Positions 1-64,000 of a stretch of 64,000 nt of DNA are shown here, in pieces. Numbering within the stretch: position 1 is the stretch's first letter; each line of letters begins with the position of its first letter. The translations under genes were made by a program, and so were the position numbers. The DNA comes from Candidatus Peregrinibacteria bacterium Gr01-1014_25. Lineage in GTDB: Bacteria; Patescibacteriota; Gracilibacteria; Peribacterales; Peribacteraceae. Location: contig VMFU01000003.1 of assembly GCA_007376205.1 (NCBI GenBank), positions 1 through 64,000 on the forward strand, given 5' to 3'. The notes below the pieces were generated by a model that saw nothing but the letters and a program-made list of their open reading frames with translations, did no database searches and had not been told where the DNA came from.

Positions 1-30
1 AGGAATTGGCGGCGGTGCACTTTCTTTGTC

Positions 31-65
31 GTCCTTTCTTTGTTGCGGGGAGACAAAGAAAGGAC
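31..65. repeat. Perfect 13-bp inverted repeat, terminator-like
   Basis: GTCCTTTCTTTGT at 31-43 is exactly complementary to ACAAAGAAAGGAC at 53-65 with a 9-nt loop. It may end a transcript arriving from the left, but no U-tract follows on the plus strand. TTTCTTTGT also occurs just before it (21-29). The rest of 1-183 holds nothing else recognisable apart from the promoter of the next gene. Confidence 0.6.
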
Positions 66-183
66 GGGAAGATGTTGAAACTGCCAAGGCAGAACGTGGA
101 GAGGCTGCTATCAGGGGAGGGACGAAGAAGATGTGGAATCAGACACTTTCTTCTTTTCCTCCTTCGCTGCATACTGCCATACC

Positions 184-1050
184 GTGCGCTCCATCGTACG
201 GACGATCCTCGTTTCCGGCCTCTGTGTTTTGACCGCCTGCGGTACGACTGCCGTCGCGCCGCTGCCGCCCGAGGAGGTCTTGCAGCGCGCAACTGACGCC
301 ATTCCCTCGCTCGTTTCCGCGGCATTTTCGCTGGATGCGGAGGTGGGCGGCGTGCTCCCGGGAGCGACGGTCAGCATCCGCGCCAAGGGGAGGCTGCAGG
401 ACGGCGGCCAGCGCCTGTCCCTCGACGGGGCGCTGCGGGTGAAGGGCGGCGACATGCCGCTGGGGTTGGAGGGTGACATCGTCGTCGTCGGTGAACGCGA
501 CGTGTTCGTCCGACTGCGATCGATGGACGAGGGGCCTCTCCGTGACGCCTTTGCGGGGCTTGCGCCGGGCGGGCTGACGGGCGTGTGGTGGCGGGTGCCG
601 TCCACACAGAACGAGGATGCTGCCGCGCCCGAGAGTCCGGATCCGACGCTCCTGCGCCTGCAGGCATCCGTTCTGCGCGTCACGGAAGACCACGGCACTG
701 CGACGATCGACGGTGCTCCGACCTACCACTACGCGGTCGATGTCGACGTCGACAAGCTCCGCACGTATCTCTCCGAAGTCGCGCGCAGCCGCGGAGAGGC
801 GTTCGATGCGGAGGCGTACGAAAAGCAGTGGGCATCTACGCACATCGCCGGTGAAGTCTGGATCGATGCCGAAACGTTCTACCTGCGCAAAATCGCCTGG
901 ACTGCCACCCCGCGCGAGAGCAAGGCATCAGGATTATCCGGCACACTGACAGCGACGTTCAGCGAGCACAACGCCGCAGACCCCATCCTTGTACCGGAGG
1001 ATGCGCGCGATCTGCCGCTCTCCCTGCCTTCCGCATTCCCCGCGACCTGA
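184..1050 (+). CDS. Secreted lipoprotein, LolA/LppX-like fold suspected
   Basis: Predicted lipoprotein of 288 residues. From the GTG at 184 the product begins with a short basic stretch, a hydrophobic segment and the lipobox LTAC-G, so Cys would be lipidated and the protein held on the outer face of the membrane. The body alternates short beta-type segments and resembles LolA/LprAFG-like lipid-binding lipoproteins in length and texture, but no diagnostic motif is visible. I preferred GTG 184 to ATG 133 because it gives a proper signal peptide and because a CATACT -10 (170-175) lies 8 nt upstream. The PKD protein starts 4 nt after its stop, so the two are probably one operon. Confidence 0.6.
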   Translation: MRSIVRTILVSGLCVLTACGTTAVAPLPPEEVLQRATDAIPSLVSAAFSLDAEVGGVLPGATVSIRAKGRLQDGGQRLSLDGALRVKGGDMPLGLEGDIVVVGERDVFVRLRSMDEGPLRDAFAGLAPGGLTGVWWRVPSTQNEDAAAPESPDPTLLRLQASVLRVTEDHGTATIDGAPTYHYAVDVDVDKLRTYLSEVARSRGEAFDAEAYEKQWASTHIAGEVWIDAETFYLRKIAWTATPRESKASGLSGTLTATFSEHNAADPILVPEDARDLPLSLPSAFPAT

Positions 1051-1054
1051 TCAC

Positions 1055-3064
1055 ATGGAGCAACCGCCCGTTCCCGTCGACGGCATCGTCTCTTCCGCGC
1101 CACCGCCTGCGGCCGCTGCTCCCGCGCCGGAGACCAAGAAGCGCGAGGCCGCGGTGAAGCGGTGGAAGATGCTCCTCCCGACGATCGGCGGCGGCGCGAC
1201 GGTGCTCTATCTGCTCTGGGCATTCTTTCTCGTTGCGGTCCTGCCGGACGCCACGGGAAAGCTCAATGCCCTTGTGCCCATCGGCGTGATGAGCGCGGTG
1301 ATCGCCGCGGTGCTGGCCATCGGCGTCGGCGTGCTGGGATTGCAGCGTATCGCCTCGTCGCCCCTGCCGACGGAGAAGCGACAGCGTTCGCTGATTTTCC
1401 TCATTCTGCCGCTCCTGCCCACGCTCGTCGCGAGCGCGGGCATGCCGTTCCTCATCCTCCGCGAACCCGTTCTGTCGATGGAGATCATCCGGCCCACGCT
1501 CGCCGATGATTTCGTCGCGCCGGTCAACGTCACCTACAGCGTCCGCTCGGCGACCGAGACGCTGACCGCGCAGGGACTGCGCGTCGTGAATTACCTGTGG
1601 GATCTGAACGGGGACGGCAAAGCCGATGAAGAGACGGTCGTGCCGGAATTGACCGTCACGTACGACCGCGAGGACGCCTACGCCGCAGCCGTACGCATCG
1701 TTCTCGCCGATGGATCATTTCGTCGGGCGTCCAGGCGCATCGTCATCCGCAGGTCGGTCTTCACGCTTCAGCCCCGCACGCCTCTCATCGAGCGTCCGGT
1801 GTTCTTCGACGTGAGCAACGTCGTGACGGACCAGCAGAGCCTGAAGGAAGTTCAGTGGGATTTCACCGGAGACGGCCAGGTCGACGAAACGACCAAGGAG
1901 CCGCGGGCGACGTTCACATACTTCAAATTGGGCCCTGTGACCGTCTCCGCGACCGTGCTCCTCGCGAACAACACGCAGACGACGTACCAACGGACCATCG
2001 AAGTCGTAGTGCCTCCACCCCTCGCGTTCTCCTCCGCGCTGCTCACCGAGCCGAGGCTACTCATCAGCCCTCCGCCGTTCGGCGTGCGCTTCCGCATCGC
2101 CACGGAGGAGCCCTTGGCGCAGGTCGCCTGGACGTTCGGTGATGGCGCCCAAGGCGAGGGCCAGCAGATCGCCCACACGTACGATGGCAAGGGCGTGTTC
2201 CCCGTGCTCGCGCGCGTCCGCAGCAAGACGGGATCGCTCGTCGAACTCTCGACGCTTGTGCGCGTGTCCGAGTCATTGAGCTTGCCGGACCTGCGGTTTG
2301 ACGGAACGCCGGAAGTGTCCGGAGACACGATCAAAGGCGAGGTGCCTCTGACGCTCTCGCTGCGCCCCCGCACGGCGGTGCCGTTCGTCACGTTCTCCTG
2401 GGAGGCGCCGGAGGCCACGGAGGTCGGTTCCACGGAGGACACGCTGCAGGCGATCTACCGCCGCGACGGCACCTACTCGCTCCACCTCGTCGCGCAGGAC
2501 GCGGAAGATCATGTCTACCGCAAGGTCTATACGATCGAGGTGCAGCCGCGGTCGCGCGATGTTCTCTTCGTCATGCGCCCGGAGAGCGGCGTTGCTCCGT
2601 TGCGGGTCCAATTCGATGCGTCAGAATCGTTCATTCCCGGCCAGGAAATCACGGGGTACGAATGGTCGTTCGGTGATCGGACGCCGTCGCGCACGGGCAG
2701 TGCCCGTGCGGAGCACATGTATCAACAGCCGGGAACGTACGTCGTGGACCTCATCGTGCGGACGGTGAAGGGCGAGGAGTATCGCACGAGCAAGACGATC
2801 GTCGTCCGCCCGCCCATCCTGACGCCATGCATCAGCGCGAGCCGCACCACGCTCAAGGCCGGCGGCGGCGTGCAGTTGAGCAGCGACTGCTCGACGGGTA
2901 CGTGGGACAGCCTCGTGTGGGACTTCGGCGACGGGTCGCAGACGGACGAGAAGAATCCCATCCACATCTTTGAACGGCCGGGTGAGTACACCGTGACGTT
3001 GACGCTGCGCGAGGCGCAGGCGCGCGAAGCGGCGACGACCACGACCATTACCGTTACCGAATAA
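1055..3064 (+). CDS. Membrane-anchored PKD-repeat protein
   Basis: 669 residues. A Pro/Ala-rich cytoplasmic N-terminus is followed by three membrane segments at about 40-62, 73-97 and 111-135, then about 500 residues of tandem beta-sandwich repeats. PKD signatures are visible: DLNGDGKAD, DFTGDGQVD, WTFGDGAQ, WSFGDRTP and WDFGDGSQ, each followed about 20 residues later by a turn such as PGTYVVDL or PGEYTVTL. PKD domains are extracellular interaction or spacer modules, so this is probably a surface adhesin or envelope scaffold. ATG 1055 was chosen because it lies 4 nt after the upstream stop; longer in-frame starts would overlap the lipoprotein gene. No enzymatic domain is seen. Confidence 0.75.
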   Translation: MEQPPVPVDGIVSSAPPPAAAAPAPETKKREAAVKRWKMLLPTIGGGATVLYLLWAFFLVAVLPDATGKLNALVPIGVMSAVIAAVLAIGVGVLGLQRIASSPLPTEKRQRSLIFLILPLLPTLVASAGMPFLILREPVLSMEIIRPTLADDFVAPVNVTYSVRSATETLTAQGLRVVNYLWDLNGDGKADEETVVPELTVTYDREDAYAAAVRIVLADGSFRRASRRIVIRRSVFTLQPRTPLIERPVFFDVSNVVTDQQSLKEVQWDFTGDGQVDETTKEPRATFTYFKLGPVTVSATVLLANNTQTTYQRTIEVVVPPPLAFSSALLTEPRLLISPPPFGVRFRIATEEPLAQVAWTFGDGAQGEGQQIAHTYDGKGVFPVLARVRSKTGSLVELSTLVRVSESLSLPDLRFDGTPEVSGDTIKGEVPLTLSLRPRTAVPFVTFSWEAPEATEVGSTEDTLQAIYRRDGTYSLHLVAQDAEDHVYRKVYTIEVQPRSRDVLFVMRPESGVAPLRVQFDASESFIPGQEITGYEWSFGDRTPSRTGSARAEHMYQQPGTYVVDLIVRTVKGEEYRTSKTIVVRPPILTPCISASRTTLKAGGGVQLSSDCSTGTWDSLVWDFGDGSQTDEKNPIHIFERPGEYTVTLTLREAQAREAATTTTITVTE

Positions 3065-3067
3065 CCT

Positions 3068-3154
3068 ATGTCGCAGCAGAAAGTCTTCCGCACTCTGGCG
3101 ATCCTCGGCATTATCGGCATCCTCCTCACGGCGATTCTGCCGATGTTTGCCTAG
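3068..3154 (+). CDS. 28-residue single-pass membrane microprotein
   Basis: ATG 3068 follows the PKD stop by 3 nt and opens a 28-codon frame ending at TAG 3154. The product starts with a short basic head (SQQKVFR) followed by about 20 hydrophobic residues (Leu/Ile/Gly-rich) ending in PMFA, so it is a single membrane helix. Its tight position between the PKD gene and the truB promoter argues that it is translated. Function unknown; it may assist insertion or stability of the PKD protein. Confidence 0.5.
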   Translation: MSQQKVFRTLAILGIIGILLTAILPMFA

Positions 3155-3175
3155 CCGAAAAGCTATACTCAACGC

Positions 3176-4036
3176 ATGCGTCACGGGTTCCTCCTCCTCC
3201 GGAAGCCCAAGGGGCCGACGAGCCATGATGTCGTGGCCATTGTCCGCCGTGCCCTTGGCGAGAAGGACATCGGCCACCTGGGAACGCTCGATCCCGCGGC
3301 AACGGGCTTGTTGGTCCTTGCGGTGGGGGCGAAGGCGCTCAAGGTCGTCGAGCTCTTCAACGACCTCCCGAAGGAATACGTCGCCGGCGTGCGGTTCGGT
3401 GCCGTCAGTTCGACGTACGATGGCGAAGGCGTGATCGAGAATGTCCCTCCCCGTGCGGGGTGGATTCCGCCGGACCCGGTTGAGTTGCGACGCCGTATCG
3501 AGGAGCGCTTCCTCGGAAGCGTGCAGCAGGTGCCTCCGGCCTTCTCGGCGATCAAGGTGGCTGGCCAGACGGCCCATCGCGCCGCGCGCAGGGGCAAGCC
3601 GCTCGACCTGCCGCCACGGCACGTGGAGATCGCCCGCTGCGACATCGAAGCCTATGCCTACCCCGACCTCACGTTGCGCGTCGCCTGCAGCTCCGGGACG
3701 TACATCCGCTCCCTCGCGCACGACCTGGGCCAGGTGCTCCGGTGCGGCGCGTACCTCTCATCGTTGGACCGCACGCGTGTGGGGCAATGGTCCGTCGACG
3801 CGGCGTATGCGCCGGACGGCGTCGCATGGGCGAACGTTCTGCCGCTCAAGGACGTCTTGGCCGGTTTCCCCCGCATCGACCTGTCCGATGCCGAGGCGGA
3901 GGACATCCGCCATGGCCGCGTGATCAGCCGCGAACTGAAGGGCGACGTGATCGCATGGCACGAGGAATTGCCTTTTGCGATTATTGTCCCTGCGAGAGAC
4001 GGCTCGCGCGCGGCGCGGCCAAGGAAGGTATTTTGA
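3176..4036 (+). CDS. truB: tRNA pseudouridine-55 synthase TruB
   Basis: 286 residues. TruB converts U55 of the tRNA T-loop to pseudouridine. The N-terminal motif HLGTLDPAATG carries the catalytic Asp (about residue 39); KPKGPTSHDVV and the later CSSGTYIRSLAHDLG block are family hallmarks. Length is normal for a TruB with a short PUA-like tail. The start is set by a TATACT -10 at 3164-3169 exactly 6 nt before the ATG, which predicts a leaderless transcript. The gene is followed by a strong hairpin and a convergent small gene. Confidence 0.95.
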   Translation: MRHGFLLLRKPKGPTSHDVVAIVRRALGEKDIGHLGTLDPAATGLLVLAVGAKALKVVELFNDLPKEYVAGVRFGAVSSTYDGEGVIENVPPRAGWIPPDPVELRRRIEERFLGSVQQVPPAFSAIKVAGQTAHRAARRGKPLDLPPRHVEIARCDIEAYAYPDLTLRVACSSGTYIRSLAHDLGQVLRCGAYLSSLDRTRVGQWSVDAAYAPDGVAWANVLPLKDVLAGFPRIDLSDAEAEDIRHGRVISRELKGDVIAWHEELPFAIIVPARDGSRAARPRKVF

Positions 4037-4038
4037 AA

Positions 4039-4066
4039 ATGCGCGGCCCCCTGGGGGGCCGCGCAT
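4039..4066. terminator. 12-bp perfect hairpin between convergent genes
   Basis: ATGCGCGGCCCC (4039-4050) pairs perfectly with GGGGCCGCGCAT (4055-4066) around a 4-nt loop. It lies 2 nt after truB and 2 nt before the end of the convergent small gene. Read on the minus strand it is followed by an ATTTTC tract, so it best fits a terminator for the minus gene, possibly serving both. Confidence 0.65.
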
Positions 4067-4068
4067 GA

Positions 4069-4197
4069 CTACCGGAGCTTCGCGTGCTCCGCGAGCGCAA
4101 TGAGCAAAATCCATACGCCCCCGAGGAGAAGACATCCTACAATCGATACGGTCCATTTTGCGTCGACGTCTAGCGTCTTCCACCATCGGCGAACCAT
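4069..4197 (-). CDS. Small single-pass membrane protein, unknown
   Basis: 42 residues from the ATG at 4197: a basic/aromatic head (MVRRWWKTLDVDAKW) and one membrane helix (TVSIVGCLLLGGVWILLIALA). The start is set by a strong Shine-Dalgarno GGAGG (4205-4209 on the minus strand) 7 nt upstream, one of very few in the window; a TATGAT -10 lies at 4258-4263. A longer frame reaching 4305 exists but has no comparable signal. Function unknown. Confidence 0.5.
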   Translation of the reverse strand: MVRRWWKTLDVDAKWTVSIVGCLLLGGVWILLIALAEHAKLR

Positions 4198-4362
4198 ACG
4201 TAGTCCTCCAAGGATCAACGGTCCGGCGTCACGAGCGTGACAATCTCCGGTACGTGTATCATACCATGATCTCTCTCCCATTGCACGGCCTGCATGATGA
4301 TCCATGAATAAGCCAGTTAGCGCTTGTCCGCGTCAGCAAGCATTGTTACGCTTCGTTGTACC

Positions 4363-4438
4363 GGGTCGGTAGCTCAGCTGGTAGAGCAGTTGGCTCTTAA
4401 CCAATTGGTCGTGGGTTCAAGTCCCACCCGACCCACCA
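4363..4438 (+). tRNA. tRNA-Lys (CUU)
   Basis: A full cloverleaf can be folded: acceptor GGGTCGG pairs with CCGACCC, the anticodon loop is CTCTTAA giving anticodon CUU (Lys), and the T-arm is GTGGG-TTCAAGT-CCCAC. The discriminator is A and CCA is encoded (4436-4438). Confidence 0.97.
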
Positions 4439-4446
4439 TTACCCTC

Positions 4447-4827
4447 TCACATCTCTTCCTCCGCCGAGTGTGCGGCGAAGAGGCTGAATTGCACCAATGC
4501 CTCGTTGGTCGGGTTTGCGGGAAGCTGGTGCACGTCGAAAGTCTCCCATCCGTCGCCGAAGATTTCCAATTCGAGGAGGGTTTCGCAGTCGCCGAGCTCG
4601 AAATCGAAGGCCTCCGGCGTCCCCACAATGAGCTGCACGCGGTCGATGGGCATGTGCAGCAGGCACGCGCTGATGCGCTCGGCGTGGATCTCGCAGAATG
4701 CCAGAACCCGTCCGACGACTTCCAGCTCAAACTGCTCCATCGTCTTCCCCGCGTTCCTCAAAAAATCTGCGAATACGCTGCTATCGCGCTCGACGAGATC
4801 GGACAGCGGGGCTCCGTACTCGTTCAT
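4447..4827 (-). CDS. Hypothetical acidic cytoplasmic protein
   Basis: 126 residues, acidic, without signal peptide or membrane helix. I do not recognise the family. The start is supported by a TAGAAT -10 (4834-4839) exactly 6 nt upstream of the ATG, as expected for a leaderless mRNA. It stands alone between tRNA-Lys and the VanW gene. Confidence 0.6.
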   Translation of the reverse strand: MNEYGAPLSDLVERDSSVFADFLRNAGKTMEQFELEVVGRVLAFCEIHAERISACLLHMPIDRVQLIVGTPEAFDFELGDCETLLELEIFGDGWETFDVHQLPANPTNEALVQFSLFAAHSAEEEM

Positions 4828-4844
4828 GAGGGGATTCTACACCT

Positions 4845-6257
4845 TCACTGTACGACTGGTGCGGCGCTGTGGAAGACCTCCATGCCGTGATCGCCGGTCG
4901 GGAATTCGCTCACCAGTTTCTTCGGATACGGCTTCACGTACTGCGACACGATCGTGTTCACGGTCTCGGAACTGTCCGCGTGGCGGATACGCTGGATCCA
5001 GGCGATTTCGCTCCCCTTGAGCGGACGAACCGTGCCGGCCTTCGTGTGCACGATGAGATCGGCCGGCGCGGTCTGCGGGAAGTATGGCCCTTCGAGCGTC
5101 ACAGTGCGCCCGTCGTCGATACCGTAGATGTCGACGATGCCGTCATTGTTGATGGTGCGTGATGCGATCAGCAACGGGCCCGGTGTGTCGTTGGTGAACG
5201 TCAGGTCCTGGTGACCGGGGAATACCGTCGCATCCAGGCCGACGCCGTACGCCTTGTAGTACGTGACGTAGAGGCTGTGGTTCTTGCGTTTGTCGATGGG
5301 CAGGCCGGCGGCGAGTGCCGCGCGGTACACGGTCGTTGCAACTTGGCACAGGCCGCCCCCGACGATGGGACGCAGATCCGTTCCGTTGAAGATCGCCAGC
5401 GCCTCAAGCCAGCCTCGACCCTGGGATACCGGCCCGATCGTTTCATTGAAGGAGAAGGACGTGCCGCTCGGCACGACCGTTCCATCCACGCGTTCATCCA
5501 GGCCCTTGCGGATGTTTACGATCCGTCCGTATGGGGAGTTTTTGAAGTTGGAGAGCCCCGTGGCGATGCGCGTCAACGTGATGGCACGTCCTTCCTGCAT
5601 GATCTGAACCGTGCCGCGCTCCAGCGTGACATGAATGTTTGCCTCCGGCTCGCCCGTCTGCAATGCGGTGGCGATGATCGCCGCGGCTTGGGGGATGTCG
5701 ATGTGCAGTCCGTCTTGCGGCTGACCGTCCAGCATCGCCCGCAGGAGAGCATCGTTGCTGTCGTGCGAGGAGAGAACGGCCGTCGCATGGACGGCGGGGC
5801 GCACGATGTCCGCGAGCATGCCCTCGAGCGTCCGCTGTATCTTCGCTTGGTCGACGATGTACCGTGCCCCGCTTCCGTCGCTGACCAGCGTCAGCCACGA
5901 GTGCTCAAGCGTCATGGCCTGGGGCGCGGGCAGAGGAACGGAGAGGGGAACGGCGGTCTCGGCGCGGAAGGCGACGGTCACCGTGCGTCCCAAAAGAGAC
6001 GCGCGCTGTTCCAGGGCGCTGGCGAGCGCGCCTGCCTGCGGAGCGTAGCCCGAGCGATGCAAGAGGTGGCGCCGCAGAGCCTCGGCCTGGCTGCGGAGGA
6101 GCACAGACGCACTCCGCGGTCCGTTTTCGTCCAGGCTGCTTGCGCGCAGATTCGCGGAGACAGAGGTGTACGGCGCGGTGGCTGCGATGGCAAATGCGGC
6201 AACGACGAACAATCCGAATGTTGCGAGCGGCAGTGTGTGTATGGTCAATCGGCGCAT
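4845..6257 (-). CDS. VanW family exported protein
   Basis: 470 residues. An N-terminal hydrophobic segment (signal peptide or anchor, about residues 7-30) precedes a roughly 200-residue region resembling the putative peptidoglycan-binding domain that often precedes VanW. The C-terminal half is a VanW domain: NIRKGLDERVDGTVVPSGTSFSFNETIGP, then GGGLCQVATTVYRAAL with the invariant Cys, then NHSLYVTYYKAYGVGLDATVF. VanW proteins are linked to cell-wall or glycopeptide resistance loci; the biochemical role is unknown. I chose ATG 6257 because the signal segment starts there; a good promoter lies at 6283-6310. Confidence 0.85.
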   Translation of the reverse strand: MRRLTIHTLPLATFGLFVVAAFAIAATAPYTSVSANLRASSLDENGPRSASVLLRSQAEALRRHLLHRSGYAPQAGALASALEQRASLLGRTVTVAFRAETAVPLSVPLPAPQAMTLEHSWLTLVSDGSGARYIVDQAKIQRTLEGMLADIVRPAVHATAVLSSHDSNDALLRAMLDGQPQDGLHIDIPQAAAIIATALQTGEPEANIHVTLERGTVQIMQEGRAITLTRIATGLSNFKNSPYGRIVNIRKGLDERVDGTVVPSGTSFSFNETIGPVSQGRGWLEALAIFNGTDLRPIVGGGLCQVATTVYRAALAAGLPIDKRKNHSLYVTYYKAYGVGLDATVFPGHQDLTFTNDTPGPLLIASRTINNDGIVDIYGIDDGRTVTLEGPYFPQTAPADLIVHTKAGTVRPLKGSEIAWIQRIRHADSSETVNTIVSQYVKPYPKKLVSEFPTGDHGMEVFHSAAPVVQ

Positions 6258-6282
6258 GTGATTGTGTGAGTGTTCGATGAAT

Positions 6283-6310
6283 ATTATACAATATTTGTTA
6301 ATAAATGCAA
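6283..6310 (-). promoter_or_regulatory. Sigma-70-type promoter of the VanW gene
   Basis: On the minus strand TTGCAT (6305-6310), a 16-nt spacer and TATAAT (6283-6288) precede the VanW ATG by 25 nt. Confidence 0.65.
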
Positions 6311-6453
6311 TACACTCCCATCCTTCCGCAATGAGATGAGGAGCCATCGAGAGGCTGGGCAGCGATAGGTTGGGGAGAGGTGCTGTCATAGATGTCTGCA
6401 CCTATTGAGACGTACCGCCGCACTTTTTGTGACAGAAAGCCGTAGCGCACAGT

Positions 6454-6488
6454 AAAAACCATGGGGCGGCACGTGAGGTGCCCCATGG
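6454..6488 (-). terminator. Intrinsic terminator of the LPQTG gene
   Basis: An inverted repeat CCATGGGGC...GCCCCATGG (6459-6488) is followed on the minus strand by a run of five T (complement of 6454-6458). It lies 21 nt after the stop of the 6510-7922 gene. Confidence 0.75.
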
Positions 6489-6509
6489 AGTGTGCTATGC
6501 AATCGATCA

Positions 6510-7922
6510 TTACTGGGCCATGGCCTTGCGCTGCCTGCGGACGGCGAATGCCGCCAGTCCCGCAATGGCGATCAGCGCGACGACGTCCAGCGCCATGCCG
6601 GTCTGCGGCAGCTGGCGCATCACGCCGATGTTCACGCTGTCCGAACGCTTGTGCATGTCGAGGCCGGCGACATCCGCGCCGCTGACCTGGGCGCTGACGC
6701 CCAGCGACGAGCCATGTGCCGCGCCCGGTTTCACGGCGAGAACGAAGGAGCCCTGCCACGTGTCGCCCGCCGAGAGGCCGGCGATGCGCCAAACCACTTC
6801 GCCCGCCGCGATCTCGTCGGCGTTCATGCCGTCGCTGACCGTGGCGAGGGAGGGATCGGACTGGGCGGTCACGATGAGGTTCTCCAGCGTCTTCCCCGAG
6901 GTGTTGCGCAGGGCGACCGTCATGTTCACCGTGCCTCCCGCCAGGACCTCGGAGCGATCCGAGGACATGCGGAAGATGAGGGAGTTGATATCGGGTTCCG
7001 GTGACGGAGCCGGAGCGGGCGGCGTCGTGCGCGCAACGATCGTGGTTGCGTCCGTGTCCTCCGAGTCGCCTACGGCGACACTGGCGAGCAGCGTCCTGCC
7101 GACCGGCGCGCCGTCGCGGACACCGATGATGTAGACGAATTCCTTGGAGTCATTCGCGGCGATGATGACCTTGCGCCAGCGGACGTTGCGGCCGTCCCAC
7201 GTTCCGCCGTCCGTCGCGGAGAGGAAATCACCGTAGATGGGCATGGAAGCAGACACCTGGACGTTCGTCGCAGCGTGCGCCGACGCGTTGCGGACGACGA
7301 TGTGGTACGTCAGCATCCCGCCGGGGGCGACCTCCGTCTCGCCGTCCGTGATCGTCGCCGTCAGCGCGGGCGGAGGATTGCCGCCGCTGGAGACGATGCT
7401 CATGTCGGTCGTCGACAGGTTCGACGCCGTCAGGCGCGCGATGACCGCGGCGCCGTTGGGCGTGTGGTCGACCACACGGGCGGTGAAGGTGATAACCTTC
7501 TCCTCGCCGGCCTTGAAATCCATGGTCTTCCACCGCAGGTTGCGGCTGTCGAGCACTTCGGCGGAGGCGGGAGGATCGACGAGGTACGTCAGGTTCGAGA
7601 GCGACACGCGCACGGACGACACGAAGGCTTCCGTGAGGTTGTTCTTGATGCGCATCGTGTACGTCATGAGCTCCCCGCGTGCGACGTATTGGTTGCCGTC
7701 GGTCAGGCTCAAGGAGAGATCGACGCGCGTCGGACGCTCAAGGTCGTCGATGCGCGAATCGCAATCCGGATCGGCCGGATAGTCGACGAAACCGTCGCGG
7801 TCGTTGTCCATGGCATCGGCGCACTCGGTGGCGCGGGCAAATGCTGCGGACGTCCACAGCGAGGCATTCGGCGCCATGAGGAGCGCCAGGACGAGGAGGG
7901 GAACCAGACGACGTGTCGCCAT
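6510..7922 (-). CDS. Surface protein: Ca-repeat, DUF11 repeats, LPQTG tail
   Basis: 470 residues. Signal peptide (about 1-28), one Cys-bounded aspartate-rich unit (CADAMDNDRDGFVDYPADPDC), then three DUF11/CARDB-like beta-sandwich repeats (GELMTYTMRIKN, GGMLTYHIVVRN, GGTVNMTVALRN). The end is RQLPQTG, a hydrophobic helix and a basic tail (RRQRKAMAQ): the layout of a sortase substrate of the LPXTG type. No sortase gene is in the window. Paralogues lie at 55792-57237 and 57310-59169. No Shine-Dalgarno; a TATAAA -10 (7954-7959) and a 31-nt pyrimidine-rich stretch precede the ATG. Confidence 0.8.
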   Translation of the reverse strand: MATRRLVPLLVLALLMAPNASLWTSAAFARATECADAMDNDRDGFVDYPADPDCDSRIDDLERPTRVDLSLSLTDGNQYVARGELMTYTMRIKNNLTEAFVSSVRVSLSNLTYLVDPPASAEVLDSRNLRWKTMDFKAGEEKVITFTARVVDHTPNGAAVIARLTASNLSTTDMSIVSSGGNPPPALTATITDGETEVAPGGMLTYHIVVRNASAHAATNVQVSASMPIYGDFLSATDGGTWDGRNVRWRKVIIAANDSKEFVYIIGVRDGAPVGRTLLASVAVGDSEDTDATTIVARTTPPAPAPSPEPDINSLIFRMSSDRSEVLAGGTVNMTVALRNTSGKTLENLIVTAQSDPSLATVSDGMNADEIAAGEVVWRIAGLSAGDTWQGSFVLAVKPGAAHGSSLGVSAQVSGADVAGLDMHKRSDSVNIGVMRQLPQTGMALDVVALIAIAGLAAFAVRRQRKAMAQ

Positions 7923-7959
7923 AGAAGAGGAGGGGAGAGACAAAAAGGAGATGTTTATA
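7923..7959 (-). promoter_or_regulatory. Promoter and pyrimidine-rich leader of LPQTG gene
   Basis: TATAAA (-10) at 7954-7959 is followed by 31 nt up to the ATG containing TCTCCTTTTT and TCTCCCCTCC and almost no purines. The same length and a closely similar sequence precede the paralogue at 59169. Confidence 0.55.
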
Positions 7960-8068
7960 CAATAAAGCATAGGTAGTTGTAAAGTATTGCGTCTATGTGA
8001 CGCATTCTTGGCCAAAATGGGCTATTTTGCCGGAAGAACGCATCAAACTCGCACTCTGAATCTATTCC

Positions 8069-8302
8069 TCACGGTAGAGCAGCATTCAATCTGTTGTAGA
8101 TTGTCTTCGGGGACAAACCCAATATGGTTGCAGCCGCCGCCTTGTCGCCCCCCACAAAATCCAGCACTTCTTCCAAAAGAAGCATCTTTACGCTCTCCTC
8201 TATTCCCTTGGACTGTCGGCCGATCACGACATCGATACAAATATGTCGCGTTTCATTGTCTGGAGAATCAACGGCGGGAAGAAGACGCACCCCTTCACTC
8301 AT
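8069..8302 (-). CDS. Fis-type helix-turn-helix DNA-binding protein
   Basis: 77 residues from ATG 8302. The C-terminal 40 residues (LLLEEVLDFVGGDKAAAATILGLSPKTIYNRLNAA) match the Fis/NtrC C-terminal helix-turn-helix pattern (EALxxxxGNxxxAAxxLGIxxxTLYxKL). The N-terminus is short and lacks receiver or AAA domains, so it is a stand-alone DNA-binding protein, likely dimeric. A longer frame reading through tRNA-Phe was discarded. Targets unknown; the LPQTG gene is next on the same strand. Confidence 0.75.
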   Translation of the reverse strand: MSEGVRLLPAVDSPDNETRHICIDVVIGRQSKGIEESVKMLLLEEVLDFVGGDKAAAATILGLSPKTIYNRLNAALP

Positions 8303-8337
8303 AATCGGAATTTTCCATATATTTCGTAGAACGTCAA

Positions 8338-8413
8338 TGGTGGCCCAGGCCGGGATCGAACCGGCGACACCTCGCTCTTCAGGCGAGTGCTCTACCAGCT
8401 GAGCTACCGGGCC
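8338..8413 (-). tRNA. tRNA-Phe (GAA)
   Basis: On the minus strand acceptor GGCCCGG pairs with CTGGGCC (one G-U), the anticodon loop is CTGAAGA giving GAA (Phe), and the T-arm is GCCGG-TTCGATC-CCGGC. CCA is encoded (complement of 8338-8340). Confidence 0.97.
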
Positions 8414-8534
8414 ACGAGACGCGAAGATTCTACCATGCTCATTTGTGCAGGAGCCAGAGGCGTGCGTTTCCCTGTTAAGGAAATGCAAGGGGGAGCGTCT
8501 CCACAGGCATCTCTATTTCTTTCCCTCTTGTTCT

Positions 8535-9278
8535 ATGGTTCCGAAGTTCTCCGTATGGCTGGTCGCGGGGAGCATGCTGCTCTCCCCCCTCTCGGCAGCC
8601 GCGGCGGATGTCACAGCGAAGGACATCCTCCGGGCGATCCGTTCCGCGCAGCAACCGATCGGTGAGAGTGTCACCCTGACTGCCTCGACGTGGCGGGAGG
8701 TACGCCCGGACTACGCCGAGGTTCAGGGCGCATGTGTCATCGTCGGCAACACGCGCCGGGAGGCGCGCAATGCCCTCAAGCAGGCGTTCCGTAGCCTCAA
8801 GAAAGCGGTAGCTGAAGTGAGCGCGGAAACTCGGGGCGCACGCGTGATCCGCAAGGAGTGGTGGGCCACCCCGGCGGGAGACGGCACGTTCTACGGCCAG
8901 ATGAACATACACGTCCAATTGAATGGTGAAAGCGCCGTGGCATTGATCGAAGACGTTACCGACGCCTTCGAGGATCTCGAAGAAGCCGATTGCACGCAGT
9001 CGATCGCCCGGAGCCTGCACAGGATCGACACGAAGAAAGTGACGAAGGAAGCGTTGCCCGACCTCATCGAGGCATTGAAGCAGGAGAAGGCGGAGTACGA
9101 GGAAGATACCGATGTCCGCCTCGGAGCGCTCCTGAACACGTCCGTGAGTGTGGCATTCAATGCGGAAGACTACGATCCGGAAGACGGCTTCGCCGCGACG
9201 GAGATCGTACTCTCGGCAACGTTTGCCGTTGAGCAGTCGGGAGAACCCGCGCCCACGGAGCAACCCGCGACGGAGTGA
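8535..9278 (+). CDS. Secreted protein, possibly SIMPL-like
   Basis: 247 residues from ATG 8535. Signal peptide MVPKFSVWLVAGSMLLSPLSAAA-A, then an alpha/beta region with a long amphipathic helix (TRREARNALKQAFRSLKKAVAEV) and repeated short strands. The arrangement is reminiscent of SIMPL/DUF541 periplasmic proteins, but I see no firm signature. The tail is Pro/Glu/Thr-rich. The ATG follows a pyrimidine tract (TTTCTTTCCCTCTTGTTCT) with no Shine-Dalgarno. It converges on the anti-sigma-like gene with no spacer between stop codons. Confidence 0.6.
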   Translation: MVPKFSVWLVAGSMLLSPLSAAAADVTAKDILRAIRSAQQPIGESVTLTASTWREVRPDYAEVQGACVIVGNTRREARNALKQAFRSLKKAVAEVSAETRGARVIRKEWWATPAGDGTFYGQMNIHVQLNGESAVALIEDVTDAFEDLEEADCTQSIARSLHRIDTKKVTKEALPDLIEALKQEKAEYEEDTDVRLGALLNTSVSVAFNAEDYDPEDGFAATEIVLSATFAVEQSGEPAPTEQPATE

Positions 9279-9321
9279 TCACTCCTGCGCAGACGACGCG
9301 GCGCTGAAGACAGCGCCGCGT
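9272..9321. terminator. Palindrome and hairpin at convergent stops
   Basis: GGAGTGATCACTCC (9272-9285) is a perfect palindrome containing both convergent stop codons. Just beyond, ACGCGGCGCTG (9296-9306) pairs perfectly with CAGCGCCGCGT (9311-9321) around loop AAGA. The second stem also encodes the last residues of the minus-strand gene. Likely a two-way transcription end; there is no U-tract. Confidence 0.5.
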
Positions 9322-10610
9322 TCGTCATGCTCGGGTGGTTCCGGCGTCGTATCCGTCGCAGTGCCCCCCTCCTCGGACAGCGGCTCTTCCTCCGTCATAG
9401 GCTCTGTCGGCTCTTGTTGTTCGGGATGGGTGGACTCTCCCGTCGTCTCCTCGGCGGGGGGTGAAGGAACTGGCGGCTCTTCGGGAGCGGATGGCGCCTC
9501 TTCCGACTGTTCCTGCAGTTGCTCCTGGATCATCAAGAGTGTTTCCGTTTCCTGTGCCAACCGGTGGACTTCCTCCGCCGAGAGCAAGGCCTCGGCGAAA
9601 TCGCCGGCTTCCTTGTGCTCCTGTATTTCCTCCATGACCTCCTCCGTTTGCTCAAGGCGCTCGCTTACAGCCGATGAAACGTCCCCGGGAACGTGCTGCC
9701 GGGCCGTTGTCCAAGCCTCTCGCACATCCTCGGCAGCGGTGAGGGCCTCCTGCTCGTGTTCGATGAATTCTGTGGCGAGTTCCTCTGCTGGAAGCTCGGT
9801 GAGTGCATCCACGGCTTCTTCACGGGCAGCCCCGGCTTCCTCCGCGGCGAGCTCCAGCTCGCGGAGAAGGGAACCGTCGTCAGTCGACGCCGCGGCCGTC
9901 GTCAGAGCATCGCGGTAGGCGGTGAACGTTGCTTCGAGCGTCGATTGCAGCCGAAGCGTCTCGGCGGAGGTGTGTTCCGGAGCGATCGCGATGATCTGTG
10001 CTTGCGCCTCCTTCCGATGCTGCCGCAGGTACTGCAGCAGCATGCGCTCGCGGGAGGGCGTCCGGCGTCGCTGCACGCGGAGAGCGACGGCCTCCCGGAG
10101 GCGCCGCTCGACGCGCTCGACGGCCCACGCGGCTTTGGCGGTTGGGGTGCTCTGACGGAGGGATTGCACCGATTCATTGACGTAGATTTTCACCGGGTAC
10201 AGCACGTCTCCCGGCAGCGCCGACTCCGCTGCGAAAGAGACGGTCACGCCCGTGGTCATGAGGAGGATGACACACGCCATTGTTGCCACGAGACGATAGG
10301 GCAGGTGCCAGTCGAGGACATGGATCAGAGAGAACCGCGGCGAGGACCGCCTGCGGGGGAGTTCCGCGAGAATCCGCCGGAAGAGATACCGCTCGTCCTT
10401 CGGTGTGAAGGGGAACAGCGTTGCCGATGCAGCGAGGAAGCGCGATGGTGTTGGGTGGGTCATGCTCTTGCGAGGACGCGCGGCAGCCCCTTCTCTTAAC
10501 GCAGAAGTCGCCCATTTCCGGAGGGCGACACGGAGCCGGACGAACTCGCGGTCCGTCATGTTGGCGGCCTTTGCTGCTCTGTCGAAGAATTTGCAGATAT
10601 CGTTATCCAT
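9279..10610 (-). CDS. DUF5667 membrane protein, probable anti-sigma partner
   Basis: 443 residues. A cytoplasmic N-terminal domain (1-100, basic) is followed by one membrane helix (about 105-127) and ALPGDVLYPVKIYVNESVQSLRQ, the hallmark of DUF5667. The outer part is a long Glu/Ala-rich coiled coil (to about 370) and a Pro/Glu/Thr tail. DUF5667 proteins commonly sit beside ECF sigma factors and are thought to tether or sense for them. The ATG (10610) overlaps the sigma-factor stop by 8 nt, so the two are translationally coupled. Signal and binding surface are unknown. Confidence 0.75.
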   Translation of the reverse strand: MDNDICKFFDRAAKAANMTDREFVRLRVALRKWATSALREGAAARPRKSMTHPTPSRFLAASATLFPFTPKDERYLFRRILAELPRRRSSPRFSLIHVLDWHLPYRLVATMACVILLMTTGVTVSFAAESALPGDVLYPVKIYVNESVQSLRQSTPTAKAAWAVERVERRLREAVALRVQRRRTPSRERMLLQYLRQHRKEAQAQIIAIAPEHTSAETLRLQSTLEATFTAYRDALTTAAASTDDGSLLRELELAAEEAGAAREEAVDALTELPAEELATEFIEHEQEALTAAEDVREAWTTARQHVPGDVSSAVSERLEQTEEVMEEIQEHKEAGDFAEALLSAEEVHRLAQETETLLMIQEQLQEQSEEAPSAPEEPPVPSPPAEETTGESTHPEQQEPTEPMTEEEPLSEEGGTATDTTPEPPEHDERGAVFSAASSAQE

Positions 10611-11115
10611 GGCGGAGGAGGACGCGAAGGCGGCGGACGCCGCGGTTGAGCTGGACGGAGACGACGGCGGGGGACCTCCGCGTGATTGTCGCGATTTCTC
10701 GAGGAGAGAGCCCATCAATATACCGCATCACGAGGAGGTCACGGTAGAGGGGCGGAAGCTTGCCGAGGATGGCGATGATGCGGGCGGAATCGATGGTTTC
10801 CTGCGTGGCGCTCGTAGGATCGTGAGAAAGATGGAACCCTTCCTCCTCGAGTGATTCGAGAGAGACGGTGGGTCGCCGCTTGCGTCGGCGTACCTCGTCG
10901 ACGATGAGGTTATTCGCGATGCGGTAGAGGAGGGCGCGGACATTCTCGATGGCGTGGCCTTTCTCCATGTATTCCCAGAGACGTATGAACGTCTCCTGGA
11001 CGATGTCCATGGCCGTATCCCGGTCGAGGATCCGCAGTGAGCAGTGACGGAAGATCGCCTTGGCGTGGGCATCGTAGGAAGCCGTGAATGTCGCGAGACG
11101 CTGCTCTTCTGGCAC
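10603..11115 (-). CDS. ECF-type RNA polymerase sigma factor
   Basis: 170 residues. Sigma2 region (FRHCSLRILDRDTAMDIVQETFIRLWEYM... LLYRIANNLIVDEVRRRKRR) binds core polymerase and the -10; sigma4 (LPPLYRDLLVMRYIDGLSPREIATITRRSPAVVSVQLNRGVRRLR) holds the -35 helix-turn-helix. No sigma3, so an ECF factor. GTG 11115 is set by a promoter with ATGACA (11145-11150), a 17-nt spacer and TATCGT (11122-11127) ending 6 nt before the GTG. It is co-transcribed with the DUF5667 protein. The promoter looks housekeeping, so autoregulation is not obvious. Confidence 0.9.
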   Translation of the reverse strand: MPEEQRLATFTASYDAHAKAIFRHCSLRILDRDTAMDIVQETFIRLWEYMEKGHAIENVRALLYRIANNLIVDEVRRRKRRPTVSLESLEEEGFHLSHDPTSATQETIDSARIIAILGKLPPLYRDLLVMRYIDGLSPREIATITRRSPAVVSVQLNRGVRRLRVLLRHG

Positions 11116-11121
11116 CGGAGG

Positions 11122-11150
11122 ACGATACCGACTCTTGCAAACCGTGTCAT
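11122..11150 (-). promoter_or_regulatory. Leaderless promoter of the ECF sigma factor
   Basis: ATGACA (-35, 11145-11150), 17 nt, TATCGT (-10, 11122-11127), 6 nt, then GTG. The 6-nt gap puts the transcription start on the start codon. Confidence 0.65.
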
Positions 11151-11202
11151 CGGTGGGGTCCTGTGGATTTCCGCAGGAACGCTTTGTAGAATGCCGCGCA
11201 CC

Positions 11203-11278
11203 GGGGCTGTAGCTCAGCTGATAGAGCGCCGCATTCGCATTGCGGAGGTCGTGGGTTTAAATCCCATCAGCTCCACCA
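11203..11278 (+). tRNA. tRNA-Ala (CGC)
   Basis: Acceptor GGGGCTG pairs with CAGCTCC (one G-U), the anticodon stem CCGCA/TGCGG encloses loop TTCGCAT giving CGC (Ala), and CCA is encoded (11276-11278). A TAGAAT -10 lies at 11187-11192. Confidence 0.96.
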
Positions 11279-11309
11279 CACTTCGCTCGCTTCGGCAAGC
11301 TTCGCGTGG
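11273..11309 (+). repeat. tRNA-trailing box, copy 1
   Basis: Immediately after tRNA-Ala lies CTTCGCTCGCT, six variable bases and AGCTTCGCGTGG. The 37-bp block including the CCA end matches the block behind tRNA-Ile (25999-26035, minus strand) at 34 of 37 positions, with all differences in the centre. Confidence 0.7.
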
Positions 11310-11377
11310 CAGCCATCAGCTTGTCATTGTTTTCGATGCGAAGTGTGCCCCGCGAAGCGCGCAGCCGCGGAATCGAA

Positions 11378-11590
11378 CTAACGATGAGGACAACCCGGCC
11401 AGCAGCAAGGCCTTCGCATTCCGCTTTTGAGTTTAGAGAGCGCTTTCTGAATGCGGATGACCCGCGTCTGCTCTTTTTTTCCGGACGTTACCCAGCAAAT
11501 CCATTCATTGCGCGCGAGGGGCGTAATGTCCTCCCATACCGCCCGCGCCGCCGGCGTTGAACGAATAGCCTTTCGTAAATCTGCGGGCAT
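11378..11590 (-). CDS. YdeI/OmpD-associated (OmdA) family small protein
   Basis: 70 residues from ATG 11590: PADLRKAIRSTPAARAVWEDITPLARNEWICWVTSGKKEQTRVIRIQKALSKL is the OmdA (bacteriocin-protection, YdeI-like) domain, here stand-alone. Members are linked loosely to stress or antimicrobial peptide resistance; the mechanism is unknown. The C-terminal tail has two Cys (CCWPGC). Its start region overlaps the divergent promoter of the DUF2975 gene. A longer upstream frame was rejected because the conserved domain begins here. Confidence 0.65.
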   Translation of the reverse strand: MPADLRKAIRSTPAARAVWEDITPLARNEWICWVTSGKKEQTRVIRIQKALSKLKSGMRRPCCWPGCPHR

Positions 11591-11632
11591 CACATGTACC
11601 ACATGACAAGCATAGACTAGGATTGAACTCCT

Positions 11633-12103
11633 ATGAAACGAGCTTCCACGATTTTTCTTCAGGCGGCCATCGTTCTCATCGGCGCCGCGGTGCTTGCGGG
11701 CCTGCTGTGGGAACCTCACCTCGAGGGAGTGAACGCGAACGCCACCACGCTCTTGGAGATTTATTTCGATGATCCGTTCCTGGCGTACGTGTATCTGGGG
11801 TCCGTTCCCTTTTTCGTAGGACTCTACCAGACAATCAAGATTTTGTCGTATGTACGACAAAATAAAGCATTCTCACAGGCGTCCGTGAATGCTTTGCGGA
11901 CGATACAATATTGCGCCCTAATCACGGCGGGTTTGATCGTCGCGGGAGTGGCCTACATATTCATAGCGCATCGCGGACAGGATGATATTGCAGGCGGTGT
12001 TGCTATGGGCGTCGTTACAACGTTCGCTTGCATCGTCATCGCAACCGCCGCGGCCGTGTTCACAAGACTGACAAATAAGGACGCAACTACGAAGCTATCT
12101 TAA
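11633..12103 (+). CDS. DUF2975 four-helix membrane protein
   Basis: 156 residues with four predicted membrane helices (about 8-27, 50-72, 95-117, 127-148) and the pattern FLAYVYLGSVPFFVGLYQTIKILSYVRQNKAFSQASVNALRTIQYCALITAGL typical of DUF2975, an integral membrane family often paired with a small Cro-type regulator, not seen here. A TAGGAT -10 lies 9 nt upstream. Base composition is lower in GC than its neighbours, suggesting transfer. The 12104-12398 stretch that follows (295 nt) holds no convincing gene, only the short palindrome TTCAAGCTTGAA near 12188. Confidence 0.75.
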   Translation: MKRASTIFLQAAIVLIGAAVLAGLLWEPHLEGVNANATTLLEIYFDDPFLAYVYLGSVPFFVGLYQTIKILSYVRQNKAFSQASVNALRTIQYCALITAGLIVAGVAYIFIAHRGQDDIAGGVAMGVVTTFACIVIATAAAVFTRLTNKDATTKLS

Positions 12104-12398
12104 ATCAGGACGCAGCTTCCGATCCCGTTCGCTTGGTGTGCAACGTTGAACATTCAGAGCACGAATGTCTATCATTCGGGACTACATTCAAGCTTGAAGG
12201 TACAGAATGCCACCGCGCCTTGCATCCGCACCTTAGAAATCGTTATAGGTTGTTTCGTGAAATACTCTCGCAGGGCATCACGAAGTGCACACGCTGCCTT
12301 TTTGTCCTGTGCATAAGCCGAAAAGCATCCGCGGCCGAAACCGGTTGACGCCGGCGGGTGCTGCCTGTTGAATATCGCCAATTTACCCTCCTGCAACC

Positions 12399-13631
12399 AT
12401 GATGAAGCCTCCAGAGGACGGGATGAACGACCGGGTTCCAGTATCGAATGGGAGTGGCAATGGAAGGGAGGCCCAGGCGCATCTCGAAGGGGCATTTACC
12501 TTCAGCGCGCAGTCGCCGCAGGTCGCAAGCATGCTTCAGCGACGGCAGGAGTACGTCGACGCGACGAGCGAGCGCATAGAACTGCAATTGACGCCGGAGC
12601 ACGAGCGCCTCATTCACGACAAGACGTTGTACCTGATCCCCGCGCGCAACGAAGAGCGGCGCATCGGGAGCGTACTGAAGTACCTGATCGACATGCACCG
12701 CATCCCCCTCGATCGCATTCTCGTGATGAGCGCGTCGACGGACAGGACGGACGACATCGCCCGCTCCGCTGGTGTCGATGTCCGTCAGCAGGGTGATGTT
12801 CTCGACGATGCACTCCACATGGATCGTTTCCTGGAATTCCAGCAGGCAAACAGCCTTAAGCAGCTGGCAGGAAAGGGGATAACGCTGACGGCGGGTCTTC
12901 TGCATCTTATGGCGTCGGGCAAGCTCAACCGGCGCAATGCCAAGGATCTGCACGTCACCATGCTCGATTCCGATCCCCGCTACGGCGCGGACAACGGATA
13001 CGACCCCGTGGGACACTTCGCCGAGTTGCGCATGCACGGCGGAGAATCGATGAAGCCGGCGAAGAACGGCCGCGCGCGGAACAATCAGCCCGTGTACGTC
13101 GCGGCGAACGCCCTCGCATCGTACGACACGGACTACGCCCGCAGTATCGGGACGTACATGGGCGCGGAACAGTGGCTGCTCTCCGGCGAGATGTCGCGTG
13201 CGGGCAGAGCCAGCCAGGACCTCGTCATGAGTACGGGATACCCCGTCGAGACGACGATGAACATCAGCGATCACGATTTGATGCTGGATTTCAAGCAGTA
13301 TGCGGATCACCAGCGGCGTGGCGACGTCGACAACGACTTGGAGAAGGAGACGGTGATGTACACCTACATTCTCCGCACCATTCTGGCGGTGCTGCGCCAG
13401 GAAGAGCAGACGCGGCGCAAGCTGGTGGAGTGCGGTTTGGTCGACCTGCGGGCGATCAACCGCCGCATCCAGGGGGCGGATGGCAGCGGCATGCCGATGC
13501 CGATCTACGTTCGCGACGAACGCAGCGACGTGCCGAATCCCGTTCGCGTGGTTCTCCCCGAGTATCCCCGCGTTATCGGATCCATCGCCCTCCTCGCGCG
13601 CAACGGCATCGCGCGGGTGGAGACGTGGTGA
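12399..13631 (+). CDS. GT-A glycosyltransferase, GpgS-like
   Basis: 410 residues. The region around residues 75-120 (LYLIPARNEERRIGSVLKYLIDMHRIPLDRILVMSASTDRTDDIA) is a nucleotide-sugar-binding Rossmann start of a family-2/81 glycosyltransferase, and LHVTMLDSDPRYG supplies a DxD-like metal site. The overall layout recalls glucosyl-3-phosphoglycerate synthase and mannosylglycerate synthases, but the substrate cannot be read. It converges on a GH63-family hydrolase 3 nt away, which supports a role in glucosyl- or mannosylglycerate turnover (inference). Two adjacent ATGs are possible; the first is given. Confidence 0.65.
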   Translation: MMKPPEDGMNDRVPVSNGSGNGREAQAHLEGAFTFSAQSPQVASMLQRRQEYVDATSERIELQLTPEHERLIHDKTLYLIPARNEERRIGSVLKYLIDMHRIPLDRILVMSASTDRTDDIARSAGVDVRQQGDVLDDALHMDRFLEFQQANSLKQLAGKGITLTAGLLHLMASGKLNRRNAKDLHVTMLDSDPRYGADNGYDPVGHFAELRMHGGESMKPAKNGRARNNQPVYVAANALASYDTDYARSIGTYMGAEQWLLSGEMSRAGRASQDLVMSTGYPVETTMNISDHDLMLDFKQYADHQRRGDVDNDLEKETVMYTYILRTILAVLRQEEQTRRKLVECGLVDLRAINRRIQGADGSGMPMPIYVRDERSDVPNPVRVVLPEYPRVIGSIALLARNGIARVETW

Positions 13632-13634
13632 GCG

Positions 13635-14813
13635 TTAGAGGCGGATCATGAACGGATTCCTCCGCTCCTGCACTTCCTCCGCCAGATTCATGAGGAGCAG
13701 GTTCCAGCTGATGAAATCGGGCGCGGCGAGCGGCTGACCCGTTTCGGCGTCGTAGTTCTCGTGCATGCCGCCGCTCTTCTCGATGTCATTGAGGCACAGG
13801 CGCATGGCATCAGCGGCGACGTCCAGCGCGGCATCCGTCCGTCCGTAGTTCGCCAGGCTCTGCGCGTAGAGAACCATCGCGATCGGCCAGACCGGGCCCT
13901 GCCAGTTGCTGTGGGGCTTGATGATGTTCGCGTTGTTGTAGCGGGGGTGATCTTTGGAGAGCGTGCGGATGCCGTGAGGCGAGCGCAGTTTGTCCGGATG
14001 CAGGAGCCAGCGGTCGATGAACGCGTCCGCCTGCTCCTGCGGCGCGATGCCGGCCCACAGCGGATGCACCGACGAGTAGCCGACCACGCGGATGAACTCG
14101 CCCGTGCGGGTGTCGATGTTCTCGTACGCGCCGTCCTCTCTGTTCCACAGCCGCGCGATGATCGCCTCGCGCAGGTGCTCCGCCTTGGCGCGGAACATCA
14201 GGGAGTCCTTCTCCTGCCCGGCATTGCGCGCGATCAGAGCCGTCGCCGCGTACTCCGCGTAGACGAAGCAGCTGCAGTCGACCGCGGCGACGGAGCCGTC
14301 GGGATACTCGAGAGCGGCGAGGTTGTTGTCCGCTCCGGATTCCATGCTGTCCGTCCATGCGAAGAGCCCCAAGCCGACGTGGAACAGCCCGTGCTCCTCG
14401 CGGTACAGGACGATTCGCTTGAGCCGCGCGTACAGGTCGCCTGTGAGCCAGGCGCTGTCATTCAGGAATCGCGACGCATGCAGGCAGCCCTGCGCGAGGA
14501 ACGGCTTCATGTGCTTCAGGCGCCAGTCTGGGCCCTTCGGCGTCAGGAGTCCCGGGCAGAAGCCGTCGTCGCGCGCGTTCTCGATGTAGTTCAGCCCCCA
14601 GTTGCGCAGGTAGACGGCGTCCGCGCGATCCCGCGACGCGATCGCCATGCCGATGAAGAACGCGTCCCAGTCCCACTGCTCGGGGTACGGTCCGCCGGGG
14701 ACGAGATAGTCGTGGCGCAGCGCGCCTTCCGCGGGGCGCTTCACCCGTGCGATGCGCGCTTCAAGCAGCGGCCGAAGCCGGGCCGACAGCTGGAGGGCGT
14801 CATGGGGAGGCAT
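13635..14813 (-). CDS. GH63-family glycoside hydrolase (glucosylglycerate-type)
   Basis: 392 residues, (alpha/alpha)6-barrel type. Visible blocks: PYPEQWDWDAFFIGMA, WTDSMESGADNN (candidate catalytic Asp), NIIKPHSNWQGPVWPIAMVLYAQSL, GGMHENYDAETGQP (candidate catalytic Glu) and FISWNLLLMNL. These match GH63 enzymes that hydrolyse glucosylglycerate or mannosylglycerate, and trehalase-like relatives. No signal peptide, so cytoplasmic. Placement opposite a GpgS-like transferase suggests a make/break pair for a compatible solute. Confidence 0.75.
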   Translation of the reverse strand: MPPHDALQLSARLRPLLEARIARVKRPAEGALRHDYLVPGGPYPEQWDWDAFFIGMAIASRDRADAVYLRNWGLNYIENARDDGFCPGLLTPKGPDWRLKHMKPFLAQGCLHASRFLNDSAWLTGDLYARLKRIVLYREEHGLFHVGLGLFAWTDSMESGADNNLAALEYPDGSVAAVDCSCFVYAEYAATALIARNAGQEKDSLMFRAKAEHLREAIIARLWNREDGAYENIDTRTGEFIRVVGYSSVHPLWAGIAPQEQADAFIDRWLLHPDKLRSPHGIRTLSKDHPRYNNANIIKPHSNWQGPVWPIAMVLYAQSLANYGRTDAALDVAADAMRLCLNDIEKSGGMHENYDAETGQPLAAPDFISWNLLLMNLAEEVQERRNPFMIRL

Positions 14814-14852
14814 GGCAAACGCGGGGGAGATCGCCCCGAGTATGCCAGATTG

Positions 14853-15359
14853 TCAGAGTGACTGCTTCTCCACGGCGAAGCGCGCGAGCACCTCGGCCTT
14901 GATCAGCCTGTGGCTACGGCGCTCGACGACGGGCCGCCCGTTGCGCCAGACGATGCCGCCGGGGGTTGGGGCAACCACGGAGTCTTCCGCGGACACCATT
15001 GTGGCGTCGGACGCGAGCGGCAACAGCCGGAGCCATGTGCGCGGCGCGACGATCAGGCCTTTCTCCAGGAAGAGCCGGTGCGCGTGGTTGCGGTGTTGCA
15101 TCCAGGTGCGGTTGGCCTCCGCGAAGAGCGGATCGCGTTTGTCCGCCTGCATGAACCACGCGATGTAGGCGCTGTCCCATGTCTCACGGAAAGCGCGGTG
15201 CTCCGGCGAATCGAATTCCCGGAGATTCTCCTCGCGCCACTGAATGTCCGGTCCGCGGACGAATCCGTGCATCGGCTCATCGGGGGGCATCGGTGCGGCG
15301 AACGCGGGAATCGATGCCGCAAGGGCGATCGCTGCGACTACTGCTGTGGTCATGCGCAT
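14853..15359 (-). CDS. Secreted hypothetical protein
   Basis: 168 residues. Signal peptide MRMTTAVVAAIALAASIPAFA-A, then a basic, aromatic-rich soluble region (FVRGPDIQWREENLREFDSPEHRAFRETWDSAYIAWFMQ). No family recognised. A TACACT -10 (15384-15389) and a 24-nt C/T-rich leader with no Shine-Dalgarno precede the ATG. Confidence 0.55.
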   Translation of the reverse strand: MRMTTAVVAAIALAASIPAFAAPMPPDEPMHGFVRGPDIQWREENLREFDSPEHRAFRETWDSAYIAWFMQADKRDPLFAEANRTWMQHRNHAHRLFLEKGLIVAPRTWLRLLPLASDATMVSAEDSVVAPTPGGIVWRNGRPVVERRSHRLIKAEVLARFAVEKQSL

Positions 15360-15404
15360 GAGCGTGGTGGGAAAAAGGGGGCGAGTGTATACCAGCTTTT
15401 CGGA

Positions 15405-16893
<1,489 letters not shown>

Positions 16894-16955
16894 TGGTTCG
16901 TCAGGCTCACCATGACAATGACTGATGGATGAAGCGAACTTTCCCCGCATTCTCT

Positions 16956-18854
16956 ATGTCAAAGATCATCGGAATAGACCTGGGCACGACGAATTCCTGC
17001 GTCGCCGTCATCGAGGGCGGTGAGCCCGTCGTGATTCCAAGCAGCGAGGGGAACCGGACCACGCCATCGGTCGTCGCGTTCAAGGACAGCGACGTTCTCG
17101 TCGGCGTCAGCGCGAAGCGTCAGGCGGTCACGAATCCGAAGAACACGATCTTCTCGGCGAAGCGCTTCATCGGTCACCGCTTCACTGAAGTGCGCGGCGA
17201 GGCGGGGCATATGCCTTTCCCCGTGAAAGAGGGAAAAGAGGGTCGCGCCGTGATCGTCGTCGAGGGAAAGGAAATGCTCCCGCAGGAGGTGTCGGCCAAA
17301 GTTTTGCAGAAGCTCAAGAAGGATTCCGAGGCGTACCTGGGGTCGCCGGTGACCAAGGCGGTCATCACCGTGCCGGCGTACTTCGACGATTCCCAGCGTC
17401 AGGCGACGAAGGAAGCCGGGGAGATCGCGGGGCTGGAAGTCGTCCGCATCATCAACGAACCGACGGCTGCTGCGCTCGCGTACGGGTTGGACAAGGGCAA
17501 AGAACAAAAAATCGCAGTCTACGACCTGGGCGGCGGCACCTTCGACGTGTCGATCCTGGAGATGGGCGACGGCGTCTTTGAGGTGCTGGCGACGAACGGC
17601 GATACGCACCTGGGCGGCGATGATTTCGATCAAGTGGTGATCGACTGGATTCTGGCGGAATTCAAGAAGGAGCAGGGCATCGACTTGGGCAAGGATGTGA
17701 TCGCGTTGCAACGTTTGAAGGAAGCGGCGGAGAAGGCGAAGATCGAGCTGTCGTCCGCGACGGAGACGGAGATCAGCCTGCCGTTCATCACGGCGGATGC
17801 CTCCGGCCCGAAGCATCTGCAGATGAAGCTGTCCCGCGCGAAGCTGGAAGCGCTTGTCGCCGCGTTGATCGAGCGTACGGCGGAACCGTGCCGCAAGGCA
17901 TTGAAGGACGCGGGGCTCTCCGCGAAGGATGTGCAGGAAGTGGTTCTTGTCGGTGGAATGACCCGCATGCCATCGGTCATCGCTAAGGCGCGCGAACTCT
18001 TCGGCAAGGAACCGCACAAGGGCGTGAACCCCGACGAAGTGGTTGCGGTTGGCGCGGCGATCCAGGCCGGCGTGCTGGGAGGCGACATCGACAAGGACAT
18101 CGTGCTCGTCGACGTGACGCCGCTCTCGCTCGGCGTCGAGACGCTCGGGGGCGTCGCCACACGCCTCATCGAACGCAACACGAAGATTCCGACGAGCAAG
18201 AGCGAGGTGTTCTCCACGGCCGCGGACAATCAGCCGTCGGTCGAGATTCACGTTCTGCAGGGCGAGCGCGAGATGGCGGCCGATAACAAGTCGCTTGGAC
18301 GGTTCATCCTGGACGGCATCGCGCCTGCGCCGCGTGGCTTGCCGCAGGTCGAGGTGACGTTCGATATCGATTCGAACGGCATCTTGAGCGTGAAGGCGAA
18401 GGACAAGGGCACCGGCAAAGAGCAGCACATTACGATCCAGGGATCGACAGGCTTGAGCAAGGAGGAGGTGGAGAAGATGAAGAAGGACGCGGAGTTGCAC
18501 GCGGAGGAGGACAAAAAGAAGCGCGCGCTCGTCGATGCGCGCAACGGCGCGGAGGCGCTCGTCTTCAATATCGAGAAGCAGATGCGCGAGCATGACGCGA
18601 AGATTCCCGATCCGACGAAGAAGACGGTGAACGAGAAGATGAACGCGCTGCGCGACGTGCTGAAGAAAGACTCGGCGTCGGTCGACGACATCGAAAAGGC
18701 GACACGGGAGTTGGGCGAATCGGCGCAGGAAATCGGGAAGATCGTGTATGAGGCGACGCAGAAAGAGAAGGAGGCCAAAGAGTCCAAAGACACCAAGGAG
18801 AAAGTCGTGGATGCCGAAGTCGTCGACGATGCGAAGAAGGACGGCGAGAAATAG
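16956..18854 (+). CDS. dnaK: Chaperone DnaK (Hsp70)
   Basis: 632 residues from ATG 16956 ([15 protein letters not shown]). ATPase domain about 1-380 with phosphate loops [20 protein letters not shown] and [10 protein letters not shown]; substrate-binding beta domain begins [14 protein letters not shown]; the helical lid ends in a charged [23 protein letters not shown] tail. It folds nascent and stressed proteins with DnaJ and GrpE, neither of which is adjacent here. Regulated by HrcA through the CIRCE element upstream. The last nine bases before the ATG are pyrimidine-rich (GCATTCTCT) with no Shine-Dalgarno. Confidence 0.98.
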
Positions 18855-18867
18855 CGAAGTTTCGCTC

Positions 18868-20402
<1,535 letters not shown>

Positions 20403-20467
20403 GTTTTTCTCCTTATCTGTGAAGGGGCGGGGAGAAGGGTGAACTCGGGGAGTGTAGCAGCAAGCAG

Positions 20468-21766
20468 CTAGGTTGTCGCCTCCCGGACGCGTTTGATGCG
20501 TGGATCAACCTCCAACCCGACTGCGGTGGCGATCGTCGGGAAAACTTCGCTGTTCAGCACCTTGTCTTTGCAAATGTGGCCACGCTTACAGTAGTCGCCG
20601 ATCACCGTGCCTTCAGCGAATTTTCCGCCGCACCCGAGAACGAAGTGTACGGGATCGTGATCGCGGCTTGCGTTGTCGTTCAGTTTCGGCGTTCTCCCCA
20701 TTTCACTCATGCAGACGACCGCATAACCGTCCGTCCTGGCGCGGCGCATCAGTTCGGCGAGGGCATGGTTGAGGTGACCGCCGAGAATTTGCATTTCCTG
20801 TTCGAGATTACTGTGCATGTCCCATCCATCGCGTTCGCAATGGTGGATCGTCACGACGCCGGCACCTCCCTTCGTCACCATGAAATGTGCTGTGGCAGCC
20901 GCGTACGCGAGTGGGTTGGGAATCGTTTCGGTCTTGCCCGCGAATTGTCGCACCTCCTTCAACGGTCCGAATTGCCGGATCGTGTCCTCGGGAAGCTCTA
21001 GTGCATCGAAGTATTGCGAGTCACCGGTCACGAGACCGAAGGCCGTATCATAGGACTGGTCGCGCTGAGCCATCGCTTTCGACGTGCTTGGCATCCGATC
21101 GAGCTGTTGCAACAAACCCACGCGTTCATGGATGCGAGGATCCTTCCGCAGGTCCGGCTTTGGAAACTTCTTCAGAATCGCGTCGAAATCAAAGCGAAAA
21201 TTGCGCTGCATGTGGTGATCGCGAATCGTTGGCGGATCATTTTGATAATGGCCGGGCATGTTCAAAACGGAATAGGGCACTCCTCCCAGCGCAGACTTCT
21301 GCCCGAGCACCTCGCCGAGTGTTTTCCCATGCTCGTTATTCTCTTCCATCAGAAGGCTCTGCGTACTGATGAAGTGGTCGGACGTCTGTGCATCAACAGA
21401 GCGAATGAGCGTTGCCCTGGGGATGAGTTTTGCGACATCGGGGAGAACGCCCCCGAGTTTGATTCCGGGAATACCCGTGTCGACCGTTGCGAATTTCTTG
21501 CCCTTGTACTGCTCGGTTGCGTCGGATTTCGATGGTGCGAACGTTTCCCATGGCGATGCGGCGCCCTCCAGCCATACGAGAATGAGCGGATGAATGCGCC
21601 TGCGCGTGTCGGCGCCAATATTGGAAACGTTCAAGAGTGCGCTTGCAATCGCGAGTCCGGAGACGGAGAGGAATGTTCGGCGCGATGGGCGATAACCGAC
21701 TGCTTGCTGCCACTCGGGGGCAGAGCACTCTCGCGGGATGGCCGGGAGAAGCGGTGAGCGATGCAT
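20468..21766 (-). CDS. DUF1501 protein with Tat-type signal
   Basis: 432 residues. N-terminal SRRTFLSVSGLAIASALL is a twin-arginine signal; the body LVWLEGAASPWETFAPSKSD, GGVLPDVAKLIPRATLIRSV, DHFISTQSLL, GGAGVVTIHHCERDGWDMHSN and VVCMSEMGRTPKLND...DHDPVHFVLGCGG is DUF1501, a sulfatase/alkaline-phosphatase-like fold common in Planctomycetes. Conserved Asp/His residues suggest metal binding; substrate unknown. No Tat translocase gene is present in the window. It has no partner gene (DUF1800 is frequent elsewhere). Confidence 0.85.
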   Translation of the reverse strand: MHRSPLLPAIPRECSAPEWQQAVGYRPSRRTFLSVSGLAIASALLNVSNIGADTRRRIHPLILVWLEGAASPWETFAPSKSDATEQYKGKKFATVDTGIPGIKLGGVLPDVAKLIPRATLIRSVDAQTSDHFISTQSLLMEENNEHGKTLGEVLGQKSALGGVPYSVLNMPGHYQNDPPTIRDHHMQRNFRFDFDAILKKFPKPDLRKDPRIHERVGLLQQLDRMPSTSKAMAQRDQSYDTAFGLVTGDSQYFDALELPEDTIRQFGPLKEVRQFAGKTETIPNPLAYAAATAHFMVTKGGAGVVTIHHCERDGWDMHSNLEQEMQILGGHLNHALAELMRRARTDGYAVVCMSEMGRTPKLNDNASRDHDPVHFVLGCGGKFAEGTVIGDYCKRGHICKDKVLNSEVFPTIATAVGLEVDPRIKRVREATT

Positions 21767-21897
21767 GGATTGTGGGTGGTTTACGCTTCGTTATTCCTGG
21801 CGTCAATGTCTGCGGAAGCATCGAGAGTTGCGAAGTCCATGGCGATGGTTTTTCTGGCTTTCAGAAGGCATTTTTCGAGCATGTAAATCTACCGTAG

Positions 21898-22734
21898 CTA
21901 TGCGTTTTCTACGATCGCTGCGAACGTGCTCTGCAGGAGAACCGTGTCCTGTTCCATCAGCGGGGATTCGCAGACGAGGACACCGCCGACATTGCGCTTC
22001 TTTAGGACGTCGAGGAAGTCCTTCCACCGCGCGTCGCTCTCGCGAAGGGGAAGGTGGTGTTTTTCGCCCTTGGGTCCGTAGGCGATGCCGGAGAAATGCA
22101 TATGCATGGACCGGAGCGATTGTGCGCCCAGCGCTTCTTCGTACGCATCGAGCATCGCATTCCACTCCTCCGCGGTGTTCCATGCGCCGCCGCTGCGCGC
22201 GTGCATGTGTGCGGGGTCGACGCAGGGATAGAGTCCGAACTCTTTGCTGACGGCGAGCACTTCGTCGAGCGTGCCCCACTGTGTCGGCTTGCCCATCGTC
22301 TCGTAGGCCAGATTCACGTCGGGAAAGAACCGGTCTTTGCGCTTAAGGATGTCCTCGGTCGCTCGACGGACGTTGTCGGTCGCCTTCTGCGACGTCGATC
22401 CCTGGTAGAACGCCGCATGGACGCAGACCGACCGTACGCCGGCGATTTGCCCCATGGTCAACGCTGCGAGGATGCGTTTCTTGCTCGCGACGAGCTTAAC
22501 GGCGTCGGACGCGTTGAGATTCACGAAGTACGGTGCGTGGACGGTGAGCGCCATCCCCAGGCCCGCCGCTGTCTCGCGGATCGCCTCCATGCGCTCGACG
22601 TTGCCCGGAACGCTCTGTACCCATTCGATCTCCATTGCGCCGATGTCCAGGCTGTGCGCGTGTTTCAGCCCTTCGACCGTTCCGCCCGGCGCGGGCGTGG
22701 ATCGTGGAACGCCGGGGCAGGCGAAGAGGAGCAT
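21898..22734 (-). CDS. nfo: Endonuclease IV-type AP endonuclease
   Basis: 278 residues, TIM barrel. Blocks: TVHAPYFVNLNASD, VCVHAAFYQG, VNLAYETMGK, YPCVDPAHMHARSGG, MHMHFSGIAYGPKGEKHHLPL and VLVCESP. The His/Asp/Glu residues fit the three-zinc site of the Nfo family, which cuts DNA 5' of abasic sites in base-excision repair. It is divergent from the CCA enzyme gene. Confidence 0.88.
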   Translation of the reverse strand: MLLFACPGVPRSTPAPGGTVEGLKHAHSLDIGAMEIEWVQSVPGNVERMEAIRETAAGLGMALTVHAPYFVNLNASDAVKLVASKKRILAALTMGQIAGVRSVCVHAAFYQGSTSQKATDNVRRATEDILKRKDRFFPDVNLAYETMGKPTQWGTLDEVLAVSKEFGLYPCVDPAHMHARSGGAWNTAEEWNAMLDAYEEALGAQSLRSMHMHFSGIAYGPKGEKHHLPLRESDARWKDFLDVLKKRNVGGVLVCESPLMEQDTVLLQSTFAAIVENA

Positions 22735-22816
22735 GCGATGAGAAGTATGAGGGAAGATGTAAGATAGAAGCGTACAGTCATCCGTCCGCGATCGTTCGTC
22801 TTATGTCTTACATCGT

Positions 22817-24181
22817 ATGATGCCTCTAGCCAAACACATCGTCGATCAAACGCTTGCGACTCCCCACGGTGAAGCCGCCTACAAAGTTGTCGAGCAATTG
22901 ACCGATGCCGGGCATGACACCTGGTGGGTAGGCGGGTGCGTGCGGGACATGCTCCTGGGCATCGTGCCCGCGGACATCGACATCGGCACCGCGGCGCTTC
23001 CGGAGGAGATCGCACGCGTGTTCCCCGATGCGAGGGAAGTGACGGCGGGTTTGGGCAGCGTTCTCGTGCACTACCGTGCCGTAGACATCGAGGTGACGAC
23101 CTTTCGCGAAGACGACGAGACGAGTGACGGTCGCCATCCGGAATCGGTCGTGTTCGGCACGCGCGAACAGGATGCCCGCAGACGGGACTTCACGGTGAAC
23201 GCGTTGTACTACAATCCGATCAACCGGGAGCTCTATGACCCCTTCGGCGGAGAGCGCGATCTGCAGGAGCGATTGGTCCGCTTCATCGGCGACGGCGCCG
23301 TCCGCATCAAGCACGATGTCCTGCGGATGCTCCGCGCCGTCCGCCTGCGTGCCGTGTTGGACGGTCAGTACCACCCCGAAACGTACCGCGCGCTGCAGGA
23401 GCTCGCTCACCTCCTCCCGTCCCTTTCCGGAACGCGGCAGTTGGAGGAGTTGGAGAAGATGCTCGCGGGACCGCGCCCCGCGCGGGCGCTGGAGGACCTC
23501 TGGGAACTCCGCATCCTGCACGAGATGCTCCCCGAACTCGCCGTGTGCAAGGGCGTTCCCCAACCCAAGGACTACCATCATGAGGGGGACGTGTGGGAAC
23601 ACTTGCTCAAGTGCGCCAGTGCCTTCGCGTCAGACGACGGTCCGGACATCCGCCTAGCGGCCTTGTTCCATGACTGCGGGAAAGCACAGACGTTCTCGCA
23701 GGCCGAGCGCATCCGCTTCGACCACCATGCCGAGGTATCCGCGTCGCTGGTGTCGGCGGCGCTCGATCGCCTCCGATGTCCTGCGCGCCGCCGCGACAAA
23801 ATCGCGTGGCTGATCGGGCATCATATGATGATGGGGGCGTTCACGGACATGCCCGAAACACGGAAGGGGCACTGGTACTACCATCCGTGGTTCCCCGAGT
23901 TGCTTCGCCTCTTCCAGCTGGACATCGCCGGCACCGATCCACCGGTGTATGACCTGTACGACGAGATCGTGCGGGACTACCATGCGTTCCTCGATTCCCA
24001 TCCGCGTCCGGAGAAGGCGCTGCTTTCGGGAGCAGATGTCATGGAGATTCTCGGAATCCGGCCGGGCGAGGAGGTGGGCCGTGTGCTCCAGCAGCTGCAT
24101 GGGGAGCAGGTGGAGCGGCGCATCACGACGAAGAAGGAGGCGCGATCGTTTGTCGAGCGCATGAAGGAGGAAGGGCGGTGA
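22817..24181 (+). CDS. cca: CCA-adding tRNA nucleotidyltransferase with HD domain
   Basis: 454 residues. Class II nucleotidyltransferase head (WWVGGCVRDMLLGIVPADIDIGT with the G-G/D-x-D site), RRRDFTVNALYY and the RNA-binding neck/body, then an HD domain (LAALFHDCGKAQTF...HHAEVS) and a short tail. It adds or repairs the tRNA 3' CCA. All six tRNA genes here already encode CCA, so repair is the likely main task. The start is one of two adjacent ATGs. Confidence 0.93.
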   Translation: MMPLAKHIVDQTLATPHGEAAYKVVEQLTDAGHDTWWVGGCVRDMLLGIVPADIDIGTAALPEEIARVFPDAREVTAGLGSVLVHYRAVDIEVTTFREDDETSDGRHPESVVFGTREQDARRRDFTVNALYYNPINRELYDPFGGERDLQERLVRFIGDGAVRIKHDVLRMLRAVRLRAVLDGQYHPETYRALQELAHLLPSLSGTRQLEELEKMLAGPRPARALEDLWELRILHEMLPELAVCKGVPQPKDYHHEGDVWEHLLKCASAFASDDGPDIRLAALFHDCGKAQTFSQAERIRFDHHAEVSASLVSAALDRLRCPARRRDKIAWLIGHHMMMGAFTDMPETRKGHWYYHPWFPELLRLFQLDIAGTDPPVYDLYDEIVRDYHAFLDSHPRPEKALLSGADVMEILGIRPGEEVGRVLQQLHGEQVERRITTKKEARSFVERMKEEGR

Positions 24182-24185
24182 ACGG

Positions 24186-25559
24186 CTACTTCGTACGCTT
24201 CGTTTTCTTGCCCTTTGGAGGCTTCGAGGAGACTTTCTTTGCGAGAGGTGTCTTCTTCTTTGGAACGGGCAGTGTCAGTTTCGCCTTTGGTTTGGGCAAA
24301 GGCCCGGGCTTGCGAGCGCGTTTTGCCGGAGGTGTTTTGAGCGGAGCGATGGTTTTGATCGGCGAGCGCTGCGCGGCGGGGAGGGGAGCGGCGGGAATCA
24401 ATGATAGGGGAGCGGTGGAAGCAGCCGACTGTGGAGTGGGGCGGGGGGCAGAAGGCTGCCGAAGCGGCGCAGAAGTGGCAGGCGGGGGGAGGGGAATCGC
24501 CAGCTCATGCTCGAGGAGTAGGAGAAGCAGCAACGCCAACACACCGAAAGCAAGGAGGATCCAGATGGAGAAGACGAATGACAGGAGCGCGACCGAAGCC
24601 GCGTACAGGAGCAGCGCCACCGGCAGGCAGGCGAAGCGTTGGAGGCACGGGTGGAAGCGCTGAAGCGACGGGAGGAGCATGGGGAAGGGGAGCAGCAGCA
24701 GGAGCGCCGCAAGCCACAGCAGAGCGACGGCGGCCGCTCGAGACAGCCAGAGAGCGGCGTCTGTGCCGCCGATGCGACGGAGCGCGTCCTCGCGGTATCC
24801 GTAGTAGAGGTGGTAGATGCTGGTTCCGCCCGGATGCACGTACGGGCGCAGCGACGTCCCTTCGGCAACCCCGAAGAGTGTCGCGGGAACGCTTTGCGGC
24901 ACGACGGAGTAGCGGATGCGGATGTCGCCGATATTCGGATCGTCGGGAGTGCCGCTGCCGCGGTAGAGCGCGTTGCCTTTGAGCGTGTATCCGGCGGCAA
25001 GCACGCTCTCGGGCGAGAGCTGCAGCGGGCGGAACGACGGGAGCGTCAGCGATGCGACATCAACGGCGAGGACGCCGACGCGGGCGGAGCCGACACGCCT
25101 CACCATGCTCGCTTGGCTCTTCGGCGGATTTTCGTGGCCAGCCGGTTCGAGGAAGCCGGAGGCTTCCGGCGGCGTCTCGGTCCAGTCCAGGCGGTAGAGC
25201 GGCTCGTCGGTCGAGGAATCGACATCTTCCATCCAGGAGAACATCTCCACCGTGCGCTTCAGCGCGATGAAGGGTCCCGGCGGCAGGAGGGATTCGTCGC
25301 CGACGTCGACGGAGGCGTTGAGCAGTCCCGTGGCGGCGACGAGGCGCGGCTGGTCGATGGGCAGCGGCGCATTGGCGTCGACGATCTCCGCGCGCGAAGC
25401 AAAACGGCGTACGTCCATGTGCCGCTCGGCGCACCAGGCGAGGAGCAGCGCGAGCAGGAGTAGCGCGGCGCCGATCCAACGGATCTGTGAGCGCGACAAG
25501 CCTCCCGCGCGAATGCGCGAGACGACTCCTGCGACGAAACCGAACGGTGGAAACCGCAC
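24186..25559 (-). CDS. TMEM43/LUMA-like multipass membrane protein
   Basis: 457 residues. One N-terminal helix (about 26-43), a 210-residue outer region, three further helices at about 268-350, then a 100-residue Pro/Lys/Ala-rich cytoplasmic tail ending KKTKRTK. The segment GYTLKGNALYRGSGTPDDPNIGDIRIRYSVVPQSVPATLFGVAEGTSLRPY matches the TMEM43 (LUMA) family, known from eukaryotic inner nuclear membrane and scattered bacteria; function in bacteria unknown. GTG 25559 is preceded by TACAAT (25568-25573) 8 nt upstream. It converges on cca. Confidence 0.7.
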   Translation of the reverse strand: MRFPPFGFVAGVVSRIRAGGLSRSQIRWIGAALLLLALLLAWCAERHMDVRRFASRAEIVDANAPLPIDQPRLVAATGLLNASVDVGDESLLPPGPFIALKRTVEMFSWMEDVDSSTDEPLYRLDWTETPPEASGFLEPAGHENPPKSQASMVRRVGSARVGVLAVDVASLTLPSFRPLQLSPESVLAAGYTLKGNALYRGSGTPDDPNIGDIRIRYSVVPQSVPATLFGVAEGTSLRPYVHPGGTSIYHLYYGYREDALRRIGGTDAALWLSRAAAVALLWLAALLLLLPFPMLLPSLQRFHPCLQRFACLPVALLLYAASVALLSFVFSIWILLAFGVLALLLLLLLEHELAIPLPPPATSAPLRQPSAPRPTPQSAASTAPLSLIPAAPLPAAQRSPIKTIAPLKTPPAKRARKPGPLPKPKAKLTLPVPKKKTPLAKKVSSKPPKGKKTKRTK

Positions 25560-25661
25560 GGAGAGCGATTGTACGGTTCGGCGGTGCGTATCGGCAATGC
25601 CCTTCGTCCGAGAGCACTTGCGTGATTTGGAAAAGTCATTTGTTTACGGCATCATATGTTC

Positions 25662-25964
25662 ATGCTCACACCCGAAGAACTGGCGGGAGAATTGGATAAG
25701 GCGATAGAGCATGCAATCACCATTGCGGATAAGCCGCATGGCAAAGGATGGCAGGGTTTTCGGAATGCCATCAGTGATCCAAATCATCGGGAAGCCTCGC
25801 AACACGTTCAAGCACTCCTTCGTTTCCCACAGGCTGCAAATGCCATTCGGCACATCACACAGGGCAGTCGGGAGTTTTTGCAAGGATTTTTGCCGGGAAA
25901 TTCCGAGTTCAAACATATTCTTGACCTCGTCGATGGACGCGGGGACAACGAGCCTTTGTCGTAG
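25662..25964 (+). CDS. Small hypothetical protein
   Basis: 100 residues, helical, soluble, no recognised domain (LTPEELAGELDKAIEHAITIADKPHGKGWQGFRN). A weak CATCAT -10 lies 6 nt before ATG 25662; an ATG 6 nt earlier is also possible. Lower GC than its surroundings and next to tRNA-Ile, so possibly acquired. Confidence 0.45.
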   Translation: MLTPEELAGELDKAIEHAITIADKPHGKGWQGFRNAISDPNHREASQHVQALLRFPQAANAIRHITQGSREFLQGFLPGNSEFKHILDLVDGRGDNEPLS

Positions 25965-25998
25965 AGTTTTCTGTCCACTGCACCTGGGCCGTGGTTTA

Positions 25999-26035
25999 CC
26001 ACGCGAAGCTCGCAGCAGCGAGCGAAGTGTGGTGG
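25999..26035 (-). repeat. tRNA-trailing box, copy 2
   Basis: On the minus strand the sequence behind tRNA-Ile reads CTTCGCTCGCT, six variable bases, AGCTTCGCGTGG, matching the box behind tRNA-Ala. The variable centre here allows a small hairpin GCTCGC-AGCA-GCGAGC. Confidence 0.7.
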
Positions 26036-26106
26036 GCCAGGGGGGATTTGAACCACCGACCGCCGGTTTATAAGTCCGGTGCTCTAACCAACTGAGCTAC
26101 TGGCCC
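26030..26106 (-). tRNA. tRNA-Ile (UAU), unusual anticodon
   Basis: On the minus strand acceptor GGGCCAG pairs with CTGGCCC, the anticodon arm is CCGGA-CTTATAA-ACCGG, giving anticodon UAU, and the T-arm is GGTGG-TTCAAAT-CCCCC (one G-C pair is replaced). CCA is encoded. The 31-39 pair at the base of the loop is an A-A mismatch. UAU reads AUA directly, whereas most bacteria use a lysidine-modified CAU tRNA. Confidence 0.85.
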
Positions 26107-26172
26107 ACGGAATTACCTGGATGCTGTTTCATTTTCCTCGTTTTGCACGGGGAATGCCAGAACGATGCCTTC

Positions 26173-26199
26173 AAAAAAAACCCCGCAACGAATGCGGGG
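26173..26199 (-). terminator. Intrinsic terminator
   Basis: CCCCGCATTCGTTGCGGGG (complement of 26181-26199) followed on the minus strand by eight T (26173-26180). It ends the histidine phosphatase gene. Confidence 0.9.
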
Positions 26200-26217
26200 C
26201 TGGACTTGAAGGATGTT

Positions 26218-26658
26218 TCAGACGAGCGTGAGAATTGCCTTCTCGCAGTCGATCACGACGCCGGTGGCCGGGCATACCCAGAATATTGGCACTTCTATCT
26301 TCAGTCCCTGTTCGCGCGAGAAGCGCGTGGGCAGGTGATCGACGATGGGCTTATGCGTGACGAGGATCAAGGTGTCGCATCGCTCCCGCACATTCGACAC
26401 AAGTCGCATCGGCAAACCCATGTCATCGACATCGCCGACATCGCTGCTCTCAACGCACTCCGTGATCGCCAGTTCAGCAGCGATGATGTTTGCGGTTTGC
26501 CGGGTTCTCGGCGCGAGTGAGCTGACAATCAAGCTCGTGCCGACAATATGCGTACGCAGTCTTTCTGCGAGTTCGCGAGCCTGCTGCTCGCCCACGGTCG
26601 ACAGATTGTGCGTCATTTCATCATAGGAACCGTGCCTGACAATGATCAGTTTTTTCAT
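26218..26658 (-). CDS. Histidine phosphatase superfamily (SixA-like) protein
   Basis: 146 residues. LIIVRHGSYDE gives the RHG catalytic motif with the phospho-accepting His; SSLAPRTRQTA supplies a second Arg, and LVTHKPIVDHL the C-terminal His. SixA-type enzymes dephosphorylate phosphohistidine on proteins; other small-molecule substrates are possible. ATG 26658 was chosen because GGAG (26667-26670, minus strand) is spaced 8 nt from it. An 18-bp palindrome lies just upstream, suggesting a regulator site. Confidence 0.8.
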   Translation of the reverse strand: MKKLIIVRHGSYDEMTHNLSTVGEQQARELAERLRTHIVGTSLIVSSLAPRTRQTANIIAAELAITECVESSDVGDVDDMGLPMRLVSNVRERCDTLILVTHKPIVDHLPTRFSREQGLKIEVPIFWVCPATGVVIDCEKAILTLV

Positions 26659-26680
26659 GGGCATCTCTCCTTCAAGAGTG

Positions 26681-26698
26681 CCGATCAACGTTGATCGG
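26681..26698. promoter_or_regulatory. 18-bp perfect palindrome, candidate operator
   Basis: CCGATCAACGTTGATCGG is a perfect palindrome between a TATGAG/CATACC -10-like region and the Shine-Dalgarno of the histidine phosphatase gene. The position suits a repressor operator. No regulator is encoded next to it. Confidence 0.6.
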
Positions 26699-26760
26699 TA
26701 TGCTCATAAAACATGAATCCCGAGCGTATGGCAAGCGTTTCGCATCTTCTGTCTTCCTTC

Positions 26761-27237
26761 TCACATCTTCTTCGTTTTCGCCTTCGTCTCGGCTTTCTCC
26801 GCCTCGACGACAACGGTGATGGGCACCTTCTGGCCGGCGATGTCCGCGCGGACGGTGACCGTGCCGGTGGACTTGATCGGTTCCTGCACGATGATGAGCG
26901 CCGGCGCGATGTCGATCGCGTACTGCTCCTTGAGCGCCTGGACGATGTTCTCTTCGCTGATCGCGCCGTAGAGCTTGCCGGTCTTCGTCACCTTGCGGAC
27001 GAACCGGACCGCCTTGCCTGCCAAAGCCGTAGCGGCGCCGAGCTGCGCCTGCCGCTCCTTCTCGCGCTGCTCCGCCCGCGCCTTGATCGCTTCGCCGAAG
27101 CGGCGGCGGACGACGGGCGTGGCCACGATCGCGAGTCTGCGGGGGAGCAGGTAATTGAGGGCGAAGCCGTCGCCGACGACCAGGAGGTCGTCTTTCTTGC
27201 CGACGTTCGTCACGTCTTGGAGGAGGAGAATTTCCAT
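26761..27237 (-). CDS. rplI: 50S ribosomal protein bL9
   Basis: 158 residues. N-terminal MEILLLQDVTNVGKKDDLLVVGDGFALNYLLPRRLA is the bL9 rRNA-binding domain, then a long connecting helix (EAIKARAEQREKERQAQL) and the C-terminal domain with a Lys-rich tail. bL9 is missing from several CPR lineages, so its presence helps placement. Promoter TTGACC-17-TAGGAT at 27259-27287. Confidence 0.96.
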   Translation of the reverse strand: MEILLLQDVTNVGKKDDLLVVGDGFALNYLLPRRLAIVATPVVRRRFGEAIKARAEQREKERQAQLGAATALAGKAVRFVRKVTKTGKLYGAISEENIVQALKEQYAIDIAPALIIVQEPIKSTGTVTVRADIAGQKVPITVVVEAEKAETKAKTKKM

Positions 27238-27258
27238 GTCGTATCAAAAAGCCGAAAC

Positions 27259-27287
27259 ATCCTACCGAATGACCCGTAAAAGGTCAA
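27259..27287 (-). promoter_or_regulatory. rplI promoter
   Basis: TTGACC (27282-27287), a 17-nt spacer and TAGGAT (27259-27264) on the minus strand, 21 nt before the ATG. Confidence 0.75.
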
Positions 27288-27331
27288 TACGAAGGAATCG
27301 TAGGCACCGGAGGCGTCAAGAAGCTTTTCTC

Positions 27332-29587
27332 CTATGGGGCGACGGTCGCGCAGCTTCCCGTTTGGCAAACGCCGCTATCGCTCATGCCCAGAAGCCAGGG
27401 GAAGAAGGTCAGCCAGCCTTTGTTCTCCGGGAATGTCCGCTCCTCCCGCAGGTACCAATCCTGCAACGTCAGGAAGCGGTCGGAATGGAGAGACAGATCG
27501 TTTAAGGCGATGCCCTTGATCTCGTCGGTGTGGGCGAAGGTGTAGAGCGGCGAGTAGAGCACCACCGCGGGGACGTCCTTCTTGAAGATCTCCTCCAACT
27601 TCGCCAGCGCCTTGCCGCGCTCGCCATCGCTCGTCGTCTCGCGGACGGTTTCCAGCAGCGCATCGGCCTCGAACGAGGCGTACTGCGACAGGTTGTAAGC
27701 GTCGAGCCGCAGGTCCGACCGCTTGCCGGTGAGCCGTTGCATGCCGCTGGAGTGCCAGTACGGGTAGCTGTCGAGGTTGTCGAGGAGGGATTGGCCGAAG
27801 AGCAGTACGTCGTAATCGCGTTTGAGCAGTCGCTCCTCGAAGGCAGCGCGATCTTCCGGAATCTGCACCTGCACGTCGACGCCGAGCAGACGCCACTGAT
27901 CCCGCGCCAGTTCGGCGATGGCACGGTAGTGGGGCGGAGAGGGACTCGTCAGGAGCACGAGAGACAGGAGCCGCCCGCGGTCGTTCGCGCGGATGCCGAC
28001 GGGGTCGGCGGCGATGCGCTTGCGCAGAAATCCCTGATCGAGCGTCAGGTCGGTGACGGTGATGCGTTCGCCCTCGGGGATCTCCCCGTTCTTGGATGCG
28101 GTGAAACGGTCCACCAGTCGCTGCTCCTCTGCCGCGCGGCGGAACGCCTTGGAGTCGGTTGTCCGCCAGAGGTAGAACGAATCCAGAACCGCCCCCTTGT
28201 CGCCCGTCAGACGCACGAGGTTGTCGCCGGGGAGGAGACTGCCACTGGAGCCGTCGGTCGGCAGGCGGACGATCCACGATCCCGAGAGCGTCGGGTGGAT
28301 CTGCAGGCGCACGCCGTTGATCGATTTCTTCAGCGACTCGGGCGTCAGGGAACCGGTCAGCGTGAGGAGGGCGCCCGTGTCGAGCAGGGCGATGGGGGTG
28401 ATGCGCAGGTGGCCGGTGCGATTCGCCTCGCGCTGCTCAAGAACCCGTTGCAGGCGGAGCTTCTCGGGGAAGTACCACTGCGAAGCGAAGAGCGCGCCCT
28501 GCGCCGCCTGCGGATCGAAAGCGTAGCGCCAGTCGTCGCGCGTGAGTTGGAGCAGGGGCGTGTCGACGATGACGGATTCGTTGATCGCGTCGACGATCGC
28601 CTGCTTGTTCGTGCCCAGCTGGAGGCCCAGGCGCAGTTGCGGGTCCTGCAGGATACTGCGATCGAGGTTGAAGAACAGCGCGACGTACTGCGGCAGCGTG
28701 TATTGACGAGCGACGAAGCGCCGCGGCACGGCGGGCTCGCCCTGATCGTTCTTCGGCACGGTGCGGATGGCGTGCAGGTTGCGCAGGTCGGAGAGCAGGC
28801 TGAAGTAGTCCGGGAAGATCCGCAGGACGATCCGCAGGATATGCGGATGCGGCGCGATCGGCCGGTCAAAACGCTCGAGCGTCACCTCCGTGCTCAACTC
28901 CGTCTGCAGGACGGTGTGGAGGCGGTAGGGGCCGCAACCGATCGGACCGAAGCCGAAGTCCAACGCCTGGTCGAGACGCTCAACCGGAATGCCATCGAAC
29001 GCGCTCTTGGGAAGGAGCCCGAGCGTCAAATTGCTGGGGAAGAAGCTGTACGGTTTCTCCAGCCGGAACTGCACCGTCATATCGTTGATCTTCTCCACGG
29101 TGACGCCCTGCAGGTTTTGTCGCAGGAGGGGATTGGGGAACGCGGGATCCTGGATTGCGGCATACGTGAAGAGGACATCGTCGGCCGTGACGGGATGCGG
29201 TTTTTCGGGCGTGCTGTCGTGCCACAGCAATCCCGGCGTCAGCGCGAGCGTGTATGTCTGGCCGCCGTTCTTCACCGTGAGCGTCGCGGCGTCGTTCTCG
29301 ATCAGGCGGGTTTTCGGGTTGTACCGTTGCAGCCCGCAGAAGACGAGCGAGACGATGTCGCGGTTGACGTCGTTCTGGATTGTGAACCACGGATTGAGCG
29401 GCAGGAGCGTTCCGACGGACCCTTCGATGTACGTGCCGCCGTTGGCCGGGACGAGGACCGTGACGTTCCTGTAGAAACTGACGAGCAGCGCGACGAAGCT
29501 GCCGAGCGCAAGCACGATCAGGCCCGCGACGACCAAGCGTTCCCAGCGCCGGACCCACGTTACGATGCGAAAGACGATCGAAAGCAC
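27332..29587 (-). CDS. ABC transporter substrate-binding protein, family 5
   Basis: 751 residues, longer than the usual 500-600. An N-terminal membrane helix (about 16-40) anchors it in place of a lipobox. The solute-binding fold is visible from TYIEGSVGTLLPLNPWF, VSLVFCGLQRYN, HDSTPEKPHPVTADDVLFTYAAIQDPAFPNPL, GFGPIGCGPYRL and LATNKQ-like and later LSLVLLTS... blocks typical of oligopeptide/nickel binders (SBP_bac_5). A roughly 150-residue insertion lies in the middle. It ends with two Cys (SGVCQTGSCA). No permease or ATPase gene is adjacent. GTG 29587 is preceded by TACACT (29594-29599) at 6 nt. Confidence 0.85.
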   Translation of the reverse strand: MLSIVFRIVTWVRRWERLVVAGLIVLALGSFVALLVSFYRNVTVLVPANGGTYIEGSVGTLLPLNPWFTIQNDVNRDIVSLVFCGLQRYNPKTRLIENDAATLTVKNGGQTYTLALTPGLLWHDSTPEKPHPVTADDVLFTYAAIQDPAFPNPLLRQNLQGVTVEKINDMTVQFRLEKPYSFFPSNLTLGLLPKSAFDGIPVERLDQALDFGFGPIGCGPYRLHTVLQTELSTEVTLERFDRPIAPHPHILRIVLRIFPDYFSLLSDLRNLHAIRTVPKNDQGEPAVPRRFVARQYTLPQYVALFFNLDRSILQDPQLRLGLQLGTNKQAIVDAINESVIVDTPLLQLTRDDWRYAFDPQAAQGALFASQWYFPEKLRLQRVLEQREANRTGHLRITPIALLDTGALLTLTGSLTPESLKKSINGVRLQIHPTLSGSWIVRLPTDGSSGSLLPGDNLVRLTGDKGAVLDSFYLWRTTDSKAFRRAAEEQRLVDRFTASKNGEIPEGERITVTDLTLDQGFLRKRIAADPVGIRANDRGRLLSLVLLTSPSPPHYRAIAELARDQWRLLGVDVQVQIPEDRAAFEERLLKRDYDVLLFGQSLLDNLDSYPYWHSSGMQRLTGKRSDLRLDAYNLSQYASFEADALLETVRETTSDGERGKALAKLEEIFKKDVPAVVLYSPLYTFAHTDEIKGIALNDLSLHSDRFLTLQDWYLREERTFPENKGWLTFFPWLLGMSDSGVCQTGSCATVAP

Positions 29588-29600
29588 CGGGACAGTGTAC

Positions 29601-29643
29601 AGGAGACAAAGGAGACCAAAGGCACCGAAGAGACCGAGGAGTT
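29601..29643 (+). repeat. 9-nt periodic GAGACCAAA repeat, left copy
   Basis: Degenerate 9-nt units such as GAGACCAAA, GGCACCGAA and GAGACCGAG run in tandem upstream of the four-helix-bundle gene. A related block lies inverted at 30112-30158, and the same pattern appears inside the dnaK tail (18764-18806). Confidence 0.5.
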
Positions 29644-29746
29644 CCGCACGCGAATGGAACGCAGTATTCCCTTTGCGAAAGCCAAGAAATTCATCATGAA
29701 TAAATCATCAAAAATGCAGCATCCAAAATTCACCTAGGATGCGATC

Positions 29747-30103
29747 ATGCATCAGCGACCTCATGAACGCTTAGTTGTTTGGCAGGAGGCATATCAGTTA
29801 TGCCTTTCCATGTACCGCCTGACGGATAGCTTTCCGGCAAGAGAGCGCTTTGCCCTAGTCAATCAGCAGCGTCGCTCCGCATACAGCGTCCCGATGAACA
29901 TCGCGGAAGGAAACGCAAAATCTTCACCCAAGGAAAGGGCGCATTTCTTCGAAATTGCACACGGATCTTTGGAAGAATTGCATTGCCAATGCATGCTTGC
30001 CCGTGACCTGTTGTATTTGTCTGGCAAAGATTATTTAAAAATTGACGAGCACATCCATCGCGTGAGCTATCTGCTTTTTCGCATTCGACAATCTTTACAA
30101 TAA
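29747..30103 (+). CDS. Four-helix-bundle protein (23S IVS protein family)
   Basis: 118 residues. ERLVVWQEAYQLCLSMYRLTDSFPARERFALVNQQRRSAYSVPMNIAEGNAKSSPKERAHFFEIAHGSLEELHCQCMLARDLLYLS is the family named after 23S rRNA intervening-sequence proteins, a small four-helix bundle common as single genes in CPR genomes; biochemical function unknown. AT-richer than its neighbours. TAGGAT (29735-29740) ends 6 nt before the ATG. Flanked by inverted 9-nt periodic repeats, so it may be an inserted unit between the ABC and secG genes. Confidence 0.88.
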   Translation: MHQRPHERLVVWQEAYQLCLSMYRLTDSFPARERFALVNQQRRSAYSVPMNIAEGNAKSSPKERAHFFEIAHGSLEELHCQCMLARDLLYLSGKDYLKIDEHIHRVSYLLFRIRQSLQ

Positions 30104-30111
30104 ACAAGTCA

Positions 30112-30158
30112 TCCTTGGCGCCCTTGGTCTCTTTGGCTTCCTTGGTCTCTTTTTTAAT
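30112..30158 (-). repeat. 9-nt periodic GAGACCAAA repeat, right copy
   Basis: On the minus strand this reads GAGACCAAGGAAGCCAAAGA and continues with the same 9-nt rhythm as 29601-29643, in opposite orientation. Together they bracket the four-helix-bundle gene. Confidence 0.5.
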
Positions 30159-30372
30159 ACACGAACCACAGCACGATGCTCAAGCCGAAGAAGATCGCGC
30201 TCAAGACGATGCCCGCCTGGTACAGCACCTTCTCCGCCCCGCGCCGTTGCACGTAGACCGACCCGCTGCCGCCGAACGTGCTGGAGAGGCCGCTGATGCG
30301 GTGCTGCACGAGGATGCAGAGGATCAGCAGGATGCTGTCGATCACGAGGATGGCGGTGAGGAGGGTATGCAT
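30154..30372 (-). CDS. secG: Preprotein translocase subunit SecG
   Basis: 72 residues with two membrane helices (about 3-22 and 50-70) separated by LVQHRISGLSSTFGGSGSVYVQRRGAEK, the SecG loop. It assists SecYE-SecA protein export. TACACT (30380-30385) lies 7 nt before the ATG. secE is at 48010-48201. Confidence 0.92.
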   Translation of the reverse strand: MHTLLTAILVIDSILLILCILVQHRISGLSSTFGGSGSVYVQRRGAEKVLYQAGIVLSAIFFGLSIVLWFVY

Positions 30373-30411
30373 CGGCGATAGTGTACGGGTTTGGAGCGCT
30401 AGTGCAAGCCC

Positions 30412-31653
30412 TTATCCTGCGCGCGACGGCGTTCTTTCATCGTGCACGCGAGCAAGGGCGAGGAGGCCCAGTACGATGAATCCCGTCATGGCGATCGTGG
30501 TGATTCTGTATCGCCCGCTCCCAAGGGAAATAAGATTCGTCACGAGCAATCCCCACGCGATAGGTCCGATGAATGACGACGCGCGTTCCGCAAGGCCGAA
30601 GTACGCAAAGGCCAGATTATGTCTTCCCGCGGGGGCAATGTGCGACATGACGGAGCGCGACACCGTCCAGCTGGCGCCGAACCAGAAGCCCATGATCGTC
30701 GTGGAGATGACGAAGAGGGTAAAGTCTGTCAGCAGGCCAAGCAGCGGGAGAAGGCCGAGCCATCCCAGCAAGATAACGACGAGTGTCCGCTTGTGGCCGA
30801 AGCGATCCGCGAGGAAGCCCGAGAGCACCCCGCCAGCGGCGCATGTCGGCAGGATGCCGAGCAGGATGAAGGTCTTGGTCGTGTCCCCGACGGCCCACAC
30901 GTTCTCCAGGAAAATGGGGAAATTATTCGAAACCGTAAGGATGGCGTCGTTGAAGAGGAAGTAGGCGGCCAAAAAATATGCGACGCTCGGAGAATTCAGC
31001 AGCGATCTCGTCTGGCGAAACGTCTGCTTCCATGTCTGCGCGAGCGGCGTTGTCGCCGCAGCGTGCTTCGGTTCATCGAGCAGCAGCAAGGCCGGGAGCG
31101 ACAGCAGCGCGAAGAGAAGAATGGCGGGCAGCAGCGTCTCGGCGCGCGGCGTGGCGTGGAACAAACTCACGGTTCCTTTGGAGAACGGTAAGGCGATAAG
31201 AAGCCCGACGATTTGACCGAGGTAATTGGCGGCGATGCCAAAGCCGGAAACTCGTCCGCGCTTGCCCGCAGCAGCGATGTCGTTGAGCAGCGGCGTGTAG
31301 AACGTGAAGGAGAGCAAATACATATACAAGCCCAGAGCAAACAGGATCAGCGCGGCATATTCCTTGCCCCACAGCGCCGACAGCGCGCAGAGGCTGTACA
31401 GAGTGATGACGCACGCGGTCGTGACGCGAAGCCCGACGATGCGCCTGATGTGCGTGTCGAGCAGCATGCCGGTCGTGGGCACCGTCAGGAGCAGAAGCAC
31501 TGCGGACGCTGTGAAAGCGAGGTTGAAATGAAAATCAGATACCCCGCGGTCGATAACGATCCACTGCGCGAAATAGAGGAAGAAGACGATGGAAACGATC
31601 GAATTCGCAAAATCGTAGAGCACCCACAACACAATGTTTTTCCGTGTTTGCAT
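30412..31653 (-). CDS. MFS transporter, UMF1/Atg22-like
   Basis: 413 residues, 12 predicted helices. VLYDFANSIVSIVFFLYFAQWIV at the start and the helix 4-5 segment GRVSGFGIAANYLGQIVGLLIALP are typical of the UMF1 branch (PF11700) of the major facilitator superfamily; FLADRFGHKRTLV is the MFS loop signature. Substrate unknown; eukaryotic relatives export amino acids from vacuoles. The start MQTRKN at 31653 is preferred because TACGAT (31661-31666) ends 7 nt upstream; an ATG 9 nt earlier lies too near the -10. Confidence 0.85.
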   Translation of the reverse strand: MQTRKNIVLWVLYDFANSIVSIVFFLYFAQWIVIDRGVSDFHFNLAFTASAVLLLLTVPTTGMLLDTHIRRIVGLRVTTACVITLYSLCALSALWGKEYAALILFALGLYMYLLSFTFYTPLLNDIAAAGKRGRVSGFGIAANYLGQIVGLLIALPFSKGTVSLFHATPRAETLLPAILLFALLSLPALLLLDEPKHAAATTPLAQTWKQTFRQTRSLLNSPSVAYFLAAYFLFNDAILTVSNNFPIFLENVWAVGDTTKTFILLGILPTCAAGGVLSGFLADRFGHKRTLVVILLGWLGLLPLLGLLTDFTLFVISTTIMGFWFGASWTVSRSVMSHIAPAGRHNLAFAYFGLAERASSFIGPIAWGLLVTNLISLGSGRYRITTIAMTGFIVLGLLALARVHDERTPSRAG

Positions 31654-31696
31654 GAACGGCATCGTAACACGTGCGTCGCCATCGGGCGAAGCCGGA

Positions 31697-31773
31697 TGGT
31701 GGGCGCCGAGGGATTCGAACCCCCGACCTACTCGGTGTAAGCGAGCCGCTCTAACCAGCTGAGCTAGGCGCCC
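31697..31773 (-). tRNA. tRNA-Val (UAC)
   Basis: On the minus strand acceptor GGGCGCC pairs with GGCGCCC, the anticodon arm GCTCG-CTTACAC-CGAGT gives UAC (Val), and the T-arm is CGGGG-TTCGAAT-CCCTC. CCA is encoded. A hairpin (CCATC.GGC / GCC.GATGG) overlaps the 3' end and may terminate. Confidence 0.96.
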
Positions 31774-31854
31774 ATAATCGCAGAATGGTGATGGAAAGGA
31801 AGAAGGAACGAGCAGCGGTTTTTACAGTACGCCCTCGCAAGCGAGGGCTGGGCG

Positions 31855-31871
31855 AGCTGAGCTAGGCGCCC
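31855..31871 (-). pseudogene. Duplicated 5' end of tRNA-Val
   Basis: The 17 nt GGGCGCCTAGCTCAGCT (minus strand) are identical to the first 17 nt of tRNA-Val, 98 bp away. The rest of the tRNA is missing; an 18-nt hairpin GCCCTCGC-TT-GCGAGGGC follows. A TACAAT -10-like sequence lies just upstream. Confidence 0.65.
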
Positions 31872-31887
31872 CCGTGTCGCATTGTAT

Positions 31888-31917
31888 CGCAAAAAAGGGG
31901 CGATTGCCCCTTTTTGC
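31888..31917. terminator. Bidirectional intrinsic terminator
   Basis: AAAAAAGGGGCGATTGCCCC followed by TTTTT: a GC stem flanked by A-run and T-run, functional in both directions. It ends the pilin-like gene (minus). Confidence 0.9.
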
Positions 31918-31934
31918 GTATCGACGGAAGAGTC

Positions 31935-32252
31935 CTACTGCAATGCCGCGAAGATGTCCTGCATCAGGCTGACGATCGTCGAGAAGTTCAGCTCGAACGG
32001 AATGTCGAGCAGCTTGGACAGCCATGCGACCGCGAAGAACGCCACGAAGGTGACGATGAGTCCGATGATCGCGAAGCGGATCGTGTGGACGGCCTTCTTG
32101 ATCTTCTCCTCGTTGCCCGCCGAGAGGATGAAGGTGATGCCTCCGACGATGATGAAAATGAGACAGAGAATGGAGGCGGCGATCAGTGCGAGCGCGATGA
32201 ACGTCGCGACGATGTCGATGACGCTGCCTTCTTCGAGAAGTTGCCGGAGCAT
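31935..32252 (-). CDS. TrbC/VirB2-like pilin protein
   Basis: 105 residues with two membrane helices (about 13-40 and 57-80) joined by a short basic loop SAGNEEKIKKAVHT, and a hydrophobic C-terminal helix. FIIVGGITFILSAGNEEKIKKAVHTIRFAIIGLIVTFVAFFAVAWL is the pattern of VirB2/TrbC-like small proteins common in CPR genomes. No other type IV secretion genes are near. The leader is strongly pyrimidine-rich (CCCCCCTCCTCCC before the ATG). Confidence 0.7.
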   Translation of the reverse strand: MLRQLLEEGSVIDIVATFIALALIAASILCLIFIIVGGITFILSAGNEEKIKKAVHTIRFAIIGLIVTFVAFFAVAWLSKLLDIPFELNFSTIVSLMQDIFAALQ

Positions 32253-32283
32253 GGGAGGAGGGGGGAAGGGAAGGGAATAGGGA

Positions 32284-32330
32284 TTCGGACAGAGGGATTA
32301 GGGGTCCGGACAGAGGGATTAGGGAATCTG
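32284..32330 (+). repeat. Telomere-like GGGATTAGGG tandem repeat
   Basis: Two copies of CGGACAGAGGGATTAGGG (32286-32303 and 32307-32324) at 21-nt spacing, preceded by AATAGGGATT. The motif recurs at 48275-48314 and, in diverged form, at 55206-55240 and 43187-43212. Runs of GGG could form a G-quadruplex. Confidence 0.7.
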
Positions 32331-32594
32331 CGGCTCCAGGATCTTCATATTGATGCGCTGACGCGCGTTGCCGCCGAGGAGACGCAACAGGGTGCGCAGA
32401 GCCTTTACGGTCTGGCCGCCCTTGCCGATGAGCTTTCCCATATCCTTCTCGCTGACCTGCACGGTGAGCAGGATGCCGAGATCGTCCGTCGTGCCTGTGA
32501 TCTGCACGGCGGCGGGCTCGTCGACGATCGCTTCCAGGACGAAGCGGAGAAAGTCGAGACCGGGCACCTGCTGGGCGTCTGCAGCGTTGCTCAT
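32319..32594 (-). CDS. khpA: KH-domain RNA-binding protein KhpA
   Basis: 91 residues. A single type II KH domain: VSEKDMGKLIGKGGQTVKALRTLLR has the GKGG loop preceded by Ile and followed by a helix. KhpA pairs with KhpB/Jag in other bacteria to regulate mRNAs and cell elongation. It follows rpsP as in many genomes, but has its own TAAGAT -10 (32601-32606) exactly 6 nt before the ATG. Confidence 0.92.
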   Translation of the reverse strand: MSNAADAQQVPGLDFLRFVLEAIVDEPAAVQITGTTDDLGILLTVQVSEKDMGKLIGKGGQTVKALRTLLRLLGGNARQRINMKILEPQIP

Positions 32595-32603
32595 AGAGGG
32601 ATC

Positions 32604-33020
32604 TTAGCTTGCCGCGGCCTGCGTGTCAGCAGGCGGCGGAGCGGGCTCCTCCGCTGGAGCGGGAGTGGGTGCGGGCTGTGCTTCTGTGGGAGCCGGCGCC
32701 GGAGCTGCTGAAGCTGCGGGAGCCTCCGGCTCCTCGCCCTTGGGCTTGCGCTTGGGGTACCTGCGGATGAAGCGCTCCATGCCGTCGAATCCCGTGCGCT
32801 TGAGCAATCGCGCGACCGTGTCCGTCGGCGTCGCGCCGTTTTTGACCCAGTGCTCGATGCGCGCTTTCTCCACCGTGAAGGATTCCAACGCATCCTGCGG
32901 GCGATAGTGACCCACGATTTCCTGGAACTTCCCTTTGACGGGAGCGGATTTTTCCGCGATGACGACACGGTACGTCGCCACGTTCTCGCGGCCGGTGCGC
33001 TGGAGGCGGATCATCAGCAT
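32604..33020 (-). CDS. rpsP: 30S ribosomal protein bS16 with Ala/Pro-rich tail
   Basis: 138 residues. The first 85 (MLMIRLQRTGRENVATYRVVIAEKSAPVKGKFQEIVGHYRPQ... WVKNGATPTDTVARLLKRTG) are bS16. A roughly 50-residue Ala/Pro/Glu low-complexity tail (EAPAASAAPAPAPTEAQPAP and on) is additional to the usual length. Start chosen at ATG 33020; the frame extends further upstream but the S16 fold starts here. Gene order dciA-rpsP-khpA. Confidence 0.93.
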   Translation of the reverse strand: MLMIRLQRTGRENVATYRVVIAEKSAPVKGKFQEIVGHYRPQDALESFTVEKARIEHWVKNGATPTDTVARLLKRTGFDGMERFIRRYPKRKPKGEEPEAPAASAAPAPAPTEAQPAPTPAPAEEPAPPPADTQAAAS

Positions 33021-33042
33021 GTGAGCGCGCACTGTAGAGACC

Positions 33043-33360
33043 CTACATGCCTTTGGCAAGCCCCTCCCGGCGTGTCCGCAGAACGCGAACGGCCGTGGGG
33101 GCGGCTTCCTTCCCGCAGGATCGCAGCTCCGCCAGCAGCTCGTCCGCGCCGGAAGACACCTCCTGCGCCACCACGGAACGGTCGCAGGCGATGATCAAGG
33201 TTTTACCGTCGACCTTCTCGACGCGGGCGGCGCCGCCGAGGGGCCCCAGCCGTCGCTTAAGCCATGCGTCAGCCAGATGGGCGATGCGCGCGGCCCGGGC
33301 GTGCTCGTAGAGCCCGTGCTTGCGGAGCGTTCTGGGGAGGAGGGAATCCAAGCGGTCCAT
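33043..33360 (-). CDS. DUF721/DciA-like protein
   Basis: 105 residues. MDRLDSLLPRTLRKHGLYEHARAARIAHLADAWLKRRLG followed by KVDGKTLIIACDRSVVAQEVSSGADELLAELR matches DUF721 (DciA), a helicase-loader-like protein interacting with DnaB and DnaA. TATGCT (33369-33374) lies 8 nt before ATG 33360, which argues against the longer frame. Confidence 0.75.
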   Translation of the reverse strand: MDRLDSLLPRTLRKHGLYEHARAARIAHLADAWLKRRLGPLGGAARVEKVDGKTLIIACDRSVVAQEVSSGADELLAELRSCGKEAAPTAVRVLRTRREGLAKGM

Positions 33361-33483
33361 CGCCGTCCAGCATACATGCTCGCCGTCTTCCCTTGCATCG
33401 TGCGGCTCTCTGTCCTCTGGCAATCTTGCATTGTGGGGGACGGTTGCCCAATACTAGCGTGTCCATTCCTTCCTCTTTTTTCT

Positions 33484-34992
33484 ATGCGCCCATCGCTCCG
33501 TTCGTTGCGTCTTTCGGTGATCTTTCTCACGGTCTTCAGCGTCGGTGTTGCCTTTGGCACGGCGGGGACGGTTGTCGGGCGCACCCTCCTCGGTTCGTCC
33601 GTGTTCTCCGACGTCGCGCAGGGAACGTTCTTCGATGAGGCGGTCGGCGAGCTGTATACCAGCGGCATCATGGTCGGCTCCAACGGACGCTTCCGTCCGG
33701 GCGATCCCCTGACGCGCGGTGAATTCGCCGTTGCATTGCAACGTCTGCGCGCAGATCTCCTAGGCGAGGACTTGTCAGACGATTCTAGTGCCGATGAAGA
33801 AGAGGAGGAACAGGAGGAACAGGAGGAAACGGAGGCGTCATCGTCGCGATCGCGCCCGTCGTCGACGAAAAGTGCAACTTCCTCTTCCTCGTCCAGCAGC
33901 GTGAAGGCCGGCCCCGAAGGCGCGTTCCGCTTCGCCACCGAGACCTTTACCATTCCCGAGACAGCCAAGGGTCTGACGATCGGCATCGTGCGCGCGATCG
34001 GCAGCAAGGGGAACGTCGGCGTGTCCGTCGAGCTTACCGGGGAATCTGCGATCGAGGGGGAGGATTACACCAAGAATAACGCGACGCTGGCGTTCAAGGA
34101 CGGAGAGACCACCAAGACGTTCACGATCCTGCTCAAGAACGACACCCTCGCCGAGGGGCAGGAGACCGTGCATGTTCGTCTGATGAATCCGACGGGGGGT
34201 GCTGTGCTTGGCAATCCCAACGAGGCGACGATGGTGATTCTCGACGACGAGCGCGGTGGAAACACCGGTCCCGCCCAGGCGTCGTCGGCGTCGTCGGTCG
34301 CCGCGTCCAACGCCGCCGCTGGAACGTTCGCACTGTCCGCTGTCGGTTACGGGATCAAGGAGAACGGAGGCAACCTGACGGTCACGGTGAACCGCACGGG
34401 CGGCAGCACGGGGGAAGTCGGCGTCACGTACACAACGGAAGACGGCACCGGAAAGAACGCCCAGCACTACTCAAAGGCAACGGGCACGCTGGCGTTCGCC
34501 GCCGGAGAAACATCGAAGACGTTTACGGTTCCGATCATCGACAACGGCGACATCGGTGGGAACAAGACGTTCTCCATTCGCTTGAGCGCGCCGACGGGCG
34601 GCGCGGGCTTGAGTAAGTACAGCCTGGCGACGGCGACGATTTACGACAACGAAACGGCCGATACCGGTTCGGGATCCTTCCGTTTGAGCAAATCCGATTA
34701 CGCCGGTGCGGAGGGCGAAAGCCTTGTGGTGCTGGTGCAGCGCGTCGGAGGCACGACGGGCGCGGCGACGGTCACGTACGCGACGATCAGCGGCAGCGCC
34801 AGCGGAAACGACTTTACGCCCGCGAACGGAACGCTCTCCTTCGCAGCGGGTGAGGCATCGAAGGAAATGCTCGTGCCGCTGCTCACGGACGGCGTGAGCG
34901 ACGGCGGAGAGACGTTCAGCTTCGTCCTCTCGAACGCCGTCGGCGCGGGACTCTCGACACCGTCATCGGCGGTGATCAGGATCGACGAATAG
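33484..34992 (+). CDS. SLH-anchored Calx-beta repeat surface protein
   Basis: 502 residues. Signal peptide (about 1-25), one SLH motif (VFSDVAQGTFFDEAVGELYTSGIMVGSNGRFRPGDPLTRGEFAVALQRL), a Glu- and Ser-rich linker (about 100-140), then three Calx-beta domains (e.g. EDYTKNNATLAFKDGETTKTFTILL; AGETSKTFTVPIIDNGDIGGNKTFSIRLSAPTGG). SLH binds secondary cell-wall polymer; Calx-beta domains bind calcium. So a surface protein of an S-layer. The ATG is preceded by a pure pyrimidine tract (CCTCTTTTTTCT) and no Shine-Dalgarno. Its end overlaps the convergent GT4 gene by 17 bp. Confidence 0.85.
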   Translation: MRPSLRSLRLSVIFLTVFSVGVAFGTAGTVVGRTLLGSSVFSDVAQGTFFDEAVGELYTSGIMVGSNGRFRPGDPLTRGEFAVALQRLRADLLGEDLSDDSSADEEEEEQEEQEETEASSSRSRPSSTKSATSSSSSSSVKAGPEGAFRFATETFTIPETAKGLTIGIVRAIGSKGNVGVSVELTGESAIEGEDYTKNNATLAFKDGETTKTFTILLKNDTLAEGQETVHVRLMNPTGGAVLGNPNEATMVILDDERGGNTGPAQASSASSVAASNAAAGTFALSAVGYGIKENGGNLTVTVNRTGGSTGEVGVTYTTEDGTGKNAQHYSKATGTLAFAAGETSKTFTVPIIDNGDIGGNKTFSIRLSAPTGGAGLSKYSLATATIYDNETADTGSGSFRLSKSDYAGAEGESLVVLVQRVGGTTGAATVTYATISGSASGNDFTPANGTLSFAAGEASKEMLVPLLTDGVSDGGETFSFVLSNAVGAGLSTPSSAVIRIDE

Positions 34993-36034
34993 ACAGGCAC
35001 GACCGGAAGACGCTTGCCGTGCGGACGGCGGCGTTTTCCCATGTGCCGGTGCGCATGGGCGCCGCGTGAAGGGGAGGGGAGCGCATCGCGGCGGCGAATG
35101 AGGCCGCGTCCGGTTCGAGCAGTATGACGCCGTCGCGGGCGAGTTCGGGAATGGCGGCGCGGCGCGTCGCGAGCACGGGGCAGCCGCATGCGAGCGCCTC
35201 CGCGACCGGCAGGCAGAATCCTTCGTACAGCGACGCGGTGACGCAAGCCGTCGCCGCGCTGTAGAGGGCGGGAAGATCGGCATCGGGGACGCCCTGGAGA
35301 AGAACGGCGCGTGGGGGAAGGCGCAGTGCGGCCGCTTCGCGGCCGCCGGTGACCAGCGCCAGCGTGCAGTCCGTCCGTCCCGATTGCGTGAATGCGGTGA
35401 GAAGCAGAGGAACGTTCTTGTGTTCCTTGGCGTTTCCGACGTAGAGGAAGAACGGCCGGCGCAGTCCGTGCCGCGCGAGGATCTCCTTCTGCTCCGTGTT
35501 CGAACGCGGATGAAATTCCGTGTCGACGCCCTCGGGTACGACGGTGATCCGCAATCGGAGGTCCTCGCCGTAGACCGATGTGAGTTCGTCGCCGACGAAT
35601 TTGCTGACGGCGATCAATGAGGCGGCGCACTGCACCGTGTGTTTGAGGAGCATCCGGTACGCGGCTTGAGCGAGAAGCGAACGGCGGTTCGGGTAGCGGT
35701 GGAGAATCAAGTCGTGGATGGTGGCGACGAAGGGGAGGGGACAGCGCCACGGGACAGTGAAATGCGGGCTGAAGTGCAATGCGGCGCCCGATCTGCGCAG
35801 GAGCGGCGGCAGAGTGACGTGTTCGCGTAGGGAGTACGAAGGCAAAGCAATGCGCTGCGTATCCCACGTTCCTGCAGGGAGGCTGCGCAGCCACTCCTCG
35901 GCGCTATCGGGGGCAAGGAGCACGTACCGCAGGTTGCCGCTATGACGGACGAGCTCTCTGACAAGACAGCGGGTGTAACGCCCAAGTCCCGTGTGTCCGC
36001 CCGCGAAACGGCAATCGATCGTCACGGTCTGCAT
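34976..36034 (-). CDS. Glycosyltransferase family 4
   Basis: 352 residues, GT-B fold. FAGGHTGLGRYTRCLVREL (acceptor side), FVATIHDLILHRYP, SKFVGDELTSVYGEDLRLRITVVPEGVDTEFHP, FFLYVGNAKEHKNVPLLLTAF and the E-x7-E site ASLYEGFCLPVAEALACGCPV. Probably builds surface polysaccharide; donor unknown. Start at ATG 36034, 6 nt from a TATGAT -10 that overlaps the -10 of the divergent prmC. A second GT4 is at 38512-39621. Confidence 0.88.
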   Translation of the reverse strand: MQTVTIDCRFAGGHTGLGRYTRCLVRELVRHSGNLRYVLLAPDSAEEWLRSLPAGTWDTQRIALPSYSLREHVTLPPLLRRSGAALHFSPHFTVPWRCPLPFVATIHDLILHRYPNRRSLLAQAAYRMLLKHTVQCAASLIAVSKFVGDELTSVYGEDLRLRITVVPEGVDTEFHPRSNTEQKEILARHGLRRPFFLYVGNAKEHKNVPLLLTAFTQSGRTDCTLALVTGGREAAALRLPPRAVLLQGVPDADLPALYSAATACVTASLYEGFCLPVAEALACGCPVLATRRAAIPELARDGVILLEPDAASFAAAMRSPPLHAAPMRTGTWENAAVRTASVFRSCLSIRRS

Positions 36035-36039
36035 GCGGC

Positions 36040-36046
36040 TATCATA
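36040..36046. promoter_or_regulatory. Overlapping divergent -10 elements
   Basis: TATCAT (36040-36045, plus) and TATGAT (36041-36046, minus) share five base pairs. Each ends 6 nt before its start codon (GTG 36052 and ATG 36034), so both genes should be leaderless and compete for one polymerase site. Confidence 0.6.
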
Positions 36047-36051
36047 GCGGC

Positions 36052-36870
36052 GTGCGGGTGAATCAACTGCTGTCATCGGCGGGTATCGAAGCGGCGGATG
36101 CGCAGGTCCTGCTCGCGTCTGTGCTCGGAGTCGATCGTTCCTGGCTCCTTGCGCACGCGACGGACAACGTGGCGAGGGATCGCGCCCTGGCATTCGAGGA
36201 AACTTGCCTTCGCAGAGCGGGCGGCGAGCCGGTCGCGTACATCCTCGGTGAGCGCTCGTTCTACGGCAGAAGTTTCTCCGTCACGCCGGATGTGCTCGTG
36301 CCGCGCCCGGCAACGGAGGGGTTGGTGGAGGCTGTCATGCGATTGTATAAAAAAATTGTTCAATATGAGCCGCTGCGCTGGCACACGGAGGAGGTCGATA
36401 GCGGCATCGTCGCTGCGGTGCTGCTCCGGGAGCGTGGAACTCTGCCGCCGCTGCTTGTCGACATCGGTACGGGAAGCGGCTGCATTGCCGTGACGCTTGC
36501 GTGCGAGCTACCGGAGACAGACGTGATCGCGACCGATGTTTCATCCGCGGCTCTAGACGTCGCCCGTGGCAACGTCGAGCGATTCGGCGTCGGCGCGCGC
36601 GTCAATCTGCGCCGCGGCAGCCTGCTGCAGCCCCTTGCCGGAGAGCGTCGTCCATTCATCCTTGTCAGCAATCCGCCCTACGTGCCCGAGAAGGTGGACC
36701 TTCCCGCGGATGTGCGACGCGAGCCGGCCTCGGCGATCGTCGCGGGAGCGGACGGAATGGATGTCCTGCACCCCCTCATTCGTGAAGCATGGAACCATCC
36801 TTCCTGCTACGGAATCGCCGTGGAGTGCCGTGCGGAACAGGTTGCGCGATTCCCTGTTGTCAGTGCGTAG
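36052..36870 (+). CDS. prmC: Release factor glutamine methyltransferase PrmC
   Basis: 272 residues, slightly divergent. Helical N-domain, then SAM-binding DIGTGSGCIAVTLACELP and the catalytic NPPY in LVSNPPYVPEKVDLP. It methylates Gln of the GGQ motif in RF1/RF2. The C-terminus is short. GTG 36052 is set by the TATCAT -10 at 6 nt; another GTG lies 6 nt inside. Confidence 0.92.
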   Translation: MRVNQLLSSAGIEAADAQVLLASVLGVDRSWLLAHATDNVARDRALAFEETCLRRAGGEPVAYILGERSFYGRSFSVTPDVLVPRPATEGLVEAVMRLYKKIVQYEPLRWHTEEVDSGIVAAVLLRERGTLPPLLVDIGTGSGCIAVTLACELPETDVIATDVSSAALDVARGNVERFGVGARVNLRRGSLLQPLAGERRPFILVSNPPYVPEKVDLPADVRREPASAIVAGADGMDVLHPLIREAWNHPSCYGIAVECRAEQVARFPVVSA

Positions 36871-36891
36871 GCGATTCGGTATACGTTGATC

Positions 36892-37524
36892 ATGCAGCGC
36901 CTGAACACCTGCGTGACGACGATCCTGAAGCCCTACCCGACGTCGCACGAGGCTTTTTTTGCACAGCTTGCCGGTGAAGATCGGTACGATGAAGTGCTGG
37001 ATGAATGGGCCGAGGATGTGCGCGGATGTCTGGAGGAAACCGCGGAGCGCCTGCGCGTGCTCCTCCGTGTCGATGAGGTGGAGCTTCGTCGCCTGCCGTC
37101 AGAAGGCGGGGAGCGGAATGGCGCGGATGTTCTCTCCAGAAAACGGAGCGCCGATGTGCAGAATTCCGATGTCGTCATCGCCGTCGATCCTCCGCCCATC
37201 GTGCTCACGTTCGTCAACGCATGTCTGGATCGCAATCCCATCATGCGCGGCGTGGTGGCCGCGGCAAAGGGCGAACGCATCGATCGCATTGCGAGTGTCC
37301 TGAAATCGCGCCTCGTCCCCGACATCCTCCGACCCGACCGTGCCTTGCCACGTCTCTACGCCATCGCAGGCGACCGCAGGGAGATGCTCCAATCAGTGAT
37401 CGAACGCGTGTTGCGCTTTCCCCACGGCAGCCAGGTGAACTACAAACCGCGGAAAAACGTCATCCATGAACTGACAGAAATGGAGCGTGATCCGGAGGTC
37501 ATCGAGGAAGAATTCCGTTCATAG
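36892..37524 (+). CDS. Hypothetical soluble protein
   Basis: 210 residues with no recognised family. Helical N-terminal half, then VVIAVDPPPIVLTFVNACLDRNPIMRGVVAAAKGERIDRIASVLKSRL. ATG 36892 is fixed by TATACG (36880-36885) ending 6 nt upstream; this rules out the TTG two codons earlier. It follows prmC by 21 nt but appears to have its own promoter. Ends at repeat copy A. Confidence 0.55.
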   Translation: MQRLNTCVTTILKPYPTSHEAFFAQLAGEDRYDEVLDEWAEDVRGCLEETAERLRVLLRVDEVELRRLPSEGGERNGADVLSRKRSADVQNSDVVIAVDPPPIVLTFVNACLDRNPIMRGVVAAAKGERIDRIASVLKSRLVPDILRPDRALPRLYAIAGDRREMLQSVIERVLRFPHGSQVNYKPRKNVIHELTEMERDPEVIEEEFRS

Positions 37525-37536
37525 ACTGAATATATA

Positions 37537-37632
37537 TGCGCGAAAGGGCGGGTCTTGTGGGCCCCGACCTTGAGCGCACCTTTTGAGGAAGGGTGGGTTC
37601 ATGGGAGGGACACCAGGGGTGGCCCTCCCATG
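37537..37632 (+). repeat. 96-bp intergenic repeat, copy A
   Basis: This copy fills the junction between the 36892 gene and the convergent nadK. It ends in a strong hairpin, TGGGAGGG...CCCTCCCA with inner CACC/GGTG. It is about 84% identical, without gaps, to copy B at 40618-40713 in inverted orientation. Confidence 0.8.
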
Positions 37633-37633
37633 T

Positions 37634-38515
37634 CTAAGGCCTCTCCCCCCACTTCAATTTGCGCCGCAGCGTCGCGAAGAAGGTGTCTTCGGCGCGGCGG
37701 AGGAAGCGCGCCTTTCCGGCTGCCGCCGCAACGTGCACACGGTCTCCCCATTGGAGAGGGATGTACTCCTGCCCGTCCAACGTCAACCCCACGGACATGT
37801 CCGACGAGCGTTGTTCGCGTGCGAGGATGGCGATCGTGACGCGGTGATGTTCGGGGATGACGATGGGCTTCTGGCTGAAGGTGTGGGGATTGAGCGGGGT
37901 GAGGATGATGGCCTGCATGCGCGGGTGCACGATCGGGCCGCCCGCCGAGAGCGAGTAGGCTGTGGATCCCGTCGGGGTCGCGATGATGAGGCCGTCCGCG
38001 CGGTAGGTCGTGAGCGGCTCTCCCTGGACGCTCGTTTCCAGATCGAGCAAGCGGGCGAGGGCGCCCTGGGCGATGACCGCCTCATTGAGCGCGTGCCCCT
38101 GGAACACGATCGCTCCTGCACGCTCGGCGCGAATCTCCAGTAGGCTGCGTTCCTCAACGATGCCCTGGCCGCCGAGCAATCGCGGAAGGATGTCCTGCGC
38201 ATCGTCTGCATCGATCTCCGCAAGGAAGCCGACGCCGCCGCGGTTGATGCCAAGAATTGGAATGGAGAGATCGCCGAGGCGCCGCACGGTGCGGAAGATC
38301 GTGCCGTCGCCGCCAAGCACGAGGAGAGTGTCGACGTTCGGCGCGGCGAGGGAGAAGCGCGGGGCGCCGGACGGGCCGATGCCGCGCGGACACGACTCCT
38401 CTACGTGCACGGACAAGCCTAGCGAGTCGAGGACCGCGCAGGTGCTCTGCACTGCGGCATCGTCTGCCGTCAGGGTCGGCTTCACGACCAGGCCGATGCG
38501 GTGCTGCATTTTCAT
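37634..38515 (-). CDS. nadK: NAD kinase
   Basis: 293 residues. LLVLGGDGTIFRTVR (GGDG motif), LGINRGGVGFLAEI, and TPTGSTAYSLSAGGPIVHP. It phosphorylates NAD to NADP. ATG 38515 overlaps the stop of the upstream glycosyltransferase as ATGA, so the two are translationally coupled. Its stop lies 1 nt from repeat copy A. Confidence 0.95.
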   Translation of the reverse strand: MKMQHRIGLVVKPTLTADDAAVQSTCAVLDSLGLSVHVEESCPRGIGPSGAPRFSLAAPNVDTLLVLGGDGTIFRTVRRLGDLSIPILGINRGGVGFLAEIDADDAQDILPRLLGGQGIVEERSLLEIRAERAGAIVFQGHALNEAVIAQGALARLLDLETSVQGEPLTTYRADGLIIATPTGSTAYSLSAGGPIVHPRMQAIILTPLNPHTFSQKPIVIPEHHRVTIAILAREQRSSDMSVGLTLDGQEYIPLQWGDRVHVAAAAGKARFLRRAEDTFFATLRRKLKWGERP

Positions 38516-39621
38516 GGCTGCAGTGGCATACCTGCCCGCGGGGCCGGAGTGCAAGCAGGAGAGGAGGAAATATCACGGAGGAATGCGAGGAAGCGGTCGA
38601 CGGTGCCCTCCCAGGTGAACTGCTGCGCGCGCTGCAAGCCGCGCCGGCGCAGATCGTCCCGCAGGGTGGAGTCCGTCAGCAGCCGCAACAGGCCATCGCG
38701 CACTGACCAGACGCTTTCGGGATCGACGAAGACCGCGGCGTCACCGGCGACCTCGGCGAGGCTGCCGCGGCGGGAACAGAGGACGGGAATGCCCCGCTGC
38801 AGTGCCGTCAGGACGGGCAGGCCGAATCCCTCGTACAGCGACGGGCAGGCCACGACGGCTGCATCGCGGTACAGCTCTTCCATAGCGCTGTCGCTCGAGT
38901 AGCCGGCCCAGCGGACGCCCGCCGTCGATCGCGCAGCGCGGACGATGTTGCGGTCCTGCCAGCCGCGCCCACCCGCGAGCATCAGCGGGAAGCGGCTTCG
39001 CAGCGACTGCGGGAGCGCGTCGTAGGCGCGGATCAGCGTCAGTTGGTTTTTGCGCGGGCACAGTGTTGCTGCGCAGAGAATGTGCGATGGATTTCCCTGC
39101 GCCGCCGCGTCCGGAGCAGCGTGCACGGGGCCCGCGCCAATCGTGCGGACACGTTCCGGAGGAATGTCCGGATACCGTGAGAGCACATCACTGCGCGTCG
39201 CGTCGCTCAACGTGCACAGACCGGCCGCCCGGGATGCTGCTCTGTAGAGCGTCAGCCTCTCGATGCACCGCGCGCGCAGCTCATGCGGCTCCGGGCGGAA
39301 GGCGATGAGATCATGGACGACGGGGATGCACGGCACGCTGCCGGAGAGCAACGCGGGAACGATGTAACTGGTGGGGCTGACGTAGATGCTTCCCGCATGC
39401 CGCCTTGCGTACCGAGCGGCATGGACGTGCCACAGCAGGCCGCGGTACGGCAGAACGTGCGTGCGCACGGACGATGGGAAGGGCGAGCTGTCGCCGCGGC
39501 CGAGGAGCAGCGTCGCGTCGGAGCAGCGGGTGAGGAGCGTGCTGACGAAATGGAGTGTCCAGTGTCCTTTGCCGGTTTTCCGCTCGCCGCAGGCGTCGCG
39601 GACATCAATCAGGAGATGCAC
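38512..39621 (-). CDS. Glycosyltransferase family 4
   Basis: 369 residues, GT-B fold: IPVVHDLIAFRPEPHELR, LCTLSDATRSDVLSRYPDIPPERVRTIGAGP, ILCAATLCPRKNQLTLIRAYDAL and the E-x7-E block CPSLYEGFGLPVLTALQRGIPVLCSRRGSLAEVAGDAAVFVDP. Likely a surface glycan enzyme. GTG 39621 is favoured by TATCCT (39629-39634) 7 nt upstream; a longer frame to 39651 is possible. Followed by nadK with a 4-bp overlap. Confidence 0.85.
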   Translation of the reverse strand: MHLLIDVRDACGERKTGKGHWTLHFVSTLLTRCSDATLLLGRGDSSPFPSSVRTHVLPYRGLLWHVHAARYARRHAGSIYVSPTSYIVPALLSGSVPCIPVVHDLIAFRPEPHELRARCIERLTLYRAASRAAGLCTLSDATRSDVLSRYPDIPPERVRTIGAGPVHAAPDAAAQGNPSHILCAATLCPRKNQLTLIRAYDALPQSLRSRFPLMLAGGRGWQDRNIVRAARSTAGVRWAGYSSDSAMEELYRDAAVVACPSLYEGFGLPVLTALQRGIPVLCSRRGSLAEVAGDAAVFVDPESVWSVRDGLLRLLTDSTLRDDLRRRGLQRAQQFTWEGTVDRFLAFLRDISSSPACTPAPRAGMPLQP

Positions 39622-39686
39622 GGGGACGAGGATACCAGTCCCGCGGCCCATTTGAGGAAAAAGGTCAAAAGCGGTATCGTGGGACG

Positions 39687-40289
39687 GTGAGCGCGCGTTT
39701 CCTCCGTGCTGTGCAGCGGCTCGACCTCGAAGAGCGCATCCTCAATGTTGCGTGTCTGGCCGGTACCATCGGCGTTTTCCTGCCTTGGCTCTCCCGCGAA
39801 TTGGAGGGGCAGATCGTGGTCTTTGCGGGGTATCAGTACCTGACGGGACTGCTCGGGCTTGCCGTGCTGCTCCTCACGCTCTTCGTCCTTGCGGTGACGA
39901 TCGTCCCGCTCTGCGGAGGACCGGAGCTGCTGCGTCACCGTTACCTTCACATTACGCGTTTCATCATCACGGCCGAGGCGAGCGTCCTGTCCCTGTCGGC
40001 ACTTGCCGTGCTTCTGCGCACGAGTTTCGAGTTCTACCGGACGGAAGTGCGTTTCGGTGCATACGTGACGCTCGCGGGGTGCGCCGTCGCGACGCTGTAC
40101 GCATTCTTGCTCTGGCAGCAGCAACGGAAGAGCGAAGCGCAGAGCGTTTTCCATCATCCCGAGAGCGACGTCCCGCTGCCGGAACGTAAAGAGGCCCGCT
40201 TCGCCTCGCCGCCACCGCCACCGCCCCCTCCGCCGCTGCCACCGGAGGAGCATCATGTGCATCGCCAACCGCTTTTCCCGAATGTGTAA
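39687..40289 (+). CDS. Four-helix membrane protein with poly-Pro tail
   Basis: 200 residues. Four membrane helices (about 21-39, 48-73, 89-112, 121-140), then a cytoplasmic tail with nine consecutive prolines and His-rich end. Family not recognised. TATCGT (39675-39680) ends 6 nt before GTG 39687. Its stop overlaps the next start (TAATGA). Confidence 0.6.
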   Translation: MSARFLRAVQRLDLEERILNVACLAGTIGVFLPWLSRELEGQIVVFAGYQYLTGLLGLAVLLLTLFVLAVTIVPLCGGPELLRHRYLHITRFIITAEASVLSLSALAVLLRTSFEFYRTEVRFGAYVTLAGCAVATLYAFLLWQQQRKSEAQSVFHHPESDVPLPERKEARFASPPPPPPPPPLPPEEHHVHRQPLFPNV

Positions 40290-40612
40290 TGACAACCGAT
40301 ACGCCAGCACCGCCGGCAGCCTACCGCGATGAAGATCTTGTGTACGTCGACCCCGAGAAGCGGATCGTCGTCGGCATCGTCCAGTGGAGCAACAGCGGGC
40401 GGCCGAAGTCGCTGCAAATAGAGGGGCAAGCGGACGACGAGCGCGCGGAAAAGCGCGGCCGGCGCCCAAGGCGCCAGCGAGCCTATCCCTGGGGCACCTA
40501 CCGCTCCATGAAACGCATTTATAAGATTGAGGGAAAAGTGATTGATACGCGGCCGATGCTCTCACTCGACGAGGCGATCGAACGCTGCCTGCAGGAGCCG
40601 TTTTGGGATTGA
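40289..40612 (+). CDS. Small basic hypothetical protein
   Basis: 107 residues, coupled to the previous gene by a TAATGA overlap. Charged, no membrane helix; AEKRGRRPRRQRAYPWGTYRSMKRIYKIEGK is a basic stretch that could bind nucleic acid. Family not recognised. Ends just before repeat copy B. Confidence 0.5.
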   Translation: MTTDTPAPPAAYRDEDLVYVDPEKRIVVGIVQWSNSGRPKSLQIEGQADDERAEKRGRRPRRQRAYPWGTYRSMKRIYKIEGKVIDTRPMLSLDEAIERCLQEPFWD

Positions 40613-40617
40613 AAAAT

Positions 40618-40713
40618 CGTGGGAGGGCCACCCCTGGTGTCCCTCCCGCGAACCCACCCTTCCTCACAAGGAGCGCTCAGCACCGGGACCCACAAGGCCC
40701 TGCTCTTCGCGCA
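40618..40713 (-). repeat. 96-bp intergenic repeat, copy B
   Basis: Inverted relative to copy A, of equal length and about 84% identical. It fills the convergent junction between the 40289 gene and fbp. The terminal hairpin (GGGAGGG / CCCTCCC with inner CACC/GGTG) is fully conserved. Confidence 0.8.
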
Positions 40714-40723
40714 AATTCTTTTG

Positions 40724-41656
40724 TTATCCCAGCATTTCCTCGGCGCGTCGCACTTCCTCCTTTGATCCGAGGAGGATGGGTGTGCGCTGCGTGATGGACG
40801 TGATGGGTTTGGCGGTGAGCGGCTGCGTTCCATCCGAGGCTGCACCGCCCGCCTGCTCGGCGAGGTAGGCGAACGGGCCGCATTCGAAAACGAGTCGCAG
40901 CTTCCCCTCGGGGTATTCGCCGCCGCCGACGTTTGCGAAGACGCCCTGCCCCTTGCTGAAAATGTGATGCACGTCGGCGACCATGCATCCGGAGTAGCGC
41001 ATCGTCAGGTGCTCCATCCAGTGTTCTACCAGGGCGCGGTAGCCTTCGTTCTCCCCGACGGCCTTCAGATTGCCGGCGCTGAAGTTCTTCGCGCTGTCGC
41101 CGATGCCAACGTAACCGCGCAGCAGAATGAATTCGCCGACATCGTTGAGGAGGAATGAATGGACACCCTTGCCGGCGGAGTAGGTCAGGATCGTGCGTGG
41201 GCCGTAGAAGACGTAGAGGGCCGCGACCTGCTGCGACGGCTTCCTGCCGAGGATCTCGCTGCCGGCGTAGATGCCGAAAATCGAGCCGATGGCCAGGTTC
41301 GTCTCCACCAGCGAGGATCCGTCGAGCGGGTCATAGACGACGCTGTAGGGAGCAGAGGGAGAGAGCTCAACGATCTCGTCGTGCTCTTCGGATGCCAAGC
41401 TGGCGACGAGGCGGCTCTCGGTGAGGTGCTGCCGGATAATCTTGTCGCTCAAGACGTCCAGCTTCACCTGCTCCTCCCCGAATTGATTCGTGGTGCCGGC
41501 CAGTCCCGCCTCCGTGGTGCGCAAGGCGAACTGGATGTACTTGGCTGCCGTCGCGATGTGGATGATGAGATGGCGCAGGTCGTCGGGCGCCTTGCTCTCG
41601 GCGCGCAAGTGCTCGTTGAGGGAGATGCCCGTCGATGGAGGTTGAGGGGTTTTCAT
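40724..41656 (-). CDS. fbp: Class I fructose-1,6-bisphosphatase
   Basis: 310 residues. VVYDPLDGSSLVETNLAIGSIFGIY (metal site DPLDGSS), LLNDVGEFILLR, RYSGCMVADVHHIFSKGQGVFA and KLRLVFECGPFAYLAEQAGG. It removes the C1 phosphate of fructose-1,6-bisphosphate in gluconeogenesis. ATG overlaps the gap2 stop as ATGA: one operon. Confidence 0.95.
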   Translation of the reverse strand: MKTPQPPSTGISLNEHLRAESKAPDDLRHLIIHIATAAKYIQFALRTTEAGLAGTTNQFGEEQVKLDVLSDKIIRQHLTESRLVASLASEEHDEIVELSPSAPYSVVYDPLDGSSLVETNLAIGSIFGIYAGSEILGRKPSQQVAALYVFYGPRTILTYSAGKGVHSFLLNDVGEFILLRGYVGIGDSAKNFSAGNLKAVGENEGYRALVEHWMEHLTMRYSGCMVADVHHIFSKGQGVFANVGGGEYPEGKLRLVFECGPFAYLAEQAGGAASDGTQPLTAKPITSITQRTPILLGSKEEVRRAEEMLG

Positions 41657-42678
41657 CGTGCGGGGAGGAGGCGGCCGACGTCGAGGACCATTTCGGTCAC
41701 GCGCATCGCGTAGCCCCACTCGTTATCGTACCAACTCAACAGCTGAATCGCGCGCTTGGCGACGACTTTCGTCGACGGGGCATCGACGATACTGGAATGC
41801 GGGTCTGTCTGGAAATCGATGGAGACGCACTGATCATGCGAGATGTCGAGGATGCCCTTGAAGCGCTTTTCCTCGCTCGCGGCGCTGATCGCGGCGTGCA
41901 CAGCGTCGACGGTCGCATCCTTCTTCACGGTGAATGCCATGTACGCGCAGCTCACCGTGGGGACCGGCACACGGAACGCCATGCCGTCGATTTTGCCTTT
42001 GAGGTGCGGGAAGATGTCAGCGCAGGCTTTGACCGCGCCAGTCTTCGTCGGAATCATCGATAGCGTCGCGGCGCGCGACCGCCGCAGCTCGCCGCCTTCT
42101 CTCGATTTGTTATCGAGGAGATTTTGCGACGCGGTGAAGGCGTGCACGGAGGAAACGAGGAGGTGCTCGATGCCGAACGCGGCATCGATGACCTTGATGA
42201 CGGGAGCGATGCAGTTCGTCGTGCAGGAGGCATTGCTGACGATCGTCAGGTCGGAGGTCAGACGGTCGTCGTTCACCCCTTTCACGAAGGTCGGCGTGTC
42301 GTCCTTCATCGGCGCCGTAACGACGACGCGGCGAGCACCGGCGTTAAGGTGCTCCGCAACCTCCTCGCGCGTGTCGAAATTGCCGGTGGATTCGACAACA
42401 ACATCCACGTCCAAATCCTTCCATGGGCATTTGCCGGGCTGCTTCTCGCTGATGACGCGGACGACCTTTCCGTTCACGACCATATCGTCGTCTTCGACGG
42501 CGATGGAACCGTCGAAGCGGCCGTGGAGGGAGTCGTACTTGAGGAGGTAGGCGCGCATCTCGGCGTCCGACGAGGCGTTGACCGCGACGACCTCGACCTC
42601 GTCTGGAAACCGCTGCAAAAACTGGCGATGGACGTTCCGCCCGATGCGCCCGTAGCCGTTAATGGCGACCCGCAGCAT
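41653..42678 (-). CDS. gap2: Glyceraldehyde-3-phosphate dehydrogenase, second copy
   Basis: 341 residues from ATG 42678 (MLRVAINGYGRIGRNVHRQ). Catalytic [14 protein letters not shown]-terminal [16 protein letters not shown]. It differs widely from the gap at 18868-19899. Coupling with fbp points to the gluconeogenic direction, as with GapB/Gap2 enzymes elsewhere. TACGAT 10 nt upstream overlaps the ATG at 42690, so the shorter start is preferred. Confidence 0.95.
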   Translation of the reverse strand: MLRVAINGYGRIGRNVHRQFLQRFPDEVEVVAVNASSDAEMRAYLLKYDSLHGRFDGSIAVEDDDMVVNGKVVRVISEKQPGKCPWKDLDVDVVVESTGNFDTREEVAEHLNAGARRVVVTAPMKDDTPTFVKGVNDDRLTSDLTIVSNASCTTNCIAPVIKVIDAAFGIEHLLVSSVHAFTASQNLLDNKSREGGELRRSRAATLSMIPTKTGAVKACADIFPHLKGKIDGMAFRVPVPTVSCAYMAFTVKKDATVDAVHAAISAASEEKRFKGILDISHDQCVSIDFQTDPHSSIVDAPSTKVVAKRAIQLLSWYDNEWGYAMRVTEMVLDVGRLLPAR

Positions 42679-42724
42679 GTCGACGGACATCGTACGGGGT
42701 CTTTGGATTGAAGCCAATACTTTA

Positions 42725-43171
42725 TCACAGCGCTTTGCGCAGTTCCTGCAGTTTGTCGCGGTGCAGGAGGTAGAGTTTCCAGTGTTCGATCACGGGCATC
42801 TGCCGCAGGAGTTCCAGATACGCCGCCTCTCGGCGCTCGCGGTCAGTGACGCTCTCCTGTGTAGAGCCCGCCGGCGGACGCGGGGCCTCCGTGAGCACGA
42901 GCACGCGCTCCCCGGGATTGATGCGGCCGAGGTTCTCCTTGGCGAATTTGTCCTTGAACTGCTCCGATCGCACGTACGCGAGATCGGCGTACTGGGTCTC
43001 GATGTCCTGCGCGACCAAACGATTGCGTTCCGAAAGGTGTGCCAGCGTCTGCTCGAAGAGGATGTTGCGGTAGAAAGAGAGTGTCAGCCCGAACGCCATG
43101 AAGCCCACGACGGTGAGACCGATAATGATCGTCACCTGCTTGCTTAAGGGCGGAAGTTCCCGGGCGGGCAT
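42725..43171 (-). CDS. FtsB/DivIC-like septum protein
   Basis: 148 residues: short cytoplasmic head, one membrane helix (about 13-33), then a coiled coil (FEQTLAHLSERNRLVAQDIETQYADLAYVRSEQFKDKFAKENLGRINPGERVLVL) with the ENLG-xxxPGE motif of FtsB/DivIC. It would act with FtsL/FtsQ in division. CATACT (43178-43183) ends 6 nt before the ATG. Divergent from murC. Confidence 0.82.
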   Translation of the reverse strand: MPARELPPLSKQVTIIIGLTVVGFMAFGLTLSFYRNILFEQTLAHLSERNRLVAQDIETQYADLAYVRSEQFKDKFAKENLGRINPGERVLVLTEAPRPPAGSTQESVTDRERREAAYLELLRQMPVIEHWKLYLLHRDKLQELRKAL

Positions 43172-43186
43172 GTGCAGAGTATGACG

Positions 43187-43212
43187 AGGGATTCGGGAAT
43201 CGGGAATAGGAC
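43187..43212. repeat. Short GGGATTCGGGAATCGGGAATAGG repeat
   Basis: GGGATTCGGGAATCGGGAAT lies between the divergent ftsB-like and murC promoters and resembles the GGGATTAGGG intergenic family. Confidence 0.4.
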
Positions 43213-43229
43213 CGAGGTATACTCCTTCC

Positions 43230-44513
43230 GTGAAGATTTTCTGTTCGGGCATCGGCGGCATCGGCCTTTCCGCGTACGCCTCGCTCCAGAGGCAGGCCGG
43301 CCATGACGTTTCCGGCAGCGATCGCCAGGTGTCGCCCCTGCTCCATGATCTTCAGGCGCAGGGCATCGTTGTCTCTCTCATGCAAGACGGGGGCGCGGTA
43401 CCAGCCGATGCGGATCTCTTTGTCTATTCGGAGGCGATCCCTCCCGAGAACCCCGAGCGCGTGGCAGCTGGCCGCTACGGCATCCGCACTGCGACGTATT
43501 TTGAGGCGCTCGGTGAGTTCTCCCGGGCGTACCGCGTCGTTGCCGTTGCGGGCGCACACGGCAAATCCTCGACAACGGCGATGACGGCGCAGGTGCTCGT
43601 CGATGCGGACCTCGATCCCACCGTCGTCGTCGGCACGAAGGTGCCGTTTTTGGATGGACGGAACTGGCGCCAGGGGAAGAGCGATCTGTTCCTCGTGGAG
43701 GCCTGCGAGTATCGGCGATCGTTCCTGCATCTCCATCCCTCCATCGCGCTCGTCACGACGGTCGATGGCGATCACTTCGATGCCTTCACGTCACTGGAGG
43801 ATTATCAGCAGGCGTTTGTTGAATTCCTCCGTCTCCTCCCGCAGGACGGCATTGCGCTCTTCCACGGCGGCGATGCGGATGCGCGGCGCATTGTCGACGC
43901 CTCGGGAAAGAGCGGCATCGACGTCGACGTTCTTGCACCGCCACGGCTCGGCATCCCGGGGGCGCACATGCGGGAGAATGCCAAACTGGTTCTCGGGCTG
44001 GCGGATGTCCTCGGCATTCCGCGGACGCAGGCAGCATCGTCGCTCGCGCGGTTCACCGGCACGTGGCGACGTATGGAAGTGAAGGGAACGCGGCCCGACG
44101 GCGTGACGGTGGTCGACGATTACGGCCACCACCCGGCGGAGATCCGCGCGACGCTGGCGGCGATGCGCGAGGCGTATCCCGGCCGGAGAATCGTGTGTGT
44201 TTTCCAGCCGCACACGCACGATCGCACGCTCGTCCTCTATGACGATTTCACCCGAGCATTCAAAGGCGGGGCAGACATCGTCATCATTCCGAACATCTAC
44301 GACGCGCGCGCCTTCCGCGACCGCGCGCAGGCGGATCCGGAGAAACTTGCGAAGGATATCGCCGCGGCCAGCGGCATTTCGGCCCTCTATGGCACATCGC
44401 TCGAATCAACGCGCACGCTGCTGGAGCGCGAGATTCTCCGCAGCGGCGACGTGCTCGTCTGCATGGGCGCGGGCGACGTCACGACGCTGGCAGCGGCGAT
44501 GATGCCTGCGTAA
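43230..44513 (+). CDS. murC: UDP-N-acetylmuramate-L-alanine ligase MurC
   Basis: 427 residues, a little short for MurC. CSGIGGIGLSAYA (UDP-sugar binding), ATP loop AVAGAHGKSSTT, DGDHFD, and the C-terminal VVDDYGHHPAEIRATLAAMREAYPGRRIVCVFQPHTHDRT. It adds L-Ala to UDP-MurNAc. Mpl, a tripeptide ligase of the same family, is a less likely alternative. TATACT (43218-43223), CCTTCC, GTG: leaderless geometry. Confidence 0.9.
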   Translation: MKIFCSGIGGIGLSAYASLQRQAGHDVSGSDRQVSPLLHDLQAQGIVVSLMQDGGAVPADADLFVYSEAIPPENPERVAAGRYGIRTATYFEALGEFSRAYRVVAVAGAHGKSSTTAMTAQVLVDADLDPTVVVGTKVPFLDGRNWRQGKSDLFLVEACEYRRSFLHLHPSIALVTTVDGDHFDAFTSLEDYQQAFVEFLRLLPQDGIALFHGGDADARRIVDASGKSGIDVDVLAPPRLGIPGAHMRENAKLVLGLADVLGIPRTQAASSLARFTGTWRRMEVKGTRPDGVTVVDDYGHHPAEIRATLAAMREAYPGRRIVCVFQPHTHDRTLVLYDDFTRAFKGGADIVIIPNIYDARAFRDRAQADPEKLAKDIAAASGISALYGTSLESTRTLLEREILRSGDVLVCMGAGDVTTLAAAMMPA

Positions 44514-44514
44514 G

Positions 44515-45774
44515 CTACTTCCGATACATATCCGCGGCTTTCACGAGGATTTTCGCAATTTCGGCGCGGTTGATCGGCGCGTCGGGTTCGACCAGCCCCG
44601 TCGGATTTCCCTGCGCATCGGTGCGACCCGAGACGACGCCGTCAGCCGCCGCGGTCTCTATCGCTCCTGCGAAGCGCGTGCGCCACGTGATGTCCGTGAA
44701 GATGCCGCCCTTGGGCCAGCGCACCGGAACATCCAGCGCCTGCAGCAGCGTGACGATCACTTCGCCGCGCGTGGCTGGACGCGTCGGATCGACCGAGGCG
44801 TCCGCGAAAATCGTCCATCCGCGATGCTCGGCCGATGCGATGTACGGGGCAAACCATTGTCCTTTGACATGCTTGTTCTCGGAGGGCTTTCCAATGTCGG
44901 ACTCGATGATGCCGCCGACGCGATGAGCCATCTTCGCCAGTTCGGCGACGGTGACAAGATTTTCGGGCCCAAACGATCCGGTGTACTTGCCCGCTGCGTC
45001 GCGATAGCCGGAAATCATGCCGCCCTTCGCCGCATCGAACACGAAGGTCGCGTACCACGCGTCTTGGGGAACGTCGAACAGCGTCACTTCGGTGTTGTCG
45101 ACGACGATCGTGACGAACTTCTCCTTATCTTCCTCGTTGCGCTCGCGCATCGTATCCGCCGTTGAACATGCGATTTTCACGTGGAAGCTGACGCGCGCGT
45201 TCTGTTCCAGCAGCAGGGATTTGATGGGCGTCAGCGGGCAGCCGGGAATCTGTTCATACGTCACGGCGTACTGGCCGACGGGCATGCTAAGGAACGCCCC
45301 CGGCGTCTTGCCGGTGATCGTTGTTTTATTCGGACCCTCCAACGTATATCCAATGCCAGCGGGGTCGCTCGAAATGCTCACTTCGCCGACGCGCTTGAAG
45401 GTGTAATGAATGCTGATGCGCAGGGATTCCCCGGCTTCCAGGGTGAACGTCATCTGCGGTCTGTCTACGGTTTGCAGCTGCTTGGTGCCTCGATAGAGAC
45501 GCAGCGTCGCGCTCGCACCCTCGGGTGGCTCGACGATCATGGTGTAACTTCCCGGCCATCCGGCGATGGTTTTCTCCGTTTGACTGCTGACGTGCTGCAA
45601 CTGGTATGGCTGAAGGAGCGTCCACCGGCCCGTCTTTTCACGCAGCAACTCCTGCACGATGGTGACGCTGCCGCCCGTCGCGGTCGCCGTCACCTGCGCG
45701 TGGCCGGAAACGGGAAAGAAGAGACCGGCGGCGACGAGAGGCGACGCGATGGAGAGAAGGCGGATGGTGCGCAT
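44515..45774 (-). CDS. SLH-domain surface protein
   Basis: 419 residues. Signal peptide MRTIRLLSIASPLVAAGLFFPVSGHA, two beta-rich PEGA-like segments (EISSDPAGIGYTLEGPNKTTITGKTPGAFLSMPVGQYAVTY), then SLH motifs (DVPQDAWYATFVFDAAKGGMISGYRDAAGKYTGSFGPENLVTVAELAKMAHR and FTDITWRTRFAGAIETAAADGVVSGRTDAQGNPTGLVEPDAPINRAEIAKIL). Anchored to wall polymers as part of the S-layer. TACACT (45796-45801) and a C/T leader with the 14-mer shared with gap. Confidence 0.85.
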   Translation of the reverse strand: MRTIRLLSIASPLVAAGLFFPVSGHAQVTATATGGSVTIVQELLREKTGRWTLLQPYQLQHVSSQTEKTIAGWPGSYTMIVEPPEGASATLRLYRGTKQLQTVDRPQMTFTLEAGESLRISIHYTFKRVGEVSISSDPAGIGYTLEGPNKTTITGKTPGAFLSMPVGQYAVTYEQIPGCPLTPIKSLLLEQNARVSFHVKIACSTADTMRERNEEDKEKFVTIVVDNTEVTLFDVPQDAWYATFVFDAAKGGMISGYRDAAGKYTGSFGPENLVTVAELAKMAHRVGGIIESDIGKPSENKHVKGQWFAPYIASAEHRGWTIFADASVDPTRPATRGEVIVTLLQALDVPVRWPKGGIFTDITWRTRFAGAIETAAADGVVSGRTDAQGNPTGLVEPDAPINRAEIAKILVKAADMYRK

Positions 45775-45858
45775 GCGGGAGAGGGGAATGCGGGCAGTGT
45801 AGCAGAGAATGGGGGGAGGGAACTTCAGGGATGTTCGCGGACATGCTAGAATTCGTTC

Positions 45859-47166
45859 GTGCGGCTGCTCCGCTCCCTCTTCCACGAACGCCGCGTCCTG
45901 GGCGGTACGGCGATCCTCGCACTCACGCAGGTTGCGGCCTCCGTCGCGGGGCTCCTGCGCGACCGGCTCTTGAACCAGACGTTCCCCCGCGAGGTGACCG
46001 ACGCGTACTTCGCCGCGTTCCGCCCCAGCGACTTCCTCTTTCAGGCGTGCATCCTCTCCGCTCTCGGGACGGTGTTCGTTCCCGTTCTGGCGTCGCGGCG
46101 CGCACACGGATCCCAAGGGGGCATGGATCGCCTCCTATCCGCCGTGCTCCACGTCGCCGCCGTCGTCTTCGGTGTGATCGCGGGTGCTCTGGCGCTTTTG
46201 CTGCCATTCCTCGCGCCGACGCTCGTGCAGTTTGAGGGCGAGCAGCTCTCGCTGTACGTGACCTTTGCGCGGCTGGCACTCCTTTCGAATCTGCTGTTCG
46301 TGTTCGGAACGACGTTCGGCCAGTACCTCATCACGACGCAGCGTTTCTGGATCTACGGCCTGACCCCGATTCTCTACACCGCCGGCACGATCGCGGGAAC
46401 GATCGTTCTTACGCCATCGCTCGGTCCACTCGGACCCATGGCGGGAACTCTGGCGGGCGCGGCGGTGTACGCGTTGCTTCGCTGGTGGGACGTGTTGCGC
46501 GCGGGTGGCAGACTGGTGGCGAATGTGTGGTGGGACGCGGAGTTCCGCAGCATGGGCATTCTGATGCTACCCCGCGCGCTGGCGCTCGGCGCCATCCAGC
46601 TCCAACTCCTTGTCTTCGATGCCGTCGGCTCGGGACTGGGATCGGGTGTCGTCACGGTGAACGCCGCGGCGCGGAATTTCCAATCCGTCGTGGTGGGAGC
46701 GATCGGGATTGCCCTTGCGCAGGCGGTGTATGCGCCATTGAGCGAGGCGAGTGCGCGCGGCGAGATGGGCCGGTACCGTCGCTATCTCTCCCTCTCCCTC
46801 TTGTGGATTGCGCTGCTGACGATTCCCGCGGGTGTCATCCTCGTCCTGCTATCACCCGTCGCCGCATCCCTCGTCGGACTCCATTCCTCCCTCGCAATTT
46901 TCACTCCCATGCTCGCGCTCTACGCGTTGAGCATCCCCCTCGAGAGCGCGAATCACGTCCTGCTCCGGGCATTCTATGCGCGCAGGGCGACGCTGATCCC
47001 CGCCATTGCGGCCGCGGCGAACGGCATCGTCGCGATCGCCGTCAGCGTGCTTGGCGTAGCATCCATCGGCATTCTCGCGCTCCCCGCGGCATTCATCGCG
47101 GGACACGCCACGCAAGCCGCCCTGCTCGGCTGGGCGGTGCGTAGGAAGGGGAGCGGAAATGGCTAG
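45859..47166 (+). CDS. murJ: Lipid II flippase MurJ
   Basis: 435 residues, about 12-14 membrane helices. GLLRDRLLNQTFPREVTDAYFAAFRPSDFLFQ is the MviN/MurJ N-terminal signature. It moves lipid II across the membrane for wall synthesis. TAGAAT (45847-45852) ends 6 nt before GTG 45859. It converges on a small gene; the two stops share CTAG. Confidence 0.93.
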   Translation: MRLLRSLFHERRVLGGTAILALTQVAASVAGLLRDRLLNQTFPREVTDAYFAAFRPSDFLFQACILSALGTVFVPVLASRRAHGSQGGMDRLLSAVLHVAAVVFGVIAGALALLLPFLAPTLVQFEGEQLSLYVTFARLALLSNLLFVFGTTFGQYLITTQRFWIYGLTPILYTAGTIAGTIVLTPSLGPLGPMAGTLAGAAVYALLRWWDVLRAGGRLVANVWWDAEFRSMGILMLPRALALGAIQLQLLVFDAVGSGLGSGVVTVNAAARNFQSVVVGAIGIALAQAVYAPLSEASARGEMGRYRRYLSLSLLWIALLTIPAGVILVLLSPVAASLVGLHSSLAIFTPMLALYALSIPLESANHVLLRAFYARRATLIPAIAAAANGIVAIAVSVLGVASIGILALPAAFIAGHATQAALLGWAVRRKGSGNG

Positions 47167-47390
47167 AGCTCGAACTGCGGCGCGCGGGCGTTGATCACAA
47201 TCGCGAAATCCTCCGCAGTCAGCATTTCCGATCGCTCGATCGCCTTCAATTCTTCATTGGCTGCGCGGCGAAGTTCATCTCGAACCGCATCGATCCTGGC
47301 GCGTTCCTCCGGCGTCATGGCATCCAACTTCCTCTGAAACTCGGACTTCGCCCGGACAGTGCCGTGGGACTCGGGGGCATCACCCATCAT
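47163..47390 (-). CDS. Small helical hypothetical protein
   Basis: 75 residues, charged helical (FQRKLDAMTPEERARIDAVRDELRRAANEELKAIERSEMLTAEDFAIVIN). No family recognised. Downstream of nusG on the same strand, with a TAGACT -10 just upstream of the two ATGs. Confidence 0.5.
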   Translation of the reverse strand: MMGDAPESHGTVRAKSEFQRKLDAMTPEERARIDAVRDELRRAANEELKAIERSEMLTAEDFAIVINARAPQFEL

Positions 47391-47448
47391 GCAGAGTCTA
47401 CTACCGCTTCCTCTTCCTTCGTCGAGTTCAAGATGACAAAAAGGGAAT

Positions 47449-47994
47449 TTACTTCTTTTTTACCTGCGTGAAGTCGAGCTCGACGGGGGTTTCGCGGTCG
47501 AAGATGAGCACCAGGACCGTCAGCTTGCCCTTGTTCACATCGACGCTGTCGACCGACCCTTCGTAGTTCTTGAATGGCCCGTCGACGATGACGACGAGGT
47601 CGCCGACCTGGAAGTCGCTCTTGTACTTCGCCTGCTGCTCGCCGATGCGGCGTTGGATCACGCCGAACTCCTCCGGCGTTACGGGGACGGGAATGTTGCC
47701 CGACCCGACGAAACCCGTGACGTTCGGTGTGTTGCGGACCAGATACCACGATTCGTCCGTAACGATCATGTCGACCAGGACGTAGCCCGGAAACAGCTTG
47801 CGCTCCTCTTCGACGGGGTCGCCCTTTTTGAAGACGAGCTGCTTCTCCTTGGGCACCTGCACATCGAAGATGTAGTTCTGCATGCCCATCGATTCGACGC
47901 GCTGATGGAGCGACTGCCGCACGGCATCCTCGTACCCGGCGTACGTATGCACGACGTACCAGTTACGTCCGGCTTTGGGGTCCTGTTTTGCCAT
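47449..47994 (-). CDS. nusG: Transcription factor NusG
   Basis: 181 residues. NGN domain (WYVVHTYAGYEDAVRQSLHQRVESMGMQNYIFDVQVP... LFPGYVLVDM) and C-terminal KOW (FQVGDLVVIVDGPFKNYEGSVDSVDVNKGKLTVLV). It modulates polymerase pausing and couples to ribosome or Rho. It lies 15 nt after secE. The usual next gene, rplK, is absent. Confidence 0.96.
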   Translation of the reverse strand: MAKQDPKAGRNWYVVHTYAGYEDAVRQSLHQRVESMGMQNYIFDVQVPKEKQLVFKKGDPVEEERKLFPGYVLVDMIVTDESWYLVRNTPNVTGFVGSGNIPVPVTPEEFGVIQRRIGEQQAKYKSDFQVGDLVVIVDGPFKNYEGSVDSVDVNKGKLTVLVLIFDRETPVELDFTQVKKK

Positions 47995-48009
47995 GGGCTA
48001 TGTGGGAAG

Positions 48010-48201
48010 TTAGATGGCGAGGGAGACGATCGCGCGAATGAACTGGGACAAGCCGAAGTCCAGGATACCGAACGCGACGGCGGCGACGAGCGTGAAGGCG
48101 AGCACGATGGCCGCGAGTCGGACGGCCTGCTGGCGTGTGGGCCAGCGGACCTGATGCAGTTCTTCAATGGCGCCGTTGATGAATGCGACGAATCGATCCA
48201 T
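48010..48201 (-). CDS. secE: Preprotein translocase subunit SecE
   Basis: 63 residues with one membrane helix and the amphipathic EELHQVRWPTRQQAVRLAAIV signature. First gene of the secE-nusG operon. Promoter at 48231-48259. Confidence 0.93.
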   Translation of the reverse strand: MDRFVAFINGAIEELHQVRWPTRQQAVRLAAIVLAFTLVAAVAFGILDFGLSQFIRAIVSLAI

Positions 48202-48230
48202 GCGATGAAAAGGCCCCGGGGGCGATTTGA

Positions 48231-48259
48231 AGACTACCGGAGATGTGGGGCTTGTACAA
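48231..48259 (-). promoter_or_regulatory. secE-nusG promoter
   Basis: TTGTAC (48254-48259), 17 nt and TAGTCT (48231-48236) on the minus strand, about 30 nt before secE. Confidence 0.6.
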
Positions 48260-48274
48260 GAGAAGCCCGCAAAA

Positions 48275-48314
48275 CCCTAATCCCTAAGTCCGAATCCCTA
48301 ATCCCTAGAGTCCG
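48275..48314 (-). repeat. Telomere-like TTAGGG repeat
   Basis: On the minus strand: CTAGGGATTAGGG, ATTCGGACTTA, GGGATTAGGG. Four GGG runs in about 30 nt. Shares TAGGGATTCGGAC with the 32284-32330 repeat. Confidence 0.7.
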
Positions 48315-48940
48315 TACTCCGGAGGCGCGAGCGCGTGGATCTTGGAGACGGGCAGCGCGACGAGCCAGACCTTGCCCTTGATGTTGCGCTCGGGGACGAA
48401 GGGGAGTGATTGGTTGCGGTCGGTGGCGAAGGAGCGGGAATCCAGACTGCCCTGGCGGTTGTCGCCCAGGACGAAGTAGTGGCCGCCCGGGATTGTGTAC
48501 GAGACGGTCCTGTCCCCGCCGCCGTGGGGGCTGGCGAAGGTTTTTCCGCGGTTCGTGTCGTCGAGGTACCCTTCGTCGAGCCGCTTGAGATTCTGGCTCC
48601 CCGCCTCGCGCAGGAATACGTAACCGTCGCGCAGAACAACGTCGTCTCCTGGCAGTCCGATGACGCGCTTCACGTAGTACTTGCGCTGTTGCTCATGCGG
48701 AGGCGTGAACACGACGATGTCCCCGCGCTTCGGCTCGCGCAGGTAGTATTCCAGCTTGTTGATGATGATGTACTCTCCGTCTTCCAGCGTGCTCGTCATC
48801 GAACTGCCCTCCACCTGGAACGGCGACACGAGGAACGTCCTAACGCCGACGATCACCGCAACGATGACCACGATGTTCAGGAAGACATCGAGAGCCTGCA
48901 AGAGGAGGCCAGTCGGTCTCTGGCGCATGCGGAAAATCAT
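48305..48940 (-). CDS. lepB: Signal peptidase I
   Basis: 211 residues. One N-terminal membrane helix (about 14-35), FQVEGSSMTSTLEDGEYIIINK with catalytic Ser (about 47), YYVKRVIGLPGD with catalytic Lys (about 91), and HYFVLGDNRQGSLDSRSF. It cleaves signal peptides of the exported proteins seen here. TAGAAT (48948-48953) ends 7 nt before ATG 48940, so the ATG three codons earlier is rejected. Confidence 0.95.
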   Translation of the reverse strand: MIFRMRQRPTGLLLQALDVFLNIVVIVAVIVGVRTFLVSPFQVEGSSMTSTLEDGEYIIINKLEYYLREPKRGDIVVFTPPHEQQRKYYVKRVIGLPGDDVVLRDGYVFLREAGSQNLKRLDEGYLDDTNRGKTFASPHGGGDRTVSYTIPGGHYFVLGDNRQGSLDSRSFATDRNQSLPFVPERNIKGKVWLVALPVSKIHALAPPEYGL

Positions 48941-49003
48941 CCCATCCATTCTACAGGATGACCATATTCGCGTCGAGGCGAATCGATGTGCTTTCCTCTA
49001 TGC

Positions 49004-52000
49004 CTATTGCTTGTTTCGCTGCAGGAATTCCTGCCGCAGCGCGCGGGTGATGTCGTTCTCCTGCGGACCGGGCGAAAGGGGATTTTCGAGGAAGCTGTTG
49101 ATCGATCCCATGTGCGTGACGATCTCGCGGAGCTTCTGGTCATCGTCCCCGCTGCCGCCGTTGTCCCCCTCGCGAATGTCGAGCCAATCGCGGTCATCAT
49201 TCCCCTTCGGCCGGACGACCCAGCGACCGCGTCCTTCATCAAAACGAACGTAACGATCGGACGTCGTCGACCAGTTGGAGGTATCGAACCGGAACCCCCG
49301 CCAGCCGCCTGAACGGACGTACGACGTGGCGACATAGCCGCGGGACGTCACCTTCTCCTGTTTCACGAAGCGGGGAATCTCTTCCTCGACGATGTCGCCT
49401 CGAGAGCGCAGGTACTCATTGCCTTTCTCCACGCAGAACTCGGCGGCCTTCGCATGCAGTCGGGTCTCGGAGAGCTTCGAATGGCCGGCGATGTATTCCG
49501 GCATCAGCGCCTTGATGCTGTTTTGCAGCGGGAGCCTCGCCGCGTACGTGTACGGCTGGAGTTCCTTCCCTCCCAGCTTCACCGCGTTGTTGTAGGTCTG
49601 GAGGAGTCCGCGGATGGATGCCACGGCGTGCTCGTATCTCTTGGCGTCGACGCTCTGTGAGCCGTATTTCCCCGTGAGCAGAGCGGCGCGCGACGGCATG
49701 GACACCGCGCGTTGCGTGGCGGTTCCCAGCAGCAACTGTTCCTGCCCGGTGAGGACTTCCTGGAAACGCGTGAACATGGTCGCGCGGATGGAGGCCTTCT
49801 GGTCGTCGCTGCGATCCAATGCCTCGATGAGTCCGTTGAGAATATGCAGATCGTCCTTCACGTGCGAAAGGAGCAGCGACTGCACCGAGCTCCGCGCGGC
49901 GTACTCCGCATGTGTCCGCTTATCGGCGGGAGTATTCACGAGCAGTTTGCGCCAGGACTCCGTTTCCAATGCTCCACGCTCCATCGTGACGCCCTCGTAC
50001 CACTGGAGCACCGTCATCTGTTTGTGCGGAGGCAATCGTTCGTACTCCGCGATGTCGGTCATGATGTCTCCCGGGATGTCGTCTATCGGGTCACTTGACC
50101 CGCTCGCTTTGAGCCTGCGTGCATACGCAAGGAGGTCTGCATGAAGTCGTGAATAGCGGAACATGAGCGGAGTCGGTGCATTATGTTGGTTGCGTTTGTA
50201 CAAAAACCAACGCTGGTCCTCCAGATACTGCCTGACGCGCTCCCCGTATACTTGATCGCTTTCGCCGTCCTGTTGCGGTAGGGAGCTAGTGTTGGCGAGG
50301 TAGGCCTTCAGCAGTTCGTCACGCTGGTTCTCATCGGCGCCGAGGATGTTGGAAGCCTTCTTTTCCGCCTCTCTGTCGAAGGTCTCCTGCGATTTCGTAG
50401 CGCTGTCCCAGAGGTACTCGGCATTCGTATTCTCCGCCCACGACTTCCAGAACGACGGGTCGTGACTCTTGAAGAGCTCGCCCATGAGGCTGGCGGAATC
50501 CTTCGTTTTCCAATCGTCGACCTTCTTCACCCAATTCTCCGTCACTTCCTGCGCCTTGCCGCGCAGATACATTCCCGCGCCGGTCGCCAGAGCCAGCGGT
50601 AAAACAATGGTTCCCGCGCTCGTGCCGAGAGCCATCAGAATACCCTCGCCGGCGATGTACGCCTGTACGATGGCGACGCCGGAGACGATCAGACCCGTCG
50701 CTGCCACGCCGCCTTCGACGATGTTCGCGTTCTGGGCGTCCTTGTAGAGTTCCTGCAGCGCGACGTTCCCCGTCTTCTTCGCCTCCTCGATCTTGCGACC
50801 GTTCTCCAAGTAGTCGCAGTACGCCATGTAGATGACGAAGACGTCGACCGCGGCACCGAGAGTGTTGATGCCGATGCGCAAATTCCGCGCGTTGCGGGCC
50901 ATCGTGAGCGCGCGAGTCACCTCCGCCGGATTGCCGGAATGCGCAGCGCCGATGAGGATTTTCTGCGCTCCCGGGCTCTGGCGGATCGCGGCGAGCGTGC
51001 CGCTGTTGAGCCTGCCGGCCTTGATCGATTCGGCGATGAACTCCTCCATGCGCGCGGCGGTCATGCCCTCGGCCTTCATGCCTTTGATCGCCTTCTCCCA
51101 GTTGATCTGCTTGGCGATCTTCTCGGCGCGCGCGGTGTTCGCCGCAGCCTTCTCCGGCGTCGCTGGTTTGGCTGCGGGTGCTTTCGGTTCAGGTGCGGCT
51201 TTGCTTGCGGGTGTTTTCGACGTCGTCGGAGGTGCGGTTTTCGCCGGCGGCGCGCTCGGCGGCCTCGGCACGCCACCACTGCCGCGCACGAACCTCGTGA
51301 TTTTCCTTGCGATGAGCGCACCCGCCACGAGTGTGACGATGCCCAGGCCGATGTTGAGCTGTTGTCGGAAGAACGCGTCGATGGCCGCTTCCCAGCGCAT
51401 GTGCATTCCGAGCACCTCGTGCACACCCTTCAAGAACCGGCGGTAGGCGCCGTGGTACGCTTTGATATCCTCCATGAGCTGCACCATGCAGCGCGCGACG
51501 ACGGCGGACTTCGGTACGCCATGCCGCTCGGCAATGGCGGGAATATCCTCCATCCGGTCGACGCGCACGCCGGACAATTTCTCAATGTCGCTGTCCTGCG
51601 GCTCTTTCTCGCTCATCCATCCCTGAATGGTTGTTACCGCTGTCGGGGCACTCATCTGCTGCGCGAGCGTCGTCGACGTGCGCATATTCGCCAGATGACT
51701 CTTGCCGTTGATGCTCTTCTCTTGCCCCTCCGTTCCGTCCTTCTCGAAGGCCGCGATGCAGTCCAGGACGGATTTCTGCTTTTTGTTGAATGCCTCCCTT
51801 TCCGCGGGTGTCAGATCGGCGCGTTCCTTGAATTGTCCTTTCTTCGGACCGTCTGTGTACTTCGGCCAGCCGATGAGCTCGTAGAATTCGCCGATGAGCG
51901 CCTCGCGCGCCGCTCCCTGCAAGCCAAAGGTTTTCGGCACGAGCGCGGTTTCGATCGAGACGACCGTGTCGGCGAGGTAGGCAATGAAGTTGCGACCGTT

Positions 52001-54142
52001 GTGATTCCAGGCGTGCTCCAGTTTCTCGCGCGTTCCCGTCTGGAGAAGTTGCTGGTCGACGAACGTAAGGTGCTGTTGCATGCGCGCGGCTCCGTCGCGG
52101 TTCTGCGCGCGCAGGAACACGTCGTACTCCCGTGCCAGGGATTCGTCGTTGTCCGCCCAGACCGCCCTTCCCGTTCCCGTTGCGTCGGGGCCTTTCGCTC
52201 CGCGATGGCGGATCGTCGCCAGAGCGATGCGGCTCGCCTGGAAGCGCGCCATCTGCTCCTGCAACGTGACGAGCGTGTCGACGTGCGATGCGCCGCGCTC
52301 CTCAAATCGTTCGATGAGCTCCTTCTGGCTTTGCGTGCCTTCCATCAAAAACGGCTTGGCCAGTTCGCGGTACTGCTCGTAGGCGTTCTCGGGCGTGATG
52401 CCGTACGTTTCGGTTCCCTGTACGGTCTTCGCGTCGGCGGAGAACGCCTCGCGGAACAGCTCGCGCAGCGCTTCTTCTTTCAGTCCGATGGTGGTCGCGC
52501 TCGTGGATTTGGGAAACCACCAATCCGTCTTGCCGAGTTTGGGGTTGCGGATATCGGGGAACTTGAGGAAGTCCCATTTCTGCCTGCCGGCGAGATCCTG
52601 CCAGCGCGAGGCGCCGCTTGGATCGGGAGCGAGGAAGACGCGCGAGTTGCGCAGTTTCTTTGCGACCGGAGACTGGTTGTTCTTCTCCAGGTGATCGGCG
52701 ACGACCGTGTTCATGAACGAGAGCACGGTGTGGTTGTTGCGCAGTTCGGGCGGCACCTCTTTATTGACGATCGCGACCATGCGATCGTAGCGGGCCTGCA
52801 GGAGACCGGTGGTCGCGCGCACGACGCCGAGCGCCTTCGTCGGGTCATCCCCCTGGACGCGCAGCGTCTCCCAGAGCGTCCGCTCCGCCGCCTCCATCGC
52901 CTCGGGACTTTTGCTGCCCTTGCCAAACCCGGCGGTGAGGCGATTGCGCGCCGCCGCCGCGACGGCGAGGAATTCCCCGCGCGCGACGCTGTCCACGGAC
53001 GGATTAGGGGAGAGGCCGTCGGTTTTGCATTCAACTTTGACCTTCTCGTAGCGCAGCCACATGCTCGCGTACTCGGCGAGCGCGGCGGCGAGGCTGTCGC
53101 AGTACGCCGCACGGAGCCTTGCCGCCTTTGCCGCCTTCAATGCTTCGGGCGTTCCCACGCTTTCCATCCTCTCCGCTGCCTGCAGTTCTTCGAGCGCTTG
53201 CAGACGGTAGGCATCGACGAGCGTGAATGTTCCGGGCCTGTTCACCCCCTCGCGCAGGCGCTTGTTGAGCGCTGCAAGGCGCTGCGTCGGATCAGTCGGA
53301 GCGTCGGCGTCGGTGCCGATAACGCTGCGCGCGAGCGTCGCAGGATCGTCAGCGGCGACTGCGGGCAGTTTCGCCGTGTCGATGTTCGTGTGCGCGAAAG
53401 ATGGATTGCGTTCGCTGCTGTGTCCCGCAGCCGTTTGTCCCGCGGCAACGCTGCCGAAGGCTTCTGTGCCCTCGGGCGCCTTGTGCATCCGGTCCCTGCT
53501 GGGCTTCTGCAGCCAGCGTTCGACGAGCTTTGCGCCGAAGAACACGCTCAACATTGCGATGAAGCCTTTGCCGATCGTGTGGAGCGGATGGCGCACGACG
53601 TTCGTCACTGCTTTCGCTGGGCGCGTCACAAGATTGCGCAGGCCTTTGATGAGCCAAAAGCCGGTAAGGGTCAGGCCGGCCGCGCCCGCGTACTCCCGCC
53701 ACGACCACGGCTCGCGGGCCATGGGCTGCGCATGCGCGGCGTCGCGCTGTTGCTTTGCCCTGTCCAGCACGATCTGGGAGATGTCTTTGCGCGCGGCGAT
53801 CACGGCATCGGTTTCCTGCCGGAGCCGCAGCAGGCCCGCGTCAATTTCCTCCTTGCTCTGCTGGGGTTCCTTCTCACCGCGCAGCGAAGCCGCGTGCGTG
53901 TCGATTTCGCTCTGCAGCGTGGTGAGCGACGTCTGCGTTTCCTGCACGACCAGCAGCCACTGCTGCTCTGTCAGGCGCATGGCCGATGCATGGCGCACCA
54001 CGTCGCTTGCGCGGCGTGCTTTCGCCGACCGGTCGAAACGGCTCTCCGGAGTGCCGCCGATCAGCGCCCGGAGCCCTTCGGGACCTCCGGCGATTGCGGA
54101 AGAAATCCTCTCGGGACTCACGATGTCGGGACTCGGAACCAT
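49004..54142 (-). CDS. Giant 1712-residue membrane protein, orphan
   Basis: About 8% of the window. Soluble helical N-terminus with coiled coil (60-130); two membrane helices (about 150-167 and 190-206); a 700-residue helical region; a third helix near 930-950 (NIGLGIVTLVAGALIARKI); a Pro/Ala/Lys linker (about 960-1010); two more hydrophobic segments at about 1147-1195 (GVAATGLIVSGVAIV; TIVLPLALATGAGMYL); then a 500-residue mostly helical part ending in a Gly/Arg/aromatic section (SGGWRGFRF) and acidic tail. No known domain, no signal peptide, no repeats. TACAAT (54151-54156) lies 8 nt before the ATG. Function unknown. Confidence 0.8.
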   Translation of the reverse strand: MVPSPDIVSPERISSAIAGGPEGLRALIGGTPESRFDRSAKARRASDVVRHASAMRLTEQQWLLVVQETQTSLTTLQSEIDTHAASLRGEKEPQQSKEEIDAGLLRLRQETDAVIAARKDISQIVLDRAKQQRDAAHAQPMAREPWSWREYAGAAGLTLTGFWLIKGLRNLVTRPAKAVTNVVRHPLHTIGKGFIAMLSVFFGAKLVERWLQKPSRDRMHKAPEGTEAFGSVAAGQTAAGHSSERNPSFAHTNIDTAKLPAVAADDPATLARSVIGTDADAPTDPTQRLAALNKRLREGVNRPGTFTLVDAYRLQALEELQAAERMESVGTPEALKAAKAARLRAAYCDSLAAALAEYASMWLRYEKVKVECKTDGLSPNPSVDSVARGEFLAVAAAARNRLTAGFGKGSKSPEAMEAAERTLWETLRVQGDDPTKALGVVRATTGLLQARYDRMVAIVNKEVPPELRNNHTVLSFMNTVVADHLEKNNQSPVAKKLRNSRVFLAPDPSGASRWQDLAGRQKWDFLKFPDIRNPKLGKTDWWFPKSTSATTIGLKEEALRELFREAFSADAKTVQGTETYGITPENAYEQYRELAKPFLMEGTQSQKELIERFEERGASHVDTLVTLQEQMARFQASRIALATIRHRGAKGPDATGTGRAVWADNDESLAREYDVFLRAQNRDGAARMQQHLTFVDQQLLQTGTREKLEHAWNHNGRNFIAYLADTVVSIETALVPKTFGLQGAAREALIGEFYELIGWPKYTDGPKKGQFKERADLTPAEREAFNKKQKSVLDCIAAFEKDGTEGQEKSINGKSHLANMRTSTTLAQQMSAPTAVTTIQGWMSEKEPQDSDIEKLSGVRVDRMEDIPAIAERHGVPKSAVVARCMVQLMEDIKAYHGAYRRFLKGVHEVLGMHMRWEAAIDAFFRQQLNIGLGIVTLVAGALIARKITRFVRGSGGVPRPPSAPPAKTAPPTTSKTPASKAAPEPKAPAAKPATPEKAAANTARAEKIAKQINWEKAIKGMKAEGMTAARMEEFIAESIKAGRLNSGTLAAIRQSPGAQKILIGAAHSGNPAEVTRALTMARNARNLRIGINTLGAAVDVFVIYMAYCDYLENGRKIEEAKKTGNVALQELYKDAQNANIVEGGVAATGLIVSGVAIVQAYIAGEGILMALGTSAGTIVLPLALATGAGMYLRGKAQEVTENWVKKVDDWKTKDSASLMGELFKSHDPSFWKSWAENTNAEYLWDSATKSQETFDREAEKKASNILGADENQRDELLKAYLANTSSLPQQDGESDQVYGERVRQYLEDQRWFLYKRNQHNAPTPLMFRYSRLHADLLAYARRLKASGSSDPIDDIPGDIMTDIAEYERLPPHKQMTVLQWYEGVTMERGALETESWRKLLVNTPADKRTHAEYAARSSVQSLLLSHVKDDLHILNGLIEALDRSDDQKASIRATMFTRFQEVLTGQEQLLLGTATQRAVSMPSRAALLTGKYGSQSVDAKRYEHAVASIRGLLQTYNNAVKLGGKELQPYTYAARLPLQNSIKALMPEYIAGHSKLSETRLHAKAAEFCVEKGNEYLRSRGDIVEEEIPRFVKQEKVTSRGYVATSYVRSGGWRGFRFDTSNWSTTSDRYVRFDEGRGRWVVRPKGNDDRDWLDIREGDNGGSGDDDQKLREIVTHMGSINSFLENPLSPGPQENDITRALRQEFLQRNKQ

Positions 54143-54214
54143 AACCCGTTATTGTAGCATATTTTCGCCATTTGGGCAAAATGCGGGGCTCTCCGCTCCT
54201 GCTACACTCCGTCC

Positions 54215-54802
54215 GTGCTCAACCGCCTGCTGTTCCGCCGCCACGTTGAGGAAGACGAGGAGATGGTACGCATCATCCACAAGCATTGGCTTTTGGGCCT
54301 AAAGGCATTGCTATGGCCGACCGTGATCCTCACGCTCTGCATCGTCCTGCTCGCCCTGCAACCCGCCCGCCCGCTGTTCATCATTCTGTCCCTCATGACG
54401 ATCTGGTGCATGGTCTGGTGGCTGCGCTGCTTCTTCGATTACTACCTGGATGCGTGGATCATCACGTCGAGCGGCATCATCGACGTCGCCTGGCACGGGT
54501 GGTTCCACCGCGAATCGACGCGCGTGCTCTACAGCGACATCCAGGGCGTCAGTTACGAGATCAGCGGCGTCTGGGGGACGCTGTTGCGATTCGGCATGGT
54601 GAGCGTCGAGAAAATTTCCACGGGCACGGCGATCTCGCTCGAATCGGTGCGCAATCCGCGCCGCGTCGAGGCGACGATTTTGAAGTGCATGGAGACGTAC
54701 GTGCACGCCAAGAATCTGAAGAACGCCAAGCACGTGCAGGAATTGCTCGCCGATCTCGTGGCGGGGAAAATGCAGGAAGAAGAGATGGAAGACCCCGCAT
54801 AG
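54215..54802 (+). CDS. Bacterial PH-domain (YdbS-like) membrane protein
   Basis: 195 residues. Two membrane helices (about 30-50 and 54-73), then DAWIITSSGIIDVAWHGWFHRESTRVLYSDIQGVSYEISGVWGTLLRFGMVSVEKISTGTAISLESVRNP, a bacterial PH-like domain (bPH2). TACACT (54203-54208) ends 6 nt before GTG 54215. Divergent from the giant gene and followed by the HEPN-motif gene 2 nt away. Confidence 0.82.
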   Translation: MLNRLLFRRHVEEDEEMVRIIHKHWLLGLKALLWPTVILTLCIVLLALQPARPLFIILSLMTIWCMVWWLRCFFDYYLDAWIITSSGIIDVAWHGWFHRESTRVLYSDIQGVSYEISGVWGTLLRFGMVSVEKISTGTAISLESVRNPRRVEATILKCMETYVHAKNLKNAKHVQELLADLVAGKMQEEEMEDPA

Positions 54803-54804
54803 CC

Positions 54805-55209
54805 ATGGAATTCTCGCTGATCCTCGTCGGCGCCGTCCTCGTTGCATGCCTCGTTCCGCTGCTCGTGTGGTGGAGGATGCGCAGCCGCTGGCGCGTCGCT
54901 GCGGCCGATGTTCGCCGGATGCGGAGAGCGTGGCAGGAGGCGAGCGCTATCACCGATGTGCATCGCCGCGTCCTGGAAGCGGAGAAAGTGTTCGAGATGC
55001 TTCTGCAAACGTGGGGGCTGGAGGGCACGTTCGCGCAGAAGTTCACCAAGGTGGAATGGCGTTTCCCCGAGCGGGAGATCGTCTGGCAGGCCCACCGCCT
55101 GCGCAACCGCATCGCGCACGACGTCGGCATGCGCTTGAGCGACGCCGAGGCCCGCCGCGCCGTCGACGCCTTCGGCAAAGCTCTCTCCCGCCATCTCCCC
55201 CTGTCCTAA
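54805..55209 (+). CDS. Membrane-anchored protein with HEPN-like motif
   Basis: 134 residues: an N-terminal membrane helix (about 4-24), basic stop, then an all-helical domain ending EREIVWQAHRLRNRIAHDVGMRLSDAEARRAVDAFGKAL. RNRIAH fits the R-x4-H motif of HEPN domains, often RNases in toxin or defence settings; other HEPN folds are not catalytic. Starts 2 nt after the PH gene stop, so it is co-transcribed. Function unknown. Confidence 0.6.
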   Translation: MEFSLILVGAVLVACLVPLLVWWRMRSRWRVAAADVRRMRRAWQEASAITDVHRRVLEAEKVFEMLLQTWGLEGTFAQKFTKVEWRFPEREIVWQAHRLRNRIAHDVGMRLSDAEARRAVDAFGKALSRHLPLS

Positions 55210-55240
55210 TCCCTAATCCCTACCTATTCCCTATTCCCGA
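55206..55240 (+). repeat. CCTAATCCCTAATCCCTA intergenic repeat
   Basis: CTAATCCCTAATCCCTA followed by CTATTCCCTATTCCCGA: a diverged copy of the GGGATTAGGG family (G-rich on the minus strand). Confidence 0.6.
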
Positions 55241-55246
55241 GCGCAC

Positions 55247-55795
55247 GTGAAGCCCTCTCTCGTCATCATCGGTCTCGGCAACCCGGGTGACGCGTACCGG
55301 CGCACGCGGCACAATGTCGGCTTCTTCGCCGTGGACACGCTCGCCGATGCGTTCGGAACGGGCGAATGGAAGCCCGCGGACAAATTCCGCGCGATGAGGT
55401 GCGAGGGCAGAATCGTCACGGTGCCGATTCTGCTTGTGAGGCCGCAGACCTTCATGAACGACAGCGGCGACTGCATCCGCCGTCTGCGCGATTTCTACAA
55501 GCTGGACCCCGCGGCGTTCGTCGTCCTCTGCGACGACATCGACCTGCCCCTCGGTACCGTCCGCATGCGCAAGACGGGAGGTCCGGGCACGCACAACGGG
55601 CTCAAGTCCGTCGTCGATGTGCTCGGCGAAGGATTCCCCCGCATCCGCATCGGCATCGGTCCCAAGCCCGACGGCGCCGATCTCGCCGCGTGGGTGTTGA
55701 GCGTCTGCACGAAGGAAGAATCAGCGGCGCTCGACGACGCCGTGAAAACGCTGCCCGTGCTCGTGCGCGAGCTCGTCGTGAACGATAAGGCTTAG
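55247..55795 (+). CDS. pth: Peptidyl-tRNA hydrolase
   Basis: 182 residues. LVIIGLGNPGDAYRRTRHNVGFFAVDTLA (catalytic His in RHNVG), RPQTFMNDSG, LCDDIDLPLGTVRMRKTGGPGTHNGLKSV. It recycles peptidyl-tRNA. GTG start follows the CCCTA repeat. Its stop overlaps the stop of the convergent surface gene by 4 bp. Confidence 0.96.
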   Translation: MKPSLVIIGLGNPGDAYRRTRHNVGFFAVDTLADAFGTGEWKPADKFRAMRCEGRIVTVPILLVRPQTFMNDSGDCIRRLRDFYKLDPAAFVVLCDDIDLPLGTVRMRKTGGPGTHNGLKSVVDVLGEGFPRIRIGIGPKPDGADLAAWVLSVCTKEESAALDDAVKTLPVLVRELVVNDKA

Positions 55796-57237
55796 GCGAT
55801 GAACCTGCGTATGCTCACGATACCCGCGAGCGCTCCGGTGATCACCGTGGCCGCCAGCGGCAGCATCGGCGAGCCGGACGGCCCGGCATCGCGGCGCGTG
55901 ATCGGCCGGACGAACGACGATGTACCGCCCGCAAATCCGTCAAAGAATCCCGTTTGCGGCAAGCGCTGCAGGATCATGACCTGCGCCGTGTCCGACACCA
56001 CAAGGCCGCGCGTCTCACGTACGCTCGCCGTGTTCGTGACGACGTCGCCGTGGCGCAAGTTTGCGGAGAGCCGCGCGTCGTACGCCAGCGTCTTCTGCTC
56101 GCCGCGGCGGATGGTGCCCAGCGGCCAGCGGACGCCGTGCGTCGTCGCCGTGCCCATCGGTGCGATGTTGAGGATTTTCAGCTCACCGCTCTGGTAGGTG
56201 TCGTCGAGGATCGCGTTCACGAGGTCGCGCGCGCCGGTGTTGGTGACGCGAATCGTGTAACGCACCAGGTCGCCCGGCTGGGCTTCGCGGCGGTCGACGT
56301 CCTTCTGCACGCGGAGGATGTCGTCCTGTGTGCCGCTCGACGTGCTGTCGTACTCTTCGTTGTCGTCCCGAGACGTGCAGCCGGGATCATCGGGGTAGTC
56401 CACGTAGCCGTCCTTGTCGTTGTCCTTGCCGTCGCGGCAAGCCGTGCGGCGCGTCAAGCGCTCGGAGTCCTCCGTGCGGTCCGTCCGGTTCGCGCAGCCC
56501 AAGTCATCGGGGTAGTCGATGTGGCTGTCGCCGTCGTTGTCGCGTCCGTCGTAGCACTGGAATTGCCGCTCCTTCGGATCCGTGTCCTCGGTGTCGTCGG
56601 TGCGAGAGTCGCATCCTTCGTCATCGGGGAAGTCCGTGTCGCCGTCGCGGTCGTTGTCGAAGTCATCGTCGCACTCGAAGCGATCGCCCACGTCGGGATC
56701 CTCGGAATCGTCGCTGCGCGAGGTGCATCCGGCGTCCTCGGGATAGTCGATGTCGCCGTCGCGGTCGTTGTCGCGACCGTCGCTGCACTCGCGGTCATCG
56801 TCTACGCGGACACGCGTCGTGTCCTCGGCGATAGTGCCCGTGCTGTCGATGCGCGCGGTGTTGCGGATGATCGTGTTGTCGCGCAGGTCGGTTCGCACGC
56901 GCACCCAGAGCAGAAGCTCGCGGCTGTTGTTGCGGGCGACGGTGATGTTGCGCCACAGGACTTCGTTTCCGCTGCGGCTGCCGCCGTCCGAGGCCGATAC
57001 GTAATCCGTGCTCGTCGGGATGAAGTCCCGCACCGTGACCGTTTGCGCGGTGTCCGAAGTGTTCTGGATGCGGATGATGTAGCGCAGCGTGTCTCCCTCG
57101 GCCGTCTCAGACGTGTTGTCCGTCTTGCTGATCCGCAGCGAGGAGCTTTGCGCAGAGGCGGAGGGAGATGTCGCGAGGGACAGTGCCGCCGCGGTGGCGA
57201 TCAGCAGGCCGGCGAGAGAGAGGCGGAGGTGTCGCAC
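55792..57237 (-). CDS. Surface protein: four Ca-repeats, DUF11, LPQTG
   Basis: 481 residues. Signal peptide (about 1-29), a DUF11 domain (GDTLRYIIRIQNTSDTAQTVTV), four tandem units of the type CxDGxDNDxDGxxDYPxDxGCxSRxDxxE (about 145-290), a second DUF11 domain (GDLVRYTIRVTNTGARDLVN) and the tail LQRLPQTG. Unlike its paralogues, about 35 residues (FFDGFAGGTSSFVRPITRR and on) separate LPQTG from the final membrane helix. The Asp-rich units resemble EF-hand or thrombospondin type 3 loops and probably bind calcium. GTG start; TACAAT (57272-57277) and a C-rich 34-nt leader. Confidence 0.8.
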   Translation of the reverse strand: MRHLRLSLAGLLIATAAALSLATSPSASAQSSSLRISKTDNTSETAEGDTLRYIIRIQNTSDTAQTVTVRDFIPTSTDYVSASDGGSRSGNEVLWRNITVARNNSRELLLWVRVRTDLRDNTIIRNTARIDSTGTIAEDTTRVRVDDDRECSDGRDNDRDGDIDYPEDAGCTSRSDDSEDPDVGDRFECDDDFDNDRDGDTDFPDDEGCDSRTDDTEDTDPKERQFQCYDGRDNDGDSHIDYPDDLGCANRTDRTEDSERLTRRTACRDGKDNDKDGYVDYPDDPGCTSRDDNEEYDSTSSGTQDDILRVQKDVDRREAQPGDLVRYTIRVTNTGARDLVNAILDDTYQSGELKILNIAPMGTATTHGVRWPLGTIRRGEQKTLAYDARLSANLRHGDVVTNTASVRETRGLVVSDTAQVMILQRLPQTGFFDGFAGGTSSFVRPITRRDAGPSGSPMLPLAATVITGALAGIVSIRRFIA

Positions 57238-57309
57238 CGTGAGGAGGGAGGAGTGGTGGGGGCAACGGTCGATTGTACCGAATGTTATGACGACCGCGGA
57301 ACCGCTTCC

Positions 57310-59169
57310 TTACAGCAACAGTCTGCGACGCAGAAATCCCGCGCCGGCGATGCCCGTGCCCGTTCCCAGGAGGGACGTCAGGGCCATGGCGATCAATCCC
57401 GCGGGGGCGCCGGTCGTCGGCATTTGGCGCATGACGCCGACGGAGGTCGTGTACATGCGGTCGCCTGCCGCAATGTTCACCGTGTCGCCGCCGCTGATGA
57501 CAGCGATGTTTGACGTGCGCAGGCCATGGGGCGCTCCGTCGCGGACGAGCAGCGTGTAGTGAGTCGTCCATTGCTGCCCGGGACCGATGCGCGGCAGACT
57601 CCAGACGATGTTGCCTTCCGTGCGCAACGCGCCGTCGTCGCTGGAGACGTAGCGGAGCGCGGAAGCGTCGTAGCGCACGGAGACCGTGGCGCCGCCGACG
57701 TTGCTATTCGACCGGTTCGTCACCGTGACGGTGTAGCGGATGCGTGTTCCCGGAATGGCTTCGCTGCGGTCGGCTTCCTGCGTGATGACGAGGCCGTGGC
57801 CGGAGACGCCGATGCGCGGCATCGGAGCCTTGGGGGCGACGGAGGACGTCTGGCGGACGCTGCGGACGGGCTGATACGTTTCATCGCTGTGAGCGACGAT
57901 CGCCGTGGTGTCCATGTCCGTCGGGCCGCGGACGCTCTCCACGCGGACGCCGCCGAGCATCTGGCCTCCGATGTCCGCGTCGCGTCGGACGCGAACGGTG
58001 TAGGAGAACGTGCGGACGCCGTAGGCGGCGATTTCCTGGCCTTCCCAGCGGATGTTCGTGCCGTCCCAGTACCCGCCCTGATCCGCGGAGAGGAATTCGG
58101 CGAATGTCGAGACGGAGGCAGAAATCACGGGGTCGACCGCCGCGTAGGGCGAGCGGTTGCGGACGTGGATCGAGTACGTGAGCTCCTGGCCGCGCTCCGC
58201 GGTCGTGCGGTAGTCCGTAATCGAAACGCTGTACTCGTTCGGCGGCGTGCCGTGAGCGATCGTCGTGCGGTCGGTGGCGGACGCCGGTCCGGCCTGCACG
58301 CGGGTGAAGATGCTGACGTTCTCATGCGTGCGGCGCAGCGTGCGCAACTTGAAGTGGTACGTCTTGCGCTCGTTGGGCGAGAACGTCTGGTCCTGCCAGA
58401 TGATGTGCTCGCGGTTGATCGTCGGGCCGCCCTCGGCCGATTCGAACGCGGTTGCGGTCGGCAGCGTGACGCGGACGGGGATCGTGTGCGAGACGTCGTC
58501 GAGGTTGCGGACGGTCACGGTGTAGCTCAAGACCTGATCCGGCTGGGCGAACGTCTGCTCGTCGGTGATGCGCGCGGAGAAGCGCATGATGAGCTGCTCC
58601 GGCGTGACCGGTCCGCTGATCATCGTCGTGTCGGTCGCACTGACGCCCTCGGAGACCACGCGGGCCACCATCAGCTTGTCGGCGTCGGCCGTGGGATTCA
58701 CGTGCACTTGCACGGTCAGACGCGTGACCTGGCCTCGCTCAACGCTGATCCTGCGCCACGTCACCGTGCCATCGCGATAGCTCCCGCCCTGATCCGCTCC
58801 GACCATACTGGTCTGGGAGGGCAGGTGGAAATAGACGTCGACATCGCGGCGCTCCTCGCGCTGCTGGCGCAGGCGGATCACGTAGATCACGCTGTCGCCG
58901 CGGCGCACCCGCTCCTTCCCGTCGGTGATACTGACGAACAGCGCCTGGCTCTCCGGCCCTTCTGCGACATCATCCAGCGATGCGCAATCGGCATCCTCCG
59001 GATAGTCGAATTTGCCGTCATCATCGTTATCGCGGCCGTCGGAGCACTGCGTGTGCATCGCGATGCCGGGAGCAACGGAGAGGAGGCCGTTGGCCAATCC
59101 GCTCGCTGCGAGCAGCCCGATGCTCACGATGCCTGCCAGGACCTTGGGAGAAATGGCGATTCTGCTCAC
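57310..59169 (-). CDS. Surface protein: Ca-repeat, DUF11 repeats, MPTTG tail
   Basis: 619 residues. Signal segment (about 1-35), one unit CSDGRDNDDDGKFDYPEDADC, then four DUF11-like beta-sandwich repeats (GDSVIYVIRLRQ, DQVLSYTVTVRNL, GQELTYSIHVRN, GTRIRYTVTVTN). It ends RQMPTTG, a hydrophobic stretch and RRRLLL, an LPXTG-like sorting tail with Met for Leu. GTG start. The 31-nt leader matches that of the 6510-7922 paralogue in length and in blocks (TCTCCTTTTT). Confidence 0.8.
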   Translation of the reverse strand: MSRIAISPKVLAGIVSIGLLAASGLANGLLSVAPGIAMHTQCSDGRDNDDDGKFDYPEDADCASLDDVAEGPESQALFVSITDGKERVRRGDSVIYVIRLRQQREERRDVDVYFHLPSQTSMVGADQGGSYRDGTVTWRRISVERGQVTRLTVQVHVNPTADADKLMVARVVSEGVSATDTTMISGPVTPEQLIMRFSARITDEQTFAQPDQVLSYTVTVRNLDDVSHTIPVRVTLPTATAFESAEGGPTINREHIIWQDQTFSPNERKTYHFKLRTLRRTHENVSIFTRVQAGPASATDRTTIAHGTPPNEYSVSITDYRTTAERGQELTYSIHVRNRSPYAAVDPVISASVSTFAEFLSADQGGYWDGTNIRWEGQEIAAYGVRTFSYTVRVRRDADIGGQMLGGVRVESVRGPTDMDTTAIVAHSDETYQPVRSVRQTSSVAPKAPMPRIGVSGHGLVITQEADRSEAIPGTRIRYTVTVTNRSNSNVGGATVSVRYDASALRYVSSDDGALRTEGNIVWSLPRIGPGQQWTTHYTLLVRDGAPHGLRTSNIAVISGGDTVNIAAGDRMYTTSVGVMRQMPTTGAPAGLIAMALTSLLGTGTGIAGAGFLRRRLLL

Positions 59170-59206
59170 AGGAAGAGGGGGGATAGATAAAAAGGAGACA
59201 GTTATA
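59170..59206 (-). promoter_or_regulatory. Promoter and pyrimidine-rich leader of MPTTG gene
   Basis: TATAAC (-10, 59201-59206) then 31 nt of mainly C and T to the GTG, with TCTCCTTTTT and CCCCCCCTCTTCC. Confidence 0.55.
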
Positions 59207-59272
59207 CCGGATAAAATGATACTTGTCCAGTGTTTTTTTCTCTGTCAAGTATTGGTGCTATTCTTCCTTTGT

Positions 59273-59839
59273 ATGGAAAATGTATCCCTCCGTATCCTGC
59301 GGAACCGAAAAGCATCAACGCAAGCCTTTCGCAGGGCGGCAACGGACGTCTGTGCATCCATGATCCGCCAGCTCCAGCGTGCGGTGCGGAAAGAGGGGAT
59401 TGCCCCCCATTCCATCGTCTTCGTCGTCATCCTCCGCTCGGGCGTTGCGTTCCTGCCCCCCGCGTTGAAAGCTTTTCCCACCGCGCGCGTCGCCGTGCTC
59501 GGACTGAAGCGCGACGAGAAAACCGCCGTTGCCCACTGGTACTACGCGAACGTGCCCAAGCTCGCGTCAAAGGACACCGTCATCATCCTGGACCCCATGC
59601 TTGCGACGGGCGGATCGGCAAAGGAGGCGGTGCTGAAATTGAAGAAGTGTGGCGCCAATCTGCGCCGAATGATGTTCGTGGGAGTGATCGCCGCTCCGGA
59701 GGGCGTTCGCGTATTGCAGCAGTTCATCCCGCGCAAGCGCATGATTCTGGGATCCGTCGACCGCGGGCTGGATGCAAGGAAGTACATCGTTCCGGGACTG
59801 GGCGATTTCGGCGACCGGTACTTCGGGTATGAAAGTTGA
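59273..59839 (+). CDS. Uracil phosphoribosyltransferase-like protein
   Basis: 188 residues. IVFVVILRSGVAFLPPALKAFP, HWYYANVPKLASKDTVIILDPMLATGGSAKEAVLKLKKCG (PRPP loop DPMLATGG) and VDRGLDARKYIVPGLGDFGDRYFG are the uracil phosphoribosyltransferase pattern (Upp). It would make UMP from uracil and PRPP. Shorter at the N-terminus than typical Upp (about 208 residues). ATG 59273 follows CTATTCTTCCTTTGT. Confidence 0.9.
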   Translation: MENVSLRILRNRKASTQAFRRAATDVCASMIRQLQRAVRKEGIAPHSIVFVVILRSGVAFLPPALKAFPTARVAVLGLKRDEKTAVAHWYYANVPKLASKDTVIILDPMLATGGSAKEAVLKLKKCGANLRRMMFVGVIAAPEGVRVLQQFIPRKRMILGSVDRGLDARKYIVPGLGDFGDRYFGYES

Positions 59840-59986
59840 ATGAGCATGAAATCCGAATTTCGAAATCCGAACAATATAGAAAATTCGATCAGCTCCTCTC
59901 ATTGACACGGATTGTATTTTCTCTAGCCTGTCCCCGCGTTCATTGACACACATCGTGTCACGCATGGCTTCATAGGAGACCGACTC

Positions 59987-60325
59987 GTGAATGTGTACCT
60001 GCACGAAAGCGTAGGAGTGAAGATCATTCCCGCGCTCAAGCGAACGTTGCAAGCCCGCAACGGCAGCATTCGCTTCACCGAGGGCAGCGACAGCGCGAAC
60101 GTGATCGTGTTCGGCGGCAAGAGGGCTTTGCAACAGCACATGCCCTGGAGTCGCGGCGTTCATGCCGTTGTCTTGTTGCAACCCAATGAGGATCGACCGA
60201 AGAACTCGACCCTTGTCGCCTATGCGGGGATCTCCACGATTGTGGACACGATCCTCGCCTTCAGCCAGGACGACGCGAACAGTGTCGTCCCCACGTGCCA
60301 CGCGGAAGGTGTCGCCTCCGTGTGA
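59987..60325 (+). CDS. Hypothetical small protein
   Basis: 112 residues, alpha/beta, no recognised family (VYLHESVGVKIIPALKRTLQARNGSIRFTEGSDSANVIVFGG). GTG 59987 is backed by AGGAG (59974-59978) at 8 nt. Upstream lie two CATTGACAC direct repeats (59900, 59941) and TGACAC...GTGTCA (59944-59960), possibly an operator. Confidence 0.5.
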   Translation: MNVYLHESVGVKIIPALKRTLQARNGSIRFTEGSDSANVIVFGGKRALQQHMPWSRGVHAVVLLQPNEDRPKNSTLVAYAGISTIVDTILAFSQDDANSVVPTCHAEGVASV

Positions 60326-60357
60326 CCCCGACGCCCGATGCTCCTGCATCGGATGAG

Positions 60358-60388
60358 CAGGACTGACCCCGCGTCAGTCCTGTTTTTT
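60358..60388 (+). terminator. Intrinsic terminator
   Basis: CAGGACTGAC (60358-60367) pairs with GTCAGTCCTG (60373-60382), followed by six T. It ends the 59987 gene and overlaps the 3' end of the convergent desaturase gene. Confidence 0.88.
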
Positions 60389-61477
60389 GATGAGCCAGCT
60401 CGTGTCGCGCGGCTCGATGGGCTGCGAACGATCCGACGACGCCAGCCGCTCGATCACCCCCTGCAATCGCAGGATCTTCTGCTGCGCGGCGTGCCCTCCT
60501 TCGAGGAGCCCGGGGAAATCCGTGGCCGTCCACCTTCCTTCATCGTTCTGTTGCCCCACGTTCCAATCCCTAAGGAGGCTTGCGGAGATGCTCGCGTAGT
60601 CGCGCGTCGTGTAGACCCCCGTCTGTTGCGCAACATTCGAGAAGTACGCGTACGTTTGGCCGGGCTGCAGCACGTTGCCGCTCGGATCAACCTCGCGCAT
60701 GTTGTGCGCGGGCATCACGATGCCGCGTCGCAGCATCTCCTGCAGCGCCTGCATCATGTTGTCGGGGTCGCGCTGGAAGAACGTCCGCACGAACGCGATG
60801 TACGCCCGCGCGTGGTACGCCTCGTCGGCCGCGATCTGGCCGCAGATTCTCGCAAGCAGGGGATTGCCGTGCGCGTGAGCAAGGCGCGCGACGTTCGCAT
60901 GCGAGCGCTGCGTCGCCAGTTCCTGGAATGACGTGTAGACGAATCCCTTGTAGGGGTCGCCATCCGCATGCACATCGAGTCCGTCTTCCAAAAAGAGCTG
61001 CACCGACCGCTCGAACGCCCCCATGTCCACCCGTCCAGTGAGCCGCAAGTACGCGTCCAGCAGCGCGCCGTGACGGTGCTCCTCCGCTGTCCAGCGGCGG
61101 AACCATTGCTTCAGGTTATCGCCCGGACCGTGCCCTCCTTCTTGTTTCTTCCCAGACGGCATCCCGCGCACGGTGAACAGGTCCGACGTGAACAGCGGCA
61201 AACCGTCCTCCGTGATCGCGTCGCCGACGAGGACGACAAGGAGTTCGGGTGGCAGCGAGCGCGCCTGACGCTGGATCGCGCGGATGTCTTCGAAGGCGAC
61301 CTCGGCGTTCGTGAGGTTTGGGAGGAAGTCGTCCGGCTGCCACGTCTTGGCGATGCCGTTGATCTGCGTGCGCGTCTTCTCGGCGAGCGTCGGAATATTC
61401 GCATCGAGCAGCGCAAGCGATTCGCGCCGCCCGGGGAGCTCGACGGTGTCAGGCGGAGCACTGGTTACTTTGTGCAT
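60374..61477 (-). CDS. Acyl-ACP desaturase (di-iron)
   Basis: 367 residues. The two iron-ligand motifs are visible: WTAEEHRHGALL and AADEAYHARAYIAF, within a helical ferritin-like bundle; FQELATQRSHANVARLA also fits the plant-type acyl-ACP desaturase family (PF03405), which puts a cis double bond into acyl chains on ACP using ferredoxin and O2. No fatty-acid synthesis gene is in the window. ATG 61477 begins the conserved part (MHKVTSAPPDTVELPG). Confidence 0.9.
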   Translation of the reverse strand: MHKVTSAPPDTVELPGRRESLALLDANIPTLAEKTRTQINGIAKTWQPDDFLPNLTNAEVAFEDIRAIQRQARSLPPELLVVLVGDAITEDGLPLFTSDLFTVRGMPSGKKQEGGHGPGDNLKQWFRRWTAEEHRHGALLDAYLRLTGRVDMGAFERSVQLFLEDGLDVHADGDPYKGFVYTSFQELATQRSHANVARLAHAHGNPLLARICGQIAADEAYHARAYIAFVRTFFQRDPDNMMQALQEMLRRGIVMPAHNMREVDPSGNVLQPGQTYAYFSNVAQQTGVYTTRDYASISASLLRDWNVGQQNDEGRWTATDFPGLLEGGHAAQQKILRLQGVIERLASSDRSQPIEPRDTSWLIKKQD

Positions 61478-61600
61478 GATGCAAAAATAACATACATGAG
61501 AAAATATGCAATTTTGGGATTGAGAGCTGGGACAACCTCGGCTGGCTGCGCCATGAATCATGCGCCGCATTGCGCCACAGAGCAAAACCGCCGAGCATCG

Positions 61601-61804
61601 CTATGCGAGGCCTGCGGCGCTCTGGTTCATGGCTGGGCATGCTGGACAGTATCCGGACTTTTTGGCTTCCTTTAAAGAAAAATCACTGCCTTTCAGCACT
61701 ACGCTTGAGTACCAGTTCGTTGCGTAGGGATTGGGAAATCGACGCGTCCAGCATGAACGGGGCGGAGATGGGAGGCAAGAAAGATGATCGCCAGGTGGTA
61801 ACAT
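61601..61804 (-). CDS. Possible small ORF coupled to DUF3800 gene
   Basis: 67 residues starting at ATG 61804, which overlaps the DUF3800 stop as TAATG. It has four Cys including CPAC. The coupling argues for translation, but no family is recognised and it may be spurious or a gene remnant. The adjoining stretch 61478-61600 holds nothing I can identify. Confidence 0.25.
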   Translation of the reverse strand: MLPPGDHLSCLPSPPRSCWTRRFPNPYATNWYSSVVLKGSDFSLKEAKKSGYCPACPAMNQSAAGLA

Positions 61805-62562
61805 TAATGAAAACAACCCATGTAGTATTTCCCAAATAGTGAATCAAACGCATCCTGTATCGTTGAGTCAGTATTAGGCGATATGAATACAGAGTGATTC
61901 ATACACTGCATCCAAGGCAGTCCATCTTCATCTAGCGTAACCGGGCCATCTAACATCCAGCGATTTTGCATTCGTAACATAAACTCTGCAGGCACCCGAC
62001 CAGGACCATAACCAGGAGTTTCAAGTAAGAAGCTCCGGCCATGTATACCAGAGTTCTGCTGAACCAGCAGTTTTATAGATCCGACAAAATAGTCTGCTGC
62101 CTGCAAGCCAATACTGCTGGAGGAGTTCGCAAAGGTCCATGGCACCTTTCGGCACATCTTCTGCAGGCATTGCGGATCCTCAATTAGATCTTCATCAAAT
62201 ACATATCTACATCGCTTTCGTAATTTTTGCTGACGCAGTAGTAAGAGAAGAGCATCATTCTTTGATTCTTGAGATACCCCGATGTATCCCAAGAAGTGCT
62301 CAATCACAATCCCCAAGAAGTCGCTCTTGTATTCATTGTAAGCATCGGCACCAATTCGCTCTCGTATAGAGGAATCGAGGTTCCATTTGATTTCAACACC
62401 TTCAGGAAGACCCAGCCTACTGCGAAGCTCCTGCTCTTTTCGGGCAACAGCGGCTTCATCACTCGAAAATACTCCACCAATCATATTCACATCATCTCTG
62501 TCCCTTGCTATTTGGAATGTGGTGTCATCGAAATAGCCAACAGTGAGGGGCTGTAATGTCAT
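61804..62562 (-). CDS. DUF3800-like protein
   Basis: 252 residues. VGYFDDTTFQIARDRDDVNMIGGVFSS near the start, VEIKWNLDSS, and SSSSIGLQAADYFVGSIKLLV: the acidic residues and LQxADY block match DUF3800, thought to be RNase H-like and often found in mobile or defence regions. ATG 62562 is preferred to a TTG at 62577. AT-richer than the core genes; downstream of the ClpP-like gene on the same strand. Confidence 0.65.
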   Translation of the reverse strand: MTLQPLTVGYFDDTTFQIARDRDDVNMIGGVFSSDEAAVARKEQELRSRLGLPEGVEIKWNLDSSIRERIGADAYNEYKSDFLGIVIEHFLGYIGVSQESKNDALLLLLRQQKLRKRCRYVFDEDLIEDPQCLQKMCRKVPWTFANSSSSIGLQAADYFVGSIKLLVQQNSGIHGRSFLLETPGYGPGRVPAEFMLRMQNRWMLDGPVTLDEDGLPWMQCMNHSVFISPNTDSTIQDAFDSLFGKYYMGCFH

Positions 62563-62713
62563 TCTTGTCGCCGGCAACTGATCGTTACGGCATTCCGAAG
62601 TTTTTTCATATCGATTCGAACCGATTGCTGGTCAATCCGCCCAAGAATCGACCCGACTGGATACAGAAGCGGCCAGATAGTTATCATAATAGCTAACTTT
62701 GTGGTGTTTTGCT

Positions 62714-63319
62714 TTAGTCCTCTGCCTTGCGTGGTGAATCATGAATTTGGATGAGACGATGACCCTTGGGTTGTTGGAAAGCACGAATTTCATGCACCAG
62801 TCCTTTTTCACGCGCCTGCTCTGGTGTGAAAATAGTGTCACCAATGAGCTGGCGAACCTCCTCGAATTTCATGCTGCTAAATTCGGCGATAGTCCGTGCA
62901 ATTCTGTTGTGATCTATTTGTACGGCCGCTAGTGCCTCAGTCAAATCCTTTTCATTTGCCCAGACTATTCCATTTTCGTCTGCACTGCCCATGGATCGTG
63001 CAACGCCATGCATCAAAAACCGGGCATTGTTGTTCGAATATCGTTTGCTGCCAGCCAGATAAATTACGTTTGCGATTGAATCGATATCTCCGACGTTGTG
63101 TGTTGTCACTTCCAGAGGTGCTGCCTTCAGAAAGTTAAATAGTTCGAAGCCGCGCGTAACGTTGCCGCCGGTAGAAGAGATCGCAAAATAAAGCTTTTCC
63201 ACCCCTTCTTCGATCATGTCATCGATGTTATCGAGTACCCGATTTACCGTCTCGGCTCTCACGCCGGCATTGAACAGCATGTAGGCCTGTTGGTTGGGAA
63301 ATTCGGATGAGGGAATCAT
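62714..63319 (-). CDS. ClpP-like serine protease
   Basis: 201 residues. LYFAISSTGGNVTRGFELFNFLKAAPLEVTTHNVGDIDSIANVIYLAGSKRYSNNNARFLMHGV shows the ClpP/crotonase fold with nucleophile Ser (about 81) and His (about 104); an Asp near 161 (GDTIFTPEQAREKGLV) completes a plausible triad. The DIDSIAN block differs from housekeeping ClpP (QACSMG), so this is a divergent member without an adjacent Clp ATPase. TATGCT (63328-63333) lies 8 nt before ATG 63319. AT-rich; beside tRNA-Gln. Confidence 0.82.
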   Translation of the reverse strand: MIPSSEFPNQQAYMLFNAGVRAETVNRVLDNIDDMIEEGVEKLYFAISSTGGNVTRGFELFNFLKAAPLEVTTHNVGDIDSIANVIYLAGSKRYSNNNARFLMHGVARSMGSADENGIVWANEKDLTEALAAVQIDHNRIARTIAEFSSMKFEEVRQLIGDTIFTPEQAREKGLVHEIRAFQQPKGHRLIQIHDSPRKAED

Positions 63320-63475
63320 AAAAAGGGAGCATAAATTGCCATGCATTGTTAAATTAGTCAATTGTGAGGAAGTGCAAAAAGCGATGGACGCCATCTGGCG
63401 GTGCCCTTGCTTGCGTCACCCTCCGCTACGCGGAGAATGAGGGCGGATCATGCGGGGTTTGTTTATCGTTTCGTT

Positions 63476-63550
<75 letters not shown>

Positions 63551-63608
63551 ACAGGGCACCATCAGACTACCACATGCTACGATCTTCGAAATCCTGTACT
63601 CTGTTCCC

Positions 63609-64000
63609 ATGCACCTCCGAAGCGTGATCGCCGGAGCATTCGCCGTCCACGCGGTTGTCGGCGGTCTCTGCACGATGCCGATGGTCGTTCTGGCGGAGGA
63701 GATTCCTGTCCCGCACGACGAGCAGATGGAATTGGCGATGACGCCGGTCGTGCCGATGTCGCCCGTGCGCAGCAAAGGGTATACGGCGGTGGAACTGCGA
63801 CGCTCGAGCGTCGCTATGACGCAGACGAGCTGCACGGAACACTGCATCTTCAAGTCGCGCGGCCTGGCGGTTTCGTCCATTCCCTCGCCATTCCACCCAA
63901 TCGCGCCATCGCCCGCTCTTCCGCTTCTCCTCGCCTGGTCCCCGACGGATCACGACGTTTCAATATCATCGCAAGCGCCACCGGGAACGCCGACTATCGA
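63609..64000 (+). CDS. Secreted protein, partial (runs off the window)
   Basis: The frame opens at ATG 63609 and is still open at 64000 (130 codons). Signal peptide MHLRSVIAGAFAVHAVVGGLCTMPMVVLA-E, then a Pro/Val-rich region and a Cys pair (TSCTEHC). Family not recognised. The ATG follows CTGTTCCC, and TACTCT lies 6 nt upstream. Confidence 0.55.
   Translation, partial: MHLRSVIAGAFAVHAVVGGLCTMPMVVLAEEIPVPHDEQMELAMTPVVPMSPVRSKGYTAVELRRSSVAMTQTSCTEHCIFKSRGLAVSSIPSPFHPIAPSPALPLLLAWSPTDHDVSISSQAPPGTPTI

Follow-up and report, generated by a model that had tools for sequence, protein, structure and literature searches.

In Escherichia coli, BoxC repeats form triplexes in vitro, no stable triplex was found in vivo, and earlier work reported no terminator activity (PMC4666352). 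BoxC is a class II repeat, in which pyrimidine strand, purine strand and third strand follow each other in this order; it is 34-37 nt long, nearly invariant, and shows neither a preferred distance to open reading frames nor a strand bias (PMC4666352). The definition of class I asks for stems of 6-15 and tolerates no more than one mismatch (Holder et al. 2015, PMC4666352), and purine-motif triplexes are stated to be unable to form in RNA (PMC4666352). The REPs of E. coli often lie 1-20 nt from the 3' end of the closest ORF (PMC12306157). The element described here, whose diverged copies keep the triplex rule, makes natural intrastrand DNA triplexes of bacteria testable.

The window, that is the whole stretch of DNA that was analysed, comprises 64,000 nucleotides of Candidatus Peregrinibacteria bacterium Gr01-1014_25 (GCA_007376205.1, contig VMFU01000003.1) and contains two copies, A and B, of the element. 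The 96-bp inverted pair of about 84% identity that had originally been predicted was confirmed as two 97-nt arms (37534-37630 and 40620-40716), which are 85% complementary and enclose a spacer of 2989 nt. No longer inverted repeat is present in the window, and copy B matched copy A with E = 3.8e-25 in a whole-genome BLAST search. Gene boundaries were taken from hexamer-model gene calling trained on this DNA. The gene calls agree with the claim that both copies lie between converging genes, with copy A flanked by 36886-37524 (+) and 37634-38515 (-), and copy B by 40289-40612 (+) and 40724-41656 (-). We take 37634-38515 to be nadK from its GGDGT motif. The proposed closeness to stop codons and the strong hairpin at the element end also held: hairpin H1, found in both copies, lies 1 nt (A) and 5 nt (B) from one stop codon, while hairpin P1 ends 13 nt (A) and 11 nt (B) from the other. 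On the plus strand, in the orientation of copy A, the element consists of an A-tract, P1, a linker with the purine-rich tract 1, and H1. The features of both copies are as follows.

37535..37638, plus strand: element copy A, matched by the covariance model at 93.2 bits
37525..37537, plus strand: A/T-rich 5' flank of copy A at the A-tract position, degenerate here, ACTGAATATATAT
37538..37577, plus strand: hairpin P1 of copy A, with internal loop and apical GGGTCTTGTGGGCCCC motif
37591..37597, plus strand: tract 1 of copy A, GGGTGGG, proposed reverse-Hoogsteen third strand
37600..37632, plus strand: hairpin H1 of copy A, with 1 nt between its 3' end and the stop codon of nadK
37603..37609, plus strand: tract 2 of copy A, GGGAGGG, proposed purine strand of the triplex
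37623..37629, plus strand: CCCTCCC of copy A, pyrimidine strand of H1
37634..38515, minus strand: nadK-like gene (gene call), its stop codon abutting H1 of copy A
40289..40612, plus strand: small gene (gene call), its stop codon abutting H1 of copy B
40612..40715, minus strand: element copy B, matched by the covariance model at 75.9 bits
40618..40650, minus strand: hairpin H1 of copy B, lying 5 nt beyond the stop of gene 40289-40612
40621..40627, minus strand: CCCTCCC of copy B, pyrimidine strand of H1
40641..40647, minus strand: tract 2 of copy B, GGGAGGG, proposed purine strand
40653..40659, minus strand: tract 1 of copy B, GGGTGGG, proposed third strand
40673..40712, minus strand: hairpin P1 of copy B
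40713..40725, minus strand: A-rich 5' flank of copy B, reading AACAAAAGAATTT on the element strand; gene 40289-40612 meets it as a U-rich tail

In most relatives that carry nadK and the neighbour gene of copy B on one contig, the two genes lie a few kb apart on the same strand, as they do here (exception G014), and no element was present at either site in the relatives examined. Given these element-free sites and the usual gene order, copies A and B appear to have been gained specifically in this lineage, within a segment that keeps its usual orientation, which speaks against the further suggestion that the pair inverts the 3-kb segment between them.

The proposed dispersal of a REP/MITE-like element at gene 3' ends was upheld on a larger scale. 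This genome (1.12 Mb, 12 contigs) holds eight copies rather than A and B alone, seven identified by BLAST and an eighth (C12:60411-60516) by a covariance model, and the model (R1) matched in 50 of the 74 Peribacteraceae genomes. G027, which is a single contig, has 29 matches, and G016 and G082 have about 50 each, though a few antisense hits to the palindromic portion could be among them. A 28-letter core pattern yielded 44 matching stretches among 84,980 species representatives, nearly all of them titled Peribacteria, Peribacteraceae or Peregrinibacteria, and outside the Peribacteraceae only a few weak matches were obtained. A scan of the phylum for the apical motif of P1 found it restricted to this class, and scanning IMG/VR with the core pattern revealed no viral carrier. 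Rfam 15 contains no match at the gathering threshold, just two unrelated sub-threshold hits (E up to 1), and no paper describing the element was found in the open-licence literature searched. The element is dispersed, non-coding and about 100 nt long, occurs in CPR bacteria (Candidatus Peribacteraceae) and is essentially confined to that family. The original prediction comprised neither the family of eight copies nor the internal structure nor the main feature, the triplex code between tract 1 and H1.

Both hairpins are supported by compensatory changes. Across 67 copies, 22 of 28 base pairs of P1 and H1 have changed on both sides, and the number of doubly changed cells amounts to 315 compared with 101.9±7.5 after shuffling, a signal that is abolished by sliding the partners. 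P1 is built from an outer helix, a GA / GGA internal loop (tandem-GA) and an inner helix with a variable tip, and the letters of its outer helix covary (GCGC/GCGC, GTCC/GGAC, TGCC/GGCA, CGGC/GCCG, TCGC/GCGA). The loops of H1 are mostly GNA or GNNA (GTA, GCA, GCTA, GTTA), and many tips of P1 are pyrimidine triloops. GNA triloops are very stable in DNA, where GNA/GNNA loops and pyrimidine triloops are favourable. Folding as single-stranded DNA gave z = -5.8 for copy A and z = -3.4 for copy B, in calculations that treat pairs only.

The functional fold might instead be RNA, with a plus-strand transcript (a small RNA or 3' UTR) forming two hairpins and RNA base triples. The compensatory changes and the G.U pairs favour the plus strand, with 51 G.U against 9 A.C outside the first column, an excess that is partly due to one column, and RNA tertiary triples are known to exist. 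On the other hand, the plus strand has no transcribing neighbour gene in 39 of 102 copies, the element has no Rfam match, and purine-motif triplexes with seven triads reportedly do not form in RNA (PMC4666352). An own promoter in the A/T-rich flank was rejected, as the A-rich box stops 2-4 nt short of P1, leaving too little distance for it to serve as the promoter of this hairpin, and a promoter search at A and B found no promoter-like site. We regard an RNA fold as unlikely and infer that the folded strand is DNA, RNA being excluded through the literature only.

Besides ordinary base pairs, mutual information among 110 copies showed that the columns of tract 1 follow the pairs of H1 in mirror order. 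In this register, with tract 1 antiparallel to the purine strand of H1, 791 of 826 cells from 118 copies (95.8%) show one of the combinations G*G, A*A and T*A, such that a G of tract 1 faces a G-C pair and an A or T faces an A-T pair. Alternative registers fit worse (other mirror registers 35-70%, direct registers 26-79%). At least six of seven third-strand triads are present in 112 of the 118 copies, and all seven in 91. The 33 distinct combinations of tract 1 and tract 2 scored 206/231 against 150.4±6.1 after shuffling (maximum 172 in 5000 shuffles), where the significance, as in the shuffle tests generally, is overstated because the copies are related by descent. The rule also holds inside single genomes, with 71/77 in G027 and 94/105 in G082 (0/10000 shuffles each). 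Single-triad changes are seen for example in GGGTGAG/GAGAGGG/CTTTCCC (L093), GAGTGGG/GGGAGAG/CCTTCTC (L030) and GGATGGG/GGGAAGG/CCCTTCC (L154), and two more distant relatives, belonging to other families in this class, retain the mirror in different letters (7/8 each). Tract 1 and H1 together are the best conserved part of the element. Template switching yields inverted and not mirror repeats, and a mutation bias is therefore an unlikely source of the triple code.

Four G-runs (GGGTGGGN5GGGAGGG) occur in 61 of the 118 copies and could point to a G-quadruplex element. The other 57 copies lack canonical quadruplex potential, but 53 of these keep at least six of seven triads, and types such as AAGAGAG/GAGAGAA keep their triads without any G-run. 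With half of the copies unable to form a quadruplex and still keeping the triads, this candidate is largely refuted and we consider it extremely improbable. Two other pairings of tract 1 were also rejected. A pyrimidine triplex on the complementary strand explains 5.97 of 7 triads compared with 6.70, fitting worse because the T residues of tract 1 stand opposite A (21 cases, as against 3 opposite G), and a switch in which tract 1 pairs with the pyrimidine strand of H1 requires the direct-repeat register and fits more poorly.

The comparative evidence is strong that the code between tract 1 and H1 reflects a putative antiparallel purine-motif triplex of class I. Third strand, purine strand and pyrimidine strand succeed each other on one DNA strand as tract 1, tract 2 and the 3' strand of H1, which is the class I order, and the element uses the triad set GGC, AAT and TAT with an antiparallel third strand as defined in PMC4666352. 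Its second loop measures 13 nt and is itself a hairpin, while the published finder allows 1-6 nt (PMC4666352). The third strand must make its turn in the 2 nt ahead of the H1 base, and this leaves little room if the lowest pairs stay closed. The consensus of BoxC and TM(ECO), CCCTCNCCC-N3-6-GGGNGAGGG-N3-GGGNGAGGG, is of class II and does not describe the element, since strand order and letters differ.

The element is placed with a fixed polarity. Among 98 copies with a gene on the H1 side, this gene runs into the element in 77 and ends at most 10 nt away in 53, while on the P1 side a gene end lies within 10 nt in only 3 of 99 (Fisher p = 4e-17). In a smaller group the H1-side gene end lies near 50 nt, and three of the inspected cases have a hairpin and T-run in the gap. 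tRNA genes adjoin H1 too, mostly by their 3' ends. Among 102 copies, 36 are in a convergent context, 39 in tandem-opposite, 13 in tandem-same and 8 in divergent. The originally predicted preference for convergent junctions thus applies to A and B but does not extend to the family, where the actual rule is a fixed polarity, with H1 meeting the 3' end of one gene. In G027, a replication-strand bias (19 vs 10) was not significant. Two systems suggested by sequence or placement were rejected: a T-box leader, which the AGGGTGG.. motif resembles, as the element is antisense at gene ends and has no Rfam match, and an integron attC site, which has a similar placement after stop codons, as no attC consensus was seen by eye and the copies are not in arrays.

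An A-tract lies 5' of P1 in 62% of the copies, compared with 2% of random 12-mers. It is as strong in copies away from stop codons, and we therefore consider it part of the element. In the transcript of the H1-side gene, this A-tract becomes a U-tract following a GC hairpin, and a one-way terminator for that gene is plausible. The suggested two-way action is not supported, as the A-tract is restricted to the P1 side, and a simple terminator scan, whose loop limit of 8 excludes P1, found no terminator at copies A or B. One could go further and regard the family as ordinary intrinsic terminators spread by copying, with the G-rich part being incidental. Such a family would account for the tight adjacency to stop codons and tRNA 3' ends and for the GC hairpin and U-tract met by the adjoining gene. 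P1 and the U-tract would suffice for this purpose, yet tract 1 and H1 are the best conserved parts and obey the triple code; moreover, the canonical scan was negative at A and B, and the conserved fold lies on the strand antisense to the gene to be terminated. We therefore judge ordinary terminators to be quite unlikely as the full explanation.

Concerning the mobility of the element, comparison of G082 with G027 revealed sites that are empty as well as occupied sites that are orthologous. Some of the occupied ones hold a nearly unchanged element amid flanks that have diverged (G027:619259, 1 difference in 110), and in others the letters have changed but the fold is the same. Such retention of the fold under altered letters is seen at orthologous sites within one genus. 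No target-site duplication was seen by eye at the empty-site comparisons, where the flanks have diverged, and no terminal inverted repeat links the two ends of the element. Dispersed extragenic palindromes, a single-stranded DNA fold and presence or absence between genera would be compatible with a REP/REPIN or an IS200/IS605-derived MITE moved by a Y1 (RAYT/TnpA) transposase. However, Y1_Tnp (PF01797) is absent from six genomes that carry 5-29 copies (G000, G012, G027, G066, G096 and G028; the first five have 8-29), while G025 has 10 Y1 genes and no element. The best copy pairs within a genome are about 90% alike, near-identical copies are lacking, and this argues against a recent burst. Mobilization by Y1 is thus very unlikely. 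As to the mechanism of spread, these comparisons suggest that the copies would have been gained by a non-RAYT route that has not been active recently.

We consider it probable that the pair in the window represents copies of an element selected to fold, on one strand of single-stranded DNA, into a class I triplex that serves as a barrier at transcript ends. Tract 1 (GGGTGGG here) would lie antiparallel on the H1 purine strand GGGAGGG as a reverse-Hoogsteen third strand, forming G*G.C, A*A.T and T*A.T triads. The transcript of the H1-side gene would present the P1 hairpin and then the U-tract, a combination expected to act as an intrinsic terminator. For a polymerase coming from the other direction, the folded G-rich strand may be an obstacle to entering the end of the gene. 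At the level of sequence, comparison of the copies demonstrates a family with covarying hairpins, a mirror-register triple code and a polar placement of H1 at the 3' end of the gene that runs into it; a polar barrier or terminator action at transcript ends is presumed. As the copies are diverged enough to reveal the triad code, they provide evidence of selection for the triplex itself. More tentatively, we posit an evolutionarily maintained ssDNA triple helix that may act as polar DNA-level punctuation at transcript ends, ending transcription on one side and blocking the polymerase on the other. Its constant orientation at the ends of genes and tRNAs suggests a concrete and testable role, and, if specific to DNA, the element would be among the few cases in which genomes reveal natural selection acting on a three-stranded DNA fold.

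Compared to known systems, the element shares with BoxC, PIT and TM(ECO) that it is a short, dispersed intergenic repeat with one strand foldable into a purine-motif triplex of G*G.C, A*A.T and T*A.T triads (PMC4666352) and has no link to known transposons. It is unlike BoxC in its class I order, in its length of about 100 nt, in the additional covarying P1, in strongly diverged copies with covarying triads, in its fixed polarity at gene and tRNA ends and in being found essentially in Peribacteraceae only. Like REP, BIME and REPIN sequences, it is an extragenic palindrome at gene 3' ends, but it differs from these by its size of about 100 nt, the triplex code and several copy-rich genomes without RAYT; neither a REP tetranucleotide nor BIME arrays were seen. 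As in intrinsic (Rho-independent) terminators, the adjoining gene reads a GC hairpin (P1) and then a U-rich tail, but in the element the stop codon is separated from P1 by an extra hairpin and a conserved stretch rich in C, and the conserved fold is on the other strand. With H-DNA mirror repeats it has in common mirror-symmetric purine tracts and a third strand; however, H-DNA takes the pyrimidines of the opposite strand, whereas the element supplies all three from a single strand, since H1 doubles as an inverted repeat. The element is a novel variety of intrastrand triplex repeat and not a member of BoxC, REP/RAYT or Rfam families.

The tip motif of hairpin P1, GGGTCTYGYGGGYCCC, is present in P1 of many copies of the element and also in the loci L140, L177 and L178. 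Within the same class, a small number of genomes from other families also have it, in part away from any recognizable element, and it had no matches among the listed genomes of other classes. Contig C20 of G036, a genome of another family, carries two divergent relatives of the element:

Positions 1-85, + strand: divergent element relative L143
Positions 16156-16242, - strand: divergent element relative L141

They are mutually inverted, with one opening the contig and the other lying near its far end.

Within the single-contig family genome G027, the P1 or H1 loops at 329687-329833 (L108) and near 819760, the orthologue of L164, contain further palindromes (CGCCCGTACCGAACG...), and the stems remain paired. 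The copy on contig C1 of the source genome (L022:3149-3253) has on one side the start of a methionyl-tRNA-synthetase-like gene, the first codons of which are repeated, partially and imperfectly, on the other side, as seen in the sequences of the copy and its flanks. This partial duplicate is possibly a trace of the arrival of that copy.

The window also contains other repeats:

32272-32324 and 48275-48306: intergenic inverted pair, units AGGGATTAGGG-like
56351-56806 (also 7735-7842, 58977-59048): tandem repeats, unit about 117 nt

Repeat hairpins similar to the inverted pair are found in G027 at sites where G082, another family genome, holds the element. Read on the reverse strand, the tandem repeats appear to resemble Asp-rich calcium-binding repeats.
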